Assembly (NCBI RefSeq): GCF_014873755.1
Contig: NZ_JADBEG010000001.1
Coordinates: forward strand, 7,724,501 to 7,788,500
DNA length: 64,000 bases
Origin: Amycolatopsis lexingtonensis
GTDB lineage: Bacteria; Actinomycetota; Actinomycetes; Mycobacteriales; Pseudonocardiaceae
Reading direction: 5' to 3'
The position numbers were made by a program, and so were the translations under genes. Below, in pieces: positions 1-64,000 of the stretch; within the stretch, counting starts at the first letter, position 1, and the number at the start of each line of letters is the position of its first letter. A model generated the notes under the pieces. That model ran no database searches. It saw nothing but the letters and a program-made list of their open reading frames with translations, and was not told the origin of the DNA.

Positions 1-14
1 GGGAAGGTGGCTGG

Positions 15-443
15 TCAGAGCGTCCGAGTCGTGAGATGTGGCTGCAACGCGGCCAGCAGCTCGGGTCCTTTGGGGACGCCGCCGACGCGCAGCAGCTCCC
101 GGCCGTCCGGGGTCAGCGCGATGGTGGTCGGCGTCCGCAGCACGGACAGCGACTGCGCGACCTCCGGCTGGTTCGTGACGTCGAGTTCGACGTGGTGCAG
201 GCCCTCGGTGCGCTCGGCGAGCGGACCGAGGACGGCCTTCGCGTGCCGGCACGGCGCGCAGAAGGTGGTGGAGATCTGGACCAGCGTCACGGCGGACGCC
301 GGGTCGAGGGCGGCGGTGACGGGGCCAGGCAGCTCGCGCGCGGCGGGCTTCGCCTCGCGAACGCGCCCGTTGCGGGCCTTCAGCAGGACCCCGACGGCCA
401 CGGCGGCCACCAGCGTCGCCGCGAGCACCCACAGTCCCGTCAC
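15..443 (-). CDS. Thioredoxin-like membrane-anchored protein
   Basis: This encodes 142 residues. One N-terminal hydrophobic helix (about residues 3-20) is followed by a thioredoxin fold with the redox motif CAPC (about residues 62-65) and a cis-Pro-type segment near LRTPT. It probably faces outside and reduces or isomerises thiols, but the partner is unknown. The GTG start at 443 has a GAGGAG box about 7 bases upstream and lies 13 bases after the stop of the LmeA-like gene, so the two are likely co-transcribed. The TGA stop lies at 15-17, so the gene is complete. Confidence 0.85.
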   Translation of the reverse strand: MTGLWVLAATLVAAVAVGVLLKARNGRVREAKPAARELPGPVTAALDPASAVTLVQISTTFCAPCRHAKAVLGPLAERTEGLHHVELDVTNQPEVAQSLSVLRTPTTIALTPDGRELLRVGGVPKGPELLAALQPHLTTRTL

Positions 444-455
444 CGCACCGCTCCT

Positions 456-1352
456 CTACTTGCTCAGGTCCGCGAAGGACACATTGGTCGCTTCGCCCTT
501 GATCGTGACCGATCCGCTCTGCACCCGCACGCCGGTCGGGGTGACCGACAGCGGCAGGTCCTTCGTGTTGATCGAGGCCTTGAAGTTCGGCATCAGCGCC
601 TTCTGCACCGCCGCGGGGACGACCGTGGTCTCCTGGTCGTTCCCGAACTGCAGCCGCTTGGGGACGAAGTTGATCGTCCCGCCCTTCGCGTCGGCTTCGA
701 TCATCGCGAAACAGAAGATTTCCAGATCCTTGCCCGCGAACTGAAGGTGTCCCGAAATGCGGACACCGGTGCTCGACTCGTCGACGGGCTGGCCGTCGGC
801 GCCGGTCGTGGTGGTCGGCGCCGGTTCGCTCTGGCCGGAGTCGCCGTTCTCGACGTAGTCGGTGCTCGACGGCTCGACCCGCAGGTCCTTGATCTTGTCC
901 AGCGGCGAGAGGCGGGCCAGGTCGGCGGCCTTGATGGTGACCGAGCCGGTCAGCTCGCCGATGGTGATCGACTTCGTGTTGCCCGCCGTGAGGTCGGACA
1001 GCGGCGCCGAGACGTTCTCCAGCTCGGCGTTCACCGCGACGTCCTGGAGCTTGTCCGCGACCGGGAGACCCGCGGCCGACACGCTGATGTGACGGTAGTC
1101 ACCGCCCAGCGCCTGCGTGAGGAACGGGAAGCCGTGGATCGTCACCGACGGGTCGTCAGTCAGCTGAAGCTGCGTACGCGCCTTCTGCGAGATCATGTGC
1201 TCGGCGTACGCGGCGGCCCCGAAATCGGCGCCGACCAGCAGTAGCACGAGGACCACCAGCGCGATCACCCAGCGCCGGGCCCGGCGTCCGCGGCGCCGCG
1301 CGTCCGGCGCCGGTCCGGGTCGGTCGTCCCGGGTCACGGGCCTGCTCACCAT
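456..1352 (-). CDS. LmeA-like phospholipid-binding protein (DUF2993)
   Basis: This encodes 298 residues from the ATG at 1352 (MVSRPV). A basic N-terminus and one transmembrane helix (WVIALVVLVLLLVG) precede a periplasmic domain typical of DUF2993, the family of mycobacterial LmeA, which binds phospholipid and supports lipomannan mannosylation. A longer frame reaches 1457, but the added residues do not look like family sequence. It is divergent from glnR and upstream of the thioredoxin-like gene. The family call is firm; a lipoglycan role is inferred from the family. Confidence 0.82.
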   Translation of the reverse strand: MVSRPVTRDDRPGPAPDARRRGRRARRWVIALVVLVLLLVGADFGAAAYAEHMISQKARTQLQLTDDPSVTIHGFPFLTQALGGDYRHISVSAAGLPVADKLQDVAVNAELENVSAPLSDLTAGNTKSITIGELTGSVTIKAADLARLSPLDKIKDLRVEPSSTDYVENGDSGQSEPAPTTTTGADGQPVDESSTGVRISGHLQFAGKDLEIFCFAMIEADAKGGTINFVPKRLQFGNDQETTVVPAAVQKALMPNFKASINTKDLPLSVTPTGVRVQSGSVTIKGEATNVSFADLSK

Positions 1353-1402
1353 CGCGTCCGTACTCCTGTTCGTCGGGTCCACCGGGGTTTCTCCAGGTGT
1401 GA

Positions 1403-2248
<846 letters not shown>

Positions 2249-2315
2249 CACCACCACACTTCTCAGGACGCGGCGAGAACCGTCAAGTTGCCTCCCCCGC
2301 GGGTACGGTCGCAGG

Positions 2316-3221
2316 GTGACCGGTGAAGGCGAGTGGCGGCAGGAACTGGACGACAAGCAGCTCGAGGACGTCCGGAGGCTGCTGCTGGCCGTCCGGGACG
2401 CCGACGGGCGGCCCGAGGTCGAGGCCGACGGGCCGCTGCCCGGCGAGTTCGACGGCGGTGAGCACCTCGTCGCCTGCGTCGACGGCGAGGTCGTCGGCTA
2501 CGCGCACGTCGACACCACCGGGGACTCCTTCGGGCACCAGGTCGCGGAGCTGTTCGTGCACCCGGCCCACCGCAACCGCGGCTACGGCGCGAAGCTGCTT
2601 CAGGCGCTCGACGAGCGCGCCGCGGTCGGCTTCCGGCTCTGGGCGCACGGCGACCACCCCGGCGCGCGCAGGCTGGCGCAGAAGGCCGGCCTGGAGCGCA
2701 AGCGCGAGCTGCTGATCCTCCACGTCGGCGTCGAAGGCGCGGACTGGCCGGAGCCGGTGCTGCGCGAGGGCGTCTCGCTGCGCACGTTCGTGCCGGGCCA
2801 GGACGAGGACGCCGTGGTCCGGGTGAACGCGCGGGCCTTCGACTGGCACCCCGAGCAGGGCGCGCTGACCGTCGACGACGTCCGCGCCGACGAAGCCCGG
2901 CCGTGGTTCGACGCCGACGGCTTCTTCCTCGCCGAAGAAAAGGGCGAGGTGATCGGCTTCCACTGGACCAAGGTCCACGAGCCCACCCCCGGGCGGTTCG
3001 GCGGCGAACGCGTCGGCGAGGTCTACGTCGTCGGCGTCGACCCGGCGGCGCAGGGCGGCGGGCTCGGCCGGGCGCTGACCCTCGCCGGGTTGCGGTACCT
3101 CGCGGGCCGCGGGCTGGGGCAGATCATCCTGTACGTCGAGGGCGACAACGCGGCGGCGCTCGCGGTCTACACGAAGCTCGGGTTTGCGCGTTACGAAACC
3201 GACGTGCAGTACGGTCGGTGA
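2316..3221 (+). CDS. mshD: Mycothiol synthase MshD
   Basis: This encodes 301 residues with two tandem GNAT acetyltransferase domains. The first (about 45-140) has the acetyl-CoA loop HRNRGYGAKLL; the second (about 150-300) has VDPAAQGGGLGRALTL and a C-terminal GDNAAALAVYTKLGF. MshD acetylates Cys-GlcN-Ins with acetyl-CoA, the last step of mycothiol synthesis, in the cytosol. The start is GTG 2316. Length and domain arrangement match the family. Confidence 0.93.
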   Translation: MTGEGEWRQELDDKQLEDVRRLLLAVRDADGRPEVEADGPLPGEFDGGEHLVACVDGEVVGYAHVDTTGDSFGHQVAELFVHPAHRNRGYGAKLLQALDERAAVGFRLWAHGDHPGARRLAQKAGLERKRELLILHVGVEGADWPEPVLREGVSLRTFVPGQDEDAVVRVNARAFDWHPEQGALTVDDVRADEARPWFDADGFFLAEEKGEVIGFHWTKVHEPTPGRFGGERVGEVYVVGVDPAAQGGGLGRALTLAGLRYLAGRGLGQIILYVEGDNAAALAVYTKLGFARYETDVQYGR

Positions 3222-3329
3222 CCACGATGGACGCGGCGCGAACACCTCGTCACGGTGTGCGAACTCGCAGGTCACGGCCCGGACACGGCACCCTCTCGGG
3301 GTAGTAGCACTCCTCACATCCGGAGCCTT

Positions 3330-3350
3330 GTTCACTTTTCGTTCATCTGG
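3330..3350 (+). promoter_or_regulatory. PHO box (PhoP-binding direct repeats) upstream of pstS
   Basis: GTTCAC begins at 3330 and GTTCAT at 3341, exactly 11 bases apart, with the T-rich linker TTTTC. This is the 11-base direct-repeat-unit layout of actinobacterial PHO boxes. It lies about 98 bases upstream of the pstS start, so phosphate-starvation control of pstSCAB by PhoR-PhoP is likely. Seen: the repeats. Inferred: binding. Confidence 0.75.
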
Positions 3351-3447
3351 AGAGGGGCGAGCGTCCACCGGCGCTGCCTAATGTCCGGATCCGGCGCGGC
3401 AGCACAGCCGCGACGACCCGGTCAAGCTCCTGATGGAGGAAACAGCA

Positions 3448-4578
3448 GTGAAGATCATGCGGCCCCTGAGCGCGGTGGGCGTCGTCGCGAGCGCCGCCCT
3501 CGTGCTCGCCGCCTGTGGTGCCGACCCCGCGGCGACCAACAGCAGCGGCTCGAACTCGGCTTCGGCCCCCGCTGCCACCGGCACCGCCGACGTGGAGTGC
3601 GGTGGCAAGAGCCCGCTCTCCGCGGAAGGTTCGTCGGCCCAGAAGAACGCCATCGACATCTTCACGCAGCAGTACAGCAAGAAGTGCGCCGGCCAGCAGG
3701 TCAACTACAACCCGAGCGGTTCGGGCGCGGGCGTCAAGCAGTTCAACGCCAACCAGATCGACTTCGGCGGCTCGGACTCGCCGATCAAGGACGCCGACGC
3801 CGCGGCCGCCAAGGCCCGCTGCGCCAGCGACGCCTGGAACATCCCGCTGGTCGTCGGCCCGATCGCGGTCGCGTACAAGCTGTCCGGTGTGGACAAGCTG
3901 ACGCTGACCCCGTCGGTGACCGCCAAGATCTTCAGCGGTGGCATCACCAAGTGGAACGACCCGGCCATCAAGGCGGTCAAGGGCAACGAGAGCCTGAACC
4001 TGCCGGACAAGCCGATCCAGGTCGTCTCCCGCGCCGACGAGTCGGGCACCACCGACAACTTCCAGAAGTACCTGGGCGCGGCCGCGAAGGCGGACTGGAC
4101 CAAGGGTGCCGGCAAGAAGTTCAACGGTGGCGTCGGCAACGGTGCGCAGGGCTCCAACGGTGTCGCGACCGCGGTGAAGGCCTCCGACGGCGGCATCACC
4201 TACGTCGAGGGCGCGTTCGCCAAGGACGGCCTGACCCCGGCCCTGATCGACAGCGGCTCCGGCGGCGTCGAGCTCAACGCGGCGAACGTGGCGAAGTCCC
4301 TGGACGCGGCCAAGTTCCTCAAGGACGGCTCGAACGACCTCGCGCTCGACCTCAACGGCATCTACGCCAGCAACACCCCGGGTGCCTACCCGCTGCTGCT
4401 GACGACCTACGAGATCGTCTGCTCGAAGTACGCGAACCCGGACGTCGCGAAGGCCGTCAAGGCGTTCCTGACGGTGGCCGCCACCGACGGTCAGCAGCCG
4501 CTGTCCGCCAAGGGCTACGTGCCGATCCCGCAGTCGCTGCAGACGAAGGTCCTGACCGCCGTCAAGGCGATCTCCTGA
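3448..4578 (+). CDS. pstS: Phosphate ABC transporter substrate-binding lipoprotein PstS
   Basis: This encodes 376 residues from GTG 3448, chosen because GGAGGA at 3436-3441 is well spaced for it; an in-frame ATG at 3433 overlaps that ribosome site. The lipoprotein signal ends in LAAC, followed by a Ser/Ala-rich linker. The PstS fold includes the phosphate-binding segments SAEGSSAQ and NPSGSGAG and the SRADESGTTDNFQ motif. It captures phosphate outside the membrane for PstCAB. It is the first gene of the pst operon and sits under the PHO box. Confidence 0.95.
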   Translation: MKIMRPLSAVGVVASAALVLAACGADPAATNSSGSNSASAPAATGTADVECGGKSPLSAEGSSAQKNAIDIFTQQYSKKCAGQQVNYNPSGSGAGVKQFNANQIDFGGSDSPIKDADAAAAKARCASDAWNIPLVVGPIAVAYKLSGVDKLTLTPSVTAKIFSGGITKWNDPAIKAVKGNESLNLPDKPIQVVSRADESGTTDNFQKYLGAAAKADWTKGAGKKFNGGVGNGAQGSNGVATAVKASDGGITYVEGAFAKDGLTPALIDSGSGGVELNAANVAKSLDAAKFLKDGSNDLALDLNGIYASNTPGAYPLLLTTYEIVCSKYANPDVAKAVKAFLTVAATDGQQPLSAKGYVPIPQSLQTKVLTAVKAIS

Positions 4579-4629
4579 ACCGGCATTGCGACTGAGATCC
4601 GAGTGATAGAGGCTGGTCAGAAGTAGCTG

Positions 4630-5697
4630 ATGAGCGAGTCATCCTCGACGCGAACGCCCACCGGCGACCCCGGTGGGCGTTCGTCGTCCGCCACGACGCC
4701 CCCGGAGGTCCCGATTTCGGAGCAAGCAGCCCCGCCGGCGGCGCCCGAGCCGCCCGCGAGCGAGAAACCGAAGAAGGTGCGGCCCGGTGACCGCATCTTC
4801 CAGAACCTGACCACCGGGGCCGGGATCTTCGTCGTCGCCCTGATCGGCCTGATCGGGCTCTTCCTGCTCATCCAGGCGATCCCGGCGCTGCGGGCCGACA
4901 ACGTCAACTTCCTGACGAACCACGGCTGGTCGACCAACGACCCCGCCAACATGTCCTTCGGCATCCTCGACCTGCTCGAGGTCACCGTGGCGACGTCGGT
5001 CGTGGCCCTGGTCATCGCGATGCCGGTTTCGCTGGGCATCGCGCTGTTCCTGACCCAGTACGCGCCGAAGCGGCTCGCGCGGCCGTTCGCGTACGTCATC
5101 GACCTGCTCGCCGCGGTGCCGTCGATCATCTTCGGCCTGTGGGGCATCCTGGTGTTCGCGCCGGCCATCGAGCCGTTCTCGCAGTGGATCAACACCACGT
5201 TCTCGTGGTTCCCGCTGCTGGCGCCCGGCAACGTCGCGCCGAGCGTGCGCGGCACGATCTTCACCGCCGGCATCGTGCTGGCCGTGATGATCCTGCCGAT
5301 CATCACGTCGCTCTCGCGCGAGGTCTTCGAGCGCACGCCCACCCCGCACATGGAGGGCGCGCTCGCCCTCGGTGCGACCCGGTGGGAGGTCATCCGCACC
5401 ACGGTGCTGCCGTTCGGCAAGGCCGGCTACATCGGCGCGTCGATGCTCGGCCTCGGCCGCGCGCTCGGCGAGACGATCGCACTGGCCGTCATCCTGCTGA
5501 TCCCGCAGGGCAAGAACTTCGACTGGAGCCTCTTCGACGGCGGCGCCACCTTCGCCTCGAAGATCGCCGCGAACTACAGCGAGTTCAACAACGAGATCTC
5601 GGCCGGCGCGTACATCGCGGCCGGCCTGGTGCTGTTCGTGCTCACGTTCCTCGTCAACTTCGCGGCGCGGTCCGTCATCGGCAAGAAGGGAGACTGA
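4630..5697 (+). CDS. pstC: Phosphate ABC transporter permease PstC
   Basis: This encodes 355 residues. A Pro/Glu-rich cytoplasmic N-terminus of about 50 residues is followed by six or so membrane helices and the inner-membrane coupling motif EGALALGATRWEVI. It forms the phosphate channel with PstA. It starts 51 bases after pstS and ends 2 bases before pstA. It is longer than enterobacterial PstC mainly because of the N-terminal tail, which is common in Actinobacteria. Confidence 0.95.
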   Translation: MSESSSTRTPTGDPGGRSSSATTPPEVPISEQAAPPAAPEPPASEKPKKVRPGDRIFQNLTTGAGIFVVALIGLIGLFLLIQAIPALRADNVNFLTNHGWSTNDPANMSFGILDLLEVTVATSVVALVIAMPVSLGIALFLTQYAPKRLARPFAYVIDLLAAVPSIIFGLWGILVFAPAIEPFSQWINTTFSWFPLLAPGNVAPSVRGTIFTAGIVLAVMILPIITSLSREVFERTPTPHMEGALALGATRWEVIRTTVLPFGKAGYIGASMLGLGRALGETIALAVILLIPQGKNFDWSLFDGGATFASKIAANYSEFNNEISAGAYIAAGLVLFVLTFLVNFAARSVIGKKGD

Positions 5698-5699
5698 GC

Positions 5700-6614
5700 A
5701 TGACCACCACGCTCGAAGCCCCTGCCACGACCCCCGCGTTCCAGCAGGTCAGCCTGGCCCGCAAGGTCAAGAACGGCATCGCGACGGTGCTCGTCTGGCT
5801 GTCGTTCCTCATCGCGGTCGTCCCGCTGGTGTGGGTGCTCTACACGGTGATCGCGAACGGGATCAAGCGCATCCCGTACACCAACTGGTGGTCGCAGGAC
5901 CTGGGCAACTACCTGTCCGACGAGGTCGGCGGCGGCGTGCTGCACGCCATCATCGGCAGCCTGCTGCAGGGCCTGGTCTGCGCGATCATCGCGGTGCCGA
6001 TCGGCATGCTAGTCGCGATCTACCTCGTCGAGTACGGCCGGGGCAAGCTCGCGAAGGCCACGACGTTCATGGTCGACATCCTCTCCGGTGTCCCCTCGAT
6101 CGTCGCCGCGCTGTTCATCTACGCGCTCTGGATCACCACGTTCGGGCTGCCGCGCAGCGGTTTCGCGGTTTCGCTGGCCCTGGTGCTGCTGATGATCCCG
6201 GTGGTCGTCCGCTCGTCGGAGGAGATGCTGCGGATCGTCCCGGACGACCTGCGCGAGGCTTCCTACGCGCTGGGCGTGCCGAAGTGGAAGACGATCATGA
6301 AGATCGTGCTCCCGACGGCGATGTCCGGCATCGTCGGCGGCGTCATGATGGCGCTGGCCCGCGTGATGGGCGAGACCGCGCCGCTGCTGGTCCTGGTCGG
6401 CTACTCCGCCTACACGAACTGGGACATCTTCAGCGGCGAACAGGCCGCGCTCCCGCTGCTGATGAACAACGAGCGCGTCACCAACTCGATGGATCCCGGC
6501 TCGGTCGGCTTCGACCGCATCTGGGGCGCGGCGCTGACCCTGGTGCTCATCATCGCGCTGATCAACCTCCTCGCCACCGTGTTCGCGCGCCTCGTCGCCC
6601 CGAAGAAGAAGTGA
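5700..6614 (+). CDS. pstA: Phosphate ABC transporter permease PstA
   Basis: This encodes 304 residues from ATG 5700. Six predicted membrane helices and the coupling motif [20 protein letters not shown] are visible. It is the second channel subunit of the Pst importer. The start is two bases past the pstC stop, and pstB follows after 10 bases, so translation is probably coupled across the operon. Confidence 0.95.
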
Positions 6615-6624
6615 GCTGTTCCTG

Positions 6625-7401
6625 ATGGCCAAGCGAATCGATGTCAAGGACGTCGACATCTACTACGGCAAGTTCCACGCCGTGGACGGCGTCACCCTGT
6701 CCGTGCCGCCGCGCAACGTCACCGCGTTCATCGGCCCGTCGGGCTGTGGCAAGTCGACGGTGCTGCGCACGCTCAACCGCATGCACGAAGTGATCCCCGG
6801 CGCCCGCGTGGACGGCCAGGTGCTGCTCGACGGCGAGGACATCTACGCGTCGGCGGTCGACCCGGTCCAGGTCCGCCGCACGATCGGCATGGTGTTCCAG
6901 CGCCCCAACCCGTTCCCGACGATGTCCATCAAGGACAACGTCGTCGCGGGCCTGAAACTGGGCGGTACCAAGGGCAAGAAGACCCTCGACGACATCGCCG
7001 AGCGCGCCCTGCGCGGCGCGAACCTGTGGAACGAGGTCAAGGACCGCCTCAACAAGCCGGGCGGCGGCCTGTCGGGTGGTCAGCAGCAGCGTCTGTGCAT
7101 CGCGCGGGCGATCGCGGTCCAGCCGGACGTCCTGCTGATGGACGAGCCGTGCTCGGCGCTGGACCCGATTTCGACGCTCGCGATCGAGGACCTGATCGGC
7201 GAGCTGAAGAAGGACTACACGATCGTCATCGTCACGCACAACATGCAGCAGGCGGCGCGGGTTTCCGACCAGACGGCGTTCTTCAACCTCGCCGGCGTCG
7301 GGCAGCCGGGCCGGCTGGTGGAGCTCAACGACACGGAGAAGATCTTCTCCAACCCGGACGAAAAAGCCACGGAGGACTACATTTCCGGCCGCTTCGGCTG
7401 A
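6625..7401 (+). CDS. pstB: Phosphate ABC transporter ATPase PstB
   Basis: This encodes 258 residues. The Walker A motif is GPSGCGKST (about residues 33-41), the signature is LSGGQQQR, Walker B is [11 protein letters not shown], and the H-loop is THNMQ. The length is normal for PstB. It powers phosphate import through PstCA. It is the last gene of the operon; a 20-bp-stem terminator follows 21 bases after the stop. Confidence 0.96.
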
Positions 7402-7422
7402 GTTGTCCGTGTCCTAAGTGGA

Positions 7423-7466
7423 GCAAGGGAAAAGCCCCCGGCACCGGCCGGGGGCTTTTCCCTTGC
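7423..7466. terminator. Bidirectional terminator between pstB and phoU
   Basis: A perfect 20-base inverted repeat (7423-7442 and 7447-7466) with a 4-base loop ACCG. A-rich and T-rich tracts lie inside the arms, so it can end transcription from both the pst operon and convergent phoU. Confidence 0.9.
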
Positions 7467-7472
7467 CTGGTA

Positions 7473-8138
7473 TCAGATGTCGTCGTCCGAGCCGTAGCCC
7501 GGCATCTTGCCGGTGACCACGAAGATCATCCGCTTCGCGACCGACACCGCATGGTCGGCGTAGCGCTCGTAGAAGCGGCCGAGGAGGGTGACGTCGACCG
7601 CCGCGGCGACGCCGTGCGGCCACTCACGGTCCATCAGGACCGTGAACAGGTGGCGGTGGATGTCGTCGACCTGGTCGTCGTCGGACTCGAGCGTCTTCGC
7701 CGCCTCGACGTCCTTCGTCTTGATGACCTGCTCGGTCGAGCGGGCCAGCTTGACCGCGACCTCGCCCATCTCGGCGAAGTACGGGCGCACGGCCTCGGGC
7801 AGCACCGGGTCGGGGTGGCGGCGCCGCGCGGCCTTCGCCACGTGCAGGGCCAGGTCGCCCATCCGCTCAAGGCTTTCCGCGGCGTGGATCGCCGCGAGGA
7901 CGGTGCGCAGGTCGGTGGCCACGGGCGCCTGCAGGGCCAGCAGGGCGTACGCCTGCTCCTCGCACTGGGCGCGCGCGTCGTCGACCTTGGCGTCGTCGCT
8001 GATCACCTGCTCGGCGAGACTGAGGTCGACCTCCAGCAGTGACCTCGTGGCCCGCTCCATGGCATCGGCGACCTGGACCGACATGGCGGCCAAGTGGTCG
8101 GCGAGCTGGGCGAGTTCGACATGGTAAGCCTCACGCAT
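7473..8138 (-). CDS. phoU: Phosphate signalling protein PhoU
   Basis: This encodes 221 residues, all alpha-helical, with two PhoU repeats. The acidic metal-binding motif families are present ([12 protein letters not shown] in the first repeat, [13 protein letters not shown] in the second). PhoU couples Pst to the PhoR kinase and represses the Pho regulon when phosphate is ample. It is transcribed convergently to pstSCAB rather than as part of the operon, the usual arrangement in this group. Confidence 0.94.
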
Positions 8139-8221
8139 GGCCCAACCCTACGGCCAACCGTGACCAAACACCGCATCGCCGGGTGAACCGCACGTGAACC
8201 CGGTCTAACGATCCTCGCGGA

Positions 8222-10615
8222 TCAGCCCGTGGTGCCGCTCTTCTTGCTGGTCGTGGTGCTCTTGGAACTGCCGGTCTTCGACTTCGACGTGCTGGTCGGC
8301 GGCGCCTGCTCGCTCGGCGGGATCGGCGCGTTCGGGTTGGGCAGCGGGGCGTTGTTGCGCAGCGCGTCGAAGAGGGCCTTCGCCTTGCTGCGGACGAGGA
8401 CCTCGTTGCCGCGGCTGTTGTGTTCCCCGGTCGTCGGCACGGTGAGGAACGTGATCTTCGACGGGTCCAGGCCCTTCATCGACTGCGCCAGGCTCATCAT
8501 CTGCTTGACGCCGAGGTTGTCGCCGAAGGTGGCCTTCGCGAACGCCGTGATGAAGTCGCTGAGCTTGCCGGGGTCGAGCACGACGTCCGACGACATGACC
8601 TTCTTCAGCAGCGCGCCGATGAACAGCTGCTGCCGCTTGATGCGGCCGTAGTCGGACGTCGGGTCGCCCTTGACGTGGCGCGCGCGGACGAAGTTCAGCG
8701 CTTGATCACCGGAGATGGTGACGTCGCCGGTCTCCAGCAGCACCTTGCCGAGGATGGTGTCGTCGATCGGGGTCTCGTTGTGCACGGTGACCCCGTGCAC
8801 GGCGTCGACCATCTCCTTGAAGCCGTTGAAGTCGATGCCGATGAAGTGGTTGATCCGCAGCCCGGTGATCTGCTGGATCACCTTGGTGGTGCAGGGCGGG
8901 CCGCCGACCGCGTAGGCGGTGTTGAGCTTCGCGATCTTCTGCTCGGGAACCTTTTCGTCGGTCGTCTTGCTCTGCGCGGTGTCCCAGCGCTGGCACTCGG
9001 GCCGGTCGATCTCGAGGTCGCGCGGGAACGACGTGACGACGACCCGCTTCCGGTCGGCCGGGATGTGCGCCACCATCACGGTGTCGCTCCGCGCGCCGGG
9101 GGTGCTGTCGGCGGTGCCGACGCCCTCCTCGTCGGACGCGCCGTCGCGGGTGTCGGAGCCGACCATCAGGAAGTTCTCGTCGTTGGCCTGCGCGTCGGCG
9201 TCCTGGATGTCGGAGGAGTTCTCGTCGAGCGCGGATACCTGGGTGAACTTCGCGTCGAAGTACGTTTGGGCGCCCCACGCGCCCCCGATCCCGAGGAAAA
9301 CGAGCCCGGCGACCACGGCGGCGGCGATCCGCCCGAACCGCACCGAGCGCTCGATCTTCCGCGCCTTCTTCTCCTGCAACCGGGTCTGCGCGGCCTGCTC
9401 CTCGGAGACGGCCTCGCTTTCGCCCTGCGGCGTCGTGGTGACCACGCGCTGAAGGGCGGTGCGGGTGCTCTCGATGATCGAAGCGGGCGAGAGGCGCTCA
9501 CGGCGTTCGCGCCGCTTCGCTTCTTCGGCTTCCATCTCGTCGTGCGCGGCGGAGAACCGGGCGAGGGTGTGATCGATCTTGCGCCGGTACTGGGTCGCCT
9601 CGTCGATCGCTTCCATCTCGTCGGTCATGGTCAGCGGATCGAGCGCGGCCCGCGGCGGGACGCCGGGCGTGCGCTGCGGCGCCGCGCCTTCCGCCATCGC
9701 GGCGCGGCTCTCGTCGGGTGCGGTGCCTCGGCGCGGAGCAGGGCTGTCCGGGGTGGCGCCGGGGCGGCGGCCGGCTGGTCCGGCACGGCGGACGGCCTCG
9801 GGCGTGGCGGCGCGGTTCTCGTCGGGTGCGGCGCCCCGGCGCGGCGCGGGGCTGTCCGGAGTACCGGGAGGACCGACCGGGCGCGCGGTGGCGGGCCGTC
9901 GCTCGGGAGAACGGTGCGGAGCGGGCCCGTCCGGCGCGGCAGCACGGCGGGGCGCGTCGACCGCCGGAGCGTGGCGGGTGGCGGCATCCTCGGGCGCACC
10001 ACGCCGGGGCGCGGGTCCCTCGGCCGTGCGCCGGGCAGCGGGGGCGTCGGCGGTGGGGCTGTGACGGGTTGCGGGGCTGCCGTTCGCGGGGGTGTGGCGG
10101 GTTGCGGGGCTGCCGGCTGCCGGGGTGTGGCGGGGAGCGTCGTCGGGTGCCGCTGCGCGTCGGGCGGCGGGCGCGTCGGCCGCGGGGGTGTGGCGAGGGG
10201 CGTCGTCGGGCGAGGCCGCGCGCCGGGGGCGGCGAGGGGGCTGGGGCGCCGCCGACGTCTGCTGGGGGCCTGGGTTGGCCGCCGGGGGACGGCGCTGGAG
10301 CGGGGCCTCCGGGGCCGGGGCCGCCGCTGCCGTACGGCGGGGCTGGCGGGGGCGCGGGGGGCGTGGTTGACGGTTCGCGTCCGTGGGTACTGGGTCTTCG
10401 GCGGGAGGCTGCGGTGCCCGGCTCCGAGACGGCGGCTCGGCGGCCCGGCGGTCGGGCTCGCGGGGCGGTACCGGCCGCACGCCGGTGGTCTTGGCCACGA
10501 CGTCCGAGACGCTGATGCCGCCCTGGTCCTCCATCGACCTGCGTCTACCCGTCCGGGGCCGCGCCGGGCCATCGGTGCGGCGACCGGTTCCCGGGCTGTC
10601 GTGCTCGTCCGGCAC
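8222..10615 (-). CDS. LytR-CpsA-Psr (LCP) family protein with long low-complexity N-terminus
   Basis: This encodes 797 residues from GTG 10615, chosen because AAGGAG sits 7 bases upstream; the open frame continues to 10801 without family sequence. Roughly the first 330 residues are Ala/Pro/Arg-rich and degenerately repetitive (units like RHTPAA and APRRGAAPDE). A short charged region, one membrane helix (IAAAVVAGLVFLGIGG) and an LCP domain follow, with MVGSDTRDG and the Arg-containing VVTSFPRDLEI segment. LCP enzymes transfer glycopolymers such as arabinogalactan to peptidoglycan outside the membrane. The tail is Ser/Thr/Lys-rich. The cytosolic repeat region is unusually large. Confidence 0.88.
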   Translation of the reverse strand: MPDEHDSPGTGRRTDGPARPRTGRRRSMEDQGGISVSDVVAKTTGVRPVPPREPDRRAAEPPSRSRAPQPPAEDPVPTDANRQPRPPRPRQPRRTAAAAPAPEAPLQRRPPAANPGPQQTSAAPQPPRRPRRAASPDDAPRHTPAADAPAARRAAAPDDAPRHTPAAGSPATRHTPANGSPATRHSPTADAPAARRTAEGPAPRRGAPEDAATRHAPAVDAPRRAAAPDGPAPHRSPERRPATARPVGPPGTPDSPAPRRGAAPDENRAATPEAVRRAGPAGRRPGATPDSPAPRRGTAPDESRAAMAEGAAPQRTPGVPPRAALDPLTMTDEMEAIDEATQYRRKIDHTLARFSAAHDEMEAEEAKRRERRERLSPASIIESTRTALQRVVTTTPQGESEAVSEEQAAQTRLQEKKARKIERSVRFGRIAAAVVAGLVFLGIGGAWGAQTYFDAKFTQVSALDENSSDIQDADAQANDENFLMVGSDTRDGASDEEGVGTADSTPGARSDTVMVAHIPADRKRVVVTSFPRDLEIDRPECQRWDTAQSKTTDEKVPEQKIAKLNTAYAVGGPPCTTKVIQQITGLRINHFIGIDFNGFKEMVDAVHGVTVHNETPIDDTILGKVLLETGDVTISGDQALNFVRARHVKGDPTSDYGRIKRQQLFIGALLKKVMSSDVVLDPGKLSDFITAFAKATFGDNLGVKQMMSLAQSMKGLDPSKITFLTVPTTGEHNSRGNEVLVRSKAKALFDALRNNAPLPNPNAPIPPSEQAPPTSTSKSKTGSSKSTTTSKKSGTTG
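9730..10330. repeat. Degenerate Ala/Pro/Arg-coding repeats inside the LCP gene
   Basis: Short DNA units recur in tandem or near tandem, for example a GGGGCTGTCCGG-containing block near 9740 and again near 9845, and GGGGTGTGGCGGG-like blocks between 10090 and 10195. They encode the RHTPAA/RHSPTA and SPAPRRG peptide repeats and are likely to vary in length between strains. Confidence 0.6.
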
Positions 10616-10824
10616 TCGGTCTCCTTCCGCACGATCTCGACTAGGGCGTCCTCCCCCGCAGGAGGTGATCGTTCCCCCGGAGGTTTTCGTTATCGTACGG
10701 ATACCCCCCGTTCGTGACGACACCCTCCCGGAAATTTCTTCACCTTGAGTCGACGAACGGCCGCTCGGCGTCGACAAACGGGTGAAGCATCCCGTCGGCA
10801 ATCCGGAGTAATGCCGTGTTTACG

Positions 10825-11499
10825 TTACTCAGAGTGGGTTAATAACTGCGTGCTTTGCGCGTCGCGATAGGCCACTTTGTTGCGCCCCGCGCGTTTCGCC
10901 GCATAAAGCAGGTTGTCGGCGCTGCGCAGCTGGCGTTCGGGGGACGACGGTGCCCCGGCTTCGTGCGCCAGCCCGGCGCTGATCGTGACGTGCAGCCCCG
11001 GCTGGAGTTCTGACCAGGGATGACGGGCCACGCGCACCCGGGCCGCGTCGACGATGCGGATCGCGTGCCCGGCGTCGACGCCCGGCAGCCACAGCACGAA
11101 CTCCTCGCCGCCGTAGCGGGCGCAAAATGCGTCCGGGGGCAGTTCCTCCTGCAGCAGATCGGCGACCCGGCGGAGGACGCGGTCGCCGACGAGGTGACCG
11201 TACGTGTCGTTCACGCGCTTGAAGCGGTCCAGATCGACCAGTGCGATCCCGAGTGGGGGACGGTCGGTGAACGGTCCGTAGAGCCGCTCGTCGAGATAGC
11301 GCCGGTTGTAGCTTGACGTCAGCGCGTCGCGCAGGCTGCCGTCGCGGGCGATGTCCAGCGCGGACCGCAGGTGCTGGTACGCGCGCCGCCAGTCGCCTTG
11401 GGTCGCGAAGAGGCCGGCGATGGCTTCGTGCAGGCGGAGCAGGTCCGGCGGCCGTGGGCGGCCGGCCCGGCTCAGCGCGCTTTCGCCCTCGGCGACCAT
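10825..11499 (-). CDS. GGDEF-domain diguanylate cyclase
   Basis: This encodes 224 residues from ATG 11499, which has GGAGG 6 bases upstream; an in-frame ATG at 11583 is an alternative. A short helical N-terminal segment (a TPR-like remnant: ATQGDWRRAYQHL) precedes a GGDEF domain. The catalytic signature is GGEEF and the substrate segment is DLDRFKRVNDTYGH, so c-di-GMP synthesis is plausible. The usual DxLTGLxNRR entry motif reads DALTSSYNRR. No RxxD inhibitory site is seen just before GGEEF (FCARYGGEEF). No sensor or membrane helix is present, so activation must come through the N-terminus or a partner. Confidence 0.82.
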   Translation of the reverse strand: MVAEGESALSRAGRPRPPDLLRLHEAIAGLFATQGDWRRAYQHLRSALDIARDGSLRDALTSSYNRRYLDERLYGPFTDRPPLGIALVDLDRFKRVNDTYGHLVGDRVLRRVADLLQEELPPDAFCARYGGEEFVLWLPGVDAGHAIRIVDAARVRVARHPWSELQPGLHVTISAGLAHEAGAPSSPERQLRSADNLLYAAKRAGRNKVAYRDAQSTQLLTHSE

Positions 11500-11619
11500 G
11501 CCCACCTCCACCACCCCATGGTTGTCGTCGCGGCGGAGGCCGCTCTTGAGGCATCGGTGCGGACGAAGGTGAATTTCGCTCAAACGGGACAGTGGTGGTG
11601 ACTCTGCGGAGTGGTCACT

Positions 11620-12183
11620 TCAGAGGCCGGAGAACGGCTCGATGCCCTTGAGCTGGGCGAACTGATCTTTGGCCCAGTAACTCACGTCAGCCGTGACGTC
11701 GTCGAGTAGCTCCGCGTAGTCGGTCCAGGCGACCCAGCGCCAGTCGCCGACCTCGGCCGGGTTCGGGGACGGCTCGTCGTCGGCCCACGCGACGAACACC
11801 GGGCAGAACTCGTTCTCGACGATCCCCTGGAACGGCGGCGTCCGGTAGCGGTAGTTCGGCAGCACACAGCGCAGCCCGGACAGCGACGGCAGCCCCAGCT
11901 CGTAGGCCGCGCGCCGGCGGACGGCGTCTTCGAGCGACTCGCCCGGCGCGGGGTGACCGCAGACGCTGTTGGTCCAGACCCCCGGCCAGACCTTCTTGTC
12001 GGCGGCGCGCTGGGTGATCAGCAGGGCGTCGTCGCCGCGGCGCAGGACGTAGCACGAAAAGGCCAGGTGCAACCGGGTGTGCTCGTGGTGGCTGGCCAGC
12101 TTCGGGCCGGTTTCGCCGGTGGGCACGCCGCCTTCGGTGACGAAGACGACCTGCTCGGTCTCGGGTTCGGTCGCGATATCCAC
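11620..12183 (-). CDS. idi: Isopentenyl-diphosphate isomerase, type I
   Basis: This encodes 187 residues with a Nudix fold. The catalytic cysteine is in NSVCGHP and the catalytic glutamate in VENEFCPVF; metal-binding histidines lie in the N-terminal HHEHTRLHLAF segment and CGHP. It interconverts IPP and DMAPP for isoprenoid synthesis in the cytosol. The length fits the family. It stands alone, with no pathway genes adjacent. Confidence 0.93.
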   Translation of the reverse strand: MDIATEPETEQVVFVTEGGVPTGETGPKLASHHEHTRLHLAFSCYVLRRGDDALLITQRAADKKVWPGVWTNSVCGHPAPGESLEDAVRRRAAYELGLPSLSGLRCVLPNYRYRTPPFQGIVENEFCPVFVAWADDEPSPNPAEVGDWRWVAWTDYAELLDDVTADVSYWAKDQFAQLKGIEPFSGL

Positions 12184-12270
12184 GTCGCCCAGTGAACACG
12201 AACGCGCCGAACCGGCCGTACCGCGAGGTGGGTGGGTTACCCGCGATCCGCCCGGCGGGGTGACGGCCGG

Positions 12271-13104
12271 TTACCGCGCGTCGAGATGCTCGACGAGCAG
12301 CGAGGTGACGGCCTCCGGCGCCTCTTCCGGCACCCAGTGCGTGACGTCCTCGAGCATCTCGAACCGGTACGGCCCGGTCACCCAGTTCGCGGTGTCGAGC
12401 GCGGCGGTCGAGCCGAAGGAGACGTCCTCGGTGCTCCAGACGTACAGCGTCGGCACGGCGATCTTTCCGATCTTCCCGCCGGGCCGCCCCGCGCGGTACC
12501 AGTTGAGCGCCGCGGTGAGCGCCCCCGGCTCGGACAGCCGCCGCACGTAGTCGTCGACCTTGGACGGCGACACCCGCCGCTCGAACATGTCCCGCAGCGC
12601 GCGGCCGTCGTTCTCCAGCATCCGCCGCTCGGTGACGCGCGTCTGCCGCCACTCGGTCATGTACCGCGTGCGCAGGTGCTGGTCCTCATCGGTCTTCATG
12701 GCCGCGGCGAGCGCGGCGGGGTGCGGCGTGGAGATGACGGCGAGGCTGCGCAGCCGCTCGGGGTGCGCATCGGCGGTCCACCACGCGACGGCACCACCCC
12801 AGTCGTGCCCGACGAGGTCGAACCGCTCCCAGCCCAGCTCTTTGGTGATCGTGACGACGTCCTCGACGAGGTGGTCGATCGAGTATTCGGCCGCCTGCTC
12901 CGGCCGCACCCCGGGCGAGTAGCCCCGCTGATCGGGCGCGACGGCCCGGTAGCCGAGCACCCCGAGCGTGGCGACCTGGTGCTCCCACTCGGTCGCGGCT
13001 TCGGGGAAGCCGTGCAGCAGCAGCACGGGCCGCCCGTCTTCGGGCCCGGCGGCGATGGCGTCGAAGGTTCCGGCCTCGGTGGGGATGCTGATGTGGTCGA
13101 TCAC
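12271..13104 (-). CDS. Alpha/beta hydrolase, epoxide hydrolase-like
   Basis: This encodes 277 residues (GTG start). The oxyanion-hole motif is LLLHGFPEA. The nucleophile elbow GHDWGG carries aspartate, as in epoxide hydrolases and haloalkane dehalogenases. The C-terminal histidine is in DVTHWVPEEAP. The substrate is not predictable. It lies 9 bases downstream of the isochorismatase-like gene on the same strand, so it may be read through from that operon. Confidence 0.82.
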   Translation of the reverse strand: MIDHISIPTEAGTFDAIAAGPEDGRPVLLLHGFPEAATEWEHQVATLGVLGYRAVAPDQRGYSPGVRPEQAAEYSIDHLVEDVVTITKELGWERFDLVGHDWGGAVAWWTADAHPERLRSLAVISTPHPAALAAAMKTDEDQHLRTRYMTEWRQTRVTERRMLENDGRALRDMFERRVSPSKVDDYVRRLSEPGALTAALNWYRAGRPGGKIGKIAVPTLYVWSTEDVSFGSTAALDTANWVTGPYRFEMLEDVTHWVPEEAPEAVTSLLVEHLDAR

Positions 13105-13113
13105 GGGCCGAAT

Positions 13114-13665
13114 CTACTTCGCGGGGTTGAACGGCGAGTGGCCGAGCACCTCCTCGGTGGTAGCCACGGTTACCAAGGGGCTGTAGAGCCGCAGGATGTC
13201 CAGCGCCTTTGCGTGGCTTTCGTCGTCCACGCCCGCGCACGCGTCGGACACCACGGTCACCGAGACGCCCGCGTCCGCTGCGGCCAGGGCGGTCGACAGG
13301 ACGCAGCAGTCCGTCGATACGCCCGCCAGTACCAGCCGGGCGCCGCCGACGCGGGTGGCCATTCTGGGGGTCCACTTGCCGAACGTTGTCGCGTCCACTG
13401 TGGATGGTGGGTGGAACGCGTCGACGACTTGGTACAGCGGCGCGTCCGGGGGCTGCAGGGCGAAGGGCCACTGCGCGTAGTACTGCTTCCAAGCCCCTTC
13501 TGGGCGCGAAGGCGCGACGAACCGCGTGAACACGACGTCGTCGCCGAATGCGTTCACCAGCCGGCGAATCGGGGGGATTGTCTCGGCGAAGCGCGGGGTG
13601 AACCACTCGCTCGCCGGGTCGGCGAAGACGTTCTGCAGGTCGATGACCGCCAGGATCGCTTTCAC
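13114..13665 (-). CDS. Isochorismatase-like cysteine hydrolase
   Basis: This encodes 183 residues. The catalytic triad of the family is visible: Asp in VIDLQNVF, Lys in FGKWTP, and Cys in GVSTDCCVLST. Family members hydrolyse amides or vinyl ethers (nicotinamidase, N-carbamoylsarcosine amidase, ureidoacrylate or isochorismate hydrolases). The GTG start at 13665 overlaps the permease stop (GTGA) and has GGAGG just upstream. As the last enzyme of a nucleoside-salvage-like operon, an amidase acting on the released base or its derivative is a reasonable inference. Confidence 0.85.
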   Translation of the reverse strand: MKAILAVIDLQNVFADPASEWFTPRFAETIPPIRRLVNAFGDDVVFTRFVAPSRPEGAWKQYYAQWPFALQPPDAPLYQVVDAFHPPSTVDATTFGKWTPRMATRVGGARLVLAGVSTDCCVLSTALAAADAGVSVTVVSDACAGVDDESHAKALDILRLYSPLVTVATTEEVLGHSPFNPAK

Positions 13666-15095
13666 GCCGCCTCCTGCGCGCGGACCCGCTGCCGCGTCAG
13701 CAACGTGACCAGGAAGCCGAGTGCCAGCGCCAGCAGCACGCCGAGGTTCGCGAATGCCCAGGCTCCTTCGCGGCCGCCGAGGCCGAACGGCTCCAGCAGG
13801 TAGCCCTGCCACTTCAGCCAGTCCGCGGACGTGTTCGTCACCAGGCCCCAGCCGAGCGCGGTCGCCACCAGGACCAGTGTGATCGGCCCGACGCGGACGT
13901 CGCCGTAGCGGCCCGCCGGGTCGAACAGTTCCGGGTCGGCGTAGTCGCGGCGGCGCAGCAGGACGTCCGCGAGCATCACGCCGCACCACGCTGCCACCGG
14001 GACGCCCAGCGTGACCAGGAAACCCTGGAACTGGCCGAGGAACTCGCCGCCGAAGAACACGATGTAGATCGTGCCCAGCACCATCAGCGCGCCGTCGACG
14101 AGCGCCGCGACCGGACGCGGGACGCGCAGGCCGGCCGAGAGCAGTGCCAGGCCCGACGAGTAGATGTCCAGCACCGCGCCGCCGACCAGGCCGAGCACCG
14201 CGACGATCGCGAACGGCACCAGGAACCACAGCGGCAGCAACGTCGTCAGCGCGCCGATCGGGTCCGAGGCGATCGCCTTGTTCAGGTCCGGCGACGAGCC
14301 GGCCAGCAGCAGCCCGAACACCAGCAGCACCAGCGGCGCCACCGACGCGCCGAACGTCGTCCAGCCGACCACGCCGCGGCCCGACGCCGAGCGCGGGAGG
14401 TAGCGCGAGTAGTCCGCGGCCGCGTTGACCCAGCCGAGGCCGAAGCCGGTCATCAGGAACACCAGCGCGCCCACCCACTGCTGTGCCGAGCCGGACGGCA
14501 GTGCGCTGACCGCGTCCCAGTGGACGTCACCGGCCACCAGAACCACGTAGACGACCGTGAGCACGCCGGTGATCCACGTGATCCACGTCTGCAGCTTCAT
14601 GATCGCGTCGAAGCCCAGCACGCCGGCGGCGACCGTCAGCGCGGCGACGACCACCAGCGCGACCACCTTCGTCACCGTGCCGCCGCCCCAGCCGAGGCGG
14701 TCGAACACGGTCGCCGTCGCCAGCGTCGCCAACGCCGTCAGCACGGTTTCCCAGCCGACCGTCAGCAGCCACGAGATCGCCGACGGCAGCCGGTTGCCGC
14801 GGACGCCGAAGGCCGCGCGCGAGAGCAGCATCGTCGGCGCCGACCCGCGCTTGCCGGCGATCGCGATGAACCCGCACAGCAGGAACGAGAACAGGATGCC
14901 GACGACGCCTGCAACTAGCGCCTGCCAGAACGAGATGCCGAAGCCCAGGGTGAACGAGCCGTAGCTCAGCCCCAGCACCGAGACGTTCGCGCCGAACCAC
15001 GGCCAGAACAGCTGCCGGGGCCGGCCGCGCCGCTCGGCGTCGTCGATCACGTCGAGGCCGTTGGTCTCCACCTCGAGCCTGCGGGAACCGGTCAT
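13662..15095 (-). CDS. NCS1-family purine/cytosine permease-like transporter
   Basis: This encodes 477 residues with about 12 membrane helices. Its N-terminus (FWPWFGANVSVLGLSYGS) is typical of the nucleobase:cation symporter-1 family, which takes up cytosine, purines, allantoin, hydantoins or thiamine precursors. The ATG at 15095 overlaps the kinase stop by 4 bases (ATGA), and its own stop overlaps the hydrolase start. It is probably the importer for the substrate of this operon. Confidence 0.87.
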   Translation of the reverse strand: MTGSRRLEVETNGLDVIDDAERRGRPRQLFWPWFGANVSVLGLSYGSFTLGFGISFWQALVAGVVGILFSFLLCGFIAIAGKRGSAPTMLLSRAAFGVRGNRLPSAISWLLTVGWETVLTALATLATATVFDRLGWGGGTVTKVVALVVVAALTVAAGVLGFDAIMKLQTWITWITGVLTVVYVVLVAGDVHWDAVSALPSGSAQQWVGALVFLMTGFGLGWVNAAADYSRYLPRSASGRGVVGWTTFGASVAPLVLLVFGLLLAGSSPDLNKAIASDPIGALTTLLPLWFLVPFAIVAVLGLVGGAVLDIYSSGLALLSAGLRVPRPVAALVDGALMVLGTIYIVFFGGEFLGQFQGFLVTLGVPVAAWCGVMLADVLLRRRDYADPELFDPAGRYGDVRVGPITLVLVATALGWGLVTNTSADWLKWQGYLLEPFGLGGREGAWAFANLGVLLALALGFLVTLLTRQRVRAQEAA

Positions 15096-15967
15096 GTCAT
15101 GGCCTCCACCCAGTGGTCGATCTCCGCCCGCCCCGGCGCCGTCGCCGGGCCGCGCCGGGTGACCGAAAGCGCGGCCGCCGCGTTGGCGCGCACGGCGGCG
15201 TCGAGGAGGGTACTGCCGCGCAGCAGCTCCGCGGCCAGCACGCCGCAATGCGTGTCGCCGGCGCCGTTGGTGTCCACGGCGTCGACCGCGAGGCCGGGGA
15301 CCTCGGTGGTCCGGCCGTGCTCGTGGACGCGGCAGCCCTTCGCGCCCTCGCGGACGACGGTGACGTCGGGAAGCTCGCCGAGCACGTCGGCTTCGCGGGC
15401 GGTGCAGCTCACGATGTCTACAATGGACAGAACGTCATGAAGGTCTCCAGGGTTGATTTCGGCCACCAGCGGGCCGGGGTCGAACAGGATCCTCGAGCCG
15501 GGCAGCCGGGGCAGCCACTCGACGAGAGCCCTGCGATTGATCTCGTGCAACAAACTGTAGCCAGTCACGTACACCACGTCGTCATCACTTGGGAGGACCC
15601 GGTCGAGCAACGCGGGCGCCAGCCGTCCCTCGGCGCCGGTACCGGTCGCGAAGGTGCGCTCGCCGCTCGCGTCGACCAGCGCGACGACGACGCCGGTGTC
15701 CAGCTCCGGCGTCGGTTCGTGGGCCAGTTCGACACCCTCGGCGGCCAGTGCGGCGCGCGCGAGGTCGCCCAGCACGCCGGTGCCGTGAGTGCCCGCGTAG
15801 AGCACCCGCGCCCCGGAACGCGCGGCCGCGGCCATCACGTTGAAACCGCCGCCGGGCAAGAGGTTCGTCGAAGTCGCCATGACGTCGCCGCCGGGCGGGG
15901 GCGGGGCCGGCACCGCCATGACCAGGTCGAGGACGACCTGTCCGGTGTGCACCAGCCGGCCGGTCAT
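15092..15967 (-). CDS. PfkB-family carbohydrate/nucleoside kinase
   Basis: This encodes 291 residues with a ribokinase fold. The N-terminal glycine motif is LLPGGGFNVMAAAARSG, and the C-terminal ATP/anion-hole motif is DTNGAGDTHCG with the catalytic Asp. It has ribokinase and pseudouridine kinase-like features; the sugar or nucleoside is unknown. The ATG start overlaps the ADP-ribosylglycohydrolase stop (ATGA at 15964-15967), implying translational coupling. Confidence 0.88.
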   Translation of the reverse strand: MTGRLVHTGQVVLDLVMAVPAPPPPGGDVMATSTNLLPGGGFNVMAAAARSGARVLYAGTHGTGVLGDLARAALAAEGVELAHEPTPELDTGVVVALVDASGERTFATGTGAEGRLAPALLDRVLPSDDDVVYVTGYSLLHEINRRALVEWLPRLPGSRILFDPGPLVAEINPGDLHDVLSIVDIVSCTAREADVLGELPDVTVVREGAKGCRVHEHGRTTEVPGLAVDAVDTNGAGDTHCGVLAAELLRGSTLLDAAVRANAAAALSVTRRGPATAPGRAEIDHWVEAMT

Positions 15968-16959
15968 CGACGGCGCAGCTTGAGGAGCTCGTCGACCAGC
16001 GGACCGAATTCCAGGCGGTTCACGCTGAGCACGGTCTCGACGACGTCGGGGCGGAAGGCGTCGACGCCGTGCGCGGCCCCGAGCATCGCCCCGCAGATCG
16101 CGGCCACGGTGTCGGTGTCGCCACCCAGCCCGGCGGCCAGCCGCAGCGCCGACGGCGGGTCGTCGCCCATGGCCTCGGCCAGCGCGAACGCGGCCACGAC
16201 GGACTCCTGCGACGCGACGGAAGTGCCGATCACGCGGGCGACCGCGTCGGCGACGGCGGCCGGCGCCATGCCCCGCACCCAGCCGCGGGCCCAGCCGATC
16301 CGGGCGGCGATCTCGCCACCGGGTGCCCAGTGCCCGCGTTCCCCGCCGACGACGGCGGCGCGCTCGCCCGCGTCGAGCGCTTCGGCGAGGCTCGCGCCAT
16401 CGACCCCGGCCGAGACGGCGGCGGCGACCGCGGCGGCGGACGCGATGCCCAGACTGGTATTGTGCGTGACCCGCGCGGTCGCGACGACGGCGTCGACCAG
16501 GCGGTGCAGGTCCTCGGACGGCGTGGCGATGCCGACCGGCGTGACCCGCATGGCGGCGCCGTTGGTGGTGCCCGTGCGGCCGGCTTCGTCGGCCGGGACG
16601 CCGTCCTGCAGCCGGCGAAGCGCGCGCTTCGTCGACGGTCCGAGCAGGTCCGCGGACCCGCGGCGGACCATGTCCGCTTCCCAGATAAGCAGGGCGTCGG
16701 CGAAGACGTGCGGTTCGACGGTGCCGCGGCCGTCGATGAGCAGCCGGGCCAGCAGGACGGCCTGCTCGGTGTCGTCGGTGACCGACCCGGCCGGCATCGA
16801 CGGCGCGATCGGCTGCTCGGCGGCGGCGCTCAGCAGGCCGGTGACCGGCCCGTAGGTGGCGGCGATCGCGGCGCGGGACATCGACTGCGTCGGCATCCCG
16901 AGCGCGTCCCCGACCGCCAGCCCGGTGAACGCGCCGAGCGCCCGGTCCCGCGCGTTCAC
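15964..16959 (-). CDS. ADP-ribosylglycohydrolase-fold protein (DraG/ARH family)
   Basis: This encodes 331 residues from GTG 16959, which overlaps the GntR stop (GTGA). Family metal-binding motifs are present: GLAVGDALGMPTQ at the N-terminus, SVTDDTEQAVL (Thr-Asp-Asp) and GLGGDTDTVAAICGA at the C-terminus. Classical members cleave ADP-ribose from proteins or nucleic acids. In a permease and kinase operon it more likely cleaves an N-glycosidic bond of a small nucleoside-like compound. Longer upstream frames lack family sequence. Confidence 0.85.
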   Translation of the reverse strand: MNARDRALGAFTGLAVGDALGMPTQSMSRAAIAATYGPVTGLLSAAAEQPIAPSMPAGSVTDDTEQAVLLARLLIDGRGTVEPHVFADALLIWEADMVRRGSADLLGPSTKRALRRLQDGVPADEAGRTGTTNGAAMRVTPVGIATPSEDLHRLVDAVVATARVTHNTSLGIASAAAVAAAVSAGVDGASLAEALDAGERAAVVGGERGHWAPGGEIAARIGWARGWVRGMAPAAVADAVARVIGTSVASQESVVAAFALAEAMGDDPPSALRLAAGLGGDTDTVAAICGAMLGAAHGVDAFRPDVVETVLSVNRLEFGPLVDELLKLRRR

Positions 16960-17654
16960 CGGTGTCCGAAGGTGAGGTGGAACTGGAAGCGGTCCGGGTC
17001 CAGCAGACTGACCACCCGCTCGACCAGCCGTCCCTCGACGTCGACCGAGGTGCGCTCGGCGCGGAGGAAGAGCTCGCCGATGCTGCGGCCGAGGAGTTCC
17101 GCGGCGCAGGCATCGAGGCGTTCGGTGCTGATCCACTGGTCGCCGCCGACGGAGACCAGGCCGGCGGCTTCGAGGGTCTTGGTGAGGGAGCCGTCCCGCA
17201 GGCCGGTCGCGGGGAGGTCGGCGAGCGGCCCGACGGCGGGCACGGTGGCAGTTTCCAGGGAAACCCCGCGGTCGCGCTCCCGCCGCAGCCGCCGGACGGC
17301 GACGTAGGTCTCGGGCCCGAACTCCTCGTGCAGCGCCTGGTCCCGGACGGTTTCGATGCCGAGGAGCTCGGTGGTGACGGGCGCGCCGGCGTCGGCGAGC
17401 GCGCGGGCCCAGCCGATCCGCTGGTCGAGCTGGACGCCGTCGAAGGTGACGAACGACCCGACGCCGGCCTGCGTGGAAATCAGTTCGAGCTGCTGCAGCT
17501 CGGACAGCGCGCTGCGGACCGTGCCGCGGCTGACCTGGTACCGCAGGGCGAGCTGGTTCTCACCGGGGAGACGTTCGCCGTTGGCGAGGCGCCCGGAGCG
17601 GATCAGGTCGGTGAGATCGCCGACCAGCTGCTGCCGCTTGCTGTACATGTACAC
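16956..17654 (-). CDS. GntR-family regulator with UTRA domain
   Basis: This encodes 232 residues. The N-terminal winged helix (GERLPGENQLALRYQVSRG and RSALSELQQ) is followed by a HutC-type UTRA effector domain. The best start is GTG 17654, or ATG 17648 two codons in; both lie inside the TGTACA repeats, so binding there would cover its own start. It is the first gene of the five-gene operon and its probable autoregulator. HutC-type regulators bind small metabolites, fitting a catabolic operon. Confidence 0.9.
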   Translation of the reverse strand: MYMYSKRQQLVGDLTDLIRSGRLANGERLPGENQLALRYQVSRGTVRSALSELQQLELISTQAGVGSFVTFDGVQLDQRIGWARALADAGAPVTTELLGIETVRDQALHEEFGPETYVAVRRLRRERDRGVSLETATVPAVGPLADLPATGLRDGSLTKTLEAAGLVSVGGDQWISTERLDACAAELLGRSIGELFLRAERTSVDVEGRLVERVVSLLDPDRFQFHLTFGHR

Positions 17655-17663
17655 ACCTGTACA
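17642..17663. promoter_or_regulatory. TGTACA repeat operator at the GntR start
   Basis: Three TGTACA palindromes occur at 17642, 17648 and 17658. The first two form the perfect 12-base palindrome TGTACATGTACA. They overlap the start codon of the GntR gene, which suggests autoregulation and a very short or absent 5' leader. Binding is inferred. Confidence 0.6.
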
Positions 17664-17681
17664 CCCCGGAGTTGTCGCAGG

Positions 17682-18332
17682 TCAAGCGGCGACGAGCGGC
17701 CGGACGTCCGCCTTCGCCTCGGCGACGATCAGCTTGGCCGCCCCCTCGGCGACCTTCCCGCCGACGACCATGATCACCGCGAACGCGCCCACGAAGATGA
17801 CGGTGCTCAGCCACACCATGGTTTCGATCGGCAGCGTGAAGGCACCGACCACGCGGGCGGCGGACTCGAGCACGAACCCGATGCCCCAGATGACGCTGGT
17901 GCGGCGCATGATCCGCTGGAATTTCGCGGTGCCGCTCAGGCGCTCCCACGCGGCTTCGTTCTCCGCCTTGCCGCGGGTGAGGAACGGCTGGATCGTCTTG
18001 GTCATGATCGGCGCCGCGGTGAACGCGGAGACGAGGATGACGAGCCCGGTGATGCCGCTGCCGATCGAGTCCTTCGCGATCATCATGCGGGCGTCGCCGG
18101 AGACGAAGGTCAGCAGCATGCCGACGACGTTCGTGACCAGCACGACCAGCGCGAGGCCGTTGAGGGTGCGGTTCTTCGCGAACTGGTGGAGCGTCCGGGC
18201 GAGCGGGACGACACCGCTGAGGGCGAGCGAGAGGAAGACGCTGACGCCGAGGGCGTGGAGCCCGTAGTAGACGCCGATGGGGACGGCGATCTCGATGGCG
18301 AGGGTCTGGAGCGGGGAACCGTTCTTCGTCAT
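17682..18332 (-). CDS. VC0807-like integral membrane protein
   Basis: This encodes 216 residues from ATG 18332. About five or six hydrophobic helices are visible (AIEIAVPIGVYYGLHALGV, GLALVVLVTNVVGML, GLVILVSAFTAAPIM and others). It resembles a widespread actinobacterial membrane family (VC0807 type) of unknown function. It lies 27 bases upstream of the GntR gene on the same strand, but the operators between them make separate transcription likely. Confidence 0.7.
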   Translation of the reverse strand: MTKNGSPLQTLAIEIAVPIGVYYGLHALGVSVFLSLALSGVVPLARTLHQFAKNRTLNGLALVVLVTNVVGMLLTFVSGDARMMIAKDSIGSGITGLVILVSAFTAAPIMTKTIQPFLTRGKAENEAAWERLSGTAKFQRIMRRTSVIWGIGFVLESAARVVGAFTLPIETMVWLSTVIFVGAFAVIMVVGGKVAEGAAKLIVAEAKADVRPLVAA

Positions 18333-18441
18333 GCGAAAAGCTTGTCGCGGCGGGGGTTCCGGGACCGATGCCGTCCGCCACGACTTCGGCCTGACAGATG
18401 TCACGGCCTCACGTTCCGCGGGGCTGCGTCGTCGGGTGGGC

Positions 18442-18825
18442 ATGGGAACGTTCTTGCGCGTCTTGCAGACCTTCGCGGTCTTCCTCTCGGCGGTCACCGC
18501 CGGCCTGCTGCTCACCACCCGGAGCGGGCATTCGCTGCACAGCGCGGCGGCCTACACCGTGTTCATCGTCGCTGTCGTGCAGGTGGTGGCCGGGGTCCTG
18601 GCGTGGAAACCCGGCGGCGGCTCACCGCGGCCGATCGGGTACGCCGTGGTCTTCCTCGCGCTCGTGACGGCGCAGGTCGTGCTGGGGATCGCGCACGTCA
18701 CGGCCGTGCACGTGCCGCTCGGGGTGCTGCTGTTCGGGGTGAGCCTCAGCCGCCTGAGTGCATGTCTTCCGCTTCGGGGACGCAGTCGTCGTCCGGGTCG
18801 TCGAGCCAGCCGTGCGGCAGCGTGA
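18442..18825 (+). CDS. Small integral membrane protein
   Basis: This encodes 127 residues with about four hydrophobic segments (LRVLQTFAVFLSAVTAGLLL, AAAYTVFIVAVVQVVAGVLA, IGYAVVFLALVTAQVVLGIA, VPLGVLLFGVSLS) and a basic C-terminal tail. The hydrophobic pattern and codon use support it. Its last 80 bases overlap the end of the convergent dus gene, where the frame may be less reliable. The function is unknown. Confidence 0.6.
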   Translation: MGTFLRVLQTFAVFLSAVTAGLLLTTRSGHSLHSAAAYTVFIVAVVQVVAGVLAWKPGGGSPRPIGYAVVFLALVTAQVVLGIAHVTAVHVPLGVLLFGVSLSRLSACLPLRGRSRRPGRRASRAAA

Positions 18826-19885
18826 CCTTGCCGGGCGAGCCCTGACGGCCGCGGGGGCCGGTGGCGGCTTCGGGGAAGGGGGCGGAGTGGTCGAGCTGGG
18901 CGATGAGGTCGTCCAGCTGGTCCATGCTCGACAGCATCGCGAACCCGCGGCGGAGTTCGGAGCCGACCGGGAAGCCCATCAGGTACCAGGCCATGTGCTT
19001 GCGGATGTCGCGCATGGCCTTGTCGTGGCCGTCGTGCTCGATGAGGAGTTCGGTGTGGCGGCGCAGGACCTTCGCGACCTCGCCGAGGTTCGGCGGGGTC
19101 GGGATTTCGGTCCCCTTGAAGGCGGCTTCGAGCTCGCCGAACAGCCACGGCCGGCCGAGGCAGCCGCGGCCGACGACGACGCCGTCGCAGCCGGTTTCGG
19201 CGACCATGCGCAGGGCGTCGTCGGCGCTGAAGATGTCGCCGTTGCCGAGGACCGGGATGCCGGTGACGGCTTCCTTGAGCACGGCGATCTTGGTCCAGTC
19301 GGCCTGGCCGGAGTAGCGCTGGGCGGCGGTCCGCGCGTGCAGGCTGACGGCGGCGGCGCCCTCGGCTTCGGCGATGCGGCCGGCGTCGAGGAAGGTGCGG
19401 TGGTCGTCGTCGATGCCGATCCGGAACTTCACGGTGAACGGCACGTCACCCGCCGCGCGGACGGACTCCCGGACGATGGCCTCGAACAGCTTCCGCTTGA
19501 ACGGCAGCGCCGCCCCGCCGCCCTTGCGCGTCACCTTCGCGACCGGGCAGCCGAAGTTGGAGTCGACGTGGTCGGCCAGCCCCTCGCCGACGATGATGCG
19601 GACGGCCTCGGCCATGGTCTTCGGGTCGACGCCGTAGAGCTGCATGGACCTGGGCTTTTCGTGCTCGCCGAAGGTCATCATGTGCATGGTGCCGGGGTGC
19701 CGTTCGACGACCGCGCGGGCGGTGATCATTTCGCACACGTAGATGCCGGCGCCGTACTCGGCGCACAGCCGGCGGAAGGCGACGTTGGTGATGCCGGCCA
19801 TCGGAGCGAGCACGACCGGTGGATCGACCTGGTAGGGGCCGATCTTCAGGGCGGGCTTGCTCAGGGTGGCGGTCACGTCCTCCAT
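18746..19885 (-). CDS. dusB: tRNA-dihydrouridine synthase
   Basis: This encodes 379 residues with an FMN TIM barrel. The N-terminus is VVLAPMAGITNVAFRRLC, the catalytic-cysteine motif is NFGCPVAKVTRKGGGAAL, FMN/tRNA-binding segments include TVKFRIGIDDDH and VLGNGDIFSADD, and a C-terminal helical domain follows. It reduces specific uridines in the tRNA D-loop with NADPH. The NFGCP(V)xKV form fits DusB; exact site specificity is inferred. Confidence 0.92.
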   Translation of the reverse strand: MEDVTATLSKPALKIGPYQVDPPVVLAPMAGITNVAFRRLCAEYGAGIYVCEMITARAVVERHPGTMHMMTFGEHEKPRSMQLYGVDPKTMAEAVRIIVGEGLADHVDSNFGCPVAKVTRKGGGAALPFKRKLFEAIVRESVRAAGDVPFTVKFRIGIDDDHRTFLDAGRIAEAEGAAAVSLHARTAAQRYSGQADWTKIAVLKEAVTGIPVLGNGDIFSADDALRMVAETGCDGVVVGRGCLGRPWLFGELEAAFKGTEIPTPPNLGEVAKVLRRHTELLIEHDGHDKAMRDIRKHMAWYLMGFPVGSELRRGFAMLSSMDQLDDLIAQLDHSAPFPEAATGPRGRQGSPGKVTLPHGWLDDPDDDCVPEAEDMHSGG

Positions 19886-19922
19886 TGTCGCTTGTGGTGT
19901 CGATCACGTCGACCAGGGGCCG

Positions 19923-21860
19923 CTACTCGAACGGCTCGACGTTCGCCGCTTCGAGGGCGCCGTGGACGCGCTGCCAGAACTTGCGGAAGTCGGCTTCGGC
20001 GTGTTCCGCCTGGGACCCGTGGGCGGCGACGCGGACGAGCACCGCGAACTGCTCCGGGGTGAGCAGCAGGGAGAACCACGTCCAGTCCCGGCCGGAACCC
20101 GGCGGGGTGGCCAGGTCGCGCCGCTTCGTCATCTCGCGGGCGACCAGCCGCAGGTGGAAGATCGTCTCGCGGAGTCCGGCATCGGGTTCCCCGTCGCTCA
20201 TCAGTTGCCCGACGAGGTCGCCGAGCAGGGACGTCGTCCAGTCGTAGTCCTGCACCGAGAGCTTGAACCCGTAGAAGTTTTCCGCCGTGCTGACCCGGTT
20301 TTCGGCGCGCTGCCGCCACCAGACGGGGGCGGACTCCTCGGGCGCCGGGGCTCCGGACGAGCGCAGCCGCGCCGCGAACGCGCGCAGGTTCCCTTCGCCG
20401 ATCCGGTCGTAGTACTCGAACGCGACCGCGGGCAGGTGGGCCCGCGCGGGCATGAGGGTGCAGAAGTGGCCGAGGATCGCCACGACCTCGTCTTCGGCCA
20501 GCGTGCCCCATTCCCCGTACCGGCCGCCGCACGTTTCCTCCAGATCGCCGAGGCAGAGGGCGACGGCCCGCGGCTCGCCGCCGAATTCCGTTTTGGTCCA
20601 GCGCGCGTATTCGGTGTCGGTGGGCATGGGTTCTCCTTCGCTCGGGTCGTGCTCCGACGGTGGGCGTTCGAAAGGTGTGTGGCCCGCGAGGGCGCCGAGA
20701 CCCAGCGCGAGCCGGCGCCGCAGTCCTTCCAAGCTCGCGCGCGCGGCTCCGTGACCGCCGGCGGCGGACTTCTCGTACCACTTGAGGGCCTCTTCGGGAT
20801 CGCCGTAGTGCTCCTCGTGGACCCGGCCGACGTGGAAGGCGCCGAAAGCGCTGCCGTGGTCCGCGGACTTGGCGTACCAGTGCAGGGCGGTCCGGACGTC
20901 CGCGGCGGACGGGTCACCGGACGGCTGCCCGAGGACGCTCGCCCGCAGCTGGCCTTCGGCGCCCAGGCCGACCATGGCCATCGCGTCGGGGTGGCCGCCG
21001 TCCGCCGCCTGGCGGTAGAGCCGCTCGATCTCCACCAGGTCGTCGACCGTCTTGTCCCAGCTCATCTGTAGTTCGCCGGCGGCCGCGTAGGCCCGATCGG
21101 CTTGCTCGCTGTCCCGCGCGCTCAGCACGGTGAGCAGTTCGAAGGCGAACGCGGCCGCGTGCCGGGACGCCACCGGCTGCCAGTGCTCGTCGGCCGTTCC
21201 GGTCTTGCCGGACAGCAGGTCCGAGATCCCGCGGACGACCAGGGCCTGCACGCCCTCGTTGACGTACGCGCCGTAGAGGAAGCCGTGGGCCTCCATCTCG
21301 ACCGCGGCCGCGTCGCCGCAGTGCCGCTCCAGGAACCGGGCGGTCGCCGACGCGGTGCCGGCGACGACCTTGCCGCCCGCCGCGATCGGTTTCACCACCG
21401 CGCGCGGCATGGTGTCCGGGGTAGCGGGCCGGATGCGGCGCTGCCACCCGGAGTCTCGGGCCAGCTGCCGGGCGCGGCGCACCAGCGGCATGGACGCGGC
21501 GGCCGTCTTGATGCGCGGCAGGTAGCCGCCGGTGGTGTCCTTGCCGGACTCGTAGTCGTAGACGTGGTCGGCGACCACGACGTCGCCGAGGGAGACGTCC
21601 TTGCGGCCGCCCGCGACGCCGACGAACAGGACCACCCGCGGGCGGAACACCGAAATGGCGCGTTCCAGCTCGACCCCCGCCTGGGTGTTGCCGTCGCCGG
21701 TCTGGGCCAGCGCGACGGTCCACGGGCCGAAGGCGCCGACGTCGTACAGCGCGCCGCGTTCTTCGCGTTCGGTGAAGGGACCGCGCACGTGCTCGCGGAC
21801 GGCGCGGTACTCCACGTCCAGCGCCGTGCAGATCACCACCGTATCCGTCACCCATTTCAC
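19923..21860 (-). CDS. Nucleoside phosphorylase-like domain fused to Sel1-like repeats and an unknown domain
   Basis: This encodes 645 residues from GTG 21860 (GGAAGGAA about 5 bases upstream). Residues 4-248 form a PNP/MTA-SAH nucleosidase-type domain with VLFVGVAGG, the ribose-binding VEMEA (187-191) and the base-binding aspartate in RGISD (210-214), so it looks catalytically competent. Residues about 280-390 hold Sel1/TPR-like units (LYRQAADGGHPDAMAM, ALHWYAKSADHGSA, ALKWYEKSAAGGHGAA). Residues 412-645 are a domain I do not recognise. ATG 20627, in frame, has AAGGAG 6 bases upstream, so a separate 234-residue C-terminal protein may also be made. PNP-type domains serve as ATP- or nucleotide-cleaving effectors in some bacterial defence systems; that role here is inference. 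Confidence 0.8.
   Translation of the reverse strand: MKWVTDTVVICTALDVEYRAVREHVRGPFTEREERGALYDVGAFGPWTVALAQTGDGNTQAGVELERAISVFRPRVVLFVGVAGGRKDVSLGDVVVADHVYDYESGKDTTGGYLPRIKTAAASMPLVRRARQLARDSGWQRRIRPATPDTMPRAVVKPIAAGGKVVAGTASATARFLERHCGDAAAVEMEAHGFLYGAYVNEGVQALVVRGISDLLSGKTGTADEHWQPVASRHAAAFAFELLTVLSARDSEQADRAYAAAGELQMSWDKTVDDLVEIERLYRQAADGGHPDAMAMVGLGAEGQLRASVLGQPSGDPSAADVRTALHWYAKSADHGSAFGAFHVGRVHEEHYGDPEEALKWYEKSAAGGHGAARASLEGLRRRLALGLGALAGHTPFERPPSEHDPSEGEPMPTDTEYARWTKTEFGGEPRAVALCLGDLEETCGGRYGEWGTLAEDEVVAILGHFCTLMPARAHLPAVAFEYYDRIGEGNLRAFAARLRSSGAPAPEESAPVWWRQRAENRVSTAENFYGFKLSVQDYDWTTSLLGDLVGQLMSDGEPDAGLRETIFHLRLVAREMTKRRDLATPPGSGRDWTWFSLLLTPEQFAVLVRVAAHGSQAEHAEADFRKFWQRVHGALEAANVEPFE
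20625..20639 (-). promoter_or_regulatory. Internal ribosome-binding site and start within the phosphorylase-Sel1 gene
   Basis: On the minus strand GAAGGAGAACCCATG gives a near-ideal Shine-Dalgarno and ATG in frame at 20627, exactly between the Sel1-like repeats and the unknown C-terminal domain. It either records a fusion of two genes or makes a free C-terminal subunit. Confidence 0.6.
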
Positions 21861-21913
21861 ATTTCCTTCCTTTCGCCTGGACCAAAAGCGGGTGGCCACA
21901 ACCGGTCACTGAC

Positions 21914-22168
21914 GGAAGACAGCTCTACCTCGACGAGGTCGACAACCCGACCGCAACGCACGCCGCACCCGTCCTGCGCAATGCGTCGTCGACCGGGCAG
22001 GCGGCCTCCTTCTACCTGGCCGACCACGAGCAGGAGCTGTGGCGGCGCTCGCTCGGGACGCGGCAGAACTCGGTCTCGGGCGACGGGTGCGCGGTGGTGG
22101 CGCTGGCCGCGCTGGGCGCCGTGACCGCGCTCGCCACGGCTTGGGCGCGCGCGAAGTGGGGCGCCTGA
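21914..22168 (+). pseudogene. 5'-truncated open frame, small membrane protein remnant
   Basis: This frame ends at TGA 22166 and has strongly coding third positions (almost all G or C) from about 21920 onward. It encodes a hydrophilic stretch (YLADHEQELWRRSLG) and a C-terminal hydrophobic helix (CAVVALAALGAVTALATAWA). There is no ATG, GTG or TTG in its first 59 or so codons, and the coding signal vanishes into the start region of the divergent phosphorylase gene. It looks like the tail of a gene whose front was lost. An unusual start codon is the alternative. Confidence 0.5.
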
Positions 22169-22185
22169 CGCCTAGGCTCGCCGGC

Positions 22186-23151
22186 ATGAACGACAAGCCC
22201 CTGCGCTGGGGAATCATGGGTACCGGCGGCATCGCGAAGGCCTTCGCCGACGACCTGGCGCTGACCACCTCCGGCGTAGTCGCCGCTGTCGGGTCCCGCA
22301 GCGCGGAGAGTGCCGCGCGGTTCGCCGACGCGCGGGGCATCCCCACCCGGCACAGCAGCTACGAAGCCCTCGCGAACGACCCCGGCATCGATGTCGTCTA
22401 CGTCGCCACCCCGCACCCGCTGCACCACGCCAACGCGCGGCTCGCCCTCGAAGCCGGCAAGCCGGTGCTCGTCGAGAAGCCCTTCACGATGGACGCCGCC
22501 GAGGCGCGGGACCTCGTCGAGCTGGCGCGGGACAAGAACCTCTTCCTCATGGAGGCCATGTGGACGCGGTTCCTCCCGCACATCCGGCACATTCGCGAAC
22601 TCCTGCCGAGCCTCGGCCGGATCGTCACCGTCCTCGCCGACCACGGGCAGTGGTTCGCCGAGGACCCCGGGTTCCGGCTGTTCGCCCCCGAACTCGGCGG
22701 TGGCGCCCTGCTCGACCTGGGGATCTACCCCGTCTCCTTCGCCTCGATGGTGCTCGGGCGGCCCGAGCGCGTCGCCGCCATGGCCACGCCCGCGTTCACC
22801 GGTGTCGACGCGCAGATGTCGATGCTGTTCGGCTACGCGAGCGGCGCGCAGGCCGTGCTGAGCTGCACGCTCAGCGCGGTGTCGCCGACCACCGCGTCGA
22901 TCGTCGGCACCGACGCGCGCATCGAGATCGAGGGCGCCTTCTACGCGCCGGCCTCCTTCACGCTCATCCCGCGCGAGGGCGAGCGGCGCCGCTTCGAGTA
23001 CGTCGACGAGGGCCGTGGCCTGCGGTACCAGGCCGACGAGGTGGCGCTGCGGCTGGCGAACGGCGAGACCGAAAGCCCGCTGATGCCGCTGGCCGAGACC
23101 GTTTCGATCATGACCACCGTGGACGAGGTGCTGGCCGCGACCAGGACGTGA
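22186..23151 (+). CDS. Gfo/Idh/MocA-family oxidoreductase
   Basis: This encodes 321 residues from ATG 22186. The N-terminal Rossmann fold has GIMGTGGIAKAFADDL; the family Lys-Pro motif is LVEKPFTMDAAEA. A C-terminal alpha/beta dimerisation domain includes GGGALLDLGIYPVSFASMVLG. It is probably a NAD(P)-dependent sugar or trans-dihydrodiol-type dehydrogenase; the substrate is unknown. Confidence 0.9.
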   Translation: MNDKPLRWGIMGTGGIAKAFADDLALTTSGVVAAVGSRSAESAARFADARGIPTRHSSYEALANDPGIDVVYVATPHPLHHANARLALEAGKPVLVEKPFTMDAAEARDLVELARDKNLFLMEAMWTRFLPHIRHIRELLPSLGRIVTVLADHGQWFAEDPGFRLFAPELGGGALLDLGIYPVSFASMVLGRPERVAAMATPAFTGVDAQMSMLFGYASGAQAVLSCTLSAVSPTTASIVGTDARIEIEGAFYAPASFTLIPREGERRRFEYVDEGRGLRYQADEVALRLANGETESPLMPLAETVSIMTTVDEVLAATRT

Positions 23152-23211
23152 CCCGGGTTTGAGTAGTGCTACGGATCCGCGGGTGGACGTCGGTGCGTGA
23201 CCCTGTCCGGT

Positions 23212-25029
23212 ATGACCACCGAAGCAGATGTGCTCCTCCGCCTCGCCGGCGAGATCGACGACCTGGGGCGTCGTCTCGCGTTGGTGGGTGCCGAACTGCG
23301 GACCGCCCGCACCGAACAGCCGAAGCCGGAACCGGCTCCGCAGCAGGCAGCGCAATCCCAGCCGCAGCCCCAACCCCAGCCGATGCCGCAACCGATGCCG
23401 CAGCCGCAGCCGCAACCGATGCCGCCGCCCTGGCCGCAGTACCAGTGGCAGCCGCCGCGGCCGCAGTACTTCCCGCAGCCGCCTCCCCAGCCCGTTCCCC
23501 GTCAGACGCTCGGCGAGAAGCTCGGCAAGGAAGGCGCCGGGAGCCGCGTGCTCGCCTGGGTCGGCGGGGCCGTCACGCTGCTCGGCGTCGTGCTGCTGCT
23601 GGTGCTGGCCGTCCAGCGGGGCTGGCTCGGGCCGCTGCCGCGGGTGCTCGTCGGCGCCGCCTTCGGGCTGGCGCTGACCGGCACCGGCGTGTGGCTGCAC
23701 CGCAAGCCCGCCGGCCGCACCGGGGCCTTCGCGCTCGCCGCCACCGGGATCGCGACGCTCTACCTGGACGCCGTCGCCGCGACCTCGCTCTACGAGTTCC
23801 TGCCGGTGCTCGCCGGGCTCGCCGCCGGGCTGGCGATCACCGTCGGCGGGCTGCTCGTGGCCGTGCGCTGGGAGTCGCCGCTGCTGGCCTCCGCCGTCGT
23901 CGTCGGCTGCGTCGTCTGCGCGCCGATGATCACCCGCGGGTTCACCGCCGAACTGGTCACCTTCCTGCTCATGGTCCAGCTCGCGACGACGCCGGTGCAG
24001 CTGCGCCGCGACTGGTCCTCGCTGACGCTCGCCGCCGGGGTCCCGCCGCTGTTCGCCTCCGTGATCAGCACGGCGGTGCTCGGCCAGGGCGGCGGCTGGG
24101 CCAACACCGCCGCGGCGGGCGGGGCCGGCGTCGTCGGGATCGCGCTCGCGCTGATCGTGCTTCGCCGCCGCGAAAACGACCCCGCCGCGCTGTCCGTGCT
24201 GGCGACGGCCGTGCTCCCCACGCTCATCGCGGCGCTGCTGCTGCCGAAGCCGCAGGCCGTGCCGATCACCGCGGGCGCCGGCGTGCTCCTGCTCGCCGTC
24301 TGGGCGGCGCGCCGCTTCTGGCCGGGCGTCGCCGGGCACCTGGCCGGGCTGGCCGGCCTGCTGGCGATCCTGCAGGCGACCATCACGCAGTTCGACGGCC
24401 CGGCCCGCGCCGGGGTTCTGCTCGGCGAGGCGCTGCTGCTGGTCGTGGCCGCGGTCGCCGGCCGCAACCGGTTCGCGCTCGGCGCCGCGCTCGGGTTCGC
24501 CGCGATCGGCGGCCTGATCGGCGTGTTCTTCGACGTCACGCCCGCGCTGCTGATCATCCCGCGGACCCGGTCGGCCGCCGAGCTGGCCGGCGCGCTCGCG
24601 GTCGCCGCGCTCATCCTCGCCGTGTCGGTCGCGCTGCCGTGGGCGGCGGCCCGGCTGGCGGTGTTCCGCGGGCCGGCCGACGACCTGCCGGTGTGGCTCC
24701 TCGCCGGGGTCGCGGCGCTGTACGGCGCCGCCGGGGTGGTGCTGTGCGGGTCGCTGCTCGCGGTCCCCGGCCGCTCGGGTTTCCTGCTCGGCCACGCGCT
24801 GATCACGGTGTCCTGGACGGTCGCCGCGCTCGTCCTCCTGCTGCGCGGGATCGACGTCGTGGGCTTGCGCGTGACCGGCCTGGTCCTGGTCGGCGCCGCG
24901 GTGCTCAAGCTGGTGCTGTTCGACCTGTCGGCGCTGGACGGGCTGGCGCGCGTCGGCGCGTTCCTCGGCGCCGGGCTGGTGCTGCTGGCGGCCGGGACGC
25001 GGTACGCCCGCCGGGTCGCCTCGCGCTAG
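23212..25029 (+). CDS. DUF2339 multi-pass membrane protein
   Basis: This encodes 605 residues from ATG 23212 (an in-frame GTG at 23197 is an alternative). A short N-terminal coiled coil (LAGEIDDLGRRLALVGAELR) and a Pro/Gln/Met-rich linker of about 65 residues (repeats such as QPQPMPQPMP) precede some 18 closely packed hydrophobic helices. This is the DUF2339 arrangement. The function is unknown. The linker is coded by simple CAGCCGCAG-type repeats and may vary in length. Confidence 0.85.
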   Translation: MTTEADVLLRLAGEIDDLGRRLALVGAELRTARTEQPKPEPAPQQAAQSQPQPQPQPMPQPMPQPQPQPMPPPWPQYQWQPPRPQYFPQPPPQPVPRQTLGEKLGKEGAGSRVLAWVGGAVTLLGVVLLLVLAVQRGWLGPLPRVLVGAAFGLALTGTGVWLHRKPAGRTGAFALAATGIATLYLDAVAATSLYEFLPVLAGLAAGLAITVGGLLVAVRWESPLLASAVVVGCVVCAPMITRGFTAELVTFLLMVQLATTPVQLRRDWSSLTLAAGVPPLFASVISTAVLGQGGGWANTAAAGGAGVVGIALALIVLRRRENDPAALSVLATAVLPTLIAALLLPKPQAVPITAGAGVLLLAVWAARRFWPGVAGHLAGLAGLLAILQATITQFDGPARAGVLLGEALLLVVAAVAGRNRFALGAALGFAAIGGLIGVFFDVTPALLIIPRTRSAAELAGALAVAALILAVSVALPWAAARLAVFRGPADDLPVWLLAGVAALYGAAGVVLCGSLLAVPGRSGFLLGHALITVSWTVAALVLLLRGIDVVGLRVTGLVLVGAAVLKLVLFDLSALDGLARVGAFLGAGLVLLAAGTRYARRVASR

Positions 25030-25096
25030 CCGGGAAGAATTGTCGGTGCCCCGTGGTTACCTGGGTCACAGGACCGAGGAGCCAGGGGGCACCGAC

Positions 25097-25489
25097 ATGG
25101 CGGAACCGAAGCTCGCCGACCGGGCGGGCGAGAAGATCGCGTGGCTGACCACGACCACCCCGAAGGGGCGGCCCGCACCACGACCGGTGTGGTTCGTGCT
25201 CGACGGCGACGACATCGTGCTGTTCAGCAAGCCGGACACCGCGAAGCTCCGGCACATCGAAGCGAATCCCCAGGTGAGCTTCCACCTCAACGGCGACGAG
25301 CACGGCGGCTCGATCCTCGTCGTCAACGGGAAAGCGACCGTCGACGAGGCGAAGGCTTCCGAGGCGCCGGGGTACCTCGACAAGTACGGCTCCGACTACG
25401 CGTCGATCGGCTTCGAGACGCAGGAGGCCTTCGACGCCGCGTACTCCGTCCGCATCCGCGTGGTGCCCGAGCGCACGTGGGGGTGGTGA
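25097..25489 (+). CDS. PPOX-class F420/FMN-dependent oxidoreductase
   Basis: This encodes 130 residues from ATG 25097. The split-barrel flavin/deazaflavin reductase fold shows KIAWLTTTTPKGRPAPRPVWF at the start and DIVLFSKPDTAKLRHIEANP. Small proteins of this type in Actinobacteria often use coenzyme F420. The substrate is unknown. A longer frame begins at 25040 but adds no family sequence. Confidence 0.85.
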   Translation: MAEPKLADRAGEKIAWLTTTTPKGRPAPRPVWFVLDGDDIVLFSKPDTAKLRHIEANPQVSFHLNGDEHGGSILVVNGKATVDEAKASEAPGYLDKYGSDYASIGFETQEAFDAAYSVRIRVVPERTWGW

Positions 25490-26053
25490 CTAGAAGTCCA
25501 CGTCCAGGCAGGCGAGCCGGGCGCCCGCCGTGCCCGCGTGCCCAAGGTCGGTGTGCGTGTGCGTCTCGTGCACGACCACCGAACGGGGCCGCCGCGCGTC
25601 AAACGTCCAGTCCACAGTGGACCGGGCGAAGCCGGTGCCGAGCCGGTCGGTGGTGAAGTCGAGCCAGATCTCGTTGCGCGGGTTGGCGTACGCGGGGTCG
25701 GTCGACGGCTTCACCGGGTCCGGTACGTGCTGGAAGTGCGGCCCGGCGGCGTCACCCGTGGCGCCGCACGGCTGTGCGTGCGCGTGGGCGCCGTAAGCGC
25801 GCCCGGGCCGCAGGCCGGTGACGACCAGCGTGGTCGTCGTGCCCGCGTGCGCCGCCGAGAGGCTGAACACGTGCGCGCGGGCACCCGCGGGGACGAGGCC
25901 GGGGCGGTACGTCACCGCGTGTGCGCTGGGGGCATACGCGGTGAACGTGCCGTGCGCGGTCGCGACGTGCACGGGTGACGTCGACGCGGAAGCGGCGCCG
26001 GGGAGGAGGGCGGTGAGGGCCGCGGCGGCGGCGAAAGCCGGGAGGAGACGCAT
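25490..26053 (-). CDS. Secreted Cu/Zn superoxide dismutase-like protein
   Basis: This encodes 187 residues. A Sec signal peptide (LPAFAAAAALTALLPGAASAS) precedes a Cu/Zn-SOD beta-barrel with metal-site histidines in AHAHAQPCG and GPHFQH and late histidines in HETHTHTDLGHAG. Two cysteines (QPCG and LACLD) fit the conserved disulfide. It probably removes superoxide outside the cell. Its stop abuts the end of the convergent oxidoreductase gene. Confidence 0.82.
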   Translation of the reverse strand: MRLLPAFAAAAALTALLPGAASASTSPVHVATAHGTFTAYAPSAHAVTYRPGLVPAGARAHVFSLSAAHAGTTTTLVVTGLRPGRAYGAHAHAQPCGATGDAAGPHFQHVPDPVKPSTDPAYANPRNEIWLDFTTDRLGTGFARSTVDWTFDARRPRSVVVHETHTHTDLGHAGTAGARLACLDVDF

Positions 26054-26178
26054 GGTCCTTCTTTAGCAGCGTGGCCGCCGGCCGCCATGATCTTCACGCG
26101 AACGAGTGGGCGGACGCGGTGGGAAATTCACGCTTTTCCCATCCGGTGGGAGATCGCGGTGGCGGTTAGAGTTTTCCG

Positions 26179-26667
26179 GTGCCCGAACACACCGGCGAGA
26201 CACGCAACGAGCAGCTGACGCGCAACGTCGGCGAGCTGCTGCAGGAGCTGCGGGTCGCGCAGGCCGGCGTGCAGATCCTGTTCGGGTTCCTGCTGTCGGT
26301 GGTGTTCACCGACCGCTTCCACGACGCCAGCGGGTTCGAGAAGTCGCTGCACCTCTCCGCGGTCGCGCTCGCCGTGGCCGCGACGGCGCTGCTGACCGCG
26401 CCCGCGGCCTGGCACCGGCTGCTGTTCCGCACGGGGAGCCGGGAACGGATCCTGACCGCGGGCAACCGGCTCGTCCTGGTCGGGCTGGTCTGCCTGGCCC
26501 TGGCGATCACGTCGACGGTCGCGCTGATCGCCAAGGTCGTCTACGGCGGGATCGCGATGGTCGTCATGGCCGCGCTGTGCGTGCTGATCTTCGGGCTCCT
26601 CTGGTTCGTCATGCCGATCCGGATGCACCCGGACAACGGGGATCAGCCGACGGGCCCGCCCAAGTAG
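26179..26667 (+). CDS. DUF6328-type membrane protein
   Basis: This encodes 162 residues (GTG start). The N-terminal LLQELRVAQAGVQILFGFLLSVVF motif region and four membrane helices match the actinobacterial DUF6328 family of unknown function. Its 3' end overlaps the convergent VOC gene by 25 bases. Confidence 0.75.
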   Translation: MPEHTGETRNEQLTRNVGELLQELRVAQAGVQILFGFLLSVVFTDRFHDASGFEKSLHLSAVALAVAATALLTAPAAWHRLLFRTGSRERILTAGNRLVLVGLVCLALAITSTVALIAKVVYGGIAMVVMAALCVLIFGLLWFVMPIRMHPDNGDQPTGPPK

Positions 26668-27035
26668 CGCGTGTCCTCCTGCACGAAGCACAGCGGGTTG
26701 CCGAACGGGTCGTCGGCGTAGAAGGAGCGTTCGCCCCAGAACTGCGTCTCGATGGCGTCGTCGATCCAGCGCGGCTGCGCGGTGCGGACGCGCTCGAACG
26801 TCTCGTCGACGTCGTCGACCGCGAGGTAGACGATCCGCGGGTCCTTCCGCGGGCGCGGCTCGCGGTGCTCGAGCGGCGCCTCGACGCAGGCGAGCACGAC
26901 GTCGCCGCAGTGGAAGTAGTGCCGGTTGACGGCGATCCGCTCGCCGGGGTGGCCGAGGACGGCGGTGTAGAACGCGACGGCGACTTCGATGTCGTCGACG
27001 GGCTGGATCATCCGGAACACCCGCGGGCCGCTCAT
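26643..27035 (-). CDS. VOC-family (glyoxalase/dioxygenase-fold) protein
   Basis: This encodes 130 residues from ATG 27035. The two beta-alpha-beta-beta-beta modules are visible: VFRMIQPVDDIEVAVAFYTAVLG at the start and FYADDPFGNPLCFVQED at the end. Such proteins bind a metal and act as glyoxalases, dioxygenases or resistance proteins; the substrate is unknown. Confidence 0.85.
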   Translation of the reverse strand: MSGPRVFRMIQPVDDIEVAVAFYTAVLGHPGERIAVNRHYFHCGDVVLACVEAPLEHREPRPRKDPRIVYLAVDDVDETFERVRTAQPRWIDDAIETQFWGERSFYADDPFGNPLCFVQEDTRYLGGPVG

Positions 27036-27114
27036 GCGCGAACAGTACCGCTGTTCATCCCGCGTTCGGCGGCAGTTGCCGGTGCGGTCGGCCGGCGCCC
27101 GTAGCTTCCGGCCC

Positions 27115-28932
27115 GTGACTGACACTTCTCGCCGGACCTTCCTCCTCGGCGCGCCGGCCGTCGCCGCCGCCGCGACCCTGCCGGGCGTCCTCGGCGCGCC
27201 GGCCGCCCACGCGCAGGGCCCGCACCGCCCCGACCGGGAAGACCCGCGCTTCACGCTCGTGGTCATGCCGGACACGCAGTACCTGTTCGACGAGGACCGC
27301 GGCGACGCGGCCCCGCTGGACGCGTCGCTGCGGTACGTCCTCGACGAGTCGGATGACAACGTTGTCTTCCTCGCTCACCTCGGAGATCTCACCCAGAACG
27401 GCCGGGCCGACGAGTTCGCCCGCATCAGCAAGTCGTTCCAGGCGCTCGACCGCCGCCGGTTCCCGTACAGCACCCTCGCGGGCAACCACGACATCGACGG
27501 CTCGAAGGACGACCAGCGCGGCCCGTCGCCGTACCTCGACGCGTTCGGCCCGCAGCGCCAGCGCAACTCCCCGACGTTCCGCGGTGCCTCGAAAGACGGC
27601 TACAACACGTTCCACATCTTCCGCGGCGGTGGCCGTGACTGGCTGCTGCTCGCCCTGGACTGGCGTCCGTCGGCGGGCGGCTTGAACTGGGCCAAGCAGG
27701 TCCTCGAGCAGCACCCGACGCTGCCCGCGATCCTCACCATCCACGAGCTGGTCTGGGCCGACGACGACGCACAGGCGCAGATCTCCACCTTCGGCGAAAT
27801 GGTCTGGAAGGAGCTCGTCGACGGCAACGACCAGATCTTCCTGACGCTGAACGGCCACTACTGGCCGACCGGGCGCACGGTCCGCAAGAACGCCGCCGGG
27901 CACGACGTCCACGTCCACATCGCCAACTACCAGGACCGCTACTACGGCGGCAGCGCGATGGTCCGGCTCTACCAATTCGACCTCGCGCGCGGCGTGATCG
28001 ACGTCCGGACGTTCTCGCCGTGGCTCGCCGCGCAGGACCACCTCAGCGAGATGCAGCAGGTCGAGGTCGAACGCAGCGGTACCGCCGACTACTTCAGCCT
28101 GGAGATCGACTTCGCCGAGCGCTTCAAGGGGTTCGCGCCGGTGCCGGTCCCGCCGGGACGTCCGGCGAAGCAGCTGCTGGTGCCCGGAACCGTCGCCTAC
28201 TGGCGCTTCGAGGGCGGCCAGGACGGCAAGCCCGTGCCGGACAACGTCGTCGTGCGGGACCAGACCGGGCGCGGCAACGACCTCACCCGCGTCACCGCGC
28301 CCGGCAGCGGTCCGGACGCGCTGAAGTTCTCCAGCGAGTTCTCGCCGCGGCAGCCGTCGCGGGCGAGCCTGCGCTTCGACGGCGGCCGCGACCCTAGCCG
28401 GGGCGCGTACCTGCGCACCGTCGACGCGGCGCCGCTGAACAAGCTGAAGTTCGAGCGCGGCTACACCGTCGAGGCGTTCTTCCGGCTGCCGTCGAACTTC
28501 AAGGACGGCCACCACGGCTGGTGCGGCCTGTTCGCCCGGCAGGGCAGCGGCGCGGCGGCGGGCAAGACCGGCGACGACCCGAAGGAATCGGCCGCCACAC
28601 TGTCCCTTTCGGACGGTGGGGAGCTGCAGTGGGCGGTGTTCCCGCTCAACCAGGACCGGATCTCGACGAACTGGGGGCACGAGCTGGCGGTCGAGAAGTG
28701 GTGGCACGTCGCCGTGGTCAACGACGGCCGGCGCACGATCGTCTACGTCGACGGCTGCCCGGTGGTGCGGAACCCCGCCACGCCGTCGGTCGGGCTCGCC
28801 GACCCGGGCGGCTCGTGGCTGGTCGGGGCCTCCTCCTACGACGGGAAGGTCGACCGGAGTTTCGCCGGGCTGCTGGGTGACGTGCGGGTGGTGGACCGGC
28901 CGCTGAACCCGCGCGAATTCATGCTGGGCTGA
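27115..28932 (+). CDS. Tat-exported metallophosphoesterase with C-terminal LamG-like domain
   Basis: This encodes 605 residues from GTG 27115. The Tat signal is SRRTFLLGAP. The calcineurin-like phosphoesterase domain has VVMPDTQY, AHLGDLTQNG, LAGNHDID and a late NGHYWP motif, the full metal-binding set. From about residue 350 a concanavalin/LamG-like jelly roll follows (YTVEAFFRLP, WWHVAVVNDGRRTIVYVDG), often carbohydrate-binding. It probably acts outside the cell on phosphodiesters or monoesters. No PHO box was seen upstream. Confidence 0.88.
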   Translation: MTDTSRRTFLLGAPAVAAAATLPGVLGAPAAHAQGPHRPDREDPRFTLVVMPDTQYLFDEDRGDAAPLDASLRYVLDESDDNVVFLAHLGDLTQNGRADEFARISKSFQALDRRRFPYSTLAGNHDIDGSKDDQRGPSPYLDAFGPQRQRNSPTFRGASKDGYNTFHIFRGGGRDWLLLALDWRPSAGGLNWAKQVLEQHPTLPAILTIHELVWADDDAQAQISTFGEMVWKELVDGNDQIFLTLNGHYWPTGRTVRKNAAGHDVHVHIANYQDRYYGGSAMVRLYQFDLARGVIDVRTFSPWLAAQDHLSEMQQVEVERSGTADYFSLEIDFAERFKGFAPVPVPPGRPAKQLLVPGTVAYWRFEGGQDGKPVPDNVVVRDQTGRGNDLTRVTAPGSGPDALKFSSEFSPRQPSRASLRFDGGRDPSRGAYLRTVDAAPLNKLKFERGYTVEAFFRLPSNFKDGHHGWCGLFARQGSGAAAGKTGDDPKESAATLSLSDGGELQWAVFPLNQDRISTNWGHELAVEKWWHVAVVNDGRRTIVYVDGCPVVRNPATPSVGLADPGGSWLVGASSYDGKVDRSFAGLLGDVRVVDRPLNPREFMLG

Positions 28933-28937
28933 ACCCC

Positions 28938-29034
28938 TTGACAGCGGGTGGACAATAAAAAATCGGCGTGCTCTCCTAAATACAAGAGAACTCGCCGAAC
29001 CTGGTGCCAGTCTAACCGCTGTGAGGGGAAATTG
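28938..29034 (+). promoter_or_regulatory. A/T-rich leader of helD with -35-like box and hairpin
   Basis: TTGACA at 28938-28943 resembles a -35 box, followed by an unusually A-rich stretch (28951-28963). A 12-bp imperfect stem (28964-28975 with 28986-28997, two mismatches) encloses the A-rich loop CTAAATACAA. It could be a transcriptional switch in the helD leader or a weak terminator for the upstream gene. GAGGGG precedes the TTG start at 29032. Confidence 0.45.
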
Positions 29035-31236
29035 TCAAATCAGGGGTACGACGAGGAATTGCGGGACGAGCGCGCGTACATCGCCGGGCTGTACGCGCGG
29101 CTCGACCGCGAACGCGAACAGGCGCGGGCCCGCTACCACGCGTCGCTGGGGGAAACCGGGATCGCGCTGGTGGAACGGGACGCCGACGTGCGCATCCGGG
29201 CCCGGGAGGCGGCGCGGCTGAACGTCGTCGACAACGGGCTTTGCTTCGGACGGCTGGACGCCCTTTCGGGCGAACGCGGCTACATCGGCCGGATCGGCCT
29301 CTTCGACGGCGAAAACGACTACGAGCCCCTTCTGCTGGATTGGCGGGCGCCGGCGGCGCGCCCGTTCTACGTCGCCACCGCGGCGTCGCCGGAAAACATG
29401 CGCCGCCGTCGCCAGTTCCATTCCCTCGGCCGCCGGGTCACCGGGTTCGCCGACGAGGTGTTCGGCCGTCCCGGCGCCGGCGAACGCGGGGACGCGGCGC
29501 TCCTGGCCGCGGTCACCGCACCCCGGGGCGAGGGCATGCGGGACATCGTCGCGACGATCCAGGCCGAGCAGGACGAGATCATCCGGCTCGGCCACGCGGG
29601 TGTCCTGGTGGTCGAGGGTGGCCCGGGCACCGGGAAGACCGCCGTCGCGCTGCACCGCGTCGCCTACCTGCTCTACACCCGGCGCGAGCGGATGTCCCGC
29701 ACCGGCGTGCTGGTGGTCGGGCCGAGCCCGCTGTTCCTCGACCACATCGGCCGCGTGCTGCCTTCGCTCGGCGAATCGGACGTCGTCTTCCTGACCACCG
29801 GCGACCTCGTCCCCGGCCTGCGCGTCACCGCCGAAGACGCGCCGGAGGTGGCGCGGCTCAAGGGATCTTTGAAGATGGTCGGCGTCCTCGCCGCGGCCGT
29901 CGCCGACCGGCAGCGGGTGCCGGACGAACCGGTGCCGGTCGAGCTGGCGGACGTCACCGTCGACCTCGACCGGGACGTGGCGGCCGAAGCCCGGCTCGAA
30001 GCCCGCCGGTCGGGCTTGCCGCACAACGAAGCCCGCGCGGTGTTCGGCGAGCACGTGATCGCGATGCTCGCCGAGCGCGCCGTGGCGAAGATCGGCGAAG
30101 GCTGGCTGACCCGGGCGGACCGCGGGGCGTGGGCCGATCTCCGCGCCGACGTCCGCGAAGAGCTGGCGGAGCACGAACAGCTCGACGCCACGCTCAGCGG
30201 GCTGTGGCCGGAGCTGACGCCGGAGACGCTGCTGGCGCCGCTGTACATGTCGCCGCGCCGGCTGGCGGCCGCCGGCGCCGATCCCGCGTTGTTCCGCGCG
30301 GACGGCGGCGCCTGGACGGTGTCGGACGTGCCGCTGCTCGACGAGCTCGTCGACCTGCTCGGCCGCGACGAGGCCGCCGACCGGGCGGCCGCACGCCGTC
30401 AGGCAGCCGAAGAGGCCGAGTACTCCGCGGGCGTCCTGGACGTCCTCAAGCTGGACCGCGAGGAGCTGGACGAGGACGTCCTGCTGTCGGCGGAAAACCT
30501 GCTGTACGCCGAAGACCTGGCCGAGCGGTTCGTCGAGCGCGACCCGCGCGACCTCGCCGAACGCGCGGCCGCGGACCGCGACTGGACGTACGGGCACATC
30601 GTCGTCGACGAGGCGCAGGAACTGTCCGAAATGGACTGGCGGGTGCTGATGCGGAAGTGCCCGAGCCGGTCGTTCACGATCGTCGGCGACCTCGCCCAGC
30701 GCCGGTCCGCGGCCGGGGCGACGGCGTGGGGCCCGATGCTGGCGCCGTACGTCGGCGACCGGTGGCAGTACCGGGAACTGACCGTGAACTACCGGACACC
30801 CGCGGAGATCATGACCGTCGCCGGCGCCCTGCTGGCGCGGTTCGCGCCGGACGCGCGGCCGCCGGAATCGGTGCGCGCGTGCGGGGTCCGGCCCTGGTCC
30901 AGACAAGTTGCGGACGGCGAATTGCGTGACGCCATCGAAGATTTCGCCCGCGACGAGGACGGCCGTGCGGGCACGGCCGTCGTGATCGGCCCGCCGGGCG
31001 TGCCCGGCGCGGTACCGCCGTCGGCCACCAAGGGCCTGGAGTTCGACGCCGTGCTCGTCGTCGAACCCGAGCGGATCCTGGCCGAGGGCGCGCGTGGCGC
31101 GGCCGAGTTGTACGTCGCGCTCACCCGTGCCACGCAGCGCCTCGGGGTGCTGCACCGGGAACCGTTGCCGGCGGTGTTGTCGGGGCTCGCCCCGGCCGGA
31201 GTTCCGGCGCGGGCCGGGCACCGGCGGTTCGTGTAG
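29032..31236 (+). CDS. helD: HelD-like RNA polymerase-recycling ATPase (UvrD/Rep-type helicase fold)
   Basis: This encodes 734 residues from TTG 29032 with GAGGGG upstream; the frame is open to 28948, but those residues look non-coding. The N-terminal coiled coil (DEELRDERAYIAGLYARLDRE) inserts into the RNAP secondary channel in HelD proteins. Walker A is GGPGTGKTAVALHR; helicase motifs include IVVDEAQELSEMDW, VGDLAQRR, ELTVNYRTPAEI and ELYVALTRATQRL. HelD removes stalled RNAP from DNA, and some actinobacterial members confer rifamycin resistance. Whether this one does is unknown. Confidence 0.88.
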   Translation: MSNQGYDEELRDERAYIAGLYARLDREREQARARYHASLGETGIALVERDADVRIRAREAARLNVVDNGLCFGRLDALSGERGYIGRIGLFDGENDYEPLLLDWRAPAARPFYVATAASPENMRRRRQFHSLGRRVTGFADEVFGRPGAGERGDAALLAAVTAPRGEGMRDIVATIQAEQDEIIRLGHAGVLVVEGGPGTGKTAVALHRVAYLLYTRRERMSRTGVLVVGPSPLFLDHIGRVLPSLGESDVVFLTTGDLVPGLRVTAEDAPEVARLKGSLKMVGVLAAAVADRQRVPDEPVPVELADVTVDLDRDVAAEARLEARRSGLPHNEARAVFGEHVIAMLAERAVAKIGEGWLTRADRGAWADLRADVREELAEHEQLDATLSGLWPELTPETLLAPLYMSPRRLAAAGADPALFRADGGAWTVSDVPLLDELVDLLGRDEAADRAAARRQAAEEAEYSAGVLDVLKLDREELDEDVLLSAENLLYAEDLAERFVERDPRDLAERAAADRDWTYGHIVVDEAQELSEMDWRVLMRKCPSRSFTIVGDLAQRRSAAGATAWGPMLAPYVGDRWQYRELTVNYRTPAEIMTVAGALLARFAPDARPPESVRACGVRPWSRQVADGELRDAIEDFARDEDGRAGTAVVIGPPGVPGAVPPSATKGLEFDAVLVVEPERILAEGARGAAELYVALTRATQRLGVLHREPLPAVLSGLAPAGVPARAGHRRFV

Positions 31237-31241
31237 CGGAA

Positions 31242-31278
31242 CGGGGGTGGCGGGCGGGGTCCCGGCCCGTCATCCCCG
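31242..31278. terminator. Hairpin between convergent helD and Lrp gene
   Basis: A long GC-rich imperfect stem (31242-31259 with 31261-31278, including GGGG/CCCC blocks) fills the gap between two converging genes. It can serve both strands, though no clear T-tract follows. Confidence 0.5.
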
Positions 31279-31282
31279 GTCG

Positions 31283-31759
31283 CTACGCCGTGAGCCGGCC
31301 CCAGGAGTAGTTCTGCTTGGCCAGCTTGAGGTACACGAACAGCTCGGTCCCGGAGACGCCCGGGATCTGCCGGATCTCCTCGCCGAGCACTTCGAGCATG
31401 TGGTCGTCGTCCCGGCAGACCAGTTCGGCCAGCAGGTCGTACCGCCCGGCGCACAACACGACGTAGTGCACGTTCGGCAGTTCGGACAGCTTGTTCGCGA
31501 CCTCGCGCGGATCGGCGCCGTCGACGCTGATCCCGACCATCGCCTGTCTGGTCAGGTCGACGTTGACCGGGTCGGTCACCGCCACGATCTGCATGAGGTC
31601 GTCGCGCAGCAGCCGCTGCACGCGCTGGCGGACGGCTCCCTCCGAAAGCCCCACCGCCTTCGCGAGCGCGGTGAACGACGCGCGGCCGTCCTGCTGAAGC
31701 AGGGCGATCAACGATCTGTCCGTGTTGTCCAGTCCGCGCGCACGTGAATCGTCACCCAT
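31283..31759 (-). CDS. Lrp/AsnC-family transcriptional regulator
   Basis: This encodes 158 residues. An N-terminal winged helix (LDNTDRSLIALLQQDGR, TALAKAVGLSEGAVRQRVQRL) is followed by a RAM ligand-binding domain (VHYVVLCAGRYDLLAELVC). It is divergent from an amino-acid permease gene, so amino-acid-responsive control of that permease is likely. The 264-base gap between them should contain its operator, but I could not define one. Confidence 0.92.
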   Translation of the reverse strand: MGDDSRARGLDNTDRSLIALLQQDGRASFTALAKAVGLSEGAVRQRVQRLLRDDLMQIVAVTDPVNVDLTRQAMVGISVDGADPREVANKLSELPNVHYVVLCAGRYDLLAELVCRDDDHMLEVLGEEIRQIPGVSGTELFVYLKLAKQNYSWGRLTA

Positions 31760-32023
31760 GCCGTCCCTCCCTGTGTTTCGGCATGTGATTTGTCAAGTGC
31801 GCAGCGTATCGAGACCTGACCAGAAAGCGAGACCCCAGCGCCAGCTTCGCGTGATCCGGCGTACACATCGCCGTCAGCCGAGGAATCGGTGGCTCGGGAG
31901 GAAAATCACGAGGCTTTCCGAGGCGGTTTTGTGCGCCCGCGCACAGCCGCACGCGCTCGGCGGGCCCCGCCGGGTACCGTCTGGCGGCTCTGTCGTCTCC
32001 CGTTACCCCAGGAGGACCAACGC

Positions 32024-33562
32024 ATGTCGGAGGCCGTGGCGCTCGGCGCCGCTCCCGCCGTCCCCGGGAAGGGACTGCGCGGCGGGACCCTGGGCATGGT
32101 GTCGTCGATGGTCATCGGGATGTCGTCGACCGCTCCGGCGTATTCGATCGCGGCCACGCTCGGGCTGATCGTCTTGGCGGGCACCGGCTTCAAGGCCGCC
32201 GCGTTCGTCCTGCTGTCGTTCGTTCCGGTGCTGTTCGTCGCGATCGCGTTCCGCGAACTGAACACCGCGGAACCCGACTGCGGGACGAACTTCACGTGGG
32301 CGGCGCGCGCGTTCGGCCCGCACGCCGGGTGGTTCACCGGCTGGGTCGTCACGGTCGCGCAGCTGCTGGTGATGAGCAGCCAGTCCGCGCTCACCGGCCG
32401 GTACACGCTGCTGCTGTTCGGCGCCTCCGATGCCGCGGACAACCGGTGGGTCACGACGGCGATCGGGGCCGCGTGGCTGCTCGCACTGTGCTGGCTCTGC
32501 TACCGCGGCATCGAGGTGTCCGCGCGGGCGCAGTGGATCCTGCTCGGCGTCGAACTCGTCGTCCTCGTGCTCTTCTCGGTCGTCGCGCTGGTCCGCGTCT
32601 TCGAGGGGACGGCCGGACCGCAGGCGTCGGTCCCGAGCCTGGATTGGCTGTGGCCGGGCGGGGTCGGCGCCGGCACCGCGGTCTCGGCGGTGCTGCTCGC
32701 CGTGTTCATCTACTGGGGCTGGGAAAGCTCGCTGTCGGTCAACGAAGAGTCCGCCGACCCGCGCCACGCGCCGGGCCGCGCGGCGGTGCTCTCGACCGTG
32801 CTGCTGGTGCTGAACTACCTGCTTGTCACGGTCGCCGCGCTGGCCTTCGCCGGCGTCGGAACCGAGGGCATCGGGCTGGGCAACGAGGCGAATTCCGACG
32901 ACGTCCTCGCGGGTCTCGGTGGCGCGGTGTTCGGGGACGGCACCGCGGGCAAGGTGCTGGGCGTGCTGCTGATCGTCTCGGTGCTGACCAGCGGCGCGGC
33001 CACCAGCCAGGCGACGATCATGCCGGCGGCGCGCACGACGTTGTCGATGGCCAGCCACGGCGCGCTGCCCCGCGTCTTCGGGCGCGTGCACCCGAAGTTC
33101 CGGACGCCGTCGGTGGCCACCTGGACGTTCGGGCTCGTGTCGCTGGCGGTGTACGTGCTGCTCGCGCTGATCAGCGACAACGTGCTGGCGGACTCGGTCG
33201 ACGCGGTCGGCCTGACCATCGCGATCGAGTACACGATGACGGCGCTCGCCTGCGTCTGGGTGTTCCGCCGGACGCTCTTCGCGAGCGCGCGCAACTTCCT
33301 GCTGCGCGGCCTGCTGCCGTTCCTCGGCGGGGTGTTCTTCCTGGCCGTGCTGGGGTTCGCGCTGATCGAGTACGCGCGGCCGGACGCGGGCGAGACGACG
33401 GTGTTCGGCATCGGCGGCGTCGCGGTGATCGGGGTGGTGTCGATCGTGCTGGGGATACCGCTGATGTTCGCGGTGCACCGCGCCTGCCGCGACTTCTTCG
33501 CCGGGCGCCGCCTGCCGCGTGGCGTGGTGCGCCGTGGCGGCGACGTCATCGAACCGGGCTAG
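32024..33562 (+). CDS. APC-family amino acid permease
   Basis: This encodes 512 residues from ATG 32024, with AGGAGG well placed upstream. Twelve to fourteen membrane helices and the APC entry motif (GMVIGMSSTAPAYSIAATLG-like region) are visible. The external/internal loop WESSLSVNEESADPRHAPGRA is typical of the family. It probably imports an amino acid or amine, under the adjacent Lrp-type regulator. Its stop codon overlaps the stop of the convergent monooxygenase gene. Confidence 0.9.
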   Translation: MSEAVALGAAPAVPGKGLRGGTLGMVSSMVIGMSSTAPAYSIAATLGLIVLAGTGFKAAAFVLLSFVPVLFVAIAFRELNTAEPDCGTNFTWAARAFGPHAGWFTGWVVTVAQLLVMSSQSALTGRYTLLLFGASDAADNRWVTTAIGAAWLLALCWLCYRGIEVSARAQWILLGVELVVLVLFSVVALVRVFEGTAGPQASVPSLDWLWPGGVGAGTAVSAVLLAVFIYWGWESSLSVNEESADPRHAPGRAAVLSTVLLVLNYLLVTVAALAFAGVGTEGIGLGNEANSDDVLAGLGGAVFGDGTAGKVLGVLLIVSVLTSGAATSQATIMPAARTTLSMASHGALPRVFGRVHPKFRTPSVATWTFGLVSLAVYVLLALISDNVLADSVDAVGLTIAIEYTMTALACVWVFRRTLFASARNFLLRGLLPFLGGVFFLAVLGFALIEYARPDAGETTVFGIGGVAVIGVVSIVLGIPLMFAVHRACRDFFAGRRLPRGVVRRGGDVIEPG

Positions 33563-34920
33563 AACCAGGTGTCGAGGGCGACGTCGAGGGGGCCTTCGCC
33601 GGCCCAGGCGATCACGCCGTCCGGCCGGAGCAGCAGCGGTCCGGTGTTGGTCGCCGGGACGACGTCGACGCGCGGGTCGGCGGGGTGCTCGGTCGTCAGC
33701 AGGAGGCCGCGGCCGGTGCGCGTGTGCTCGTGCAGCCGGGACTTCCGGCCGCTGTCATCGACGATTTCGACGTCCGGGCAGTGTTCGCCGGCCGGTCGCC
33801 CGGCGGGGTACGGGAAGTCGTAGCGGATCTCGGTCCCGGCCAGGAGCTGGGCGAAGTACCGGTTCGCCTCGGGCAGGTCCATGACCTCCGCGACGATCTC
33901 CCGCAGCGCGTCGACGTGCGGGCCGGGCGCGAGCAACGCCGACTGCGCCCTCGTGTTGCGCAGCACCGCTTCGCCGGCCGGGTGCCGTTCGCGGGTGTAG
34001 GTGTCGAGGAAGGCTTCGGGCTTGTCGCCGCGGAGGACGGCGCCGAGCTTCCAGCCGAGGTTGGCCGCGTCGGGAACGCCGAGGTTGAGGCCCTGGCCGC
34101 CGCTGGGCGAGTGGACGTGCGCGGCGTCGCCGGCGAGCAGGACGCGGCCACGGCGGTAGGTATCGGCCTGGCGGGCCTGGTCGGTGAACCGCCGTTCTTC
34201 CCGGAACTCCTCGACGACGACGTCCGCGCCGGTGACGCGCCGGACGCTCGCGGCGAACCCGGCCGCGGTGACCGGCTCCGGGGCTGACGCGGGTTCGGTG
34301 ACCCCGACCATGCTGCCGCCGCGCAGGAACGTGCCGCCGGGGTAGCGCCCGGCCGGCGGGACGTCGCCGGCGAACCGCGCTTGGCCGGCGATCGTGCGCA
34401 GCAGCGCGGGTGTCCCCGGGAAGCCGAACCCGGCGAGCTTGCGGATCGTGCTGCGGCCGCCGTCGCACCCGACGACGTAGCGGGCGCGCCAGGTCTTCCC
34501 CGCGGTGACCGTGACGCCGTCCACATCGGACTCGAGCGCGGTGACCTCGTGGCCGCGCAGGACCCGGACGCCCTCGGCGTGCTTCGCGAGGACGCGCTCC
34601 AGTTCCGGCTGCCAGATGTTGGTCCGCGGCCGGTCGTCGTCGGGCACGATCTTGAAGATGTTCGCGAAGTGGCCGCGGGTGCTGCCGTGATCGCGGGCGA
34701 GGTCCTTCGTGCCGTCGACGTGGGCGGCGGCGAGCTGCTCGCCGAGACCGCGGCGCCACAGCGCTTCGGTCGCCAGCGCGCCCAGGCCGCGTGCTCTGGG
34801 TTCTTCGGAAGGGGTTTCCCGCCGTTCGAGGACCAGCGGTTCGGCGCCCGCGAGCTTGAGCTCCGCGGCGAGGAACAGGCCCACCGGACCGGCGCCCACG
34901 ACGATCACGTCGGCATCCAT
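33559..34920 (-). CDS. FAD-dependent aromatic monooxygenase
   Basis: This encodes 453 residues. FAD-binding motifs of the p-hydroxybenzoate hydroxylase class are complete: VIVVGAGPVGLFLAAELKLAG, YVVGCDGGRS and VLLAGDAAHVHSPSGGQG. A C-terminal thioredoxin-like tail follows. Enzymes of this class hydroxylate aromatic polyketides or inactivate drugs such as rifampicin or tetracycline. The divergent TetR gene with twin operators suggests induction by its substrate, as in resistance modules. Confidence 0.9.
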   Translation of the reverse strand: MDADVIVVGAGPVGLFLAAELKLAGAEPLVLERRETPSEEPRARGLGALATEALWRRGLGEQLAAAHVDGTKDLARDHGSTRGHFANIFKIVPDDDRPRTNIWQPELERVLAKHAEGVRVLRGHEVTALESDVDGVTVTAGKTWRARYVVGCDGGRSTIRKLAGFGFPGTPALLRTIAGQARFAGDVPPAGRYPGGTFLRGGSMVGVTEPASAPEPVTAAGFAASVRRVTGADVVVEEFREERRFTDQARQADTYRRGRVLLAGDAAHVHSPSGGQGLNLGVPDAANLGWKLGAVLRGDKPEAFLDTYTRERHPAGEAVLRNTRAQSALLAPGPHVDALREIVAEVMDLPEANRYFAQLLAGTEIRYDFPYPAGRPAGEHCPDVEIVDDSGRKSRLHEHTRTGRGLLLTTEHPADPRVDVVPATNTGPLLLRPDGVIAWAGEGPLDVALDTWF

Positions 34921-34927
34921 GCTGTCT

Positions 34928-34969
34928 CCTTAACTTGTTAAGGGCTAGGATGTCCTTAACAAGTTAAGG
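34928..34969. promoter_or_regulatory. Twin TetR operators between monooxygenase and tetR genes
   Basis: CCTTAACTTGTTAAGG at 34928-34943 and its exact reverse complement CCTTAACAAGTTAAGG at 34954-34969 each form a CCTTAAC-N2-GTTAAGG palindrome, with centres 26 bp apart. They fill the 63-base divergent gap, so one regulator can repress both genes. Confidence 0.88.
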
Positions 34970-34983
34970 CGTCAAGGAGCAGC

Positions 34984-35604
34984 ATGCCGCTGGAAGTCGC
35001 CGACGCGGTGCGCGTCGCGCTGAAACTGCTGGAAGACGAGGGTCTCGACAAGCTGACCGTACGGCGGCTCGCCACGGAGCTCGGCGTCAAAGCGCCCGCG
35101 TTGTACTGGCACTTCCGCAACAAGCGCGCGCTGCTCGACCACTTGACGGACGCGATCGTCGCGCCCGTCGTCGCCGGGCTGCCCGCTTCCGGTCCGTGGC
35201 TGGCGTGGCTCGAGGAGGCGGGTTTCGCGCTGCACACGGCGTTGCTCGCGCACCGCGACGGCGCCCGCGTCGCCCTCGGCGCGGACCTCCGGGTGGCCCG
35301 CGCGCTCGGCGAACTCGCCGAGCGCGCGACCGGCGTCCTGCACGACGCCGGCTTCCCGCTCGGCGAGGCGACCCGCGCGGCCGGGCTGCTGGTGCACTTC
35401 GTGCTCGGCCGGGCCGTCGAGGACCAGACGCGGCTGCCGCCCGCCGAGGAGGCCGCGGCGATCGCGTCGGCGTCGTTCCCGTTCCCGCTGATGGCCCGTG
35501 GCCTGCGCGAACGCGCCGGGTCGACGGTCGAGGCCGACTTCCGGTACGCCCTCGGTGTGCTGCTCGCCGGGCTGGACGCGACTAGCCGAGGTCGCGGCGG
35601 CTGA
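34984..35604 (+). CDS. TetR-family repressor with TetR-type C-terminal domain
   Basis: This encodes 206 residues; AAGGAG precedes ATG 34984. The N-terminal helix-turn-helix (LDKLTVRRLATELGVKAPALYWHF) is close to classical tetracycline repressors, and the C-terminal domain is of the TetR_C type. It probably represses itself and the divergent FAD monooxygenase through the twin operators. Its last 23 bases overlap the end of the convergent lysA gene. Confidence 0.92.
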   Translation: MPLEVADAVRVALKLLEDEGLDKLTVRRLATELGVKAPALYWHFRNKRALLDHLTDAIVAPVVAGLPASGPWLAWLEEAGFALHTALLAHRDGARVALGADLRVARALGELAERATGVLHDAGFPLGEATRAAGLLVHFVLGRAVEDQTRLPPAEEAAAIASASFPFPLMARGLRERAGSTVEADFRYALGVLLAGLDATSRGRGG

Positions 35605-36925
35605 GGTCCTCCTCGGTTTCGCGGCGCACCAGCAGCGTCGCGACGCCGTTCCGCACGCCGACCAGCGGCGGGCGGCCGACCTGGTTGTAGTTCGACGCCA
35701 GCGAGTGGTGGTACGCGCCGGTGCACGGCACGGCCAGCAGGTCGCCCGCGCGCAGGTCGGCGGGCAGCGCGATGCCGTCGGCCAGGATGTCGCCGGCCTC
35801 GCAGTGCCGGCCGACGACGGTCATCGTGACGCGCTTCGCGGTGGAGCGCCGGCCCACCATGCGCGTCGTGTACCGGGCGCCGTAGAGCGACGGCCGCGCG
35901 TTGTCGCTCATGCCGCCGTCGACCGCGACGAACGTGCGGCTGCCGCGCTTGACCGCGCACACGCGGTACACCGTGATCCCGGCCGGCCCGACGATCGCCC
36001 GGCCCGGCTCGATCGTCAAGCGGGGCAACGGGAAGTCGTGCGCCGCGCACTCGTAGGCGAGCGCCACGCGCAGCCGTCGCGAATACCCGCCGAGGTCGAA
36101 CGCGGGCTCACCGCACCCGTACGGCACGGCGTGCCCGCCGCCGAGGTCGAGCTCCCGCAACGTGACGCCGTGGGTGTCCCGCAGCCGGACGAGCACCTCG
36201 GCCATCCGCCGCGCGGCGGCTTCGTACCGGTCGACCCGCGAGACCTGCGAACCGATGTGGCAGTGCAGGCCGGCCAGCCGCAACCCGGGTTGCGCCAGGA
36301 CGGCCCGGGCCGCGGCGTCGACGTTGTCGGGCACGCCGTCGAGCAGTGAAAACCCGAACTTCTGCCCCTCGGCACCGGTGCTGATGGCGGCGTGCGCCCC
36401 GGCCGCGACGCCCGGCGTCACCCGGATCATCACCTGCTGCCCGCCGTGGGCGAGCGCGCCGAGCTGCTCGATCTCGTCGAGCGAGTCGACCACGATCCGC
36501 CGCACGCCGTAGCCGAGCGCGGCCTTCAGGTCTTCGGGCGTCTTCGCGTTGCCGTGCAGCAGCATGCGCTCGGCGGGAAAGCCGATCGAGCGGGCAACGG
36601 CGATCTCCCCGGCCGAGCAGGTGTCGAGCGACAACCCCTCCTCGGCGACCCAGCGCAGCACGGAGCGGGTGCAGAGAGCCTTGCTCGCGTAGGCGACCTC
36701 GACGTCAGGGAGCGTCTCGCGGTACTCGCGGGCGGTGTCGCGGACCTGCTGCTCGTCGATGAGGTAGGACGGCGTCCCGAAGCGGGCGGCGAGGTGACTG
36801 ACTCGCGCGCCGGCGAAGAGGAGCTCGCCGTCTTCGCCGAGTCGGGTGCTTCGCGGCCAGACTCCTGGCTCGAGGTGATCGGCGGCTTCGCAGCCGAGGC
36901 TGGGAAGAAGCTCGCTGAGCGTCAC
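35582..36925 (-). CDS. lysA: Diaminopimelate decarboxylase
   Basis: This encodes 447 residues (GTG start with GGAGG 7 bases upstream). The PLP lysine is in VAYASKAL; other class motifs are HCHIGSQ, LDLGGGHAVPYG, EPGRAIVGPAG and CEAGDILADG. It makes L-lysine from meso-DAP in the cytosol. It stands apart from argS and hom/thrC, the usual lysA neighbours in Actinobacteria, so it may be a second copy. Confidence 0.92.
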   Translation of the reverse strand: MTLSELLPSLGCEAADHLEPGVWPRSTRLGEDGELLFAGARVSHLAARFGTPSYLIDEQQVRDTAREYRETLPDVEVAYASKALCTRSVLRWVAEEGLSLDTCSAGEIAVARSIGFPAERMLLHGNAKTPEDLKAALGYGVRRIVVDSLDEIEQLGALAHGGQQVMIRVTPGVAAGAHAAISTGAEGQKFGFSLLDGVPDNVDAAARAVLAQPGLRLAGLHCHIGSQVSRVDRYEAAARRMAEVLVRLRDTHGVTLRELDLGGGHAVPYGCGEPAFDLGGYSRRLRVALAYECAAHDFPLPRLTIEPGRAIVGPAGITVYRVCAVKRGSRTFVAVDGGMSDNARPSLYGARYTTRMVGRRSTAKRVTMTVVGRHCEAGDILADGIALPADLRAGDLLAVPCTGAYHHSLASNYNQVGRPPLVGVRNGVATLLVRRETEEDLSRRDLG

Positions 36926-36959
36926 GGGTGCCTCCGGGCATCGCGGCGGATCGGACCCC

Positions 36960-37020
36960 GTCAGGACACCGCCGTCCGCGTCACCGGGCCTCCCCCGTGA
37001 ATGCGGTCCTGACGGTGTCC
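36960..37020 (-). promoter_or_regulatory. lysA leader with overlapping alternative stems and possible 7-codon uORF
   Basis: GTCAGGAC (36960-36967) can pair with 37006-37013, or GGACACCG (36964-36971) with 37013-37020; both are perfect 8-bp stems that exclude each other. On the lysA strand a GGGGGAGG box precedes GTG-ACG-CGG-ACG-GCG-GTG-TCC-TGA. It may be a folding switch, or a protein-binding dyad. No lysine codons are present. Confidence 0.35.
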
Positions 37021-37121
37021 CGGCGCCCGCTTACTCGTCCTTGACGCGCGGGTAACTCAGGCCACAGCGGGGGTGACCTGCGAAGAGTTGATTTCCGGTG
37101 CCGGCCGTCGTCACACCGGGC

Positions 37122-37975
37122 ATGGTTACCGACACGATGGACGAGACCGAGTTCGCCGAACTGACCGAGCGGCACCGGCGGGAGCTGCGGGTGCACTGCT
37201 ACCGGCTCCTGGGGTCGCTCGACGAGGCCGAGGACCGCGCGTGGTCCCGGCGCTGGACCTGGCCGTGGCTTCCGATTCGCACTTGGCGCCCCGGCCGGCC
37301 GCGGCGGTCCCGTGGCTGCAGCCGGCGCCGGACGACCTGCTGGACGTGGCGATCGCCCGGGAGACGGTCGAGCTGGCGTTCCTCGCCGCCGTCCAGTACC
37401 TCCCGCCCCGGCAACGTGCGGTGCTGATCCTCCGCGACGTCGTCGGCTGGTCGGCGAAGGAGACGGCGATCGCGTTGGAGACAACCCCCGCTTCGGTGAG
37501 CAGCTCGCTTCAGCGTGCACGAGCCGAGCTGAAGGAGCAGCTGCCCGCGCGGCGCACGGAGTGGCGAGCCGAGTCGAGCGGTGCCGAGCGGGCGGTCGTC
37601 TCCCGCTACATCGCGGCGATCACGGCCGCGGACGACACGGCCATCGCGGCCGTGCTGAGCGACGACGTCCGCTGCAGCCACCAGCCGGGCGCCGGTGGTC
37701 ATCGCGGCCCCGAACCGACTTGGTACCGCGGGCTGGCGACGGTTCTCGAAGGCTGGGCCCCGGTGCTGCACGGGGCGGTGCCGATGGAGCTGCGGATGGT
37801 CCCGGTCCGCGCGAACGGTGGCCCGGCCGTGGCGACGTACCTGCGCCACGACGGCCGGTTCCACGCGTTCGGCTTGAACGTGTTGTCGATCGGCGGCGGC
37901 CGGGTGACCGAGGTGACGACGTTCGCCGCGGGCGTCTTCGGGAAGTTCGGGCAGCCGCTCGTGCTCGAGCCTTAG
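37122..37975 (+). pseudogene. ECF sigma factor (SigJ-like with SnoaL tail), frameshifted and internally deleted
   Basis: The gene starts normally at ATG 37122 (FAELTERHRRELRVHCYRLL, region 2.1-2.2), then breaks near 37235-37248. Sequence resumes in another frame at region 3/4: VPWLQPAPDDLLD, ARETVELAFLAAVQYLPPRQ, the sigma-4 helix-turn-helix (DVVGWSAKETAIALETTPAS) and a C-terminal SnoaL-like domain ending at 37975. Most of region 2, including the -10 recognition helix, is missing. It should be inactive as a sigma factor, although a fragment with region 4 plus SnoaL could be translated from an internal GTG. The good codon use after the break suggests a recent event. Confidence 0.8.
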
Positions 37976-38130
37976 CGGATCCGCTCCGGGACGGTGTCGA
38001 GCTCATGCACCATGAGCACGGCCAGCTCGAGTGCCTTGGCGTCGCTGAGCTCGGTGTGCTCGACGACGATGTCCTTCACGCGGTCGACGCGCAGCTGGTA
38101 GCGGGTGACGGGTGCGGTGGTACTGGTCAT
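37972..38130 (-). CDS. Conserved-looking 52-residue small protein
   Basis: This encodes 52 residues: a Thr-rich start, then a likely strand (YQLRVDRVKDIVVEHT) and helix (DAKALELAVLMVHEL). Its ATG overlaps the stop of the Cys-rich gene (ATGA), making it the third coupled gene of the desaturase operon. It is not recognised. Its role is probably linked to the desaturase or the Cys-rich protein. It ends 1-4 bases inside the sigma pseudogene stop region. Confidence 0.65.
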   Translation of the reverse strand: MTSTTAPVTRYQLRVDRVKDIVVEHTELSDAKALELAVLMVHELDTVPERIR

Positions 38131-38333
38131 TGGTCTGCCCTCGGCTTCTCTGGTGCTTTGACGTGGTCTTTCGGGGTGCCGCAGACGCAGCCGCGGTCGA
38201 CGGCCGCGCCGGCCGTGGTGGCGGCGCAGTAGCGGCGGGCGATCGCGTCGTGCGTGCCGAGCGGGTGCGGGCAGCTCGGGCAGCGGGTGCCGGAACGGGT
38301 CTCTTCGGACGTGTCCGGTGCCGGGGTCGTCAT
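38127..38333 (-). CDS. Small Cys-rich (RGCVC) putative zinc-binding protein
   Basis: This encodes 68 residues. Cysteines at 18, 21, 36, 49 and 51 and histidines at 23 and 28 (RCPSCPHPLGTHD, RRYCAAT, RGCVCG) suggest a zinc ribbon or metal cluster. ATG 38333 overlaps the desaturase stop (ATGA), and its own stop overlaps the next start. RGCVC-type small proteins are seen elsewhere in Actinobacteria, but the function is unknown. Confidence 0.72.
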   Translation of the reverse strand: MTTPAPDTSEETRSGTRCPSCPHPLGTHDAIARRYCAATTAGAAVDRGCVCGTPKDHVKAPEKPRADQ

Positions 38334-39373
38334 GCCGCCACCTCCGCCGGCCGCCGCCGCAAGGGCTCGCCCGCTTCGTGCAGGTGCTGCAGCACGTACC
38401 CGTAGGAGCGGGCCCAGCCGCACTCGGCGTAGGAAATCCCGTGCCGGGCGCAGAAGTCCCGGACGATCACCTGCGCGTGCTTGAGGGAGGGCCGGGCCAT
38501 GCTCGGGAACAGGTGGTGCTCGATCTGGTAGTTCAGCCCGCCCAGCACGAAGTCCGCCACCGGGCCGCCGCGGACGTTGCGCGAGGTCAGGACCTGCTTG
38601 CGCAGGAAGTCGAGCTTGTGCCCGCTCGACAGCATCGCCATGCCCTTGTGGTTGGGCGCGAACGAGCAGCCCATGTACAGCCCCCACAGGAACTGGTGCA
38701 CGAGGATGAAGATGATGCCGGTGAGCGGTGAGAGCACGACGAACACCGCGGTGAGGTAGGCCGCCAGGTGCGCGATCAGCAGGGCGGACTCGAGCTTGCG
38801 CCGGCGGATGTCCTTGCGCAACACGGCTTTCACGCTCGAAACGTGCAGGTTGAGGCCTTCGAGCAGGAGCAGCGGGAAGAACAGGAACGCCTGGTACTTC
38901 GCGATCCAGCGCAGGAAGCCGCGCTTGCGGGCGCTTTGCGCCTTGCTGAACGCGAGCGCCGCGATGTCGACGTCCGGGTCCTCGTCCTCGTTGTTCGGGT
39001 TGGCGTGGTGGCGCGTGTGCGTGCTCATCCACCAGCCGTAGCTCAGCCCGGTCAGTCCACCGTGGACCATGCCGGTGACGTCGTTCGCCCGGCGGCCGCG
39101 GAAGATCTGCTTGTGCCCGGCGTCGTGTCCGATGAACGACAGCTGCGCGAACATCATCGCGAAGAACGCGGCGAGGAAGAGCTGCCACCACGAGTCGCCG
39201 AGGAAGGCGAAGGCGACCCAGCCGCCGCCGAACGCGAGGAGGTTGAGCCCGATGCGCACGGCGTAGTGCCGCCGCCGCCGCCGGAGGAGCCCGGCGGCTT
39301 TGATCAGGCGCGACAGCTCGGCGAAATCACTGCCCGCCGTGGCCGCGGCATCCGGAAGTTGGGTAGAGGTCAT
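38330..39373 (-). CDS. Membrane fatty acid desaturase
   Basis: This encodes 347 residues from ATG 39373. The three histidine boxes of acyl-lipid/acyl-CoA desaturases are intact: HDAGHK, HTRHHANPN and QIEHHLFP, between four or so membrane helices. It uses a di-iron centre and O2 to introduce a double bond in membrane lipids. It leads a three-gene operon with two tiny genes, which is unusual; an electron-transfer partner is not adjacent. Confidence 0.92.
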   Translation of the reverse strand: MTSTQLPDAAATAGSDFAELSRLIKAAGLLRRRRRHYAVRIGLNLLAFGGGWVAFAFLGDSWWQLFLAAFFAMMFAQLSFIGHDAGHKQIFRGRRANDVTGMVHGGLTGLSYGWWMSTHTRHHANPNNEDEDPDVDIAALAFSKAQSARKRGFLRWIAKYQAFLFFPLLLLEGLNLHVSSVKAVLRKDIRRRKLESALLIAHLAAYLTAVFVVLSPLTGIIFILVHQFLWGLYMGCSFAPNHKGMAMLSSGHKLDFLRKQVLTSRNVRGGPVADFVLGGLNYQIEHHLFPSMARPSLKHAQVIVRDFCARHGISYAECGWARSYGYVLQHLHEAGEPLRRRPAEVAA

Positions 39374-39841
39374 CGGCGTCACCGCTCTGGTTAGGACATG
39401 AAAGCTTGTCCAGCAACGGTTTCCGCCCCGACGGGGTCCGGGTCCGGTCCGGGAAAAGGGCACTGGGGCCTGGCCGCGGTGGTACCGCGTCCTACGTCAA
39501 CACTCTCACCCCGGTGCCGGATTGGCAATTCCCCGCAGGCCGCCGAAAAGGTGTACAGTCAGCCACATCGGGATGAAGGTGACCCACCACACACCCGAGA
39601 CCTTCCCGCCGGAGCGATCCGGCCGGGGACAGGAGTCGAGCCCGGGCCGGAAACCCGCTCGTACGCAGCCGTGCCGGCTGATCAGCCGGCGAGCAGCCGC
39701 CCGTAGCCGCCGAAAGCGACACTCGAGGCGCCCAGTTGGGTTGCTGCAGCGTGTTCCGTTCCGCCCCGGTTTCCTGTCATCAGGTGGCTCGTCGGCGAGC
39801 CGAGTTCCGGGTGTTCACTGCGCGCCGATGAGCCGCCACCT
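39374..39841. other. 468-base non-coding stretch between desaturase and DapA-family genes
   Basis: No convincing gene. It contains a perfect 18-base palindrome GCCGGCTGATCAGCCGGC (39673-39690), a GC-rich hairpin-prone region 39600-39670, and an ATTG-G-CAAT element near 39523. It would include the desaturase promoter and leader. A GGTGGTACCGCG string at 39476-39487 resembles a T-box core but lacks the rest of that element. Confidence 0.5.
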
Positions 39842-40759
39842 TCACGAAAGTCCCCACGACGACAACATGCTGAAGAGCTGATCGCGTTCGACCGCGGTCA
39901 GCAAGCGGCTCGGCGGCCGGACGTCGGCGCGGCACAGGCCCAGCTGGGCGAGCGCGTCCTTGACCACGCTGACGTTGTTGGCGTTCCCGTTCGCGGCGCG
40001 GAGCTCTTCGAAGGGCCGGATCCGCTCCCAGACCGCCATCGCCGCCGGGTAGTCCCCTGTGGACAGTGCGCGGAACATCGCCAGCGACGTCGCCGGGTCG
40101 ACGTTGACCAGCCCCGAGGTGAAGCCGGTGGCGCCGACGGCGAAGTAGCCGGGTGCCGACAGCTCCGCCAGCCCGGCGATCCAGACGAACCGTTCGAAGC
40201 CGGCGTCGCGCGCCACCGAGCCGAACCGGACCGGGTCCGGCACCGCGTACTTCACGCCGATGACGTTCGGCGCCGCCTCGCCCAGCGCGCGCAGCTGCTC
40301 GCCGGCGATCGCGGGGTTGCGGACGTAGAGCACGACGCCGAGTTCCGGCACCGCGCCGGCGATCGCCGCGTGGTAGTCGACCCAGCCGTCGCCGGAGACG
40401 TACGGGTGCACCGGCTGGTGGATCATGATCATGTCGGCCCCGGCGTCCCGCGCGTGGGTCGCGGCCCGCGTCGCCGAAGCGACGTCGTGCCCGATGCCGG
40501 CGAGCACACTGGCCCGGCCCGCGGTGGCCTCGACGGTGATTTCCAGGCACTGCCGCGCTTCGGCGGCGTCGAGCGCGTAGAACTCGCCGGTGTTCCCGTT
40601 CGGCGTCACGACCTCGATGCCGCTGGTGATCAGCCGGTCCACCAGCTTCGCGTACGTCCCGGCGTCGACGGCGCCCTCGGCGTCGAAGGGCGTGACCGGG
40701 ATGGCCACCACGCCCGAGAGTCGGCGCTTCTGCTCCTCGAACGTGCTCGCCACTGACAT
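39842..40759 (-). CDS. Dihydrodipicolinate synthase-family (DapA-like) aldolase/dehydratase
   Basis: This encodes 305 residues with a TIM barrel. The Schiff-base lysine is in NVIGVKYA, and the TPNGNTGEFYALD motif replaces the usual TTGE region. YVRNP stands where DapA has YNVPxR, so it is unlikely to be true DapA. Relatives act on sugar acids (5-dehydro-4-deoxyglucarate dehydratase, KDG aldolase) or other 2-keto acids. It is divergent from an ABC importer, which may bring in its substrate. Confidence 0.85.
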   Translation of the reverse strand: MSVASTFEEQKRRLSGVVAIPVTPFDAEGAVDAGTYAKLVDRLITSGIEVVTPNGNTGEFYALDAAEARQCLEITVEATAGRASVLAGIGHDVASATRAATHARDAGADMIMIHQPVHPYVSGDGWVDYHAAIAGAVPELGVVLYVRNPAIAGEQLRALGEAAPNVIGVKYAVPDPVRFGSVARDAGFERFVWIAGLAELSAPGYFAVGATGFTSGLVNVDPATSLAMFRALSTGDYPAAMAVWERIRPFEELRAANGNANNVSVVKDALAQLGLCRADVRPPSRLLTAVERDQLFSMLSSWGLS

Positions 40760-40767
40760 GTCCTATC

Positions 40768-40797
40768 TGATATACGATGCGGCGTACAACATTATCA
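40768..40797. promoter_or_regulatory. Candidate operator between DapA-like gene and ABC importer
   Basis: TACG-N6-CGTA (40773-40786) lies between TGATA (40768) and TATCA (40793), an A/T-rich island in the 55-base divergent gap. No regulator gene is adjacent; a GntR/FCD-type regulator is possible. Binding is inferred. Confidence 0.4.
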
Positions 40798-40814
40798 CGG
40801 ACCCAGGAGCAGCC

Positions 40815-42044
40815 ATGCACCGTCGCACCGGCTTCCGATTCCGACGAATGTTGCTGGCGGCGAGCCTCGCCGCCGGTCTGGCCGCCTGTGGCGCACCCGG
40901 CGGTGACGGCGGCGGCCAGGCCGCGGATCCGAAGGCTGTGCCGGACAAGCCGAGCAAGCCGGTCGAGCTGAACATCCTCGACGTCGCGGGCAACCTGCAG
41001 CTCACCAAGCAGATGATCGAGAACTTCAAGGCCGCCCACCCCGAAGTGCTCGCGAAGGTGACGTACTCGACCGCGCCCGCGCCGAGCATGGCGGGCAAGC
41101 TCAAGGCCGAGCAGGACGGCGGGGTCGCCCAGACGCACCTGGTCCTCAGCGGCACCGACGGCCTCTCCGCCGGCATCGCCAACGGCACCCTCGCCAAGGT
41201 CCTCCCGGACTTCTCCGGCCGGTTCCCGAACCTCATGCAGAACTACCTCGAGCCGGCCGCCAAGATGCAGGAACTCGCCAACGGCTACGGCGTCGAGGTC
41301 GTCTACTACCCCTCCGGCCCGCTCCTGGAGTTCAACCCCGGCGCGGTGCCGGCCGCGCCCGCGTCCCCGCAGCAGCTGCTCGACTGGGCCAAGGCGCACC
41401 CCGAGAAGTTCCAGTACGCGCAGCCGGCCAACTCCGGCCCGGGCCGGACGTTCCTGATGGGACTGCCGTACCTGCTCGGCGACCAGGATCCCAAGGACCC
41501 GGACAAGGGCTGGGACAAGACCTGGGCGTTCCTGCAGGAGCTCGGCAAGTACGTGAAGTACTACCCGTCGGGCACCACCGAGACGATGAAGAACCTGGCG
41601 TCGGGCTCGGTGGACATGATCATGTCCACCACCGGCTGGGACATCAACCCGCGGAAGCTCGGCACCGTGCCGAACACGGTCAAGACCGCGATCATGCAGC
41701 CGATGCACTGGGTCACCGACGCCCAGTACGCCCTGATGCCGAAGGGCCTCTCGCCCGACCAGGAGTCGGCGATCCTGCAGCTGATCGCGTGGATGCTCAA
41801 GCCGGACCAGCAGGCGATCGCCTACGACGACGGCTACTTCTACCCCGGCCCGGCCGTCAAGGACGTCACCCTCCAGATGGCGCCGCAGAAGAGCCAGGAC
41901 ACGATCAAGCAGTTCGGGCGCCCGGAGTACGAGCAGTGGATCGCGCAGTACCCCAAGGAGACGTCACTGCCCGCCGAACAGCAGGTCAAGGCGTTCGACA
42001 AGTGGAACCAGCTGGTCGGCGGCTCGAAGGTCGGCAAGAAGTGA
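40815..42044 (+). CDS. ABC transporter substrate-binding lipoprotein
   Basis: This encodes 409 residues from ATG 40815 (AGGAG upstream). The signal has Tat-like arginines (RFRRMLLAA) and a LAAC lipobox. The periplasmic-binding fold of family 1/iron-spermidine-thiamine type shows PVELNILDVAGNLQLTKQMIENF and MSTTGWDINPRKLG. It delivers an unknown small ligand to the two permeases encoded downstream. The stop overlaps the ATPase start (GTGA). Confidence 0.88.
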   Translation: MHRRTGFRFRRMLLAASLAAGLAACGAPGGDGGGQAADPKAVPDKPSKPVELNILDVAGNLQLTKQMIENFKAAHPEVLAKVTYSTAPAPSMAGKLKAEQDGGVAQTHLVLSGTDGLSAGIANGTLAKVLPDFSGRFPNLMQNYLEPAAKMQELANGYGVEVVYYPSGPLLEFNPGAVPAAPASPQQLLDWAKAHPEKFQYAQPANSGPGRTFLMGLPYLLGDQDPKDPDKGWDKTWAFLQELGKYVKYYPSGTTETMKNLASGSVDMIMSTTGWDINPRKLGTVPNTVKTAIMQPMHWVTDAQYALMPKGLSPDQESAILQLIAWMLKPDQQAIAYDDGYFYPGPAVKDVTLQMAPQKSQDTIKQFGRPEYEQWIAQYPKETSLPAEQQVKAFDKWNQLVGGSKVGKK

Positions 42045-43090
42045 CGTTCGAGCGGCTGCGCCTCGACGGGGTCTCCCGCAGCTTCGGCACCGCGAACGCC
42101 CTGCGCGACCTCGACCTCGCCATCACACGCGGCGAGTTCGTGGCCCTGCTCGGCCCGTCGGGCTGCGGCAAGTCGACCGCGCTCAACTGCCTGGCCGGCC
42201 TGCTCCCGCTGACCGGCGGCAGCATCTGGCTCGACGACACCCGCATCGACGGCCGCCCGCCGGAGCAGCGCGGGTTCGGGATGGTGTTCCAGAACTACGC
42301 GCTGTTCCCGCACCTGTCCGTCCGCGCCAACGTCGGCTTCGGCCTCAAGATGCGCAAGGTCGCCCGCGCCGAAGCCCGCCGCCGGGTCGACGACGCCCTC
42401 CGCCTCGTCCAGCTCACCGAGCACGCGGCGAAGTTCCCGGCGCAGCTCTCCGGCGGCCAGCAACAGCGCGTCGCCATCGCCCGCGCCGTCGTGCTGGAGC
42501 CACCGGTGGTCCTGATGGACGAACCGCTGTCCAACCTGGACGCCAAGCTCCGCCTCGAGATGCGGATGGAGATCCGCCGCCTCCACCAGACGCTCGGGCT
42601 GACCACCGTCTACGTCACCCACGACCAGGAGGAGGCCCTGTCGCTGGCCGACCGCCTGGTGGTGCTCCGCGAGGGCGCGGTCCAGCAGGTCGGCACCCCG
42701 GAGGAGGTCTACGCGCAGCCGGTGAACAGCTACGTCGCCTCCTTCATGGGCTACCGCAACCTCCTGGACGTGACGGTCACCGGCACCGCCGGCTCCTCGG
42801 TCACCGTCGAAGGCGACGGTGTCCGCCTGACCGGCGCGAACCGCGGCTCGCTCGCGGAAGGCCCCGCGAAGGTGGCGATCCGCCCCGAGGACTTCGTCGT
42901 CGGTGACGGCGCGGAGAACGCCCTCGACGTCACGATCGAGATCGTCGAGTACCACGGCCGCGAGCTGTCCGTCTCCTCCCGGCTGCCGACCGGGGTGCCG
43001 GTCTACTTCCGGACGGACAAGCGCCTGGCCCCCGGCGACACCGCGAAGATCGGCGTCCCGGCCGAGCGGGTTCTGGTGTTCGCGCCGTGA
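42041..43090 (+). CDS. ABC transporter ATPase with TOBE domain
   Basis: This encodes 349 residues from GTG 42041. Walker A is GPSGCGKST, the signature [14 protein letters not shown], Walker B VLMDEPLSNLDAKLR, and the H-loop THDQEEA. A C-terminal TOBE regulatory domain (KVAIRPEDFVV) is typical of polyamine, iron, thiamine and phosphonate importers. Both ends overlap neighbours by 4 bases. Confidence 0.93.
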   Translation: MTFERLRLDGVSRSFGTANALRDLDLAITRGEFVALLGPSGCGKSTALNCLAGLLPLTGGSIWLDDTRIDGRPPEQRGFGMVFQNYALFPHLSVRANVGFGLKMRKVARAEARRRVDDALRLVQLTEHAAKFPAQLSGGQQQRVAIARAVVLEPPVVLMDEPLSNLDAKLRLEMRMEIRRLHQTLGLTTVYVTHDQEEALSLADRLVVLREGAVQQVGTPEEVYAQPVNSYVASFMGYRNLLDVTVTGTAGSSVTVEGDGVRLTGANRGSLAEGPAKVAIRPEDFVVGDGAENALDVTIEIVEYHGRELSVSSRLPTGVPVYFRTDKRLAPGDTAKIGVPAERVLVFAP

Positions 43091-43980
43091 CCGCCGCGAC
43101 GACGGCCCGCCCGGCCCTCCGCCACCGCCTGGCCGAACGCGGTATCGACCGCACCCTGCTCCTGCTGGTTCCCGGCCTGCTGGTGATCGCCTGCCTGTTC
43201 CTGTACCCCTTCCTCTACGGCCTGCAGTTGTCCTTCGCCCCACGCCGGGGCGGCGTCTTCGCGAACTACGCCCGGTTCTTCGGCGACCCCTACCTGCGCG
43301 ACACCATCTGGACGACGCTGGGCATCGCGCTGCCCGCGACGTTCATCAACGTCCTGGCCAGCATCCCCATCGCGTACGTGCTGCGCGGCCGCGTCCGCGG
43401 CAAGCGCCTCCTGACCGCGATCCTGGTCGTCCCGATCACGCTCGGCACGGTGCTCACCGCGCAGGGCCTGATCATGTACGGCGGCCCGGCGGGCTGGCTG
43501 AACAAGGTGCTCACGGTCCTGGGCATCACCGACCAGCCGCTGCCGCTGATCCACAACTACACCGGCGTGCTGCTGTCGCTGGTGATCACCGGCTTCCCGT
43601 TCTCCTTCCTGCTGACGTTGTCCTACCTGTCGGGCATCGACCCCTCCCTGGAGAAGGCGGCCGCGACGCTGGGCGCGAACGGCGTCCAGCGCTTCCGGCG
43701 GATCACGCTGCCCCTGCTGGCCCCCGGTCTGGCGATCACCTTCTGCTTGTCGTTCGTCATGGCGTTCTCGGTGTTCCCCTCGGCGCAGCTGGTCGGCGAC
43801 CCGGCGAACGAGACCCGCGTCATCTCGATCGCCGCCTACCACGCCGCGTTCGAGGAGTACGACTACTCGATGGGCTCGGCCGTCGCGATGCTCATGGCGG
43901 TGGTCATGCTGATCGTGATCGGCCTGGTCATGGCGTGGCGCGCCACGCTCTACCGCGGAGCGACCGGAGGCAAGGGATGA
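43087..43980 (+). CDS. ABC transporter permease, subunit 1
   Basis: This encodes 297 residues (GTG start overlapping the ATPase stop) with six membrane helices and the coupling motif KAAATLGANGVQRFRRITLPLL. It is of the PotB/CysT type. It pairs with the following permease to form the channel. Confidence 0.92.
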   Translation: MTAATTARPALRHRLAERGIDRTLLLLVPGLLVIACLFLYPFLYGLQLSFAPRRGGVFANYARFFGDPYLRDTIWTTLGIALPATFINVLASIPIAYVLRGRVRGKRLLTAILVVPITLGTVLTAQGLIMYGGPAGWLNKVLTVLGITDQPLPLIHNYTGVLLSLVITGFPFSFLLTLSYLSGIDPSLEKAAATLGANGVQRFRRITLPLLAPGLAITFCLSFVMAFSVFPSAQLVGDPANETRVISIAAYHAAFEEYDYSMGSAVAMLMAVVMLIVIGLVMAWRATLYRGATGGKG

Positions 43981-44804
43981 CCGGTTGGGTCGCGCGTCCT
44001 GGACGTTGGGTCGTCTGGGCCGTCGTCGCGTTCTTCTTCGTCAACCTCGCCGGCGTGGTGCTCTCGGTGGTCGTCGACTCGTTCGGCAAGCAGTGGTTCG
44101 GCACCTGGCTCCCGGACGGCTTCACCACCCATTGGTACGCCGACGCGTGGCGCGAGTTCGGCCTCTCGGACGTCCTCCTGACGACGGCGGTCGTCGCTCT
44201 CGTGGTGATCGCCGTGTCGGTGGCGGTCGGCGTTCCGGCCGCCTACGCGCTGGCCCGCCGGTCCTTCCCCGGCAAGCGCCTGGTGATGCTGCTGTTCGTG
44301 CTGCCGATCCTCATCCCGCCGATCACCTACGGCATCCCGCTGGCCACCGTGCTGTACAAGGTCCACCTCGCCGGCACGACCACCGGTGTCATCCTGGCGA
44401 ACCTGGTGCCGTCGGTGCCGTTCGTCGTGCTGACCATGACGCCGTTCATCGAACAGATCGACCCGAAGATCGAAGCCGCGGCGCGCATGTCCGGCGCGCG
44501 GACGGCGTCGGTGTTCACCCGCATCCTGGCCCCGCTGCTGCTGCCGGGCATCCTGGCCGCGTCGATCCTCGTGCTGGTGCGCACGGTCGGGATGTTCGAG
44601 CTGACGTTCCTCACCGCCGGCCCGGATTCGACGACCCTCGTGGTGGCGCTGTACAACTCCGTGTTCGCCGCGGGCATCCGCGCGAACCAGTCGGTGGACG
44701 CGATGGCGACCATCTACACCGCTTCCATGCTCCTGCTCCTCCTCGTCGCGTTGCGGTTCGTGAACCCGACCCAGCTGGTCACCCGGATCCGGGAAGAGAC
44801 CTGA
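43977..44804 (+). CDS. ABC transporter permease, subunit 2
   Basis: This encodes 275 residues from ATG 43977, overlapping the previous stop (ATGA), with six membrane helices and the coupling motif EAAARMSGARTASVFTRILAPLL. It is of the PotC type. It completes a four-gene importer whose ligand is not predictable; with the divergent DapA-like enzyme, a sugar acid or similar carboxylate is a guess. Confidence 0.92.
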   Translation: MTGWVARPGRWVVWAVVAFFFVNLAGVVLSVVVDSFGKQWFGTWLPDGFTTHWYADAWREFGLSDVLLTTAVVALVVIAVSVAVGVPAAYALARRSFPGKRLVMLLFVLPILIPPITYGIPLATVLYKVHLAGTTTGVILANLVPSVPFVVLTMTPFIEQIDPKIEAAARMSGARTASVFTRILAPLLLPGILAASILVLVRTVGMFELTFLTAGPDSTTLVVALYNSVFAAGIRANQSVDAMATIYTASMLLLLLVALRFVNPTQLVTRIREET

Positions 44805-44889
44805 GGGCCGGTGGTGCTCGTTCGGTCATGTGATCCACGTTACCGCGAATCGTCGAACACGTGATCGACACGATGGGGTGAAACAAGGC

Positions 44890-44927
44890 TTGCGGCTCCC
44901 CCGAGGGGAGCTGCCAGGCTGAGGGCA
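44890..44927 (+). promoter_or_regulatory. MerR-type promoter with 19-bp spacer and dyad, leaderless start
   Basis: TTGCGG (44890-44895) and CAGGCT (44915-44920) are separated by 19 bp, and the spacer holds the dyad GCTCCCC-N3-GGGGAGC (44895-44911). The A of the ATG at 44927 lies 7 bases past the -10 box, so the mRNA is probably leaderless. This is the layout of MerR-family autoregulated promoters. Confidence 0.75.
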
Positions 44928-45772
44928 TGCGGTATTCGATCGGCGAGCTGGCGAGGCGGACGGGCCTGACGATCAAGGCCGTCCGGTTCTACTCGGATCG
45001 CGGTCTCGTGCCGCCGTCCGGACGCAACACCGCAGGTCAGCGCTGGTACGACGACGCCGCCCTCGCCCGGCTCGGCCTCGTCCGCACGCTGCGCGAGCTG
45101 GGCCTCGACCTCGCCACGATCCGCCGGATCGCCGACGGCGAAGTCGAGGTCGCCGACATCGCGGCCCGGCACGCGGCGGCCCTGGAAGCGGAAATCCGCC
45201 TGCTGCGCCTGCGCCAAGCGGTGCTGACGGCGATCGCCGGCCGCGGCTCGACGACGGAGGAGACGAAACTCGTGCACGAACTGGCCCGGCTGTCCGAAGT
45301 GGAACGCCGCCACCTGATCGGCGAGTTCCTGGCCGAAGCGCTGGGCGACCGTCCCGAACTGGCCGGGATCGCCCGGACGCTGACCCCGGAACTGCCGGAC
45401 GACCCGAGCCCCGAGCAGCTCGACGCCTGGATCGCGCTCGCCGAGCTGACGCAGGACGCGGAGTTCCGCGCCGTCCTGCGCCGGCTCGTCGACCGGCACG
45501 AAGGTGGCCTGCGCCGAGACCTGGCCGCCGAGGTCCGCGCCGCCGTCACGCCGGCGCTCGACGCGGGGATCGCCCCGGACACCCCGGAAGCGGCGTCGAT
45601 CGTCGACGGCCTCGGCCGCGACCCCCGCGAGCTGCGGGACTGGCTCGAGGCCGTCAACGACCCGCGCCGTGAGCGCTACGTTGAGCTGCTCGCGGTGATC
45701 AACGGCTGGGCGCGACCGGAAAGCCTGACCCCGGCCCTCGACTGGCTGACGGCGGCGAGCTCTCGGCGTTGA
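44927..45772 (+). CDS. MerR-family transcriptional regulator
   Basis: This encodes 281 residues. The N-terminal MerR helix-turn-helix and wing (YSIGELARRTGLTIKAVRFY) and a dimerisation coiled coil (EVADIAARHAAALEAEIRLL) are followed by a helical C-terminal region of about 150 residues, without a cysteine metal site and unlike the GyrI effector domain. It probably senses a small molecule or is a TipA/Mta-like sensor. It overlaps the end of the convergent ThrRS-like gene by 74 bases. Confidence 0.88.
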   Translation: MRYSIGELARRTGLTIKAVRFYSDRGLVPPSGRNTAGQRWYDDAALARLGLVRTLRELGLDLATIRRIADGEVEVADIAARHAAALEAEIRLLRLRQAVLTAIAGRGSTTEETKLVHELARLSEVERRHLIGEFLAEALGDRPELAGIARTLTPELPDDPSPEQLDAWIALAELTQDAEFRAVLRRLVDRHEGGLRRDLAAEVRAAVTPALDAGIAPDTPEAASIVDGLGRDPRELRDWLEAVNDPRRERYVELLAVINGWARPESLTPALDWLTAASSRR

Positions 45773-46925
45773 GCCACGCGAGCGCGTCCTCGACTGGTTG
45801 CGCCTCGAGCCGGCTGCCGTCACGCAGCCGCAGGGAAAGCCGTCCCGCGGCGGCCTCCTCCGGTCCGAGCACGGCCTGGAACGGCACCAGCCGCCCGTCC
45901 CGGATCCGGGCGCCGAGGCTGCCCTCGGCCGCGATCTCGGCGCGCAGGTCGCCGCAGCGATCGAGGACTTCGCGCGCGTACGGCACTTCGGCGTCGGAAA
46001 GCGGGAGCAGCCGCAGCTGCACCGGCGCGAGCCAGGCCGGGAACGCGCCGCCGTGCACCTCGATCAACTGCGCCACCGCGCGTTCGACGCTGCCGATGAT
46101 GCTCCGGTGCACCATGACCGGCCGGTGTTTCGCCGCGTCCGCGCCGACGTACTCGAGGCCGAACCGCGCGGGCTGGTGGAAGTCGACCTGGACGGTGGAC
46201 AGGGTCGATTCGCGGCCCGCGCCGTCGGCGATCTGAACGTCGATCTTGGGCCCGTAGAAAGCAGCTTCGTCCTCGACGGCGTCGTAGGCGAGCCCGCACT
46301 GGTCGAGCACGGAACGCAGGATTTCGGAGGCACGGTCCCAATCTCCGGCCGCGTACTTTTCGCCGTCGCCGGGCAGCGAAAGGCGGTAGCGCGCCGGGCT
46401 GATGCCGAGCGCGTCGTAGGCCTCGCGGATCAGTTCCAGCGCCGCGACCGCCTCGGCTTCGACCTGGTCGAGCGCGCAGAAGATGTGCGCGTCGTTGAGC
46501 TGGATCGCACGCACCCGGCCCAGTCCGCCGAGGACGCCGGACAGTTCACTGCGGTACATCCCGCCGAGTTCGGCGATCCGCAGCGGCAGTTCGCGGTAGC
46601 TGCGGCCGCGTGACCGGTAGATCAGCGCGTGATGCGGGCACAGGCTCGGCCGCAGCACGAACTGCTCGCCGCCGACGTCCATGGGCGGGTACATGTCGTC
46701 GCGGTAGTGCGCCCAATGCCCGGAAATCTCGTACAGCTCGCGTTTGCCGAGAACGGGTGAATGGACGTGCTGGTAGCCCGCGCGCCGTTCGAGGTCGCGG
46801 ACGTATTCCTCCAGGCTGTGCCGGACGACGGCGCCGTCGGGCAGCCAATAGGGCAGGCCCGCGCCGATCAGCGGGTCGGAACCGAACAGGCCGAGTTCCC
46901 GGCCGAGCTTGCGGTGGTCGTGCAT
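45699..46925 (-). CDS. Compact threonyl-tRNA synthetase-like protein lacking TGS and editing domains
   Basis: This encodes 408 residues, against about 640-690 for housekeeping ThrRS. It begins directly at the class II catalytic core (motif 1 near the start). Motif 2 contains the zinc-ligand Cys in LRPSLCPHHALIY, the second zinc ligand His is in LNDAHIFC, and the third His is in PVMVHRSIIGS with motif 3. A C-terminal anticodon-binding domain follows (APVQLRLLPLSDAEVPYA). It looks able to activate threonine and charge tRNA-Thr but not to edit serine. Such second ThrRSs can give resistance to ThrRS inhibitors (borrelidin, obafluorin) or act under Thr starvation. It is preceded by a Thr-rich leader peptide and hairpin. 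Confidence 0.87.
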   Translation of the reverse strand: MHDHRKLGRELGLFGSDPLIGAGLPYWLPDGAVVRHSLEEYVRDLERRAGYQHVHSPVLGKRELYEISGHWAHYRDDMYPPMDVGGEQFVLRPSLCPHHALIYRSRGRSYRELPLRIAELGGMYRSELSGVLGGLGRVRAIQLNDAHIFCALDQVEAEAVAALELIREAYDALGISPARYRLSLPGDGEKYAAGDWDRASEILRSVLDQCGLAYDAVEDEAAFYGPKIDVQIADGAGRESTLSTVQVDFHQPARFGLEYVGADAAKHRPVMVHRSIIGSVERAVAQLIEVHGGAFPAWLAPVQLRLLPLSDAEVPYAREVLDRCGDLRAEIAAEGSLGARIRDGRLVPFQAVLGPEEAAAGRLSLRLRDGSRLEAQPVEDALAWLNAESSPPSASRGPGSGFPVAPSR

Positions 46926-46969
46926 GGTGGACTCCTCGGAAAGGCGAGGCGGCGCACCACAAGACGAAG

Positions 46970-46989
46970 CCCGGGGCGACCGCCCCGGG
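46970..46989 (-). terminator. Attenuator hairpin upstream of the ThrRS-like gene
   Basis: The stem 46970-46977 with 46982-46989 (8 bp, GC-only, tetraloop GACC in + orientation) lies 14 bases beyond the leader-peptide stop. On the minus strand it is followed by CTTCGTCTTGT, a weak T-rich tail typical of high-GC terminators. Confidence 0.65.
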
Positions 46990-47003
46990 TTGGAATGCGT
47001 GGT

Positions 47004-47051
47004 TCAGCGCGCCGGGACACTCTCCGGCGTCGTCGTCAATGCGCGCTTCAT
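47004..47051 (-). CDS. Threonine leader peptide MKRALTTTPESVPAR
   Basis: A 15-codon open frame (ATG 47051, TGA 47004-47006) carries three consecutive ACG threonine codons at 47028-47036. The last one overlaps the 5' arm of a perfect 6-bp stem (47024-47029 with 47010-47015). A TACCGT -10-like box 7 bases upstream of the ATG suggests a leaderless transcript. Together with the terminator hairpin before the ThrRS-like gene, this is the design of ribosome-mediated attenuation sensing Thr-tRNA. Confidence 0.68.
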   Translation of the reverse strand: MKRALTTTPESVPAR

Positions 47052-47099
47052 GGGATCGACGGTAGCAGCGCGCGCCACCCCTTATTCCGCGATCGACAC

Positions 47100-47564
47100 T
47101 CAGGCCAGAAACAGCTCCAGCTGCTCGACGACGAACGCGTGGTCCTCGGCCTGCGGCAGCCCCGAAACGCCCACCGTCCCGACCGGGCCGACGCCGCGCA
47201 CCAGCACCGGGAACACCCCACCGTGGGCGGCGTACTCGTCCGGGTCCAAATGGCTGTCCGCCTCGAACGAGCCGCCCTTGGCGCGGAACTGGGTGCCGAC
47301 CAGGAAGGAGCTGTGGCCGTAGCGGTCCACCACCCGGCTCTTGCGGTCGATCCAGGCGTCGTTGTCGGCCGACGTGCCGGGCAGCGCCGCGTGGAAGAGG
47401 CGCTGGCCGTTGCGGCGGACGGAGATCGTCACCGGCAGTCCGCGCTCGCGTGCGGCCGCGAGCAGCTGCTGGCCGAGCGCGAGCGCGGTCTCGTTGTCGA
47501 ACTTCGTGAACTGGAGGCGTTCCTCCTGCTCGGCGAGCTGGGCGAGGGCGTCGGCGTCGGTCAT
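47100..47564 (-). CDS. UPF0303/HbpS-like (GlcG-type) protein
   Basis: This encodes 154 residues with a heme-degrading-domain (HbpS/GlcG/UPF0303) fold: LGQQLLAAARERGLPVTISV at the start, the conserved NDAWIDRKSRVVDRYGHSS and a C-terminal GVSGLPQAEDHAFVV. HbpS relatives bind heme or act as redox sensors; UPF0303 members are otherwise uncharacterised. A palindrome lies just upstream of its start. Confidence 0.8.
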   Translation of the reverse strand: MTDADALAQLAEQEERLQFTKFDNETALALGQQLLAAARERGLPVTISVRRNGQRLFHAALPGTSADNDAWIDRKSRVVDRYGHSSFLVGTQFRAKGGSFEADSHLDPDEYAAHGGVFPVLVRGVGPVGTVGVSGLPQAEDHAFVVEQLELFLA

Positions 47565-47571
47565 GCCGCCA

Positions 47572-47593
47572 TTAAATCAACACTGTTGTTTAA
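47572..47593. promoter_or_regulatory. Inverted repeat between VOC and UPF0303 genes
   Basis: The perfect 11-base palindrome CAACACTGTTG (47578-47588) is flanked by TTAAAT and TTTAA, in a locally A/T-rich island. It sits between the VOC stop and the UPF0303 start and could be an operator for the downstream gene. Confidence 0.45.
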
Positions 47594-47967
47594 TTGCCAG
47601 TGAACTCCGTCAGCGACAGCACATTGCCGTCCGGATCGCGGAACCACGCGATCCGGCCGCCGGGCGTGGTCCAGATTTTGTCGGTGTCCTGTGGCAGCGT
47701 GTCGAACGTGAGGAACTCGACGCCGCGGCCGCGCAGCTCGGTAACGGCCGCCCGGATGTCGGCGACCGCCCAGCCGAGCACGGTGAACGGCTGCGGCGTG
47801 AACTCGGCCACGGCGGTGACGCGCACCATCGTCCGGCCACTCCGGAACACGACCGCGAAGGGGGTTTGCTCGATGAACTCGAGCCCGGCGACATCCGTGT
47901 AGAAGGCGCGCGAGCGTTCGAGGTCGCTCGACGGTGCGAAGGCGACCAATTCCGCTGAGTTGAGCAT
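47590..47967 (-). CDS. VOC-family (glyoxalase/bleomycin-resistance fold) protein
   Basis: This encodes 125 residues from ATG 47967 (GAGAGG upstream). Typical halves: LVAFAPSSDLERSRAFYTDVAG and a C-terminal GGRIAWFRDPDGNVLSLTEF with the metal-ligand Glu. The substrate is unknown. The gene is divergent from the phospholipase gene and upstream of the UPF0303 gene on the same strand. Confidence 0.87.
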   Translation of the reverse strand: MLNSAELVAFAPSSDLERSRAFYTDVAGLEFIEQTPFAVVFRSGRTMVRVTAVAEFTPQPFTVLGWAVADIRAAVTELRGRGVEFLTFDTLPQDTDKIWTTPGGRIAWFRDPDGNVLSLTEFTGN

Positions 47968-48035
47968 GGGCTTCACCTCTCTCGGCGGGAAAGGTACCCC
48001 GGTCAGGCCGCTGACCTGGGCACGAGGAGGTGGGC

Positions 48036-49982
48036 ATGAGCCGGATCCGGCGGCGCACGGTGCTCGGCGGCGCGGCCGCGGTCACCGTGGCCGGCGCGCT
48101 GTCCGCCGCGTGCGCCCCGGCGTCGCGGAAGGGCACGATCGACGACGTCCGCCACGTCGTGGTGCTGATGCAGGAGAACCGCTCGTTCGACCACTACTAC
48201 GGCACCATGGCGGGCGTGCGCGGCTTCGGCGACCGCGCGGCGCTTCGCGACGTCTTCCGCCAGCGCGGTGCCGGCGACCCGGTGCTGCCGTTCCGGATCG
48301 ACACGTCCGTTGTGGACGGTCAGGACCTCGGCGAGCTGCCGCACGACTGGAACAGCACGCACCGCGCGTGGAACGGCGGCGCGTACGACGGCTGGATCGC
48401 GGCGAAGAGCCCCATGACGATGGGGTACTTCACGCGCGACGACATACCGTTCCAGCACGCCCTGGCGAGCGCGTTCACGTTGTGCGACAACTACTTCTGC
48501 TCGCTCCAGGGTCCGACGCACCCGAACCGGCTGTTCCACTGGACCGGCACGATCGACCCGGAGGGCGTCGCCGGCGGCCCCGCGACGCGCAACGCGCCGG
48601 ACTACGAGCCGTCGTTCCGCTGGACGACCTACCCGGAACGGCTCGAGTCGGCGGGTGTCTCGTGGCGGATCTACGCGAACGACGAAGAGCGCGGCGTCCC
48701 CGAGCACTTCGTCGGCGACTACGGCGACAATCCGTTGTGGCTGTTCCGGAACTACCACGACGCGCTGTACTCGATGGATCCCGTGAAGCGGCGGCTGGCC
48801 GAGCGCGCGAACCTGCGCAAGAAGCTCAAGCCCGACTCGGGCCGGGGGAAGGACGTCGACCACGTGCTGGCCGAATTCCTCGCCGACTGCGCGGCGGGCA
48901 CGTTGCCCGCGGTGTCCTGGGTGGTGGCGCCGTACGGGTACTGCGAGCACCCCGCCGCCCGGCCGGTCGACGGCGCCGCCTACGTCCAGCGGATGCTGAA
49001 AGCGTTGTGGGACAAGCCGGAGCTCTGGGAATCCACGGTCGTCTTCATCAACTACGACGAAAACGACGGCTTCTTCGATCACGTCGTCCCGCCGGTGCCA
49101 CCGCCGGGCACCTCCGGCGAGTACCTGCCGGGAAACCGGCCGGAGAAGGGCGAGCCGTCCGGGGCGCCCGCGCCGATCGGGCTGGGGCCGCGCGTGCCGA
49201 TGACCGTCGTTTCGCCGTGGAGCCGCGGTGGCTGGGTGAACTCGCAGGTCTTCGACCACACGTCGGTGCTGCGCTTCCTCGAGACGTGGACCGGGGTGCG
49301 CGAGCCGAACATCTCGGCGTGGCGCCGGGCCATCTGCGGCGACCTGACCAGCTGCTTCGACTTCCGCACGCACGACACGACGATCCCGCTGCTGCCGGAC
49401 GCCGACGCGTTGCGCGCCGAAGCCGACCGGACACAGGCGAAGCTGCCGAAGCCGCGGGTCCGGCCGGGCGCGCTCGTGCAGGAGCCCGGCACGGCCAAGG
49501 CGCGCCCGCTGCCGTACCAGCCGGTCGCGTGGGCCGAGGTCGAGCCGAGCGCGCTGACGCTGCACCTGGCCAACCACGGGACTCAGGCGCTGCAGCTGGC
49601 CGCGTACGCCTACCACGTCGGCGGGCCGCCGCAGCGCTACGACGTCCCGCCGAACGGGGAGGTCACCGGCCGGATCCCGCACGGCGGGTCGTACGACGTC
49701 GCGATCCACGGCCCGAACGGCTTCGTCGTCGAAGCCTCGGGCGGTTCCGGTCTCGACGCCGCCGTCACCTTCGTGAGCACGCCCGCGCTGCGGGTGACGG
49801 TGACCAACAGCGGGCCGTCGCCGGTCACGCTGAACGACGTCGTGGTCCCGCCGGGCGCCTCGCGCGACTTCCCGGTGCCGGCGCGGAACGGCTGGTACGA
49901 CGTCGCGTTCGAGGTCCCGGGGTGGCGCCGCCGCTTCGCGGGCCACCTGGAAGACGGCCGCCCGTCGCGCACCGGGCCTTAA
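48036..49982 (+). CDS. Tat-exported phospholipase C (phosphoesterase family)
   Basis: This encodes 648 residues from ATG 48036, with GAGGAGG upstream. The Tat signal is RIRRRTVLGG. The phosphoesterase domain has VVVLMQENRSFDHYYGTM at the metal site, GPTHPNRLFHWTG and INYDENDGFFDHVVPP. Two C-terminal DUF756-like beta domains (LTLHLANHGTQALQLAAY and VTVTNSGPSPVTLND) complete the layout of non-haemolytic PlcN-type enzymes. It releases phosphorylated head groups outside the cell, often under phosphate control, but no PHO box was found. Confidence 0.93.
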   Translation: MSRIRRRTVLGGAAAVTVAGALSAACAPASRKGTIDDVRHVVVLMQENRSFDHYYGTMAGVRGFGDRAALRDVFRQRGAGDPVLPFRIDTSVVDGQDLGELPHDWNSTHRAWNGGAYDGWIAAKSPMTMGYFTRDDIPFQHALASAFTLCDNYFCSLQGPTHPNRLFHWTGTIDPEGVAGGPATRNAPDYEPSFRWTTYPERLESAGVSWRIYANDEERGVPEHFVGDYGDNPLWLFRNYHDALYSMDPVKRRLAERANLRKKLKPDSGRGKDVDHVLAEFLADCAAGTLPAVSWVVAPYGYCEHPAARPVDGAAYVQRMLKALWDKPELWESTVVFINYDENDGFFDHVVPPVPPPGTSGEYLPGNRPEKGEPSGAPAPIGLGPRVPMTVVSPWSRGGWVNSQVFDHTSVLRFLETWTGVREPNISAWRRAICGDLTSCFDFRTHDTTIPLLPDADALRAEADRTQAKLPKPRVRPGALVQEPGTAKARPLPYQPVAWAEVEPSALTLHLANHGTQALQLAAYAYHVGGPPQRYDVPPNGEVTGRIPHGGSYDVAIHGPNGFVVEASGGSGLDAAVTFVSTPALRVTVTNSGPSPVTLNDVVVPPGASRDFPVPARNGWYDVAFEVPGWRRRFAGHLEDGRPSRTGP

Positions 49983-51208
49983 CGAAGGGAGTCGAGCGCG
50001 AAAGCAGCCAGCATCGCGACGCCACTCGGCATGGCGTCCTCGTCGAAGACGACGCGGTTGGAGTGGTTCGCCGCCGCTTCGGCCGGGTCGACGCCGGGCG
50101 GGCAGGCGCCGAGGAACGCGTACGCGCCCGGAACGCGTTGCAGGACGTAGGAAAAGTCCTCGGCGCCCATCAGCGGGTCGGCGAGCAGCTCGACGTTCTC
50201 CGGTCCCAGCACGCTCGCGCCGAGGCGCAGCACCTCGGCGGCGATCCGGTCGTCGTTGACGGTGACCGGGTAGCCCGGCTCGACGTCGGCGACCACGCGG
50301 CAGCCGTACGCGGCGCCGACCTGCTCGCACACCTTGGGCAGCTCGGCGCGGACCAGCGCGCGCGTCTGCTCGGACAGCGTGCGGATGGTGCCTTCGAGCT
50401 CGGCGGTCTCCGGGATGATGTTGGACGTCGTGCCGGCCTGGATCCGGGTCACCGAGAGCACCGCGGGGTCGAACACGCTGACCCGGCGCGTGATCATCGT
50501 GTGCAGCGCGCCGACCATCGCCGCGGCCGCCGGCACCGGGTCGATCGTGTGCTGCGGCGCCGAGCCGTGGCCGCCCTTGCCGGTGACGCGCACGGTGAAC
50601 GAGTCCGCCGACGCCATCAGCGGGCCGGGCCGCAGCTGCAGCAGCCCGCTGGGCGCGTTGGCGAGGATGTGCACGCCGAACGCGCGCTCGACCCGCGTCC
50701 CGGCGGCGTCCAGCACGCCTTCGTGGATCATGAACCGGGCGCCGTGGTGCCCCTCTTCGCCCGGCTGGAACATGAACACGACCGAGCCGGCCAGCTGGTC
50801 CGCCCGCCCGGCGAGCAGTCGCGCCGCGGACGCGAGCATCGCGACGTGCGTGTCGTGCCCGCACGCGTGCATCGACTCCTCGTCCTCCGACGCGAAGTCG
50901 AGCCCGGTCTCTTCGGTCAGCGGCAGCGCGTCCATGTCGCCGCGCAGCAGCACGGCCGGACCGGGCCGGGCGCCGCGCAGGACCGCCGTCAGCGACGTCG
51001 TGGCCTTGCCCTCGGTGATCTCCAGCGGCAGGTCGGCGAGCGCGTCCCGGATCGCCGCTTGGGTGTGCGGCAGGTGGAGGCCCTGCTCCGGACGGCGGTG
51101 GACGGCGCGGCGGAGCGCGACCGTGCGGTCTTGCAGCGCCCGCGCGTCGTCGAGGAGGCCGGCGAACGGCGTGCCGGGCAGGGTGGGCAGGTCAGTGGGG
51201 CCGGTCAT
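49979..51208 (-). CDS. M20-family amidohydrolase (hippurate hydrolase/AbgB-like)
   Basis: This encodes 409 residues. Zinc-ligand motifs of the M20D group are present: LLRGDMDALPLTEETG, MHACGHDTHVAML and PGEEGHHGARFM. A small dimerisation domain lies in the middle and GAEDFSYVLQ near the end. It hydrolyses N-acyl amino acids or similar amides in the cytosol. Its stop overlaps that of the convergent phospholipase. Confidence 0.93.
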   Translation of the reverse strand: MTGPTDLPTLPGTPFAGLLDDARALQDRTVALRRAVHRRPEQGLHLPHTQAAIRDALADLPLEITEGKATTSLTAVLRGARPGPAVLLRGDMDALPLTEETGLDFASEDEESMHACGHDTHVAMLASAARLLAGRADQLAGSVVFMFQPGEEGHHGARFMIHEGVLDAAGTRVERAFGVHILANAPSGLLQLRPGPLMASADSFTVRVTGKGGHGSAPQHTIDPVPAAAAMVGALHTMITRRVSVFDPAVLSVTRIQAGTTSNIIPETAELEGTIRTLSEQTRALVRAELPKVCEQVGAAYGCRVVADVEPGYPVTVNDDRIAAEVLRLGASVLGPENVELLADPLMGAEDFSYVLQRVPGAYAFLGACPPGVDPAEAAANHSNRVVFDEDAMPSGVAMLAAFALDSLR

Positions 51209-51285
51209 GGTCCCGATAGTGCCCCATGCGGCGCTTCGGGCGCACCGTGCGTGCGTTCGGTCGGGCGGCGGAATACGGTGTGCGC

Positions 51286-51768
51286 ATGGCGGTGGATGAG
51301 CCGGTCACGGGCTTCGCGGTGGCTGTGGTCCGGGAAGACGGTCGGTGGCGGTGCAGTGCGCTCGACCCGGGAGCGTTGACCGAGCTGGACGCGGCGATCA
51401 CGGAGCTGGGCAAACTACGTTCCACCGGTGCGGCCTTCGGGCTACTGGCGGTCGATGACGAGTTCTTCGTGATCGTCCGGCCGAGCCCGCGTGGGCCGTC
51501 GTTGCTGCTTTCGGACGCGGCGGCGGCATTGGACTACGACATCGCGGCGGACGTCCTCGACGTCCTGCGCGTCGACCCGCCGGACGAGGAAGACGACTCC
51601 GTCTGGCCCGAGGGCGACCTGGGGCTACTGGCGGACCTCGGCCTGCCGGCGCCGGAGCTGGAGGTCATCGTCGGCGAGGTCGACCTGTACCCGGACGAGC
51701 AGCTGCAGATGGTCGCGCAGCGCTGCGGGTTCGGCAGTGAGTTCGCCAAGCTCCTGGACGAGCTCTGA
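51286..51768 (+). CDS. tRNA adenosine deaminase-associated protein
   Basis: This encodes 160 residues from ATG 51286. It is an acidic alpha/beta protein (FAVAVVREDGRWRCSALDP, LLAVDDEFFVIVRPSPRGP, LYPDEQLQMVAQRCGFGSEF) always placed just before tadA in actinomycetes. The activity is unknown. The stop is 23 bases before the tadA start, so they form an operon. Confidence 0.88.
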   Translation: MAVDEPVTGFAVAVVREDGRWRCSALDPGALTELDAAITELGKLRSTGAAFGLLAVDDEFFVIVRPSPRGPSLLLSDAAAALDYDIAADVLDVLRVDPPDEEDDSVWPEGDLGLLADLGLPAPELEVIVGEVDLYPDEQLQMVAQRCGFGSEFAKLLDEL

Positions 51769-51791
51769 GACGCCCGTCCGACACCGAGGCC

Positions 51792-52220
51792 GTGGAGGCG
51801 GCGCTGGAAGCCGCGCGCGCTCCCGGCGCGGACGTCCCGATCGGGGCGGTCGTGTTCGGCCCCGACGGCCGCCCACTGGCCGCGGCCCGCAACGCGCGCA
51901 CGGAGCTCGGCGACCCGACGGCCCACGCCGAGATCCTGGCGCTGCGCGCGGCGGCCGGCGCGGTCGGCGACGGCTGGCGGCTGGAGGGCTGCACGCTGGC
52001 GGTGACGCTGGAGCCGTGCACGATGTGCGCGGGCGCGCTGGTGCTGGCGCGCATCTCGCGGCTGGTGTTCGGGGCGTGGGAGCCGAAGACGGGCGCGGTG
52101 GGCTCGCTGTGGGACGTGGTGCGTGACCGACGTCTCAACCACCGCCCGGAAGTCCACGGTGGAGTGCTCGTGGACGAGTGCGCCGGCTTGCTCGAGACGT
52201 ACTTCGCGATGCGGCGCTGA
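51792..52220 (+). CDS. tadA: tRNA-specific adenosine deaminase TadA
   Basis: This encodes 142 residues from GTG 51792; no other start codon lies between the upstream stop and it. The zinc and catalytic residues are HAE (DPTAHAEILALR) and PCTMC (LEPCTMCAGAL). It converts A34 to inosine in tRNA-Arg(ACG) as a dimer. The length is slightly short at the N-terminus but the active site is complete. Confidence 0.92.
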   Translation: MEAALEAARAPGADVPIGAVVFGPDGRPLAAARNARTELGDPTAHAEILALRAAAGAVGDGWRLEGCTLAVTLEPCTMCAGALVLARISRLVFGAWEPKTGAVGSLWDVVRDRRLNHRPEVHGGVLVDECAGLLETYFAMRR

Positions 52221-52241
52221 CTTTTTGGGTACCTCTCCGGT

Positions 52242-52457
52242 ATGACGATGAAGCACAAGATCCAGCAAACGATCGGCGGCGCTCGTCAGAAGCTCGGCTC
52301 GGCGACGGGCAACCGCCGGCTCCAGGTCCAAGGCATGGCCCAGCGCCGCGGCGCCCAGGCCCGCGAGGCGGCTCACGACTTGCGTACGCGAGCCCGGGGC
52401 GCACTCCGGGAAGCCCAGGTCAGGTGGCGTTCGGGCGGTGCGGGCGACCCCTCGTGA
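52242..52457 (+). CDS. CsbD-like small stress protein
   Basis: This encodes 71 residues with CsbD-type features: IQQTIGGARQKLGSATGNRRL followed by a helical, basic tail. CsbD proteins are general-stress proteins of unknown action. This one is more Arg-rich than usual. It starts 21 bases after tadA. Confidence 0.65.
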   Translation: MTMKHKIQQTIGGARQKLGSATGNRRLQVQGMAQRRGAQAREAAHDLRTRARGALREAQVRWRSGGAGDPS

Positions 52458-52490
52458 GCCCGGCGCACACCCTCCGGTATTGTTCTTGGC

Positions 52491-52578
52491 GGTGGCGTGT
52501 CCGAGCGGCCGAAGGAGCACGACTCGAAATCGTGTGACGGCTAATCCCCGTCCGTGGGTTCAAATCCCACCGCCACCG
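52491..52578 (+). tRNA. tRNA-Ser(CGA)
   Basis: An 88-base class II tRNA. The acceptor stem GGTGGCG pairs with CGCCACC, with discriminator G at 52578. The anticodon loop is CTCGAAA (anticodon CGA, reading UCG), a long variable arm follows, and the T loop is GTTCAAATC. The 3' CCA is not encoded. Confidence 0.97.
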
Positions 52579-52633
52579 CTCTCACCCGGCCCCCCGGTCA
52601 GCCCAGCTGGCCGGGGGTCCGTGGGTTTCGGGC

Positions 52634-53308
52634 TCAGTCGGGCACGAGCCGCCGGAGGTTCGGGGGCGGGGCTCGGTCGTCGACCACGATGATCATGAAG
52701 ATGCCTTGGTAGTAGCGGTCCGGGAAGAACTCGAAGCCGTCCTCGTCGACCATCTTCCAATGGATTTCCGCGGTGCCCGGCAGGATGTGCGACTTCAGCG
52801 GCACGCGGATGTCGACGGTTTCGCCTGGCATCGTGTCGGTTATCCGCACCCGGACCGGCGAGCTGGGAATGCCGAGTCCGCCCGGGGCGCCCAGGCGGCG
52901 CAGGTACCGCCCGATCCACGGGACCGTGCCGGCGTTGCGGAGGCGCCACACCTTCTCGAACCGGAAACCCGGTGGCATCACGGTGCCGTCCGGCACGGTG
53001 ACGTCGGCGACGAAGGCTGATTCGTCGCCGGCGATCGGGTAGGCCGGATGCGTTACCTGCGGCCGGCGTTGTCGTGGCCCGGCCACCGTTTCGACGTAGG
53101 CCGACCACAGTTGGCCGTCGCCGCCGTAGGCCTCCTCGTAGAAGTCGATCAAATCCCAGCTCGGCGAGTCGCGACCACGTTCGACGTTGCTCAGGTGGCC
53201 TTTGCTGACGCCGGCCGCGAGGGCGGCGGCCGTCAAGCTCGCGCCGTTCGCGGTCCGGAGGTGGCGCATGGTCTCACCCAACGTCTCGAGGGCGCTCTCG
53301 CGGCTCAT
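52634..53308 (-). CDS. HTH (XRE) protein fused to an NBR1-type Ig-like domain
   Basis: This encodes 224 residues. The N-terminal XRE helix-turn-helix is MRHLRTANGASLTAAALAAG with VSKGHLSNVERGRDSPSWDL. From about residue 105 there is an Ig-like domain of the Next-to-BRCA1 type: FEKVWRLRNAGTVPWIGRYL, PGETVDIRVPL, and a C-terminal GTAEIHWKMVDEDGFEF plus FFPDRYYQGIFMIIVV. Such domains bind proteins. It is divergent, by 90 bases, from an unknown gene it may regulate. It is cytosolic and probably DNA-binding. Confidence 0.83.
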   Translation of the reverse strand: MSRESALETLGETMRHLRTANGASLTAAALAAGVSKGHLSNVERGRDSPSWDLIDFYEEAYGGDGQLWSAYVETVAGPRQRRPQVTHPAYPIAGDESAFVADVTVPDGTVMPPGFRFEKVWRLRNAGTVPWIGRYLRRLGAPGGLGIPSSPVRVRITDTMPGETVDIRVPLKSHILPGTAEIHWKMVDEDGFEFFPDRYYQGIFMIIVVDDRAPPPNLRRLVPD

Positions 53309-53398
53309 GGGACAACTCTGGTTTGGGGTTCGCCATACGGCAATCGCCCGACCTAGCGTGGTGTCTCCTCATCGCCGCGACCTGTCAGGAGACCGCTG

Positions 53399-53800
53399 AT
53401 GGCCATTCCCTCCGATGTCGATCTCGGTCAGTCACTGCGGTTGATCCGAGCGTTGAACGCTCTGCGCGTGAGCCGACGGTACGGTCCGTTACCTCAGGTT
53501 GAGGCTGCGGACGTCCTCGCCTGGCAGCTGGTCGTCGAAATGCAGAAGCGGGGGAACCGCCCAGCGGATCCCTACGGTCCCGTCGAAGTTTCGACGGCGA
53601 AAGCCCGAGCTGCGGGCTTCAAGAACCGCCGGCTTTTCGGGTATCGGGCGTACAAGGCGGGGACAGAAGTGAACATGCTGCCGCGAATGTGGGCACGGCA
53701 GATCGACGTCTTCGGTCGGGACGTGCTCGACAGTCGTGTCATCTACTGCGGCGCGGCGCACCAGAACCGCAACTATGTGCTGATCTTCGTCGCCAAGTAG
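53399..53800 (+). CDS. Hypothetical protein, 133 residues
   Basis: I do not recognise this protein. It is soluble and basic, with a helical N-terminal half (LRLIRALNALRVSRRYG, VLAWQLVVEMQKRG) and a beta-rich C-terminal half ending NYVLIFVAK. Base composition is lower in GC than most neighbours. It pairs divergently with the HTH-NBR1 gene, so regulation by that protein is plausible. It starts at ATG 53399. Confidence 0.6.
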   Translation: MAIPSDVDLGQSLRLIRALNALRVSRRYGPLPQVEAADVLAWQLVVEMQKRGNRPADPYGPVEVSTAKARAAGFKNRRLFGYRAYKAGTEVNMLPRMWARQIDVFGRDVLDSRVIYCGAAHQNRNYVLIFVAK

Positions 53801-53804
53801 CTTG

Positions 53805-53823
53805 ACTTGAAGGGAACTTGAAG
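53805..53823 (+). promoter_or_regulatory. ACTTGAAG direct repeat upstream of the NmrA gene
   Basis: ACTTGAAG occurs at 53805-53812 and 53816-53823, one helical turn (11 bp) apart, 40 bases before the start codon. It could be a regulator-binding or -35 region. Binding is inferred. Confidence 0.4.
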
Positions 53824-53862
53824 TGTGACCGTGGTCGGTACCACCCGATCAAGGAGCACTCC

Positions 53863-54639
53863 ATGAAGGTTCTCGTCACCGGAGCCACCGGTCACTCCGG
53901 GCGCCACGTCGTCGCCGGGCTGAAGGACGCCGACGTCCGGGTGCTCGTCCGCGACCCCGCCAAGGCGCCCGAAGGGGTCGAGGTCGTCGTCGGCGACATC
54001 ACGAACCCCACCGAAGCCGCCGAAAACGTCGACGCCGTCTACCTCCTCTGGCCCTTCTTTACCGCCGAAGGCATCCAACAAGCCGTAAAACCCTTCGAAG
54101 GCAAGAAGATCGTCTACCTCTCCGCCATGTCGGCCGAGGACGGCGGTGTCTGGGGAGACGTCGAGGCCGCCATCCGGAACGTCACCGACGACTGGACCTT
54201 TCTCCGCGTCACCGGCCTCGCCACCAACACCCTCGGCTGGGCGCAGCAGGCGAAAACCGGCATCGTAAGAGCGCCGTACGGGCAAGCCAAACGCTCACTG
54301 GTCCACGAACGCGACGTCGCCGACATGGCCGTCAAGGCGCTCACCGAAGACCACCGCAAGCAGATCTACCTCGTCACCGGCCCGGAAGCCCTGAGCCAAG
54401 CCACTCAAGCCGAGATCATCGGCGAAGCGATCGGAACGCCCGTCCGGTGGGAAGAACAACCACTCACAGAAGCGAAAACGCAGCTGGCCCAATACATGGG
54501 TGAGGAATTCGCAACGAGCGCACTCGCCCACTGGGCGTCACTAGTCGACGATCCAGAGCCCGTCTCGCTGGACGTCGCGAACGTGACCGGGCATCCCGCG
54601 CGGCCCTTCGAAGAATGGGCGCGCGAACACTTCAGCTGA
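53863..54639 (+). CDS. NmrA-type NAD(P)-binding protein (atypical SDR)
   Basis: This encodes 258 residues from ATG 53863 (AAGGAG upstream). The Rossmann motif is LVTGATGHSGRHVV. There is no classical SDR YxxxK, as in NmrA/azoreductase-like proteins (VYLSAMSAEDGG, FLRVTGLATNTLGW). Likely a redox sensor or quinone/azo reductase. The 3' half is richer in A-ending codons than neighbouring genes, hinting at a different origin. Confidence 0.87.
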   Translation: MKVLVTGATGHSGRHVVAGLKDADVRVLVRDPAKAPEGVEVVVGDITNPTEAAENVDAVYLLWPFFTAEGIQQAVKPFEGKKIVYLSAMSAEDGGVWGDVEAAIRNVTDDWTFLRVTGLATNTLGWAQQAKTGIVRAPYGQAKRSLVHERDVADMAVKALTEDHRKQIYLVTGPEALSQATQAEIIGEAIGTPVRWEEQPLTEAKTQLAQYMGEEFATSALAHWASLVDDPEPVSLDVANVTGHPARPFEEWAREHFS

Positions 54640-55204
54640 GCTCGACGGCGGGGCTCGTCAACGGCTCCAGTTCCTCCGCCAGCGAAGACAGCGACGCCAC
54701 CTTCGCGGAGACCGTTCGCAGCACGGCGGTGCACGCGGTGCTGACGTCGCTGACCACATCGGCCGAGCGGTCGCCGGTCAGCACCGCGGCCACCGACGCC
54801 GATGCGGCGGACGCGATGGAGCACACCTCCGACGCCGCCGACTCCGCCAGTTCGTCCAGCCGCGAGGCGATGCGGGCACCCAGTGCCGCCGTCGTGGCGG
54901 CCGCGCGGGCGGCCGCGCCGTACTGACCGTCCACTGTGTCCGCCCAGGTGCCGAACGTCTCCGCGCTGCCGCCGGTTTCCGCGCGGTCGACGCCGGCGCG
55001 GAACTCCTCCTGGGCCGACGTCACGACCAGGGAACCCGTGTCGACCGTCGTCGCCGACGTGCGGATCGCGGCCGGGGCGCAGTCCAGGTGCCGGAGCGCC
55101 GCGACCGGGTCCGGGACGCCCAGGCGGCCGGCCGCCGAGCGGAGCGACGAGAGCTCCGCCGCCGCCGCGGTCAGGGCCGGGTGCTCGAACAGCTCGAGCG
55201 TCAC
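54632..55204 (-). CDS. WXG100/ESX-like helical protein
   Basis: This encodes 190 residues (GTG start overlapping the upstream stop, GTGA). It is Ala/Ser/Thr-rich, wholly helical, with FGTWADTVDGQYG in the middle of two long helices. This is the pattern of type VII secretion-associated or polymorphic-toxin N-terminal proteins, though a strict WXG turn is not obvious. The function is unknown. It is coupled to the next gene upstream. Confidence 0.65.
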   Translation of the reverse strand: MTLELFEHPALTAAAAELSSLRSAAGRLGVPDPVAALRHLDCAPAAIRTSATTVDTGSLVVTSAQEEFRAGVDRAETGGSAETFGTWADTVDGQYGAAARAAATTAALGARIASRLDELAESAASEVCSIASAASASVAAVLTGDRSADVVSDVSTACTAVLRTVSAKVASLSSLAEELEPLTSPAVELS

Positions 55205-55557
55205 GGGGCCACCGCGATCCGGCCCCGGAAGCCGGTGCTCCGGGTGCTCTCCGCGGCCATGCGCAGCCGGCCCGCCAGGTCGGACGTCGCGTCGCCGAGG
55301 ACGCGGGCGTCGGCCTCGCGCGCGGCCAGCGCGGCCGCCCAGCGGGCCGCCAGCTCGCGGGCCTGCGGCGAGATGCCGAACGGCGTCGAGTCGACGCGGG
55401 CTTCGGCGAACCGGCCCGCCGCCTTGTCGTCGGCGGCCGCCGCCTGGTCCAGCAGGTCGGCGGCCTCGCGCAGGCGGTCAGGCCGCTTCGGGGCGAAGCC
55501 TCCCGCGCGGAGTCCCGGCAGGTCAGTGTCGATCCGCGAGCCTCTGCCTTCCGGCAT
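55201..55557 (-). CDS. ESX-like small helical protein
   Basis: This encodes 118 residues from ATG 55557 (GGAGG 5 bases upstream; an in-frame TTG at 55575 is less likely). It has two helices rich in Ala/Arg/Asp (PDRLREAADLLDQAAAADD, QARELAARWAAALAAREAD). With the following gene it forms a two-gene unit resembling ESX substrate or chaperone pairs. No secretion ATPase gene is adjacent. Confidence 0.62.
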   Translation of the reverse strand: MPEGRGSRIDTDLPGLRAGGFAPKRPDRLREAADLLDQAAAADDKAAGRFAEARVDSTPFGISPQARELAARWAAALAAREADARVLGDATSDLAGRLRMAAESTRSTGFRGRIAVAP

Positions 55558-55664
55558 GGGGACCTCCGTCGTCAAGGGCGCTCACCCGATCGTGGAAGAT
55601 CTTGCCTCATGCGCCCGAGCCGCCCGCATCGCGGTGACCTGCGCCGTTCGGCACGTTCCAACAA

Positions 55665-55832
55665 GTGGACGTCTTGACCGCGAGGCGGGACGGCGCGGAC
55701 CATGGCGTCATGCTCGCCACCTCGGAACGCATCCCCGTCCGGTGGCTCGACCGCGCCGTGAAGCGGTCGATCGGAGAGGGCGTCGTGGAGCTCCTGCTCC
55801 GCCGCGGCCGCCTGGGCTCGCCCCCTGCCTGA
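55665..55832 (+). CDS. Possible 55-residue small protein
   Basis: In the 322-base gap before the dioxygenase gene, a frame from GTG 55665 (or ATG 55710) to TGA 55830 has good third-position bias and reads IPVRWLDRAVKRS and GEGVVELLLRRGR. No clear ribosome site. It could be a real small gene or a chance frame; the rest of the gap shows nothing. Confidence 0.3.
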   Translation: MDVLTARRDGADHGVMLATSERIPVRWLDRAVKRSIGEGVVELLLRRGRLGSPPA

Positions 55833-55879
55833 CGCGAGCCCGGCGTCCGAACCCTCCCGAAAACCCTTGGAGCACAACC

Positions 55880-56797
55880 ATGTCCGTAGATCTTCCTGCC
55901 CGGATTCAGCTGCGCGAGGCCGTCACGCCCGCCGGCGGCATCGTCGAAGGCCCGCGCGTCCTGCGCGAGCCGCCGCAAACCTACGCGCACTTCCGGATCC
56001 GGCCGCTGAGCCGGGTGATCGGCGCCGAGGTCGACGGCGTCGACCTGCGCGAGCCGCTCACCCCCGAGCTGCGCGAAGAGCTCAACCGCGCCCTGCTCGA
56101 CTGGAAGGTGCTCTTCTTCCGCGACCAGGACATCACGTCGGCCCAGCAGCGCGCGTTCGCCGCGAACTGGGGTGAGCTGGAGACCAACCCGTTCATCCCG
56201 AAGGGCGATGACGACGCCGTCACGCGCTTCGAGCGCACCGCCGCCATGCCCGGCTACGAGAACATCTGGCACGTCGACGTCACCTGGCGGCCGGAGCCGG
56301 CGCTCGGCTCGGTGCTGCGGCTGATCGAGGTGCCGCCGGTCGGCGGGGACACGATGTGGGCCGACATGGCCGCCGCCTACGACAACCTGCCCGCGGACGT
56401 CCGCGCGCGCATCGACGGGCTCACCGCCGTCCACGACTACCTCCCCGGCTTCGACCGGTTCTCCGATCCCGCGCTCCTCGCGCGGTGGCAGGACCGCTTC
56501 CCGCCGGTCGAGCACCCGGTGGTCCGGACGCACCCGGAGACCGGGCGGCGCACCCTGTTCGTCAACCAGGCGTTCACCACGCACATCGTCGGCCTGGACC
56601 GCGACGAGAGCGACCGGCTGCTGCGGTACCTGTTCCTGCAGGCCCACACGCCCGAGTTCCAGGTCCGGTTCAGCTGGCGGCCCGGCTCGGTGGCGTTCTG
56701 GGACAACCGCGCGACGCAGCACTACGCGGTCAACGACTACCACCCGCACGTCCGGATCGCCGAGCGCGTCGCCATCGCGGGCGACCGGCCGTTCTGA
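55880..56797 (+). CDS. TauD/TfdA-family 2-oxoglutarate dioxygenase
   Basis: This encodes 305 residues from ATG 55880. The Fe(II) facial triad is HVD (ENIWHVDVTWRPEP) and the distal His in WDNRATQHYAVNDY, followed by the 2-oxoglutarate Arg in HVRIAERVAIAG. It probably releases sulfite from taurine or alkyl sulfonates, or oxidises a related substrate. No sulfonate transporter is adjacent, so the substrate is uncertain. Confidence 0.9.
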   Translation: MSVDLPARIQLREAVTPAGGIVEGPRVLREPPQTYAHFRIRPLSRVIGAEVDGVDLREPLTPELREELNRALLDWKVLFFRDQDITSAQQRAFAANWGELETNPFIPKGDDDAVTRFERTAAMPGYENIWHVDVTWRPEPALGSVLRLIEVPPVGGDTMWADMAAAYDNLPADVRARIDGLTAVHDYLPGFDRFSDPALLARWQDRFPPVEHPVVRTHPETGRRTLFVNQAFTTHIVGLDRDESDRLLRYLFLQAHTPEFQVRFSWRPGSVAFWDNRATQHYAVNDYHPHVRIAERVAIAGDRPF

Positions 56798-56813
56798 GCC
56801 TTAGCCTGGGGGC

Positions 56814-57260
56814 ATGACCGATGAACCCCAGGCAGTGGTGACCGGTTTCCTCAAGGCCCTCGAAGACCTAGACGTGGACCGCGCGCTGACGTTCGCGGCG
56901 AGCGACATCGTGTACCAGAACGTGCCGTTGCCGCCCGCCCGCGGCGTCGCCGCGGTCGAAAAACAGCTCCGCTTCATGGCCAAGTACGGCTCCGGGTTCG
57001 AGGCGCGCACGCACCACATCGCCGTGGACGGCAACGTCGTGCTCACCGAACGCACGGATGTGCTGCGCCGCGGCGCGTGGGAAGCGGAGTTCTGGGTGTG
57101 CGGCACGTTCGAGGTCGAAGGCGGCCGGATCGTCCTCTGGCGCGACTACTTCGACTGGACGACGTTCCTGGCCGCGAGTGCGAAGGGTGCCGGCCGGGTC
57201 GCGTTGGCCGGTGCTCGCACGCTCCTCGGCCGCTACAAGGGGAGGCAGGCGGTGCGCTAG
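56814..57260 (+). CDS. Limonene-1,2-epoxide hydrolase-like protein
   Basis: This encodes 148 residues with a SnoaL-like fold. Active-site residues of limonene epoxide hydrolases are recognisable: Tyr/Asn in DIVYQNVPL, Arg and Asp in TERTDVL and Asp in LWRDYFDW. It probably opens a small epoxide; mycobacterial relatives act on lipids or sterols. It lies 16 bases after the dioxygenase gene, so they may be co-transcribed. Confidence 0.85.
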   Translation: MTDEPQAVVTGFLKALEDLDVDRALTFAASDIVYQNVPLPPARGVAAVEKQLRFMAKYGSGFEARTHHIAVDGNVVLTERTDVLRRGAWEAEFWVCGTFEVEGGRIVLWRDYFDWTTFLAASAKGAGRVALAGARTLLGRYKGRQAVR

Positions 57261-57358
57261 GCCCGGTGCTCGCCGCGGTCGTGGTCCCGAAGGTCCACGA
57301 CCGCGGCTATCCCCAGCACCAGCACGAACACGCAGCTGAGAACAATCAGCCCCCACAT
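57257..57358 (-). CDS. 33-residue single-pass membrane miniprotein
   Basis: ATG 57358 with a strong GGGAGGGAG box upstream encodes one hydrophobic helix (WGLIVLSCVFVLVLGIAAVV) and a short charged tail (DLRDHDRGEH). The stop overlaps the stop of the epoxide hydrolase-like gene. The ribosome site and membrane pattern make it credible. The function is unknown. Confidence 0.6.
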   Translation of the reverse strand: MWGLIVLSCVFVLVLGIAAVVDLRDHDRGEHRA

Positions 57359-57607
57359 GATCGTTCTCCCTCCCCCCGTGTCGTGCCGACCGCGAGCTGT
57401 CGGGGAGTGGTCTGTGCCACTTTTCCGGCGGCTCATGGAGACCGTACCGCCGCTTCACGCAGGTTGTTCCCGGCCTTGAGCTTCATTTAAGGCAGATGCG
57501 CCGGATGGGCGACAAGCCGGTGTCCGGCTGTCACAGAACGCGCGCGATCCGTTACCGCCACCGTCCTCCCCGCCGCCACCCTCAACGGAGGAGCTTCGCT
57601 CCACTGT

Positions 57608-58558
57608 TCACACAGTGCCTAAACCGGACACCGAGGCGATTCCGTCGTGGACGGACACCTTGGTCGAGCGCAACGCCGAAACGTCCGAGAGGTACCGAAG
57701 CACCTTCCCCGCGTCCTCTCCGGCCAGCGGCTCGCACTCGTTGTCCGCGTTCCGCCGCACCGGGATCAGCTCGAGCCGGGGCTCGGCGCCGAACATGCAG
57801 CCCGCCAGCAGCCCGTCGACGTGCCGCCCGCGCATCGCCGGCCAGTCGAAGACGAGGTTGCCGAGGCTGTAGAGGATCGGGCGGCCGCGGCGGACCTCGA
57901 CGGCCTGGATGGTGTGCGGCCCGTGGCCGACCACCAGGTCGGCGCCGGCGTCGATCGCCGCGTGCCCGTACGCGACCTGGTACTCCGTCAGCTCCGGCCC
58001 CGGCAGTCCCCAGTGCATGGAGACGACGACGTGGTCGTTCGCCGCCTTCGCCTGCTTGACGTCGGCGACGAGCCGGTCGAGGTGCTCGGGCACCGGTGTC
58101 GTGCGGACGAGCGGCGGGCGGCCCGGGATCTCCGCGACGCGCGGATCGGGCTGGTAAGCCGTGGTCGCAAACGCTTGCGCGACGCCGGGGAAGTCCGGCA
58201 ACGCGCTTTGCCCGCGAGACCGGAGTGCGGTGTACGCGAGGAACGCGACCTTTTCGCCCGACCGCTCGAGCACCGCGGGCGCGTGCGCGGCGTCGGGGTT
58301 GGCGCCGGCCCCGCAGTGCGCGATCCCCGCGTGGTCGAGGACCGGGAGGCTCGCCACCGCGGTGAGGTCGTTGGCGCACGAGACGACGTCGATGGCGGCC
58401 GCCGTCAGCGCTTCGGCCACCCGTGCGTCGACGGCGCCCTCGAGGTTCACGAACCGGAGGTCCGCGCCCTGGAGCAGCGGGCTCAGCCGCTCGAACGCCG
58501 TCGCCGGGGTGGCCCGGCCCTGGATGTTGACGTCTCCGCCGAGTACCAGCGTGATCAC
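57608..58558 (-). CDS. CapA-family (poly-gamma-glutamate synthesis-type) phosphoesterase
   Basis: This encodes 316 residues from GTG 58558. The CapA domain shows TLVLGGDVNIQGR, LRFVNLEGAVD, VSCANDLTAV, VVVSMHWGLPG, and VVGHGPHTIQAVEV with ILYSLGNLVFD, the metal-binding set of this metallophosphatase-like family. There is no signal peptide, so it may be cytosolic. Actual capsule synthesis genes are not nearby. Confidence 0.88.
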   Translation of the reverse strand: MITLVLGGDVNIQGRATPATAFERLSPLLQGADLRFVNLEGAVDARVAEALTAAAIDVVSCANDLTAVASLPVLDHAGIAHCGAGANPDAAHAPAVLERSGEKVAFLAYTALRSRGQSALPDFPGVAQAFATTAYQPDPRVAEIPGRPPLVRTTPVPEHLDRLVADVKQAKAANDHVVVSMHWGLPGPELTEYQVAYGHAAIDAGADLVVGHGPHTIQAVEVRRGRPILYSLGNLVFDWPAMRGRHVDGLLAGCMFGAEPRLELIPVRRNADNECEPLAGEDAGKVLRYLSDVSALRSTKVSVHDGIASVSGLGTV

Positions 58559-58684
58559 AAAACCTGCTCTGCCAAATGAGTGACGACGAAAGTAGTTGTT
58601 ACGAATCGTTGCATCTTTGTCTTCCTCCTCCTCACTTGCCCGGGGGACTATGCCACGACTGTTCAAGCACAAAGGGGACTCAGG

Positions 58685-61153
58685 GTGACCAAGACCCACA
58701 GATCCAAGGCCGCCTTCACGGTGGCCGTTGCGTCGGGCCTGGTGCTCGGCGGCGTGGCCGCCCCGGCCGCGCTCGCCGCACCCAGCGCCGACGCGGTCAT
58801 CGCCGAGGTCTACGGCGGCGGTGGCAACTCCGGCGCCACGTTGACCAACGACTTCGTCGAGCTCGCCAACCACGGCGCGGCAGCCACGAGCGTCGACGGC
58901 TTCAGCGTCCAGTACCTGCCCGGTTCGGCCAGCCCGTCGAGCACCTGGCAGGTCACTCCGCTGGCCGGCAGCGTGGCACCGGGCGGGCGTTACCTCGTGG
59001 CCGAGGGCAAGGGCAGCGGCGGCACGGTCGCGCTGCCGACGCCGGACGCGACCGGCGCGATCGCGATGTCCGCGACCGCGGGCACGATCGCCCTCGTCTC
59101 CGGCACCACCGCGTTGACCTGCAAGACCGCCGCGGACTGCGCCGCCGACACCCGGGTCAAGGACCTCGTCGGGTTCGGCGCGGCCACTGTCCGCGAAGGC
59201 GCCCCGACGGCCGCGCCGTCCAACACGACGTCCGTCGCGCGCGGCACCTCGCTGGCCGACACGGACGACAACGCCGCCGACTTCACCGTCGGCGACCCGT
59301 CCCCGACGAACACCAAGGGCGAAACGACCGGCGGCGGCAACCCCGGCGAACCCGGCACCCCGGCGAAGATCCACGAAATCCAGGGCACCACGCGCATTTC
59401 GCCCTTCAAGGACCAGAAGGTCAGCGCCGTCACCGGCGTGGTCACGGCGACCCGGACGTTCGGTTCGTCGCGCGGCTTCTGGCTCACCGACCCGAACCCG
59501 GACAACGACCCGCGCACCAGCGAGGGCCTGTTCGTCTACGCCGGCTCGACCACCCCGGCTGTGGCGGTCGGCGACGCCGTGACCGCGGCGGGCACCGTCC
59601 GCGAGTTCTACCCGGACGCGCCGTCGACGTCGAACTACCAGTCGCTCACCGAGCTGAGCAGTGCACAGTGGACGGTCGACTCGCACGGGAACGCGCTGCC
59701 CGCGCCGACCGTGCTGAACCCCGACACCGTGCCGACGACGTACGCGCCGTCGCCTGGCGGCAACATCGAGCCGCTCGCCCTGGAGCCGTCGAAGTACGCG
59801 CTCGACTTCTGGGAGTCGCACGAGAGCGAGGTCGTTTCGGTCAGCGACGCCCGCGTCGTCGGCCCGTCGAACTCCTTCAACGAGCTGTACGTGACGTCCA
59901 AGCCGGACCAGCACGAGTCGGTCCGCGGCGGCAGCGTCTACCTGGGCTACGACCAGCTCAACAGCGGCGTCATGAAGGTGTCGTCGCTGATCCCGTTCGA
60001 CCAGCGGCCGTTCCCGAAGCTCAACGTCGGCGACGTGCTGACCGGCACCACCTCGGGGCCCGTCGAGTACAGCAACTTCGGTGGCTACACGCTGTTCGCC
60101 AGCGTGCTCGGGACCGAAAAGGACAACGGGCTGCAGGGCGAGGCCACGCGCAAGCAGCGGTCGGGCGAGCTCGCGGTCGCGACGTACAACGTCGAGAACC
60201 TGGCGCCCGGTGACTCGCAGGCCAAGTACGACCGGCTCGGCGAGGCGATCGTGACGCACCTGGCGACGCCGGACATCGTGAACCTGGAAGAGATCCAGGA
60301 CAACACGGGCGCGACCGACGACGGCACCGTCGCGGCGGACCAGACGCTGCAGAAGTTCACCGACGCCATCGTCGCCAAGGGCGGCCCGCGCTACCAGTGG
60401 CGCTCGATCGACCCGGTGAACGACCAGGACGGCGGCCAGCCGGGCGGCAACATCCGCGTGGCGTTCCTGTTCAACCCGGCGCGCGTGTCCTTTGTGGACC
60501 GTCCGGGTGGGACTTCGACGACGGCGGTCGGTGTCGTGCGCGAGCACGGGAAGACGCACCTGACGGCATCGCCGGGCCGCGTCGACCCGGCGAACGAAGC
60601 CTGGACGACCAGCCGCAAGCCGTTGGCGGGCGAGTTCGTCTTCAAGGGCCGCACGGTGTTCGTCATCGCCAACCACTTCAACTCCAAGGGCGGCGACCAG
60701 CCGACGCACGGCCGCTTCCAGCCGCCGGCGCGGAGTTCCGAGGTGCAGCGCGCGAAGCAGGCCACGGTGCTGCGCGGGTTCGTCGATTCCTTGCTGGCGT
60801 CGGACAAGAGCGCCAACATCGTGGTGGCGGGCGACCTGAACGACTACCCGTTCTCGCCGGCGGTCCAGACGCTCACCGCCGGTGGCGTGCTGAAGGACCT
60901 GATCGCTTCGGTGCCGGAAGCCGAGCGGTACAGCTACGTGTTCGAGGGCCAGTCGCAGGTGCTGGACCACATCCTGGCGTCGAAGGCGCCGCGCGGGGTG
61001 GACTACGACGTCGTCCACATCAACGCGGAGTTCGCCGACCAGGCCAGCGACCACGACCCGCAGGTGATCCGGTTCCGGCCGGGTGCGGGCAACGCGCTGC
61101 AGGACGGGCTCAACGACCTGCTCGACTACCTGGAGCAGGTCTTCGGCCACTGA
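58685..61153 (+). CDS. Secreted endonuclease/exonuclease/phosphatase with lamin-tail domain (ExeM/NucH-like)
   Basis: This encodes 822 residues from GTG 58685. A Sec signal ends near AAPAALAAPS. The lamin-tail domain (VIAEVYGGGGNSGATLTNDFVEL) is followed by an OB-fold-like linker (VTGVVTATRTFGSSRGFWL) and an EEP nuclease domain with VATYNVENL, VNLEEIQDN, VIANHFNSKGGD, VVAGDLNDY and ASDHDPQVI. It probably degrades extracellular DNA for nutrients. It is divergent from capA. Confidence 0.92.
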   Translation: MTKTHRSKAAFTVAVASGLVLGGVAAPAALAAPSADAVIAEVYGGGGNSGATLTNDFVELANHGAAATSVDGFSVQYLPGSASPSSTWQVTPLAGSVAPGGRYLVAEGKGSGGTVALPTPDATGAIAMSATAGTIALVSGTTALTCKTAADCAADTRVKDLVGFGAATVREGAPTAAPSNTTSVARGTSLADTDDNAADFTVGDPSPTNTKGETTGGGNPGEPGTPAKIHEIQGTTRISPFKDQKVSAVTGVVTATRTFGSSRGFWLTDPNPDNDPRTSEGLFVYAGSTTPAVAVGDAVTAAGTVREFYPDAPSTSNYQSLTELSSAQWTVDSHGNALPAPTVLNPDTVPTTYAPSPGGNIEPLALEPSKYALDFWESHESEVVSVSDARVVGPSNSFNELYVTSKPDQHESVRGGSVYLGYDQLNSGVMKVSSLIPFDQRPFPKLNVGDVLTGTTSGPVEYSNFGGYTLFASVLGTEKDNGLQGEATRKQRSGELAVATYNVENLAPGDSQAKYDRLGEAIVTHLATPDIVNLEEIQDNTGATDDGTVAADQTLQKFTDAIVAKGGPRYQWRSIDPVNDQDGGQPGGNIRVAFLFNPARVSFVDRPGGTSTTAVGVVREHGKTHLTASPGRVDPANEAWTTSRKPLAGEFVFKGRTVFVIANHFNSKGGDQPTHGRFQPPARSSEVQRAKQATVLRGFVDSLLASDKSANIVVAGDLNDYPFSPAVQTLTAGGVLKDLIASVPEAERYSYVFEGQSQVLDHILASKAPRGVDYDVVHINAEFADQASDHDPQVIRFRPGAGNALQDGLNDLLDYLEQVFGH

Positions 61154-61162
61154 GGTTTCGCC

Positions 61163-61193
61163 GGCCCCCGTCGGGTTTGACCCGACGGGGGCC
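61163..61193 (+). terminator. Terminator after the secreted nuclease gene
   Basis: A perfect 14-bp stem (61163-61176 with 61180-61193), loop TTG, followed by TTTCTCTT, beginning 9 bases after the stop. Confidence 0.92.
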
Positions 61194-61282
61194 TTTCTCT
61201 TGCTCGCTCCTTTGGGTGACGATGAAACCGCGGAGGGTTGACCGCCGTCCTAGGTTGGACGGGACCACAGGGGAGGGGTGGC

Positions 61283-61741
61283 GTGGACGGGTATGCGGTG
61301 AAGGTCGACGAGCTGGGCAAGCTCATCGACGACCTCGGTACGGCGGCGGGCCGGATGGCCGACGCGAACAAGAAGCTCGGCGGCGGTGGGGCGTTCGGCT
61401 CGTTGGGGAACGCCGATCTGGGCAAAGCGGGCGTCGAGTTCGAAGAGGCATGGGGCTACGGGATCGGCCGGCTCGGCGACGCGGCTACGGAGATCACTGA
61501 ACGGCTGAAGCAGGCGAAGCAGAAGTACGAGCGGATCGAGGCGCAGTTCGGCGGCGAGCTGTCGAAGCTGGGCACGGCGGTGCTGGGTGACGAACCCGGC
61601 GACGGGCCCGGCACCGGGACCCGGGGGCACTACCCCCGGGTCGGGCAGCCGTCCGGCGAAGCGCCAGTGGGCGACGGCGGCATGGTGGGCGGCGGCGCGA
61701 CCGGCGGCATCACCGGCATCCTGGACGGACTCGGCCGATGA
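61283..61741 (+). CDS. ESX secretion-associated (EspC-like) protein
   Basis: This encodes 152 residues from GTG 61283 with a GGGGAGGGG ribosome site. The N-terminus (YAVKVDELGKLIDDLGTAAGRM) and helical body fit EspC/WXG100-type ESX substrates; the tail is Gly-rich and disordered. It is the first gene of a coupled train; its stop overlaps the next start (ATGA). Confidence 0.75.
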   Translation: MDGYAVKVDELGKLIDDLGTAAGRMADANKKLGGGGAFGSLGNADLGKAGVEFEEAWGYGIGRLGDAATEITERLKQAKQKYERIEAQFGGELSKLGTAVLGDEPGDGPGTGTRGHYPRVGQPSGEAPVGDGGMVGGGATGGITGILDGLGR

Positions 61742-62940
61742 GCAGGCGCGACTTCCCGGCCCTGGGCTTCGACCCGGCGCCCGGCGACCTCGACGGCGTC
61801 ACCGACCTGGCGAGCAAGTACCGGGCAGTGAGCAAGGACCTGACCGAGGCCGACGACGCGTTGCGCCGGATCGTCCGGAAGCAGGGCATCTGGCAGGGCG
61901 AGGCGAGCGACGCGTTCGCCCGGCGCATCGGCCCGCTGCCGCAGTACCTCGAGGGCGCGGCCCGTTCGATGGGCGACGCCGGCTCCGCGCTCGAAGCCTG
62001 GGCCCAGCAGCTGGGTGACCTGCAGAAACGCGCATCCGACCTGGAGGCCCGAGCGGAGACGGCGGCCCAGGCAGCGGAGGCGGCGCGGGCGAACCCGGAC
62101 CTCGCGCTGGCGAACCGGACGTTCCCGGATCAGCAGTCCCTGCGGATAGCGCAGAGGCTGTTGGACAACGCGGGCCGGCAGCTCCAGGCGGCGATCGACG
62201 GCTGCCAGAACATCCAGGACGCGGCGAAGCAGCTCCAGCAGGAGCACGGGGAGGCGGCGGGCCGGGTCGCGGAGGCGCTGCGGAAGGCGAAGGAGCTGGC
62301 CCCGGACGAGCCGGACCTGCTGGACAAGCTGGAGGACGCGGTCGGCGGAGCGTTTGTCGACTTGTCGACCACGATCGCCGACGGGGTTGATCAGGCTTGG
62401 GACTTCGTCCAGGACCACGCGGAGCTGCTGTCGAAGGTCTCGGATGTGGTCGGTGACATCGGCAATGGCCTCGGTGTACTGAGTGACGTCCTCCCGCCGC
62501 CTGCCGGTGAAGTCACGAGCCTCGTCGCCGGCTCCCTCGGTGTGGCGGCACTCGGCGGTCACGCTGTCGCGAAGGCGGCTGGAGCCGATGTGGCACCCGA
62601 AACTTTGATCTTCGACGTGGCGGGTGCGGTCACTTCGATCGCCGGGTTGAATCCCATGATGCCGGACACCGTGATCAAGGTGGCGACCTACGGCGCGCTG
62701 GCCGGTCAGCTGGGGAGCGAAGCCGCGGAGGGCGATGACTTCGAGAGTCCCTGGGACGACTTCAAGAACTACTGGGTGCCCAAGGACTGGGGACAGGTGG
62801 CAGTGGCCGGCAGCACGCTGGTCGCCGGACCCGCACCGTGGGCGGCGGTGGCTCTGGGCAACGCGGCCGATGCCGGGGTCCAGGCCGACAACGCACCGGA
62901 GCGCCGGCGTGAGCGGGCGGAAGACGAGGTGTGGAACTGA
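61738..62940 (+). CDS. Large WXG100-type ESX-associated protein
   Basis: This encodes 400 residues. An N-terminal WXG100-like hairpin has the W-x-G turn in KQGIWQGEASDAFARR; long helices follow, then a Gly/Ala-rich hydrophobic middle (TSLVAGSLGVAALGGHAVAKAAG) like polymorphic-toxin carriers. No recognisable C-terminal toxin domain. Probably a secreted or surface protein handled by a type VII system encoded elsewhere. Coupled at both ends. Confidence 0.75.
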   Translation: MSRRDFPALGFDPAPGDLDGVTDLASKYRAVSKDLTEADDALRRIVRKQGIWQGEASDAFARRIGPLPQYLEGAARSMGDAGSALEAWAQQLGDLQKRASDLEARAETAAQAAEAARANPDLALANRTFPDQQSLRIAQRLLDNAGRQLQAAIDGCQNIQDAAKQLQQEHGEAAGRVAEALRKAKELAPDEPDLLDKLEDAVGGAFVDLSTTIADGVDQAWDFVQDHAELLSKVSDVVGDIGNGLGVLSDVLPPPAGEVTSLVAGSLGVAALGGHAVAKAAGADVAPETLIFDVAGAVTSIAGLNPMMPDTVIKVATYGALAGQLGSEAAEGDDFESPWDDFKNYWVPKDWGQVAVAGSTLVAGPAPWAAVALGNAADAGVQADNAPERRRERAEDEVWN

Positions 62941-63515
62941 TGCCGCTGCAGATCGACCTGCCGCCCGGCTTCGCGGGGATGCCGGTGGGCACCGACGACA
63001 AGAAGAACCGCGGCCACGCCTGGACCATCGCCGAGAACCTGGCCGCCGGTGCCGGGAAGTCCGTCGAGGAGTTCGGCAGCTACCTGATGGCCCTGGTCCC
63101 GACCATGCAGGCCAACGGCATCCGGGTGTTCGGCAAGTTCGCGGTCGGCCCGCGCAAGGGAGACGTCGCGACTCTGACGCTGGGTGTGGCGCAGTGGCCG
63201 GAGACGGCGCCTGGCAGTCGCGACGCCCTGGTCGCGGCGATGGCCGAGCAGTACCGGAGCCGCCACAAACGCGCCGTGGTGCAGCCGGTCCGCCTCCCGA
63301 TCGGCCCGGCGATCGTCGCCATCAGCGGCGGGGAGTACCACCTGCCCGAACAGGACGTACGAACCCAGATCAAGGCGGAGTACCAGATACCCCTGCCGGA
63401 CGGCCGGTCCGTGGTGATCCTGTCGGTGGTTGCCGAGTCGGAGGACGCCTGGCCCGCGGTCGCCGAGGCGACCGCGAAGGTGGCTTGGAGCCTCCGCAGC
63501 GGGGAAACGCCGTGA
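62940..63515 (+). CDS. ESX-locus hypothetical protein (DUF-type, 191 residues)
   Basis: This encodes 191 residues from ATG 62940, which shares a base with the previous stop (TGATG). It is an alpha/beta soluble protein: IDLPPGFAGMPVG, IRVFGKFAVGPRKGDVATLT, PLPDGRSVVILSVVAES. It resembles small proteins beside ESX-type toxin carriers that may be chaperones or immunity factors. The segment RKGDVATLTLGVAQWPETAP recurs in the last gene of the window. Confidence 0.7.
   Translation: MPLQIDLPPGFAGMPVGTDDKKNRGHAWTIAENLAAGAGKSVEEFGSYLMALVPTMQANGIRVFGKFAVGPRKGDVATLTLGVAQWPETAPGSRDALVAAMAEQYRSRHKRAVVQPVRLPIGPAIVAISGGEYHLPEQDVRTQIKAEYQIPLPDGRSVVILSVVAESEDAWPAVAEATAKVAWSLRSGETP
63153..63214 (+). repeat. 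Internal duplication, copy 1
   Basis: About 60 bases coding RKGDVATLTLGVAQWPETAP are closely matched by 63941-64000 at both protein and DNA level (a few silent or conservative changes). The second copy continues past the window. Confidence 0.75.
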
Positions 63516-63850
63516 TCAGCACGGTGGCCGCCGGTTCGGGTGATGACCCGGCGCGGGTGATGTTCCTGGTGCTGATGGGCTTGGTGATCGTCGGTGGTCT
63601 GACGTTGACCGTCGTCCGCACGATGCGGTCGAGGAAGCCGCGAGAGACGCAGATCGCGCGCTTGGTCGCGGAGCTGGACGGCCGGAGCCGCGTGTACCTC
63701 CGGATGATGGAGGTCGGCCTGGATCACCGGGATCTGCTGCAGGTGGCGCAGAGCCGCGGCTACAGCCTGATCGTGCACCAGGTCGGCAAGTACTACGAGT
63801 TCGTCTACACACCGCAGCAGCCGGGGAGGTCGGTGCCGTGGGCGATCTGA
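63512..63850 (+). CDS. ESX-locus single-pass membrane protein
   Basis: This encodes 112 residues (GTG start overlapping the previous stop, GTGA). One membrane helix (VMFLVLMGLVIVGGLTLTVV) is followed by a basic cytosolic tail with short helices (RDLLQVAQSRGYSLIVHQVG). Not recognised. It overlaps the next gene by 13 bases. Confidence 0.68.
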   Translation: MISTVAAGSGDDPARVMFLVLMGLVIVGGLTLTVVRTMRSRKPRETQIARLVAELDGRSRVYLRMMEVGLDHRDLLQVAQSRGYSLIVHQVGKYYEFVYTPQQPGRSVPWAI

Positions 63851-64000
63851 ACCTCGCGGGGTCCAAGTTCAACGGCAGTGACGCCGAGTACTTCGGGACA
63901 CTCGCCGTCGTCGGGGGGATCGTCCTGGTGGTCCTCGCCCGAAAGGGTGATGTCGCGACCCTGACGCTGGGCGTGGTCCAGTGGCCGGAGACCTCGCCGG
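63838..64000 (+). CDS. ESX-locus membrane protein with duplicated domain start, partial
   Basis: From GTG 63838 (GGGAGG upstream) a frame runs off the window end. It has a short N-terminus, one membrane helix (LAVVGGIVLVVLA), then RKGDVATLTLGVVQWPETSP, nearly identical to part of the protein encoded at 62940-63515. It looks like a membrane-anchored paralogue of that protein, or a recombination product. Confidence 0.6.
   Translation, partial: MGDLNLAGSKFNGSDAEYFGTLAVVGGIVLVVLARKGDVATLTLGVVQWPETSP
63941..64000 (+). repeat. Internal duplication, copy 2 (cut by window end)
   Basis: This is the second copy of the 63153-63214 segment, fused directly after a membrane helix in the next-but-one gene. 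The matching DNA suggests a fairly recent duplication or gene conversion. Confidence 0.75.

Follow-up and report, generated by a model that had tools for sequence, protein, structure and literature searches.

How is a spare threonyl-tRNA synthetase (ThrRS) controlled when a short threonine-rich frame lies directly ahead of its gene? Genes for ThrRS are known to be under autogenous control, as is E. coli thrS, whose operator has tRNA-Thr-like arms to which ThrRS binds, or under T-box control, as is thrZ of B. subtilis. The 64,000-nt stretch of Amycolatopsis lexingtonensis DNA analysed here (the window) carries a compact ThrRS gene behind such a frame, an arrangement that an earlier note had read as ribosome-mediated attenuation. 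We compared this leader with those of related genes across the actinobacteria, examined the RNA helices it can form and weighed the resulting model against its rivals. All features of the leader and of thrS lie on the minus strand.

The compact ThrRS gene and its threonine leader

The synthetase (408 aa; 45699–46925) consists of the class II core and anticodon domains only. It scores 407 bits against the NCBIfam thrS cut-off of 383.65 and, when aligned to the ThrRS of S. aureus (1nyq), shows C, H and H at the zinc-ligand positions. A second, full-length ThrRS with the SAD editing domain is encoded elsewhere in the same genome. The 3′ end of compact thrS overlaps a MerR-family regulator gene (44927–45772, plus strand) tail to tail by 74 nt, and the sole tRNA gene found in the window, for tRNA-Ser(CGA), lies at 52491–52579 (plus strand).

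The 15-codon frame with three consecutive Thr codons described in the earlier note is present upstream of this gene at 47051–47004. This leader uORF, MKRALTTTPESVPAR (ATG AAG CGC GCA TTG ACG ACG ACG CCG GAG AGT GTC CCG GCG CGC TGA), starts with its ATG at 47051 and ends with TGA at 47004; its three putative sensing codons, ACG ACG ACG, occupy 47036–47028. The GC hairpin that had been noted before the synthetase gene, here hairpin A, was likewise found, at 46989–46970, 44 nt ahead of the thrS start codon at 46925, which is preceded by the Shine-Dalgarno (SD) sequence GAGGAG (46937–46932). Positions 46970–47051 span the uORF and this hairpin; the −10 box (47064–47059) and an SD hairpin (46960–46927) lie outside them.

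The −10 box, TACCGT within TGCTACCGT, lies 7 nt upstream of the uORF ATG. Four short frames (≤30 codons) with TANNNT 6–7 nt before ATG or GTG occur in the window, and the thrS leader is the only one of them with TTT. Of 182 related loci, 175 have a TANNNT box that ends 6–7 nt upstream of the start codon; of the remaining seven, five (TTTPRSVPAR leaders) carry TGCTACCGT at the same position, one (L081) is without it and one (L043) is without the frame. Among 163 unique leaders the box is found at 6–7 nt in 162, as against 2 matches over all other distances between 0 and 30 nt, a result that is partly circular because the uORF start was picked among in-frame start codons by its nearness to such a box. 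Spacings of 5–9 were allowed in this choice and still only 6 and 7 occur; a single start-codon candidate exists in 27 of the 163. A TGC ahead of the −10 box is conserved (55 rows). No −35 hexamer was found upstream of the leaders by scanning the window and the 55 rows; instead, the stretch about 30 nt before the −10 box is weakly enriched in A (0.6 at one column, 55 rows). Since the −10 box ends 6–7 nt before the start codon, the uORF is probably translated leaderless, and this spacing would put the first transcribed nucleotide on the uORF start codon or beside it. The leader may also be reached by read-through, as a same-strand HbpS-like gene (heme-degrading domain; 47564–47100) ends 35 nt ahead of the −10 box.

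We collected 182 compact ThrRS loci, 80 from named genomes (the best 80 of 446 relatives) and 102 from a family survey (102 of 390 genomes with a match at E ≤ 1e-100), two sets that overlap in species. The named hosts include Amycolatopsis, Saccharopolyspora, Streptomyces, Streptosporangium, Microbispora, Kineosporia, Nocardia and Nonomuraea. A Thr-rich frame lies upstream of 181 of the 182. The exception, L043 from Streptomyces inhibens, has only 155 nt upstream before the contig begins; these (L043:1–155) contain the hairpin and the SD region and no Thr frame, and perhaps reflect rearrangement or wrong assembly of the contig end. Of 396 Actinomycetota genomes sampled across the phylum, 12 encode a compact ThrRS among the matches at E ≤ 1e-100, counted by our own reading of identity and open frame and with two matches set aside (G783, truncated at a contig edge, and G535, a full-length ThrRS judging by its upstream frame). 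All 12 have a Thr frame with TANNNT 6–7 nt before its start, and the frames persist even at 51–57% identity, e.g. MAGLRSTTTTTGLPPAVCRVR and MQHLRALTTTTGAVPEV. The alignment of upstream regions of compact ThrRS genes proposed in the earlier note thus yields a Thr-rich uORF in 181/182 loci and in 11/11 further loci added by the phylum sample. Of the resulting 192 leaders, 171 are unique, and these contain a run of at least three Thr codons in 167 cases and of at least two in 170.

Searching the 396 genomes with a covariance model of the leader (R1) placed 9 of the 10 best matches just upstream of a compact ThrRS, one of these nine, from A. lexingtonensis itself, being a training row of the model. 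Nine of the 12 phylum-sample loci were also recovered in this way, and G594, G636 and G775 were found only by reading the upstream DNA. The leaders L223, L225 and L226, which the model missed, have longer or different Thr runs of up to five Thr codons, so that the leader family is wider than R1. Among 41 genomes with a match at E ≤ 0.01, nine (L186–L194) have one upstream of a compact ThrRS; at the loci L195–L222, likewise taken from model matches, tblastn found a ThrRS in none. The A. lexingtonensis genome gave 29 matches at E ≤ 10, one of them at 2e-29 and the next, at 0.014, covering the hairpin part only. Among the matches inspected in this genome and in the 396, none before other genes was convincing, no Thr-Thr uORF was seen upstream of the housekeeping ThrRS, and no NCBIfam model of the leader peptide was found. 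The comparison across loci indicates that the leader before compact thrS is not due to chance.

Mutually exclusive helices from the uORF to the SD region

The fold of the window leader alone is not unusual (z = −1.30), and the evidence for structure is comparative. We drew the helices from the consensus of an alignment (A1) of 56 of 68 sequences kept after thinning at 80% identity, the 12 with long linkers or inserts being left out. The consensus favours these helices over slid controls, and the covariation controls lean in favour, since relatedness makes the sequences non-independent and the same data served to draw the structures. With regions numbered 1–6 from the 5′ side, the mutually exclusive helices 1:2, 2:3 and 3:4 can all be drawn.

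Helix 1:2 has two parts. P1 (47047–47042 with 47011–47006), which encloses the Thr codons, is paired in 90.5% of cells, with changes on both sides in four of six pairs; in L155 the peptide MKRA...PAR is changed to MQHA...PAC and the stem is kept. P2, CCGG with CCGG (47027–47024 with 47015–47012), is 96.8% paired with zero double changes. The pause-type stem of the earlier note is present beside the Thr codons, P2 beginning right after the last of them. Helix 2:3 joins GUCCCGG of the uORF tail to CCGGGGC of the hairpin A 5′ arm (47018–47012 with 46988–46982) and is the candidate antiterminator, which the earlier note had been unable to draw convincingly. It is 97.9% paired and has 10 double-change cells where shuffles give 1.0; both-side changes occur in two of its pairs, a number that is not beyond shuffles (reached by 75 of 500). 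In the distant group this helix reads CUCCGG with CCGGAG, and L176 and L177 change a G-C pair to A-U. Hairpin A (3:4), terminator-like and with the tail CUUCGUCUUG, is paired to 95.7% in its upper and 78.1% in its lower part.

Downstream, the SD sequence is enclosed in hairpin Y:Z (5:6; 46960–46927), in which GUGG (46960–46957) pairs with CCAC (46930–46927) and CCUCG (46949–46945) with CGAGG (46938–46934), 88.2% and 72.9% paired. A further helix, X:Y (3:5), pairs CGGGGCGG with CCGCCUCG (46987–46980 with 46952–46945) and is mutually exclusive with both hairpin A and the SD hairpin. It is paired to 89.8% in register and to 47–58% in slid controls, and shows 41 double-change cells against 13.8 in shuffles; six pairs are changed on both sides, a number reached by 136 of 500 shuffles and hence not beyond them. 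Alignment columns 123 and 170, which pair in X:Y, hold A-U in 30 rows and G-C in 17 while the SD-side column 193 is mostly A, which suggests that Y follows X rather than the SD sequence. Over 163 unique loci, own X:Y duplexes average −21.5 kcal/mol as against −18.6 kcal/mol for swapped ones, with a median share of swaps as good of 0.2; this share is below 5% at only 46 loci, since X is common to most of the loci. In a comparison of 18 chosen, mostly divergent loci with partners whose X differs, 13 had their own duplex in the best 5%, the others being L176, L179, L192, L193 and L226. Within the alignment, helices 2:3, 3:4, 5:6 and X:Y covary. X:Y may be an anti-sequestor of the ON state, the reading that we prefer, or a loop contact.

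Folding simulations were performed with a ribosome placed at different positions on the uORF. When the RNA stops short of the 3′ arm of hairpin A, 2:3 has a mean probability over 56 sequences of 0.96 if the ribosome sits on the first Thr codon, 0.74 if it sits on the third, 0.00 if it has reached the stop codon and 0.12 if there is no ribosome (1.00, 0.75, 0.00 and 0.04 for the window sequence). In equilibrium folding of the full-length RNA, hairpin A has a mean probability of 0.96–0.99 in every ribosome state and SD accessibility is static at 0.30–0.33 (54 rows). Since hairpin A always wins at full length and SD accessibility does not move, any switching, and the ON state with it, has to arise kinetically. 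Even when the 3′ arm of hairpin A was blocked, the expected number of X:Y pairs averaged only 1.5. Shuffled uORF tails form a mean of 7.3 pairs in 2:3-type pairing, as against 10.0 for the real ones. At most 1 of 20 shuffled tails reaches the real value in only 27 of the 56 A1 rows and 6 of 18 further loci, and in the window 5 of 20 do. As shuffled tails often pair equally well, folding favours 2:3 only modestly, and its better support is covariation.

Sequence comparison shows the uORF, its codon choice and the helices; we infer the following order of events, response to starvation and role of 3:5. With enough charged tRNA, the ribosome would reach the uORF stop codon and cover the uORF tail (region 2), hairpin A would form, and transcription would be stopped or hindered; in any read-through RNA, strand Y would hold the SD sequence (5:6). 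A ribosome stalled on the ACG codons would disrupt helix 1:2, and the freed region 2 would pair with the emerging 5′ arm of hairpin A (2:3), delaying the terminator. Y may then take over the same arm (3:5), so that hairpin A is kept open and the SD sequence freed together. The output may thus be control of transcription plus translation.

Whether hairpin A terminates transcription decides between this order and a purely translational attenuator, in which hairpin A is no terminator and translation of the uORF only sets whether Y holds the SD sequence. A terminator scan of 46850–47150 flagged the hairpin on the minus strand with the tail CTTCGTCTTG (one found, 0.2 expected from shuffles); the tail has the 5 T in 8 that the scan rule asks for, which speaks against a purely translational device, as do the high constancy of the upper part of hairpin A and the runs of U6 (L040, L081, L138) and U5 (L131, L137) that follow it in some leaders. 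In most members, the U-tract is weak or absent; a run of at least four U follows hairpin A in only 7 of 171 leaders, which makes intrinsic termination doubtful in most of them. Droste et al., in the part of their account available, note one hairpin without a U-rich sequence in S. lividans, and the SD hairpin and X:Y, the parts that a translational device would need, are conserved. We regard control of translation alone as unlikely without being far-fetched.

Opposite codon choice in leader and gene

Thr codon choice in the leader is opposite to that of the gene in the loci compared: ACG in the leader, ACC and ACU in thrS. The 171 unique leaders contain 545 Thr codons, of which 487 are ACG, 40 ACC, 14 ACT and 4 ACA. 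The 80 named compact thrS genes contain 884 ACC and 37 ACT, with ACG and ACA both at 0. Counting all 131 compact loci with gene DNA (116 unique, fewer than the loci with a leader; L248 only to an internal stop), 108 of the 116 genes are without any ACG or ACA, the totals being ACC 1082, ACT 46, ACG 8 and ACA 4 (12 of 1140 for ACG and ACA). In 210 predicted flanking genes, ACG makes up 34% and ACA 3.5% of Thr codons (together about 38%), and ACG or ACA occurs in 17 of 17 full-length ThrRS cores taken from the phylum-sample matches, most of them belonging to other genomes, where the two codons make up 121 of 306 for Thr. Retrieval of the 80 named compact ThrRS genes cannot have selected their Thr codons, as the retrieval patterns contain no Thr. 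Expression-level codon bias is an unlikely cause of ACC-only usage, since for other amino acids these genes stay close to the flanking ones: of the amino acids compared, Thr is the outlier with a total variation distance of 0.378, and Ser comes next with 0.12.

The frame is also poor in Thr. The window enzyme has 2 Thr residues in 408 aa, both encoded by ACC, which is the extreme of Amycolatopsis, where 28 unique genes have 2–5. Thr content is 2.5% in compact ThrRS, 4.6% in full-length ThrRS cores and 6.2% in flanking genes, so that extreme Thr depletion holds only partly as a general trait of compact ThrRS. Codons ACC and ACU are read by tRNA-Thr(GGU), and ACG by the CGU and perhaps the UGU isoacceptor; the A. 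lexingtonensis genome, with 51 tRNA matches, has one each of Thr(UGU), Thr(CGU) and Thr(GGU). Given the Thr-poor frame and ACC/ACU codons read by tRNA-Thr(GGU), translation of thrS should remain possible while the sensed tRNA is uncharged. Selective charging of isoacceptors is described as the reason for regulatory codon choice (PMC1183508, as far as its text was available), and PMC4209129, judging by its accessible part, deals with biosynthetic pathways whose content of the cognate amino acid is biased. Among the literature matches listed, with most subscription journals outside the scope, the codon split was not found described.

A peptide acting by itself, as an arrest peptide or a trans-acting leader peptide, would account for the PESVPAR tail conserved in much of the main group. 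The tail codons CCG GTC CCG GCG CGC TGA are, however, invariant in 143 of 143 TTTPxxVPAR-type leaders at their synonymous positions too, sense codons that thrS uses at only 0.39–0.57, and distant leaders carry a changed peptide (MRLAQHTTTPDPLRR) and keep the RNA pairs with other tails. Invariant synonymous sites together with changed peptides in distant leaders point to constraint on RNA and Thr codons, and we set selection on PESVPAR aside as the main cause; action of the peptide itself is highly improbable. General translational coupling or re-initiation with no sensing of Thr would fit the finding, in the part of PMC4833913 consulted, that actinobacterial leader genes are common and many are without an abundance of regulatory codons. 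The near-universal run of two or more Thr codons, the opposite codon choice of leader and gene, and the position of the uORF stop 78 nt before thrS and behind a hairpin all argue against coupling, to which we assign slightly less weight still. Autoregulation by ThrRS binding its own leader, or a T-box, has the precedents named at the outset and the least probability of all, since neither explains the Thr-codon frame and no Rfam family matched at the gathering threshold in the 64 kb except a tRNA.

The compared sequences are very probably best read as ribosome-mediated attenuation, in which the leader would sense how far the ACG-reading Thr tRNA is charged and so control a spare ThrRS that has no editing domain. 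Attenuation of the second ThrRS, as proposed in the earlier note, is supported by the conserved uORF and by the covarying helices 1:2, 2:3 and 3:4, the regulation itself being predicted. Beyond that note, the comparison adds a probably leaderless uORF, the SD hairpin, the helix joining it to the terminator and the codon split. More tentatively, at somewhat short of an even chance, we propose that (i) the arm is handed from 2:3 to 3:5, so that one stall controls both termination and translation start, and (ii) sensor and output are split by isoacceptor, the leader reading ACG and the gene being purged of ACG and ACA, which would allow its synthesis during shortage of the charged tRNA.

Related attenuators and implications

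A peptide-based attenuator of a duplicate ThrRS, which the earlier note had called a different solution to the same problem, is not unreported; thrL (MKRVRPFLETTPGFVPAR) upstream of thrS is already listed for S. lividans TK24 (SLIV_19412/19410; PMC8079986, here and below from the part of the paper available). There, too, a Thr leader peptide that ends in TTPxxVPAR and is reported as leaderless stands before thrS with one hairpin after it, the hairpin is without a U-tract and termination is called ‘not clear’. Our comparison was made by the printed peptide alone, which fits the TTPxxVPAR ending. The available account consists of a table row and a short paragraph; unlike the present analysis, it includes neither an antiterminator nor an SD hairpin, and X:Y, the codon split and a comparison across the phylum are likewise absent from it. 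Among the literature matches listed, with most subscription journals outside the scope, no further paper describes this thrS leader.

Other systems share single elements. As far as the accessible text of PMC1262725 goes, the trpS and leuS attenuators of actinobacteria (Seliverstov et al. 2005) likewise place a leader peptide with cognate codons, an antiterminator and a terminator before a synthetase gene; SD sequestration belongs there to ileS T-boxes, unlike in the thrS leader, and the authors report that they saw no conserved RNA structures upstream of threonine operons. The LEU element of leuA described in the same text also combines a leader peptide with an alternative structure involving the SD sequence, but its regulatory codons pair with the SD sequence, whereas the thrS leader as drawn uses separate strands X, Y and Z. 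The word thrS is absent from the main text, as available, of PMC1262725, PMC4833913 and PMC2965389. The thr operon attenuator of E. coli resembles the thrS leader in its Thr codons within a leader peptide; it differs in having eight ACC codons and controlling biosynthesis, as opposed to ACG and a synthetase (PMC1183508, available part). In B. subtilis, vmlR combines transcription and translation attenuation at one gene and responds to antibiotics, not to a tRNA (PMC9226507, available part). By its sequence, the thrS leader, already on record for one species, belongs to a known kind of attenuator and is real and conserved; its double-output architecture would be unusual.

If the model is true, the leader would be an actinobacteria-wide case in which the codons of gene and attenuator are divided between isoacceptors, as the theory of selective charging would want. 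It would also make a testable claim that the spare, editing-less ThrRS is a standby enzyme for failures of Thr-tRNA charging, and would offer a Thr-tRNA sensor for use in laboratory strains of Streptomyces and Amycolatopsis. More generally, the thrS leader may show how attenuators work in high-GC bacteria with terminators that have no U-tracts.
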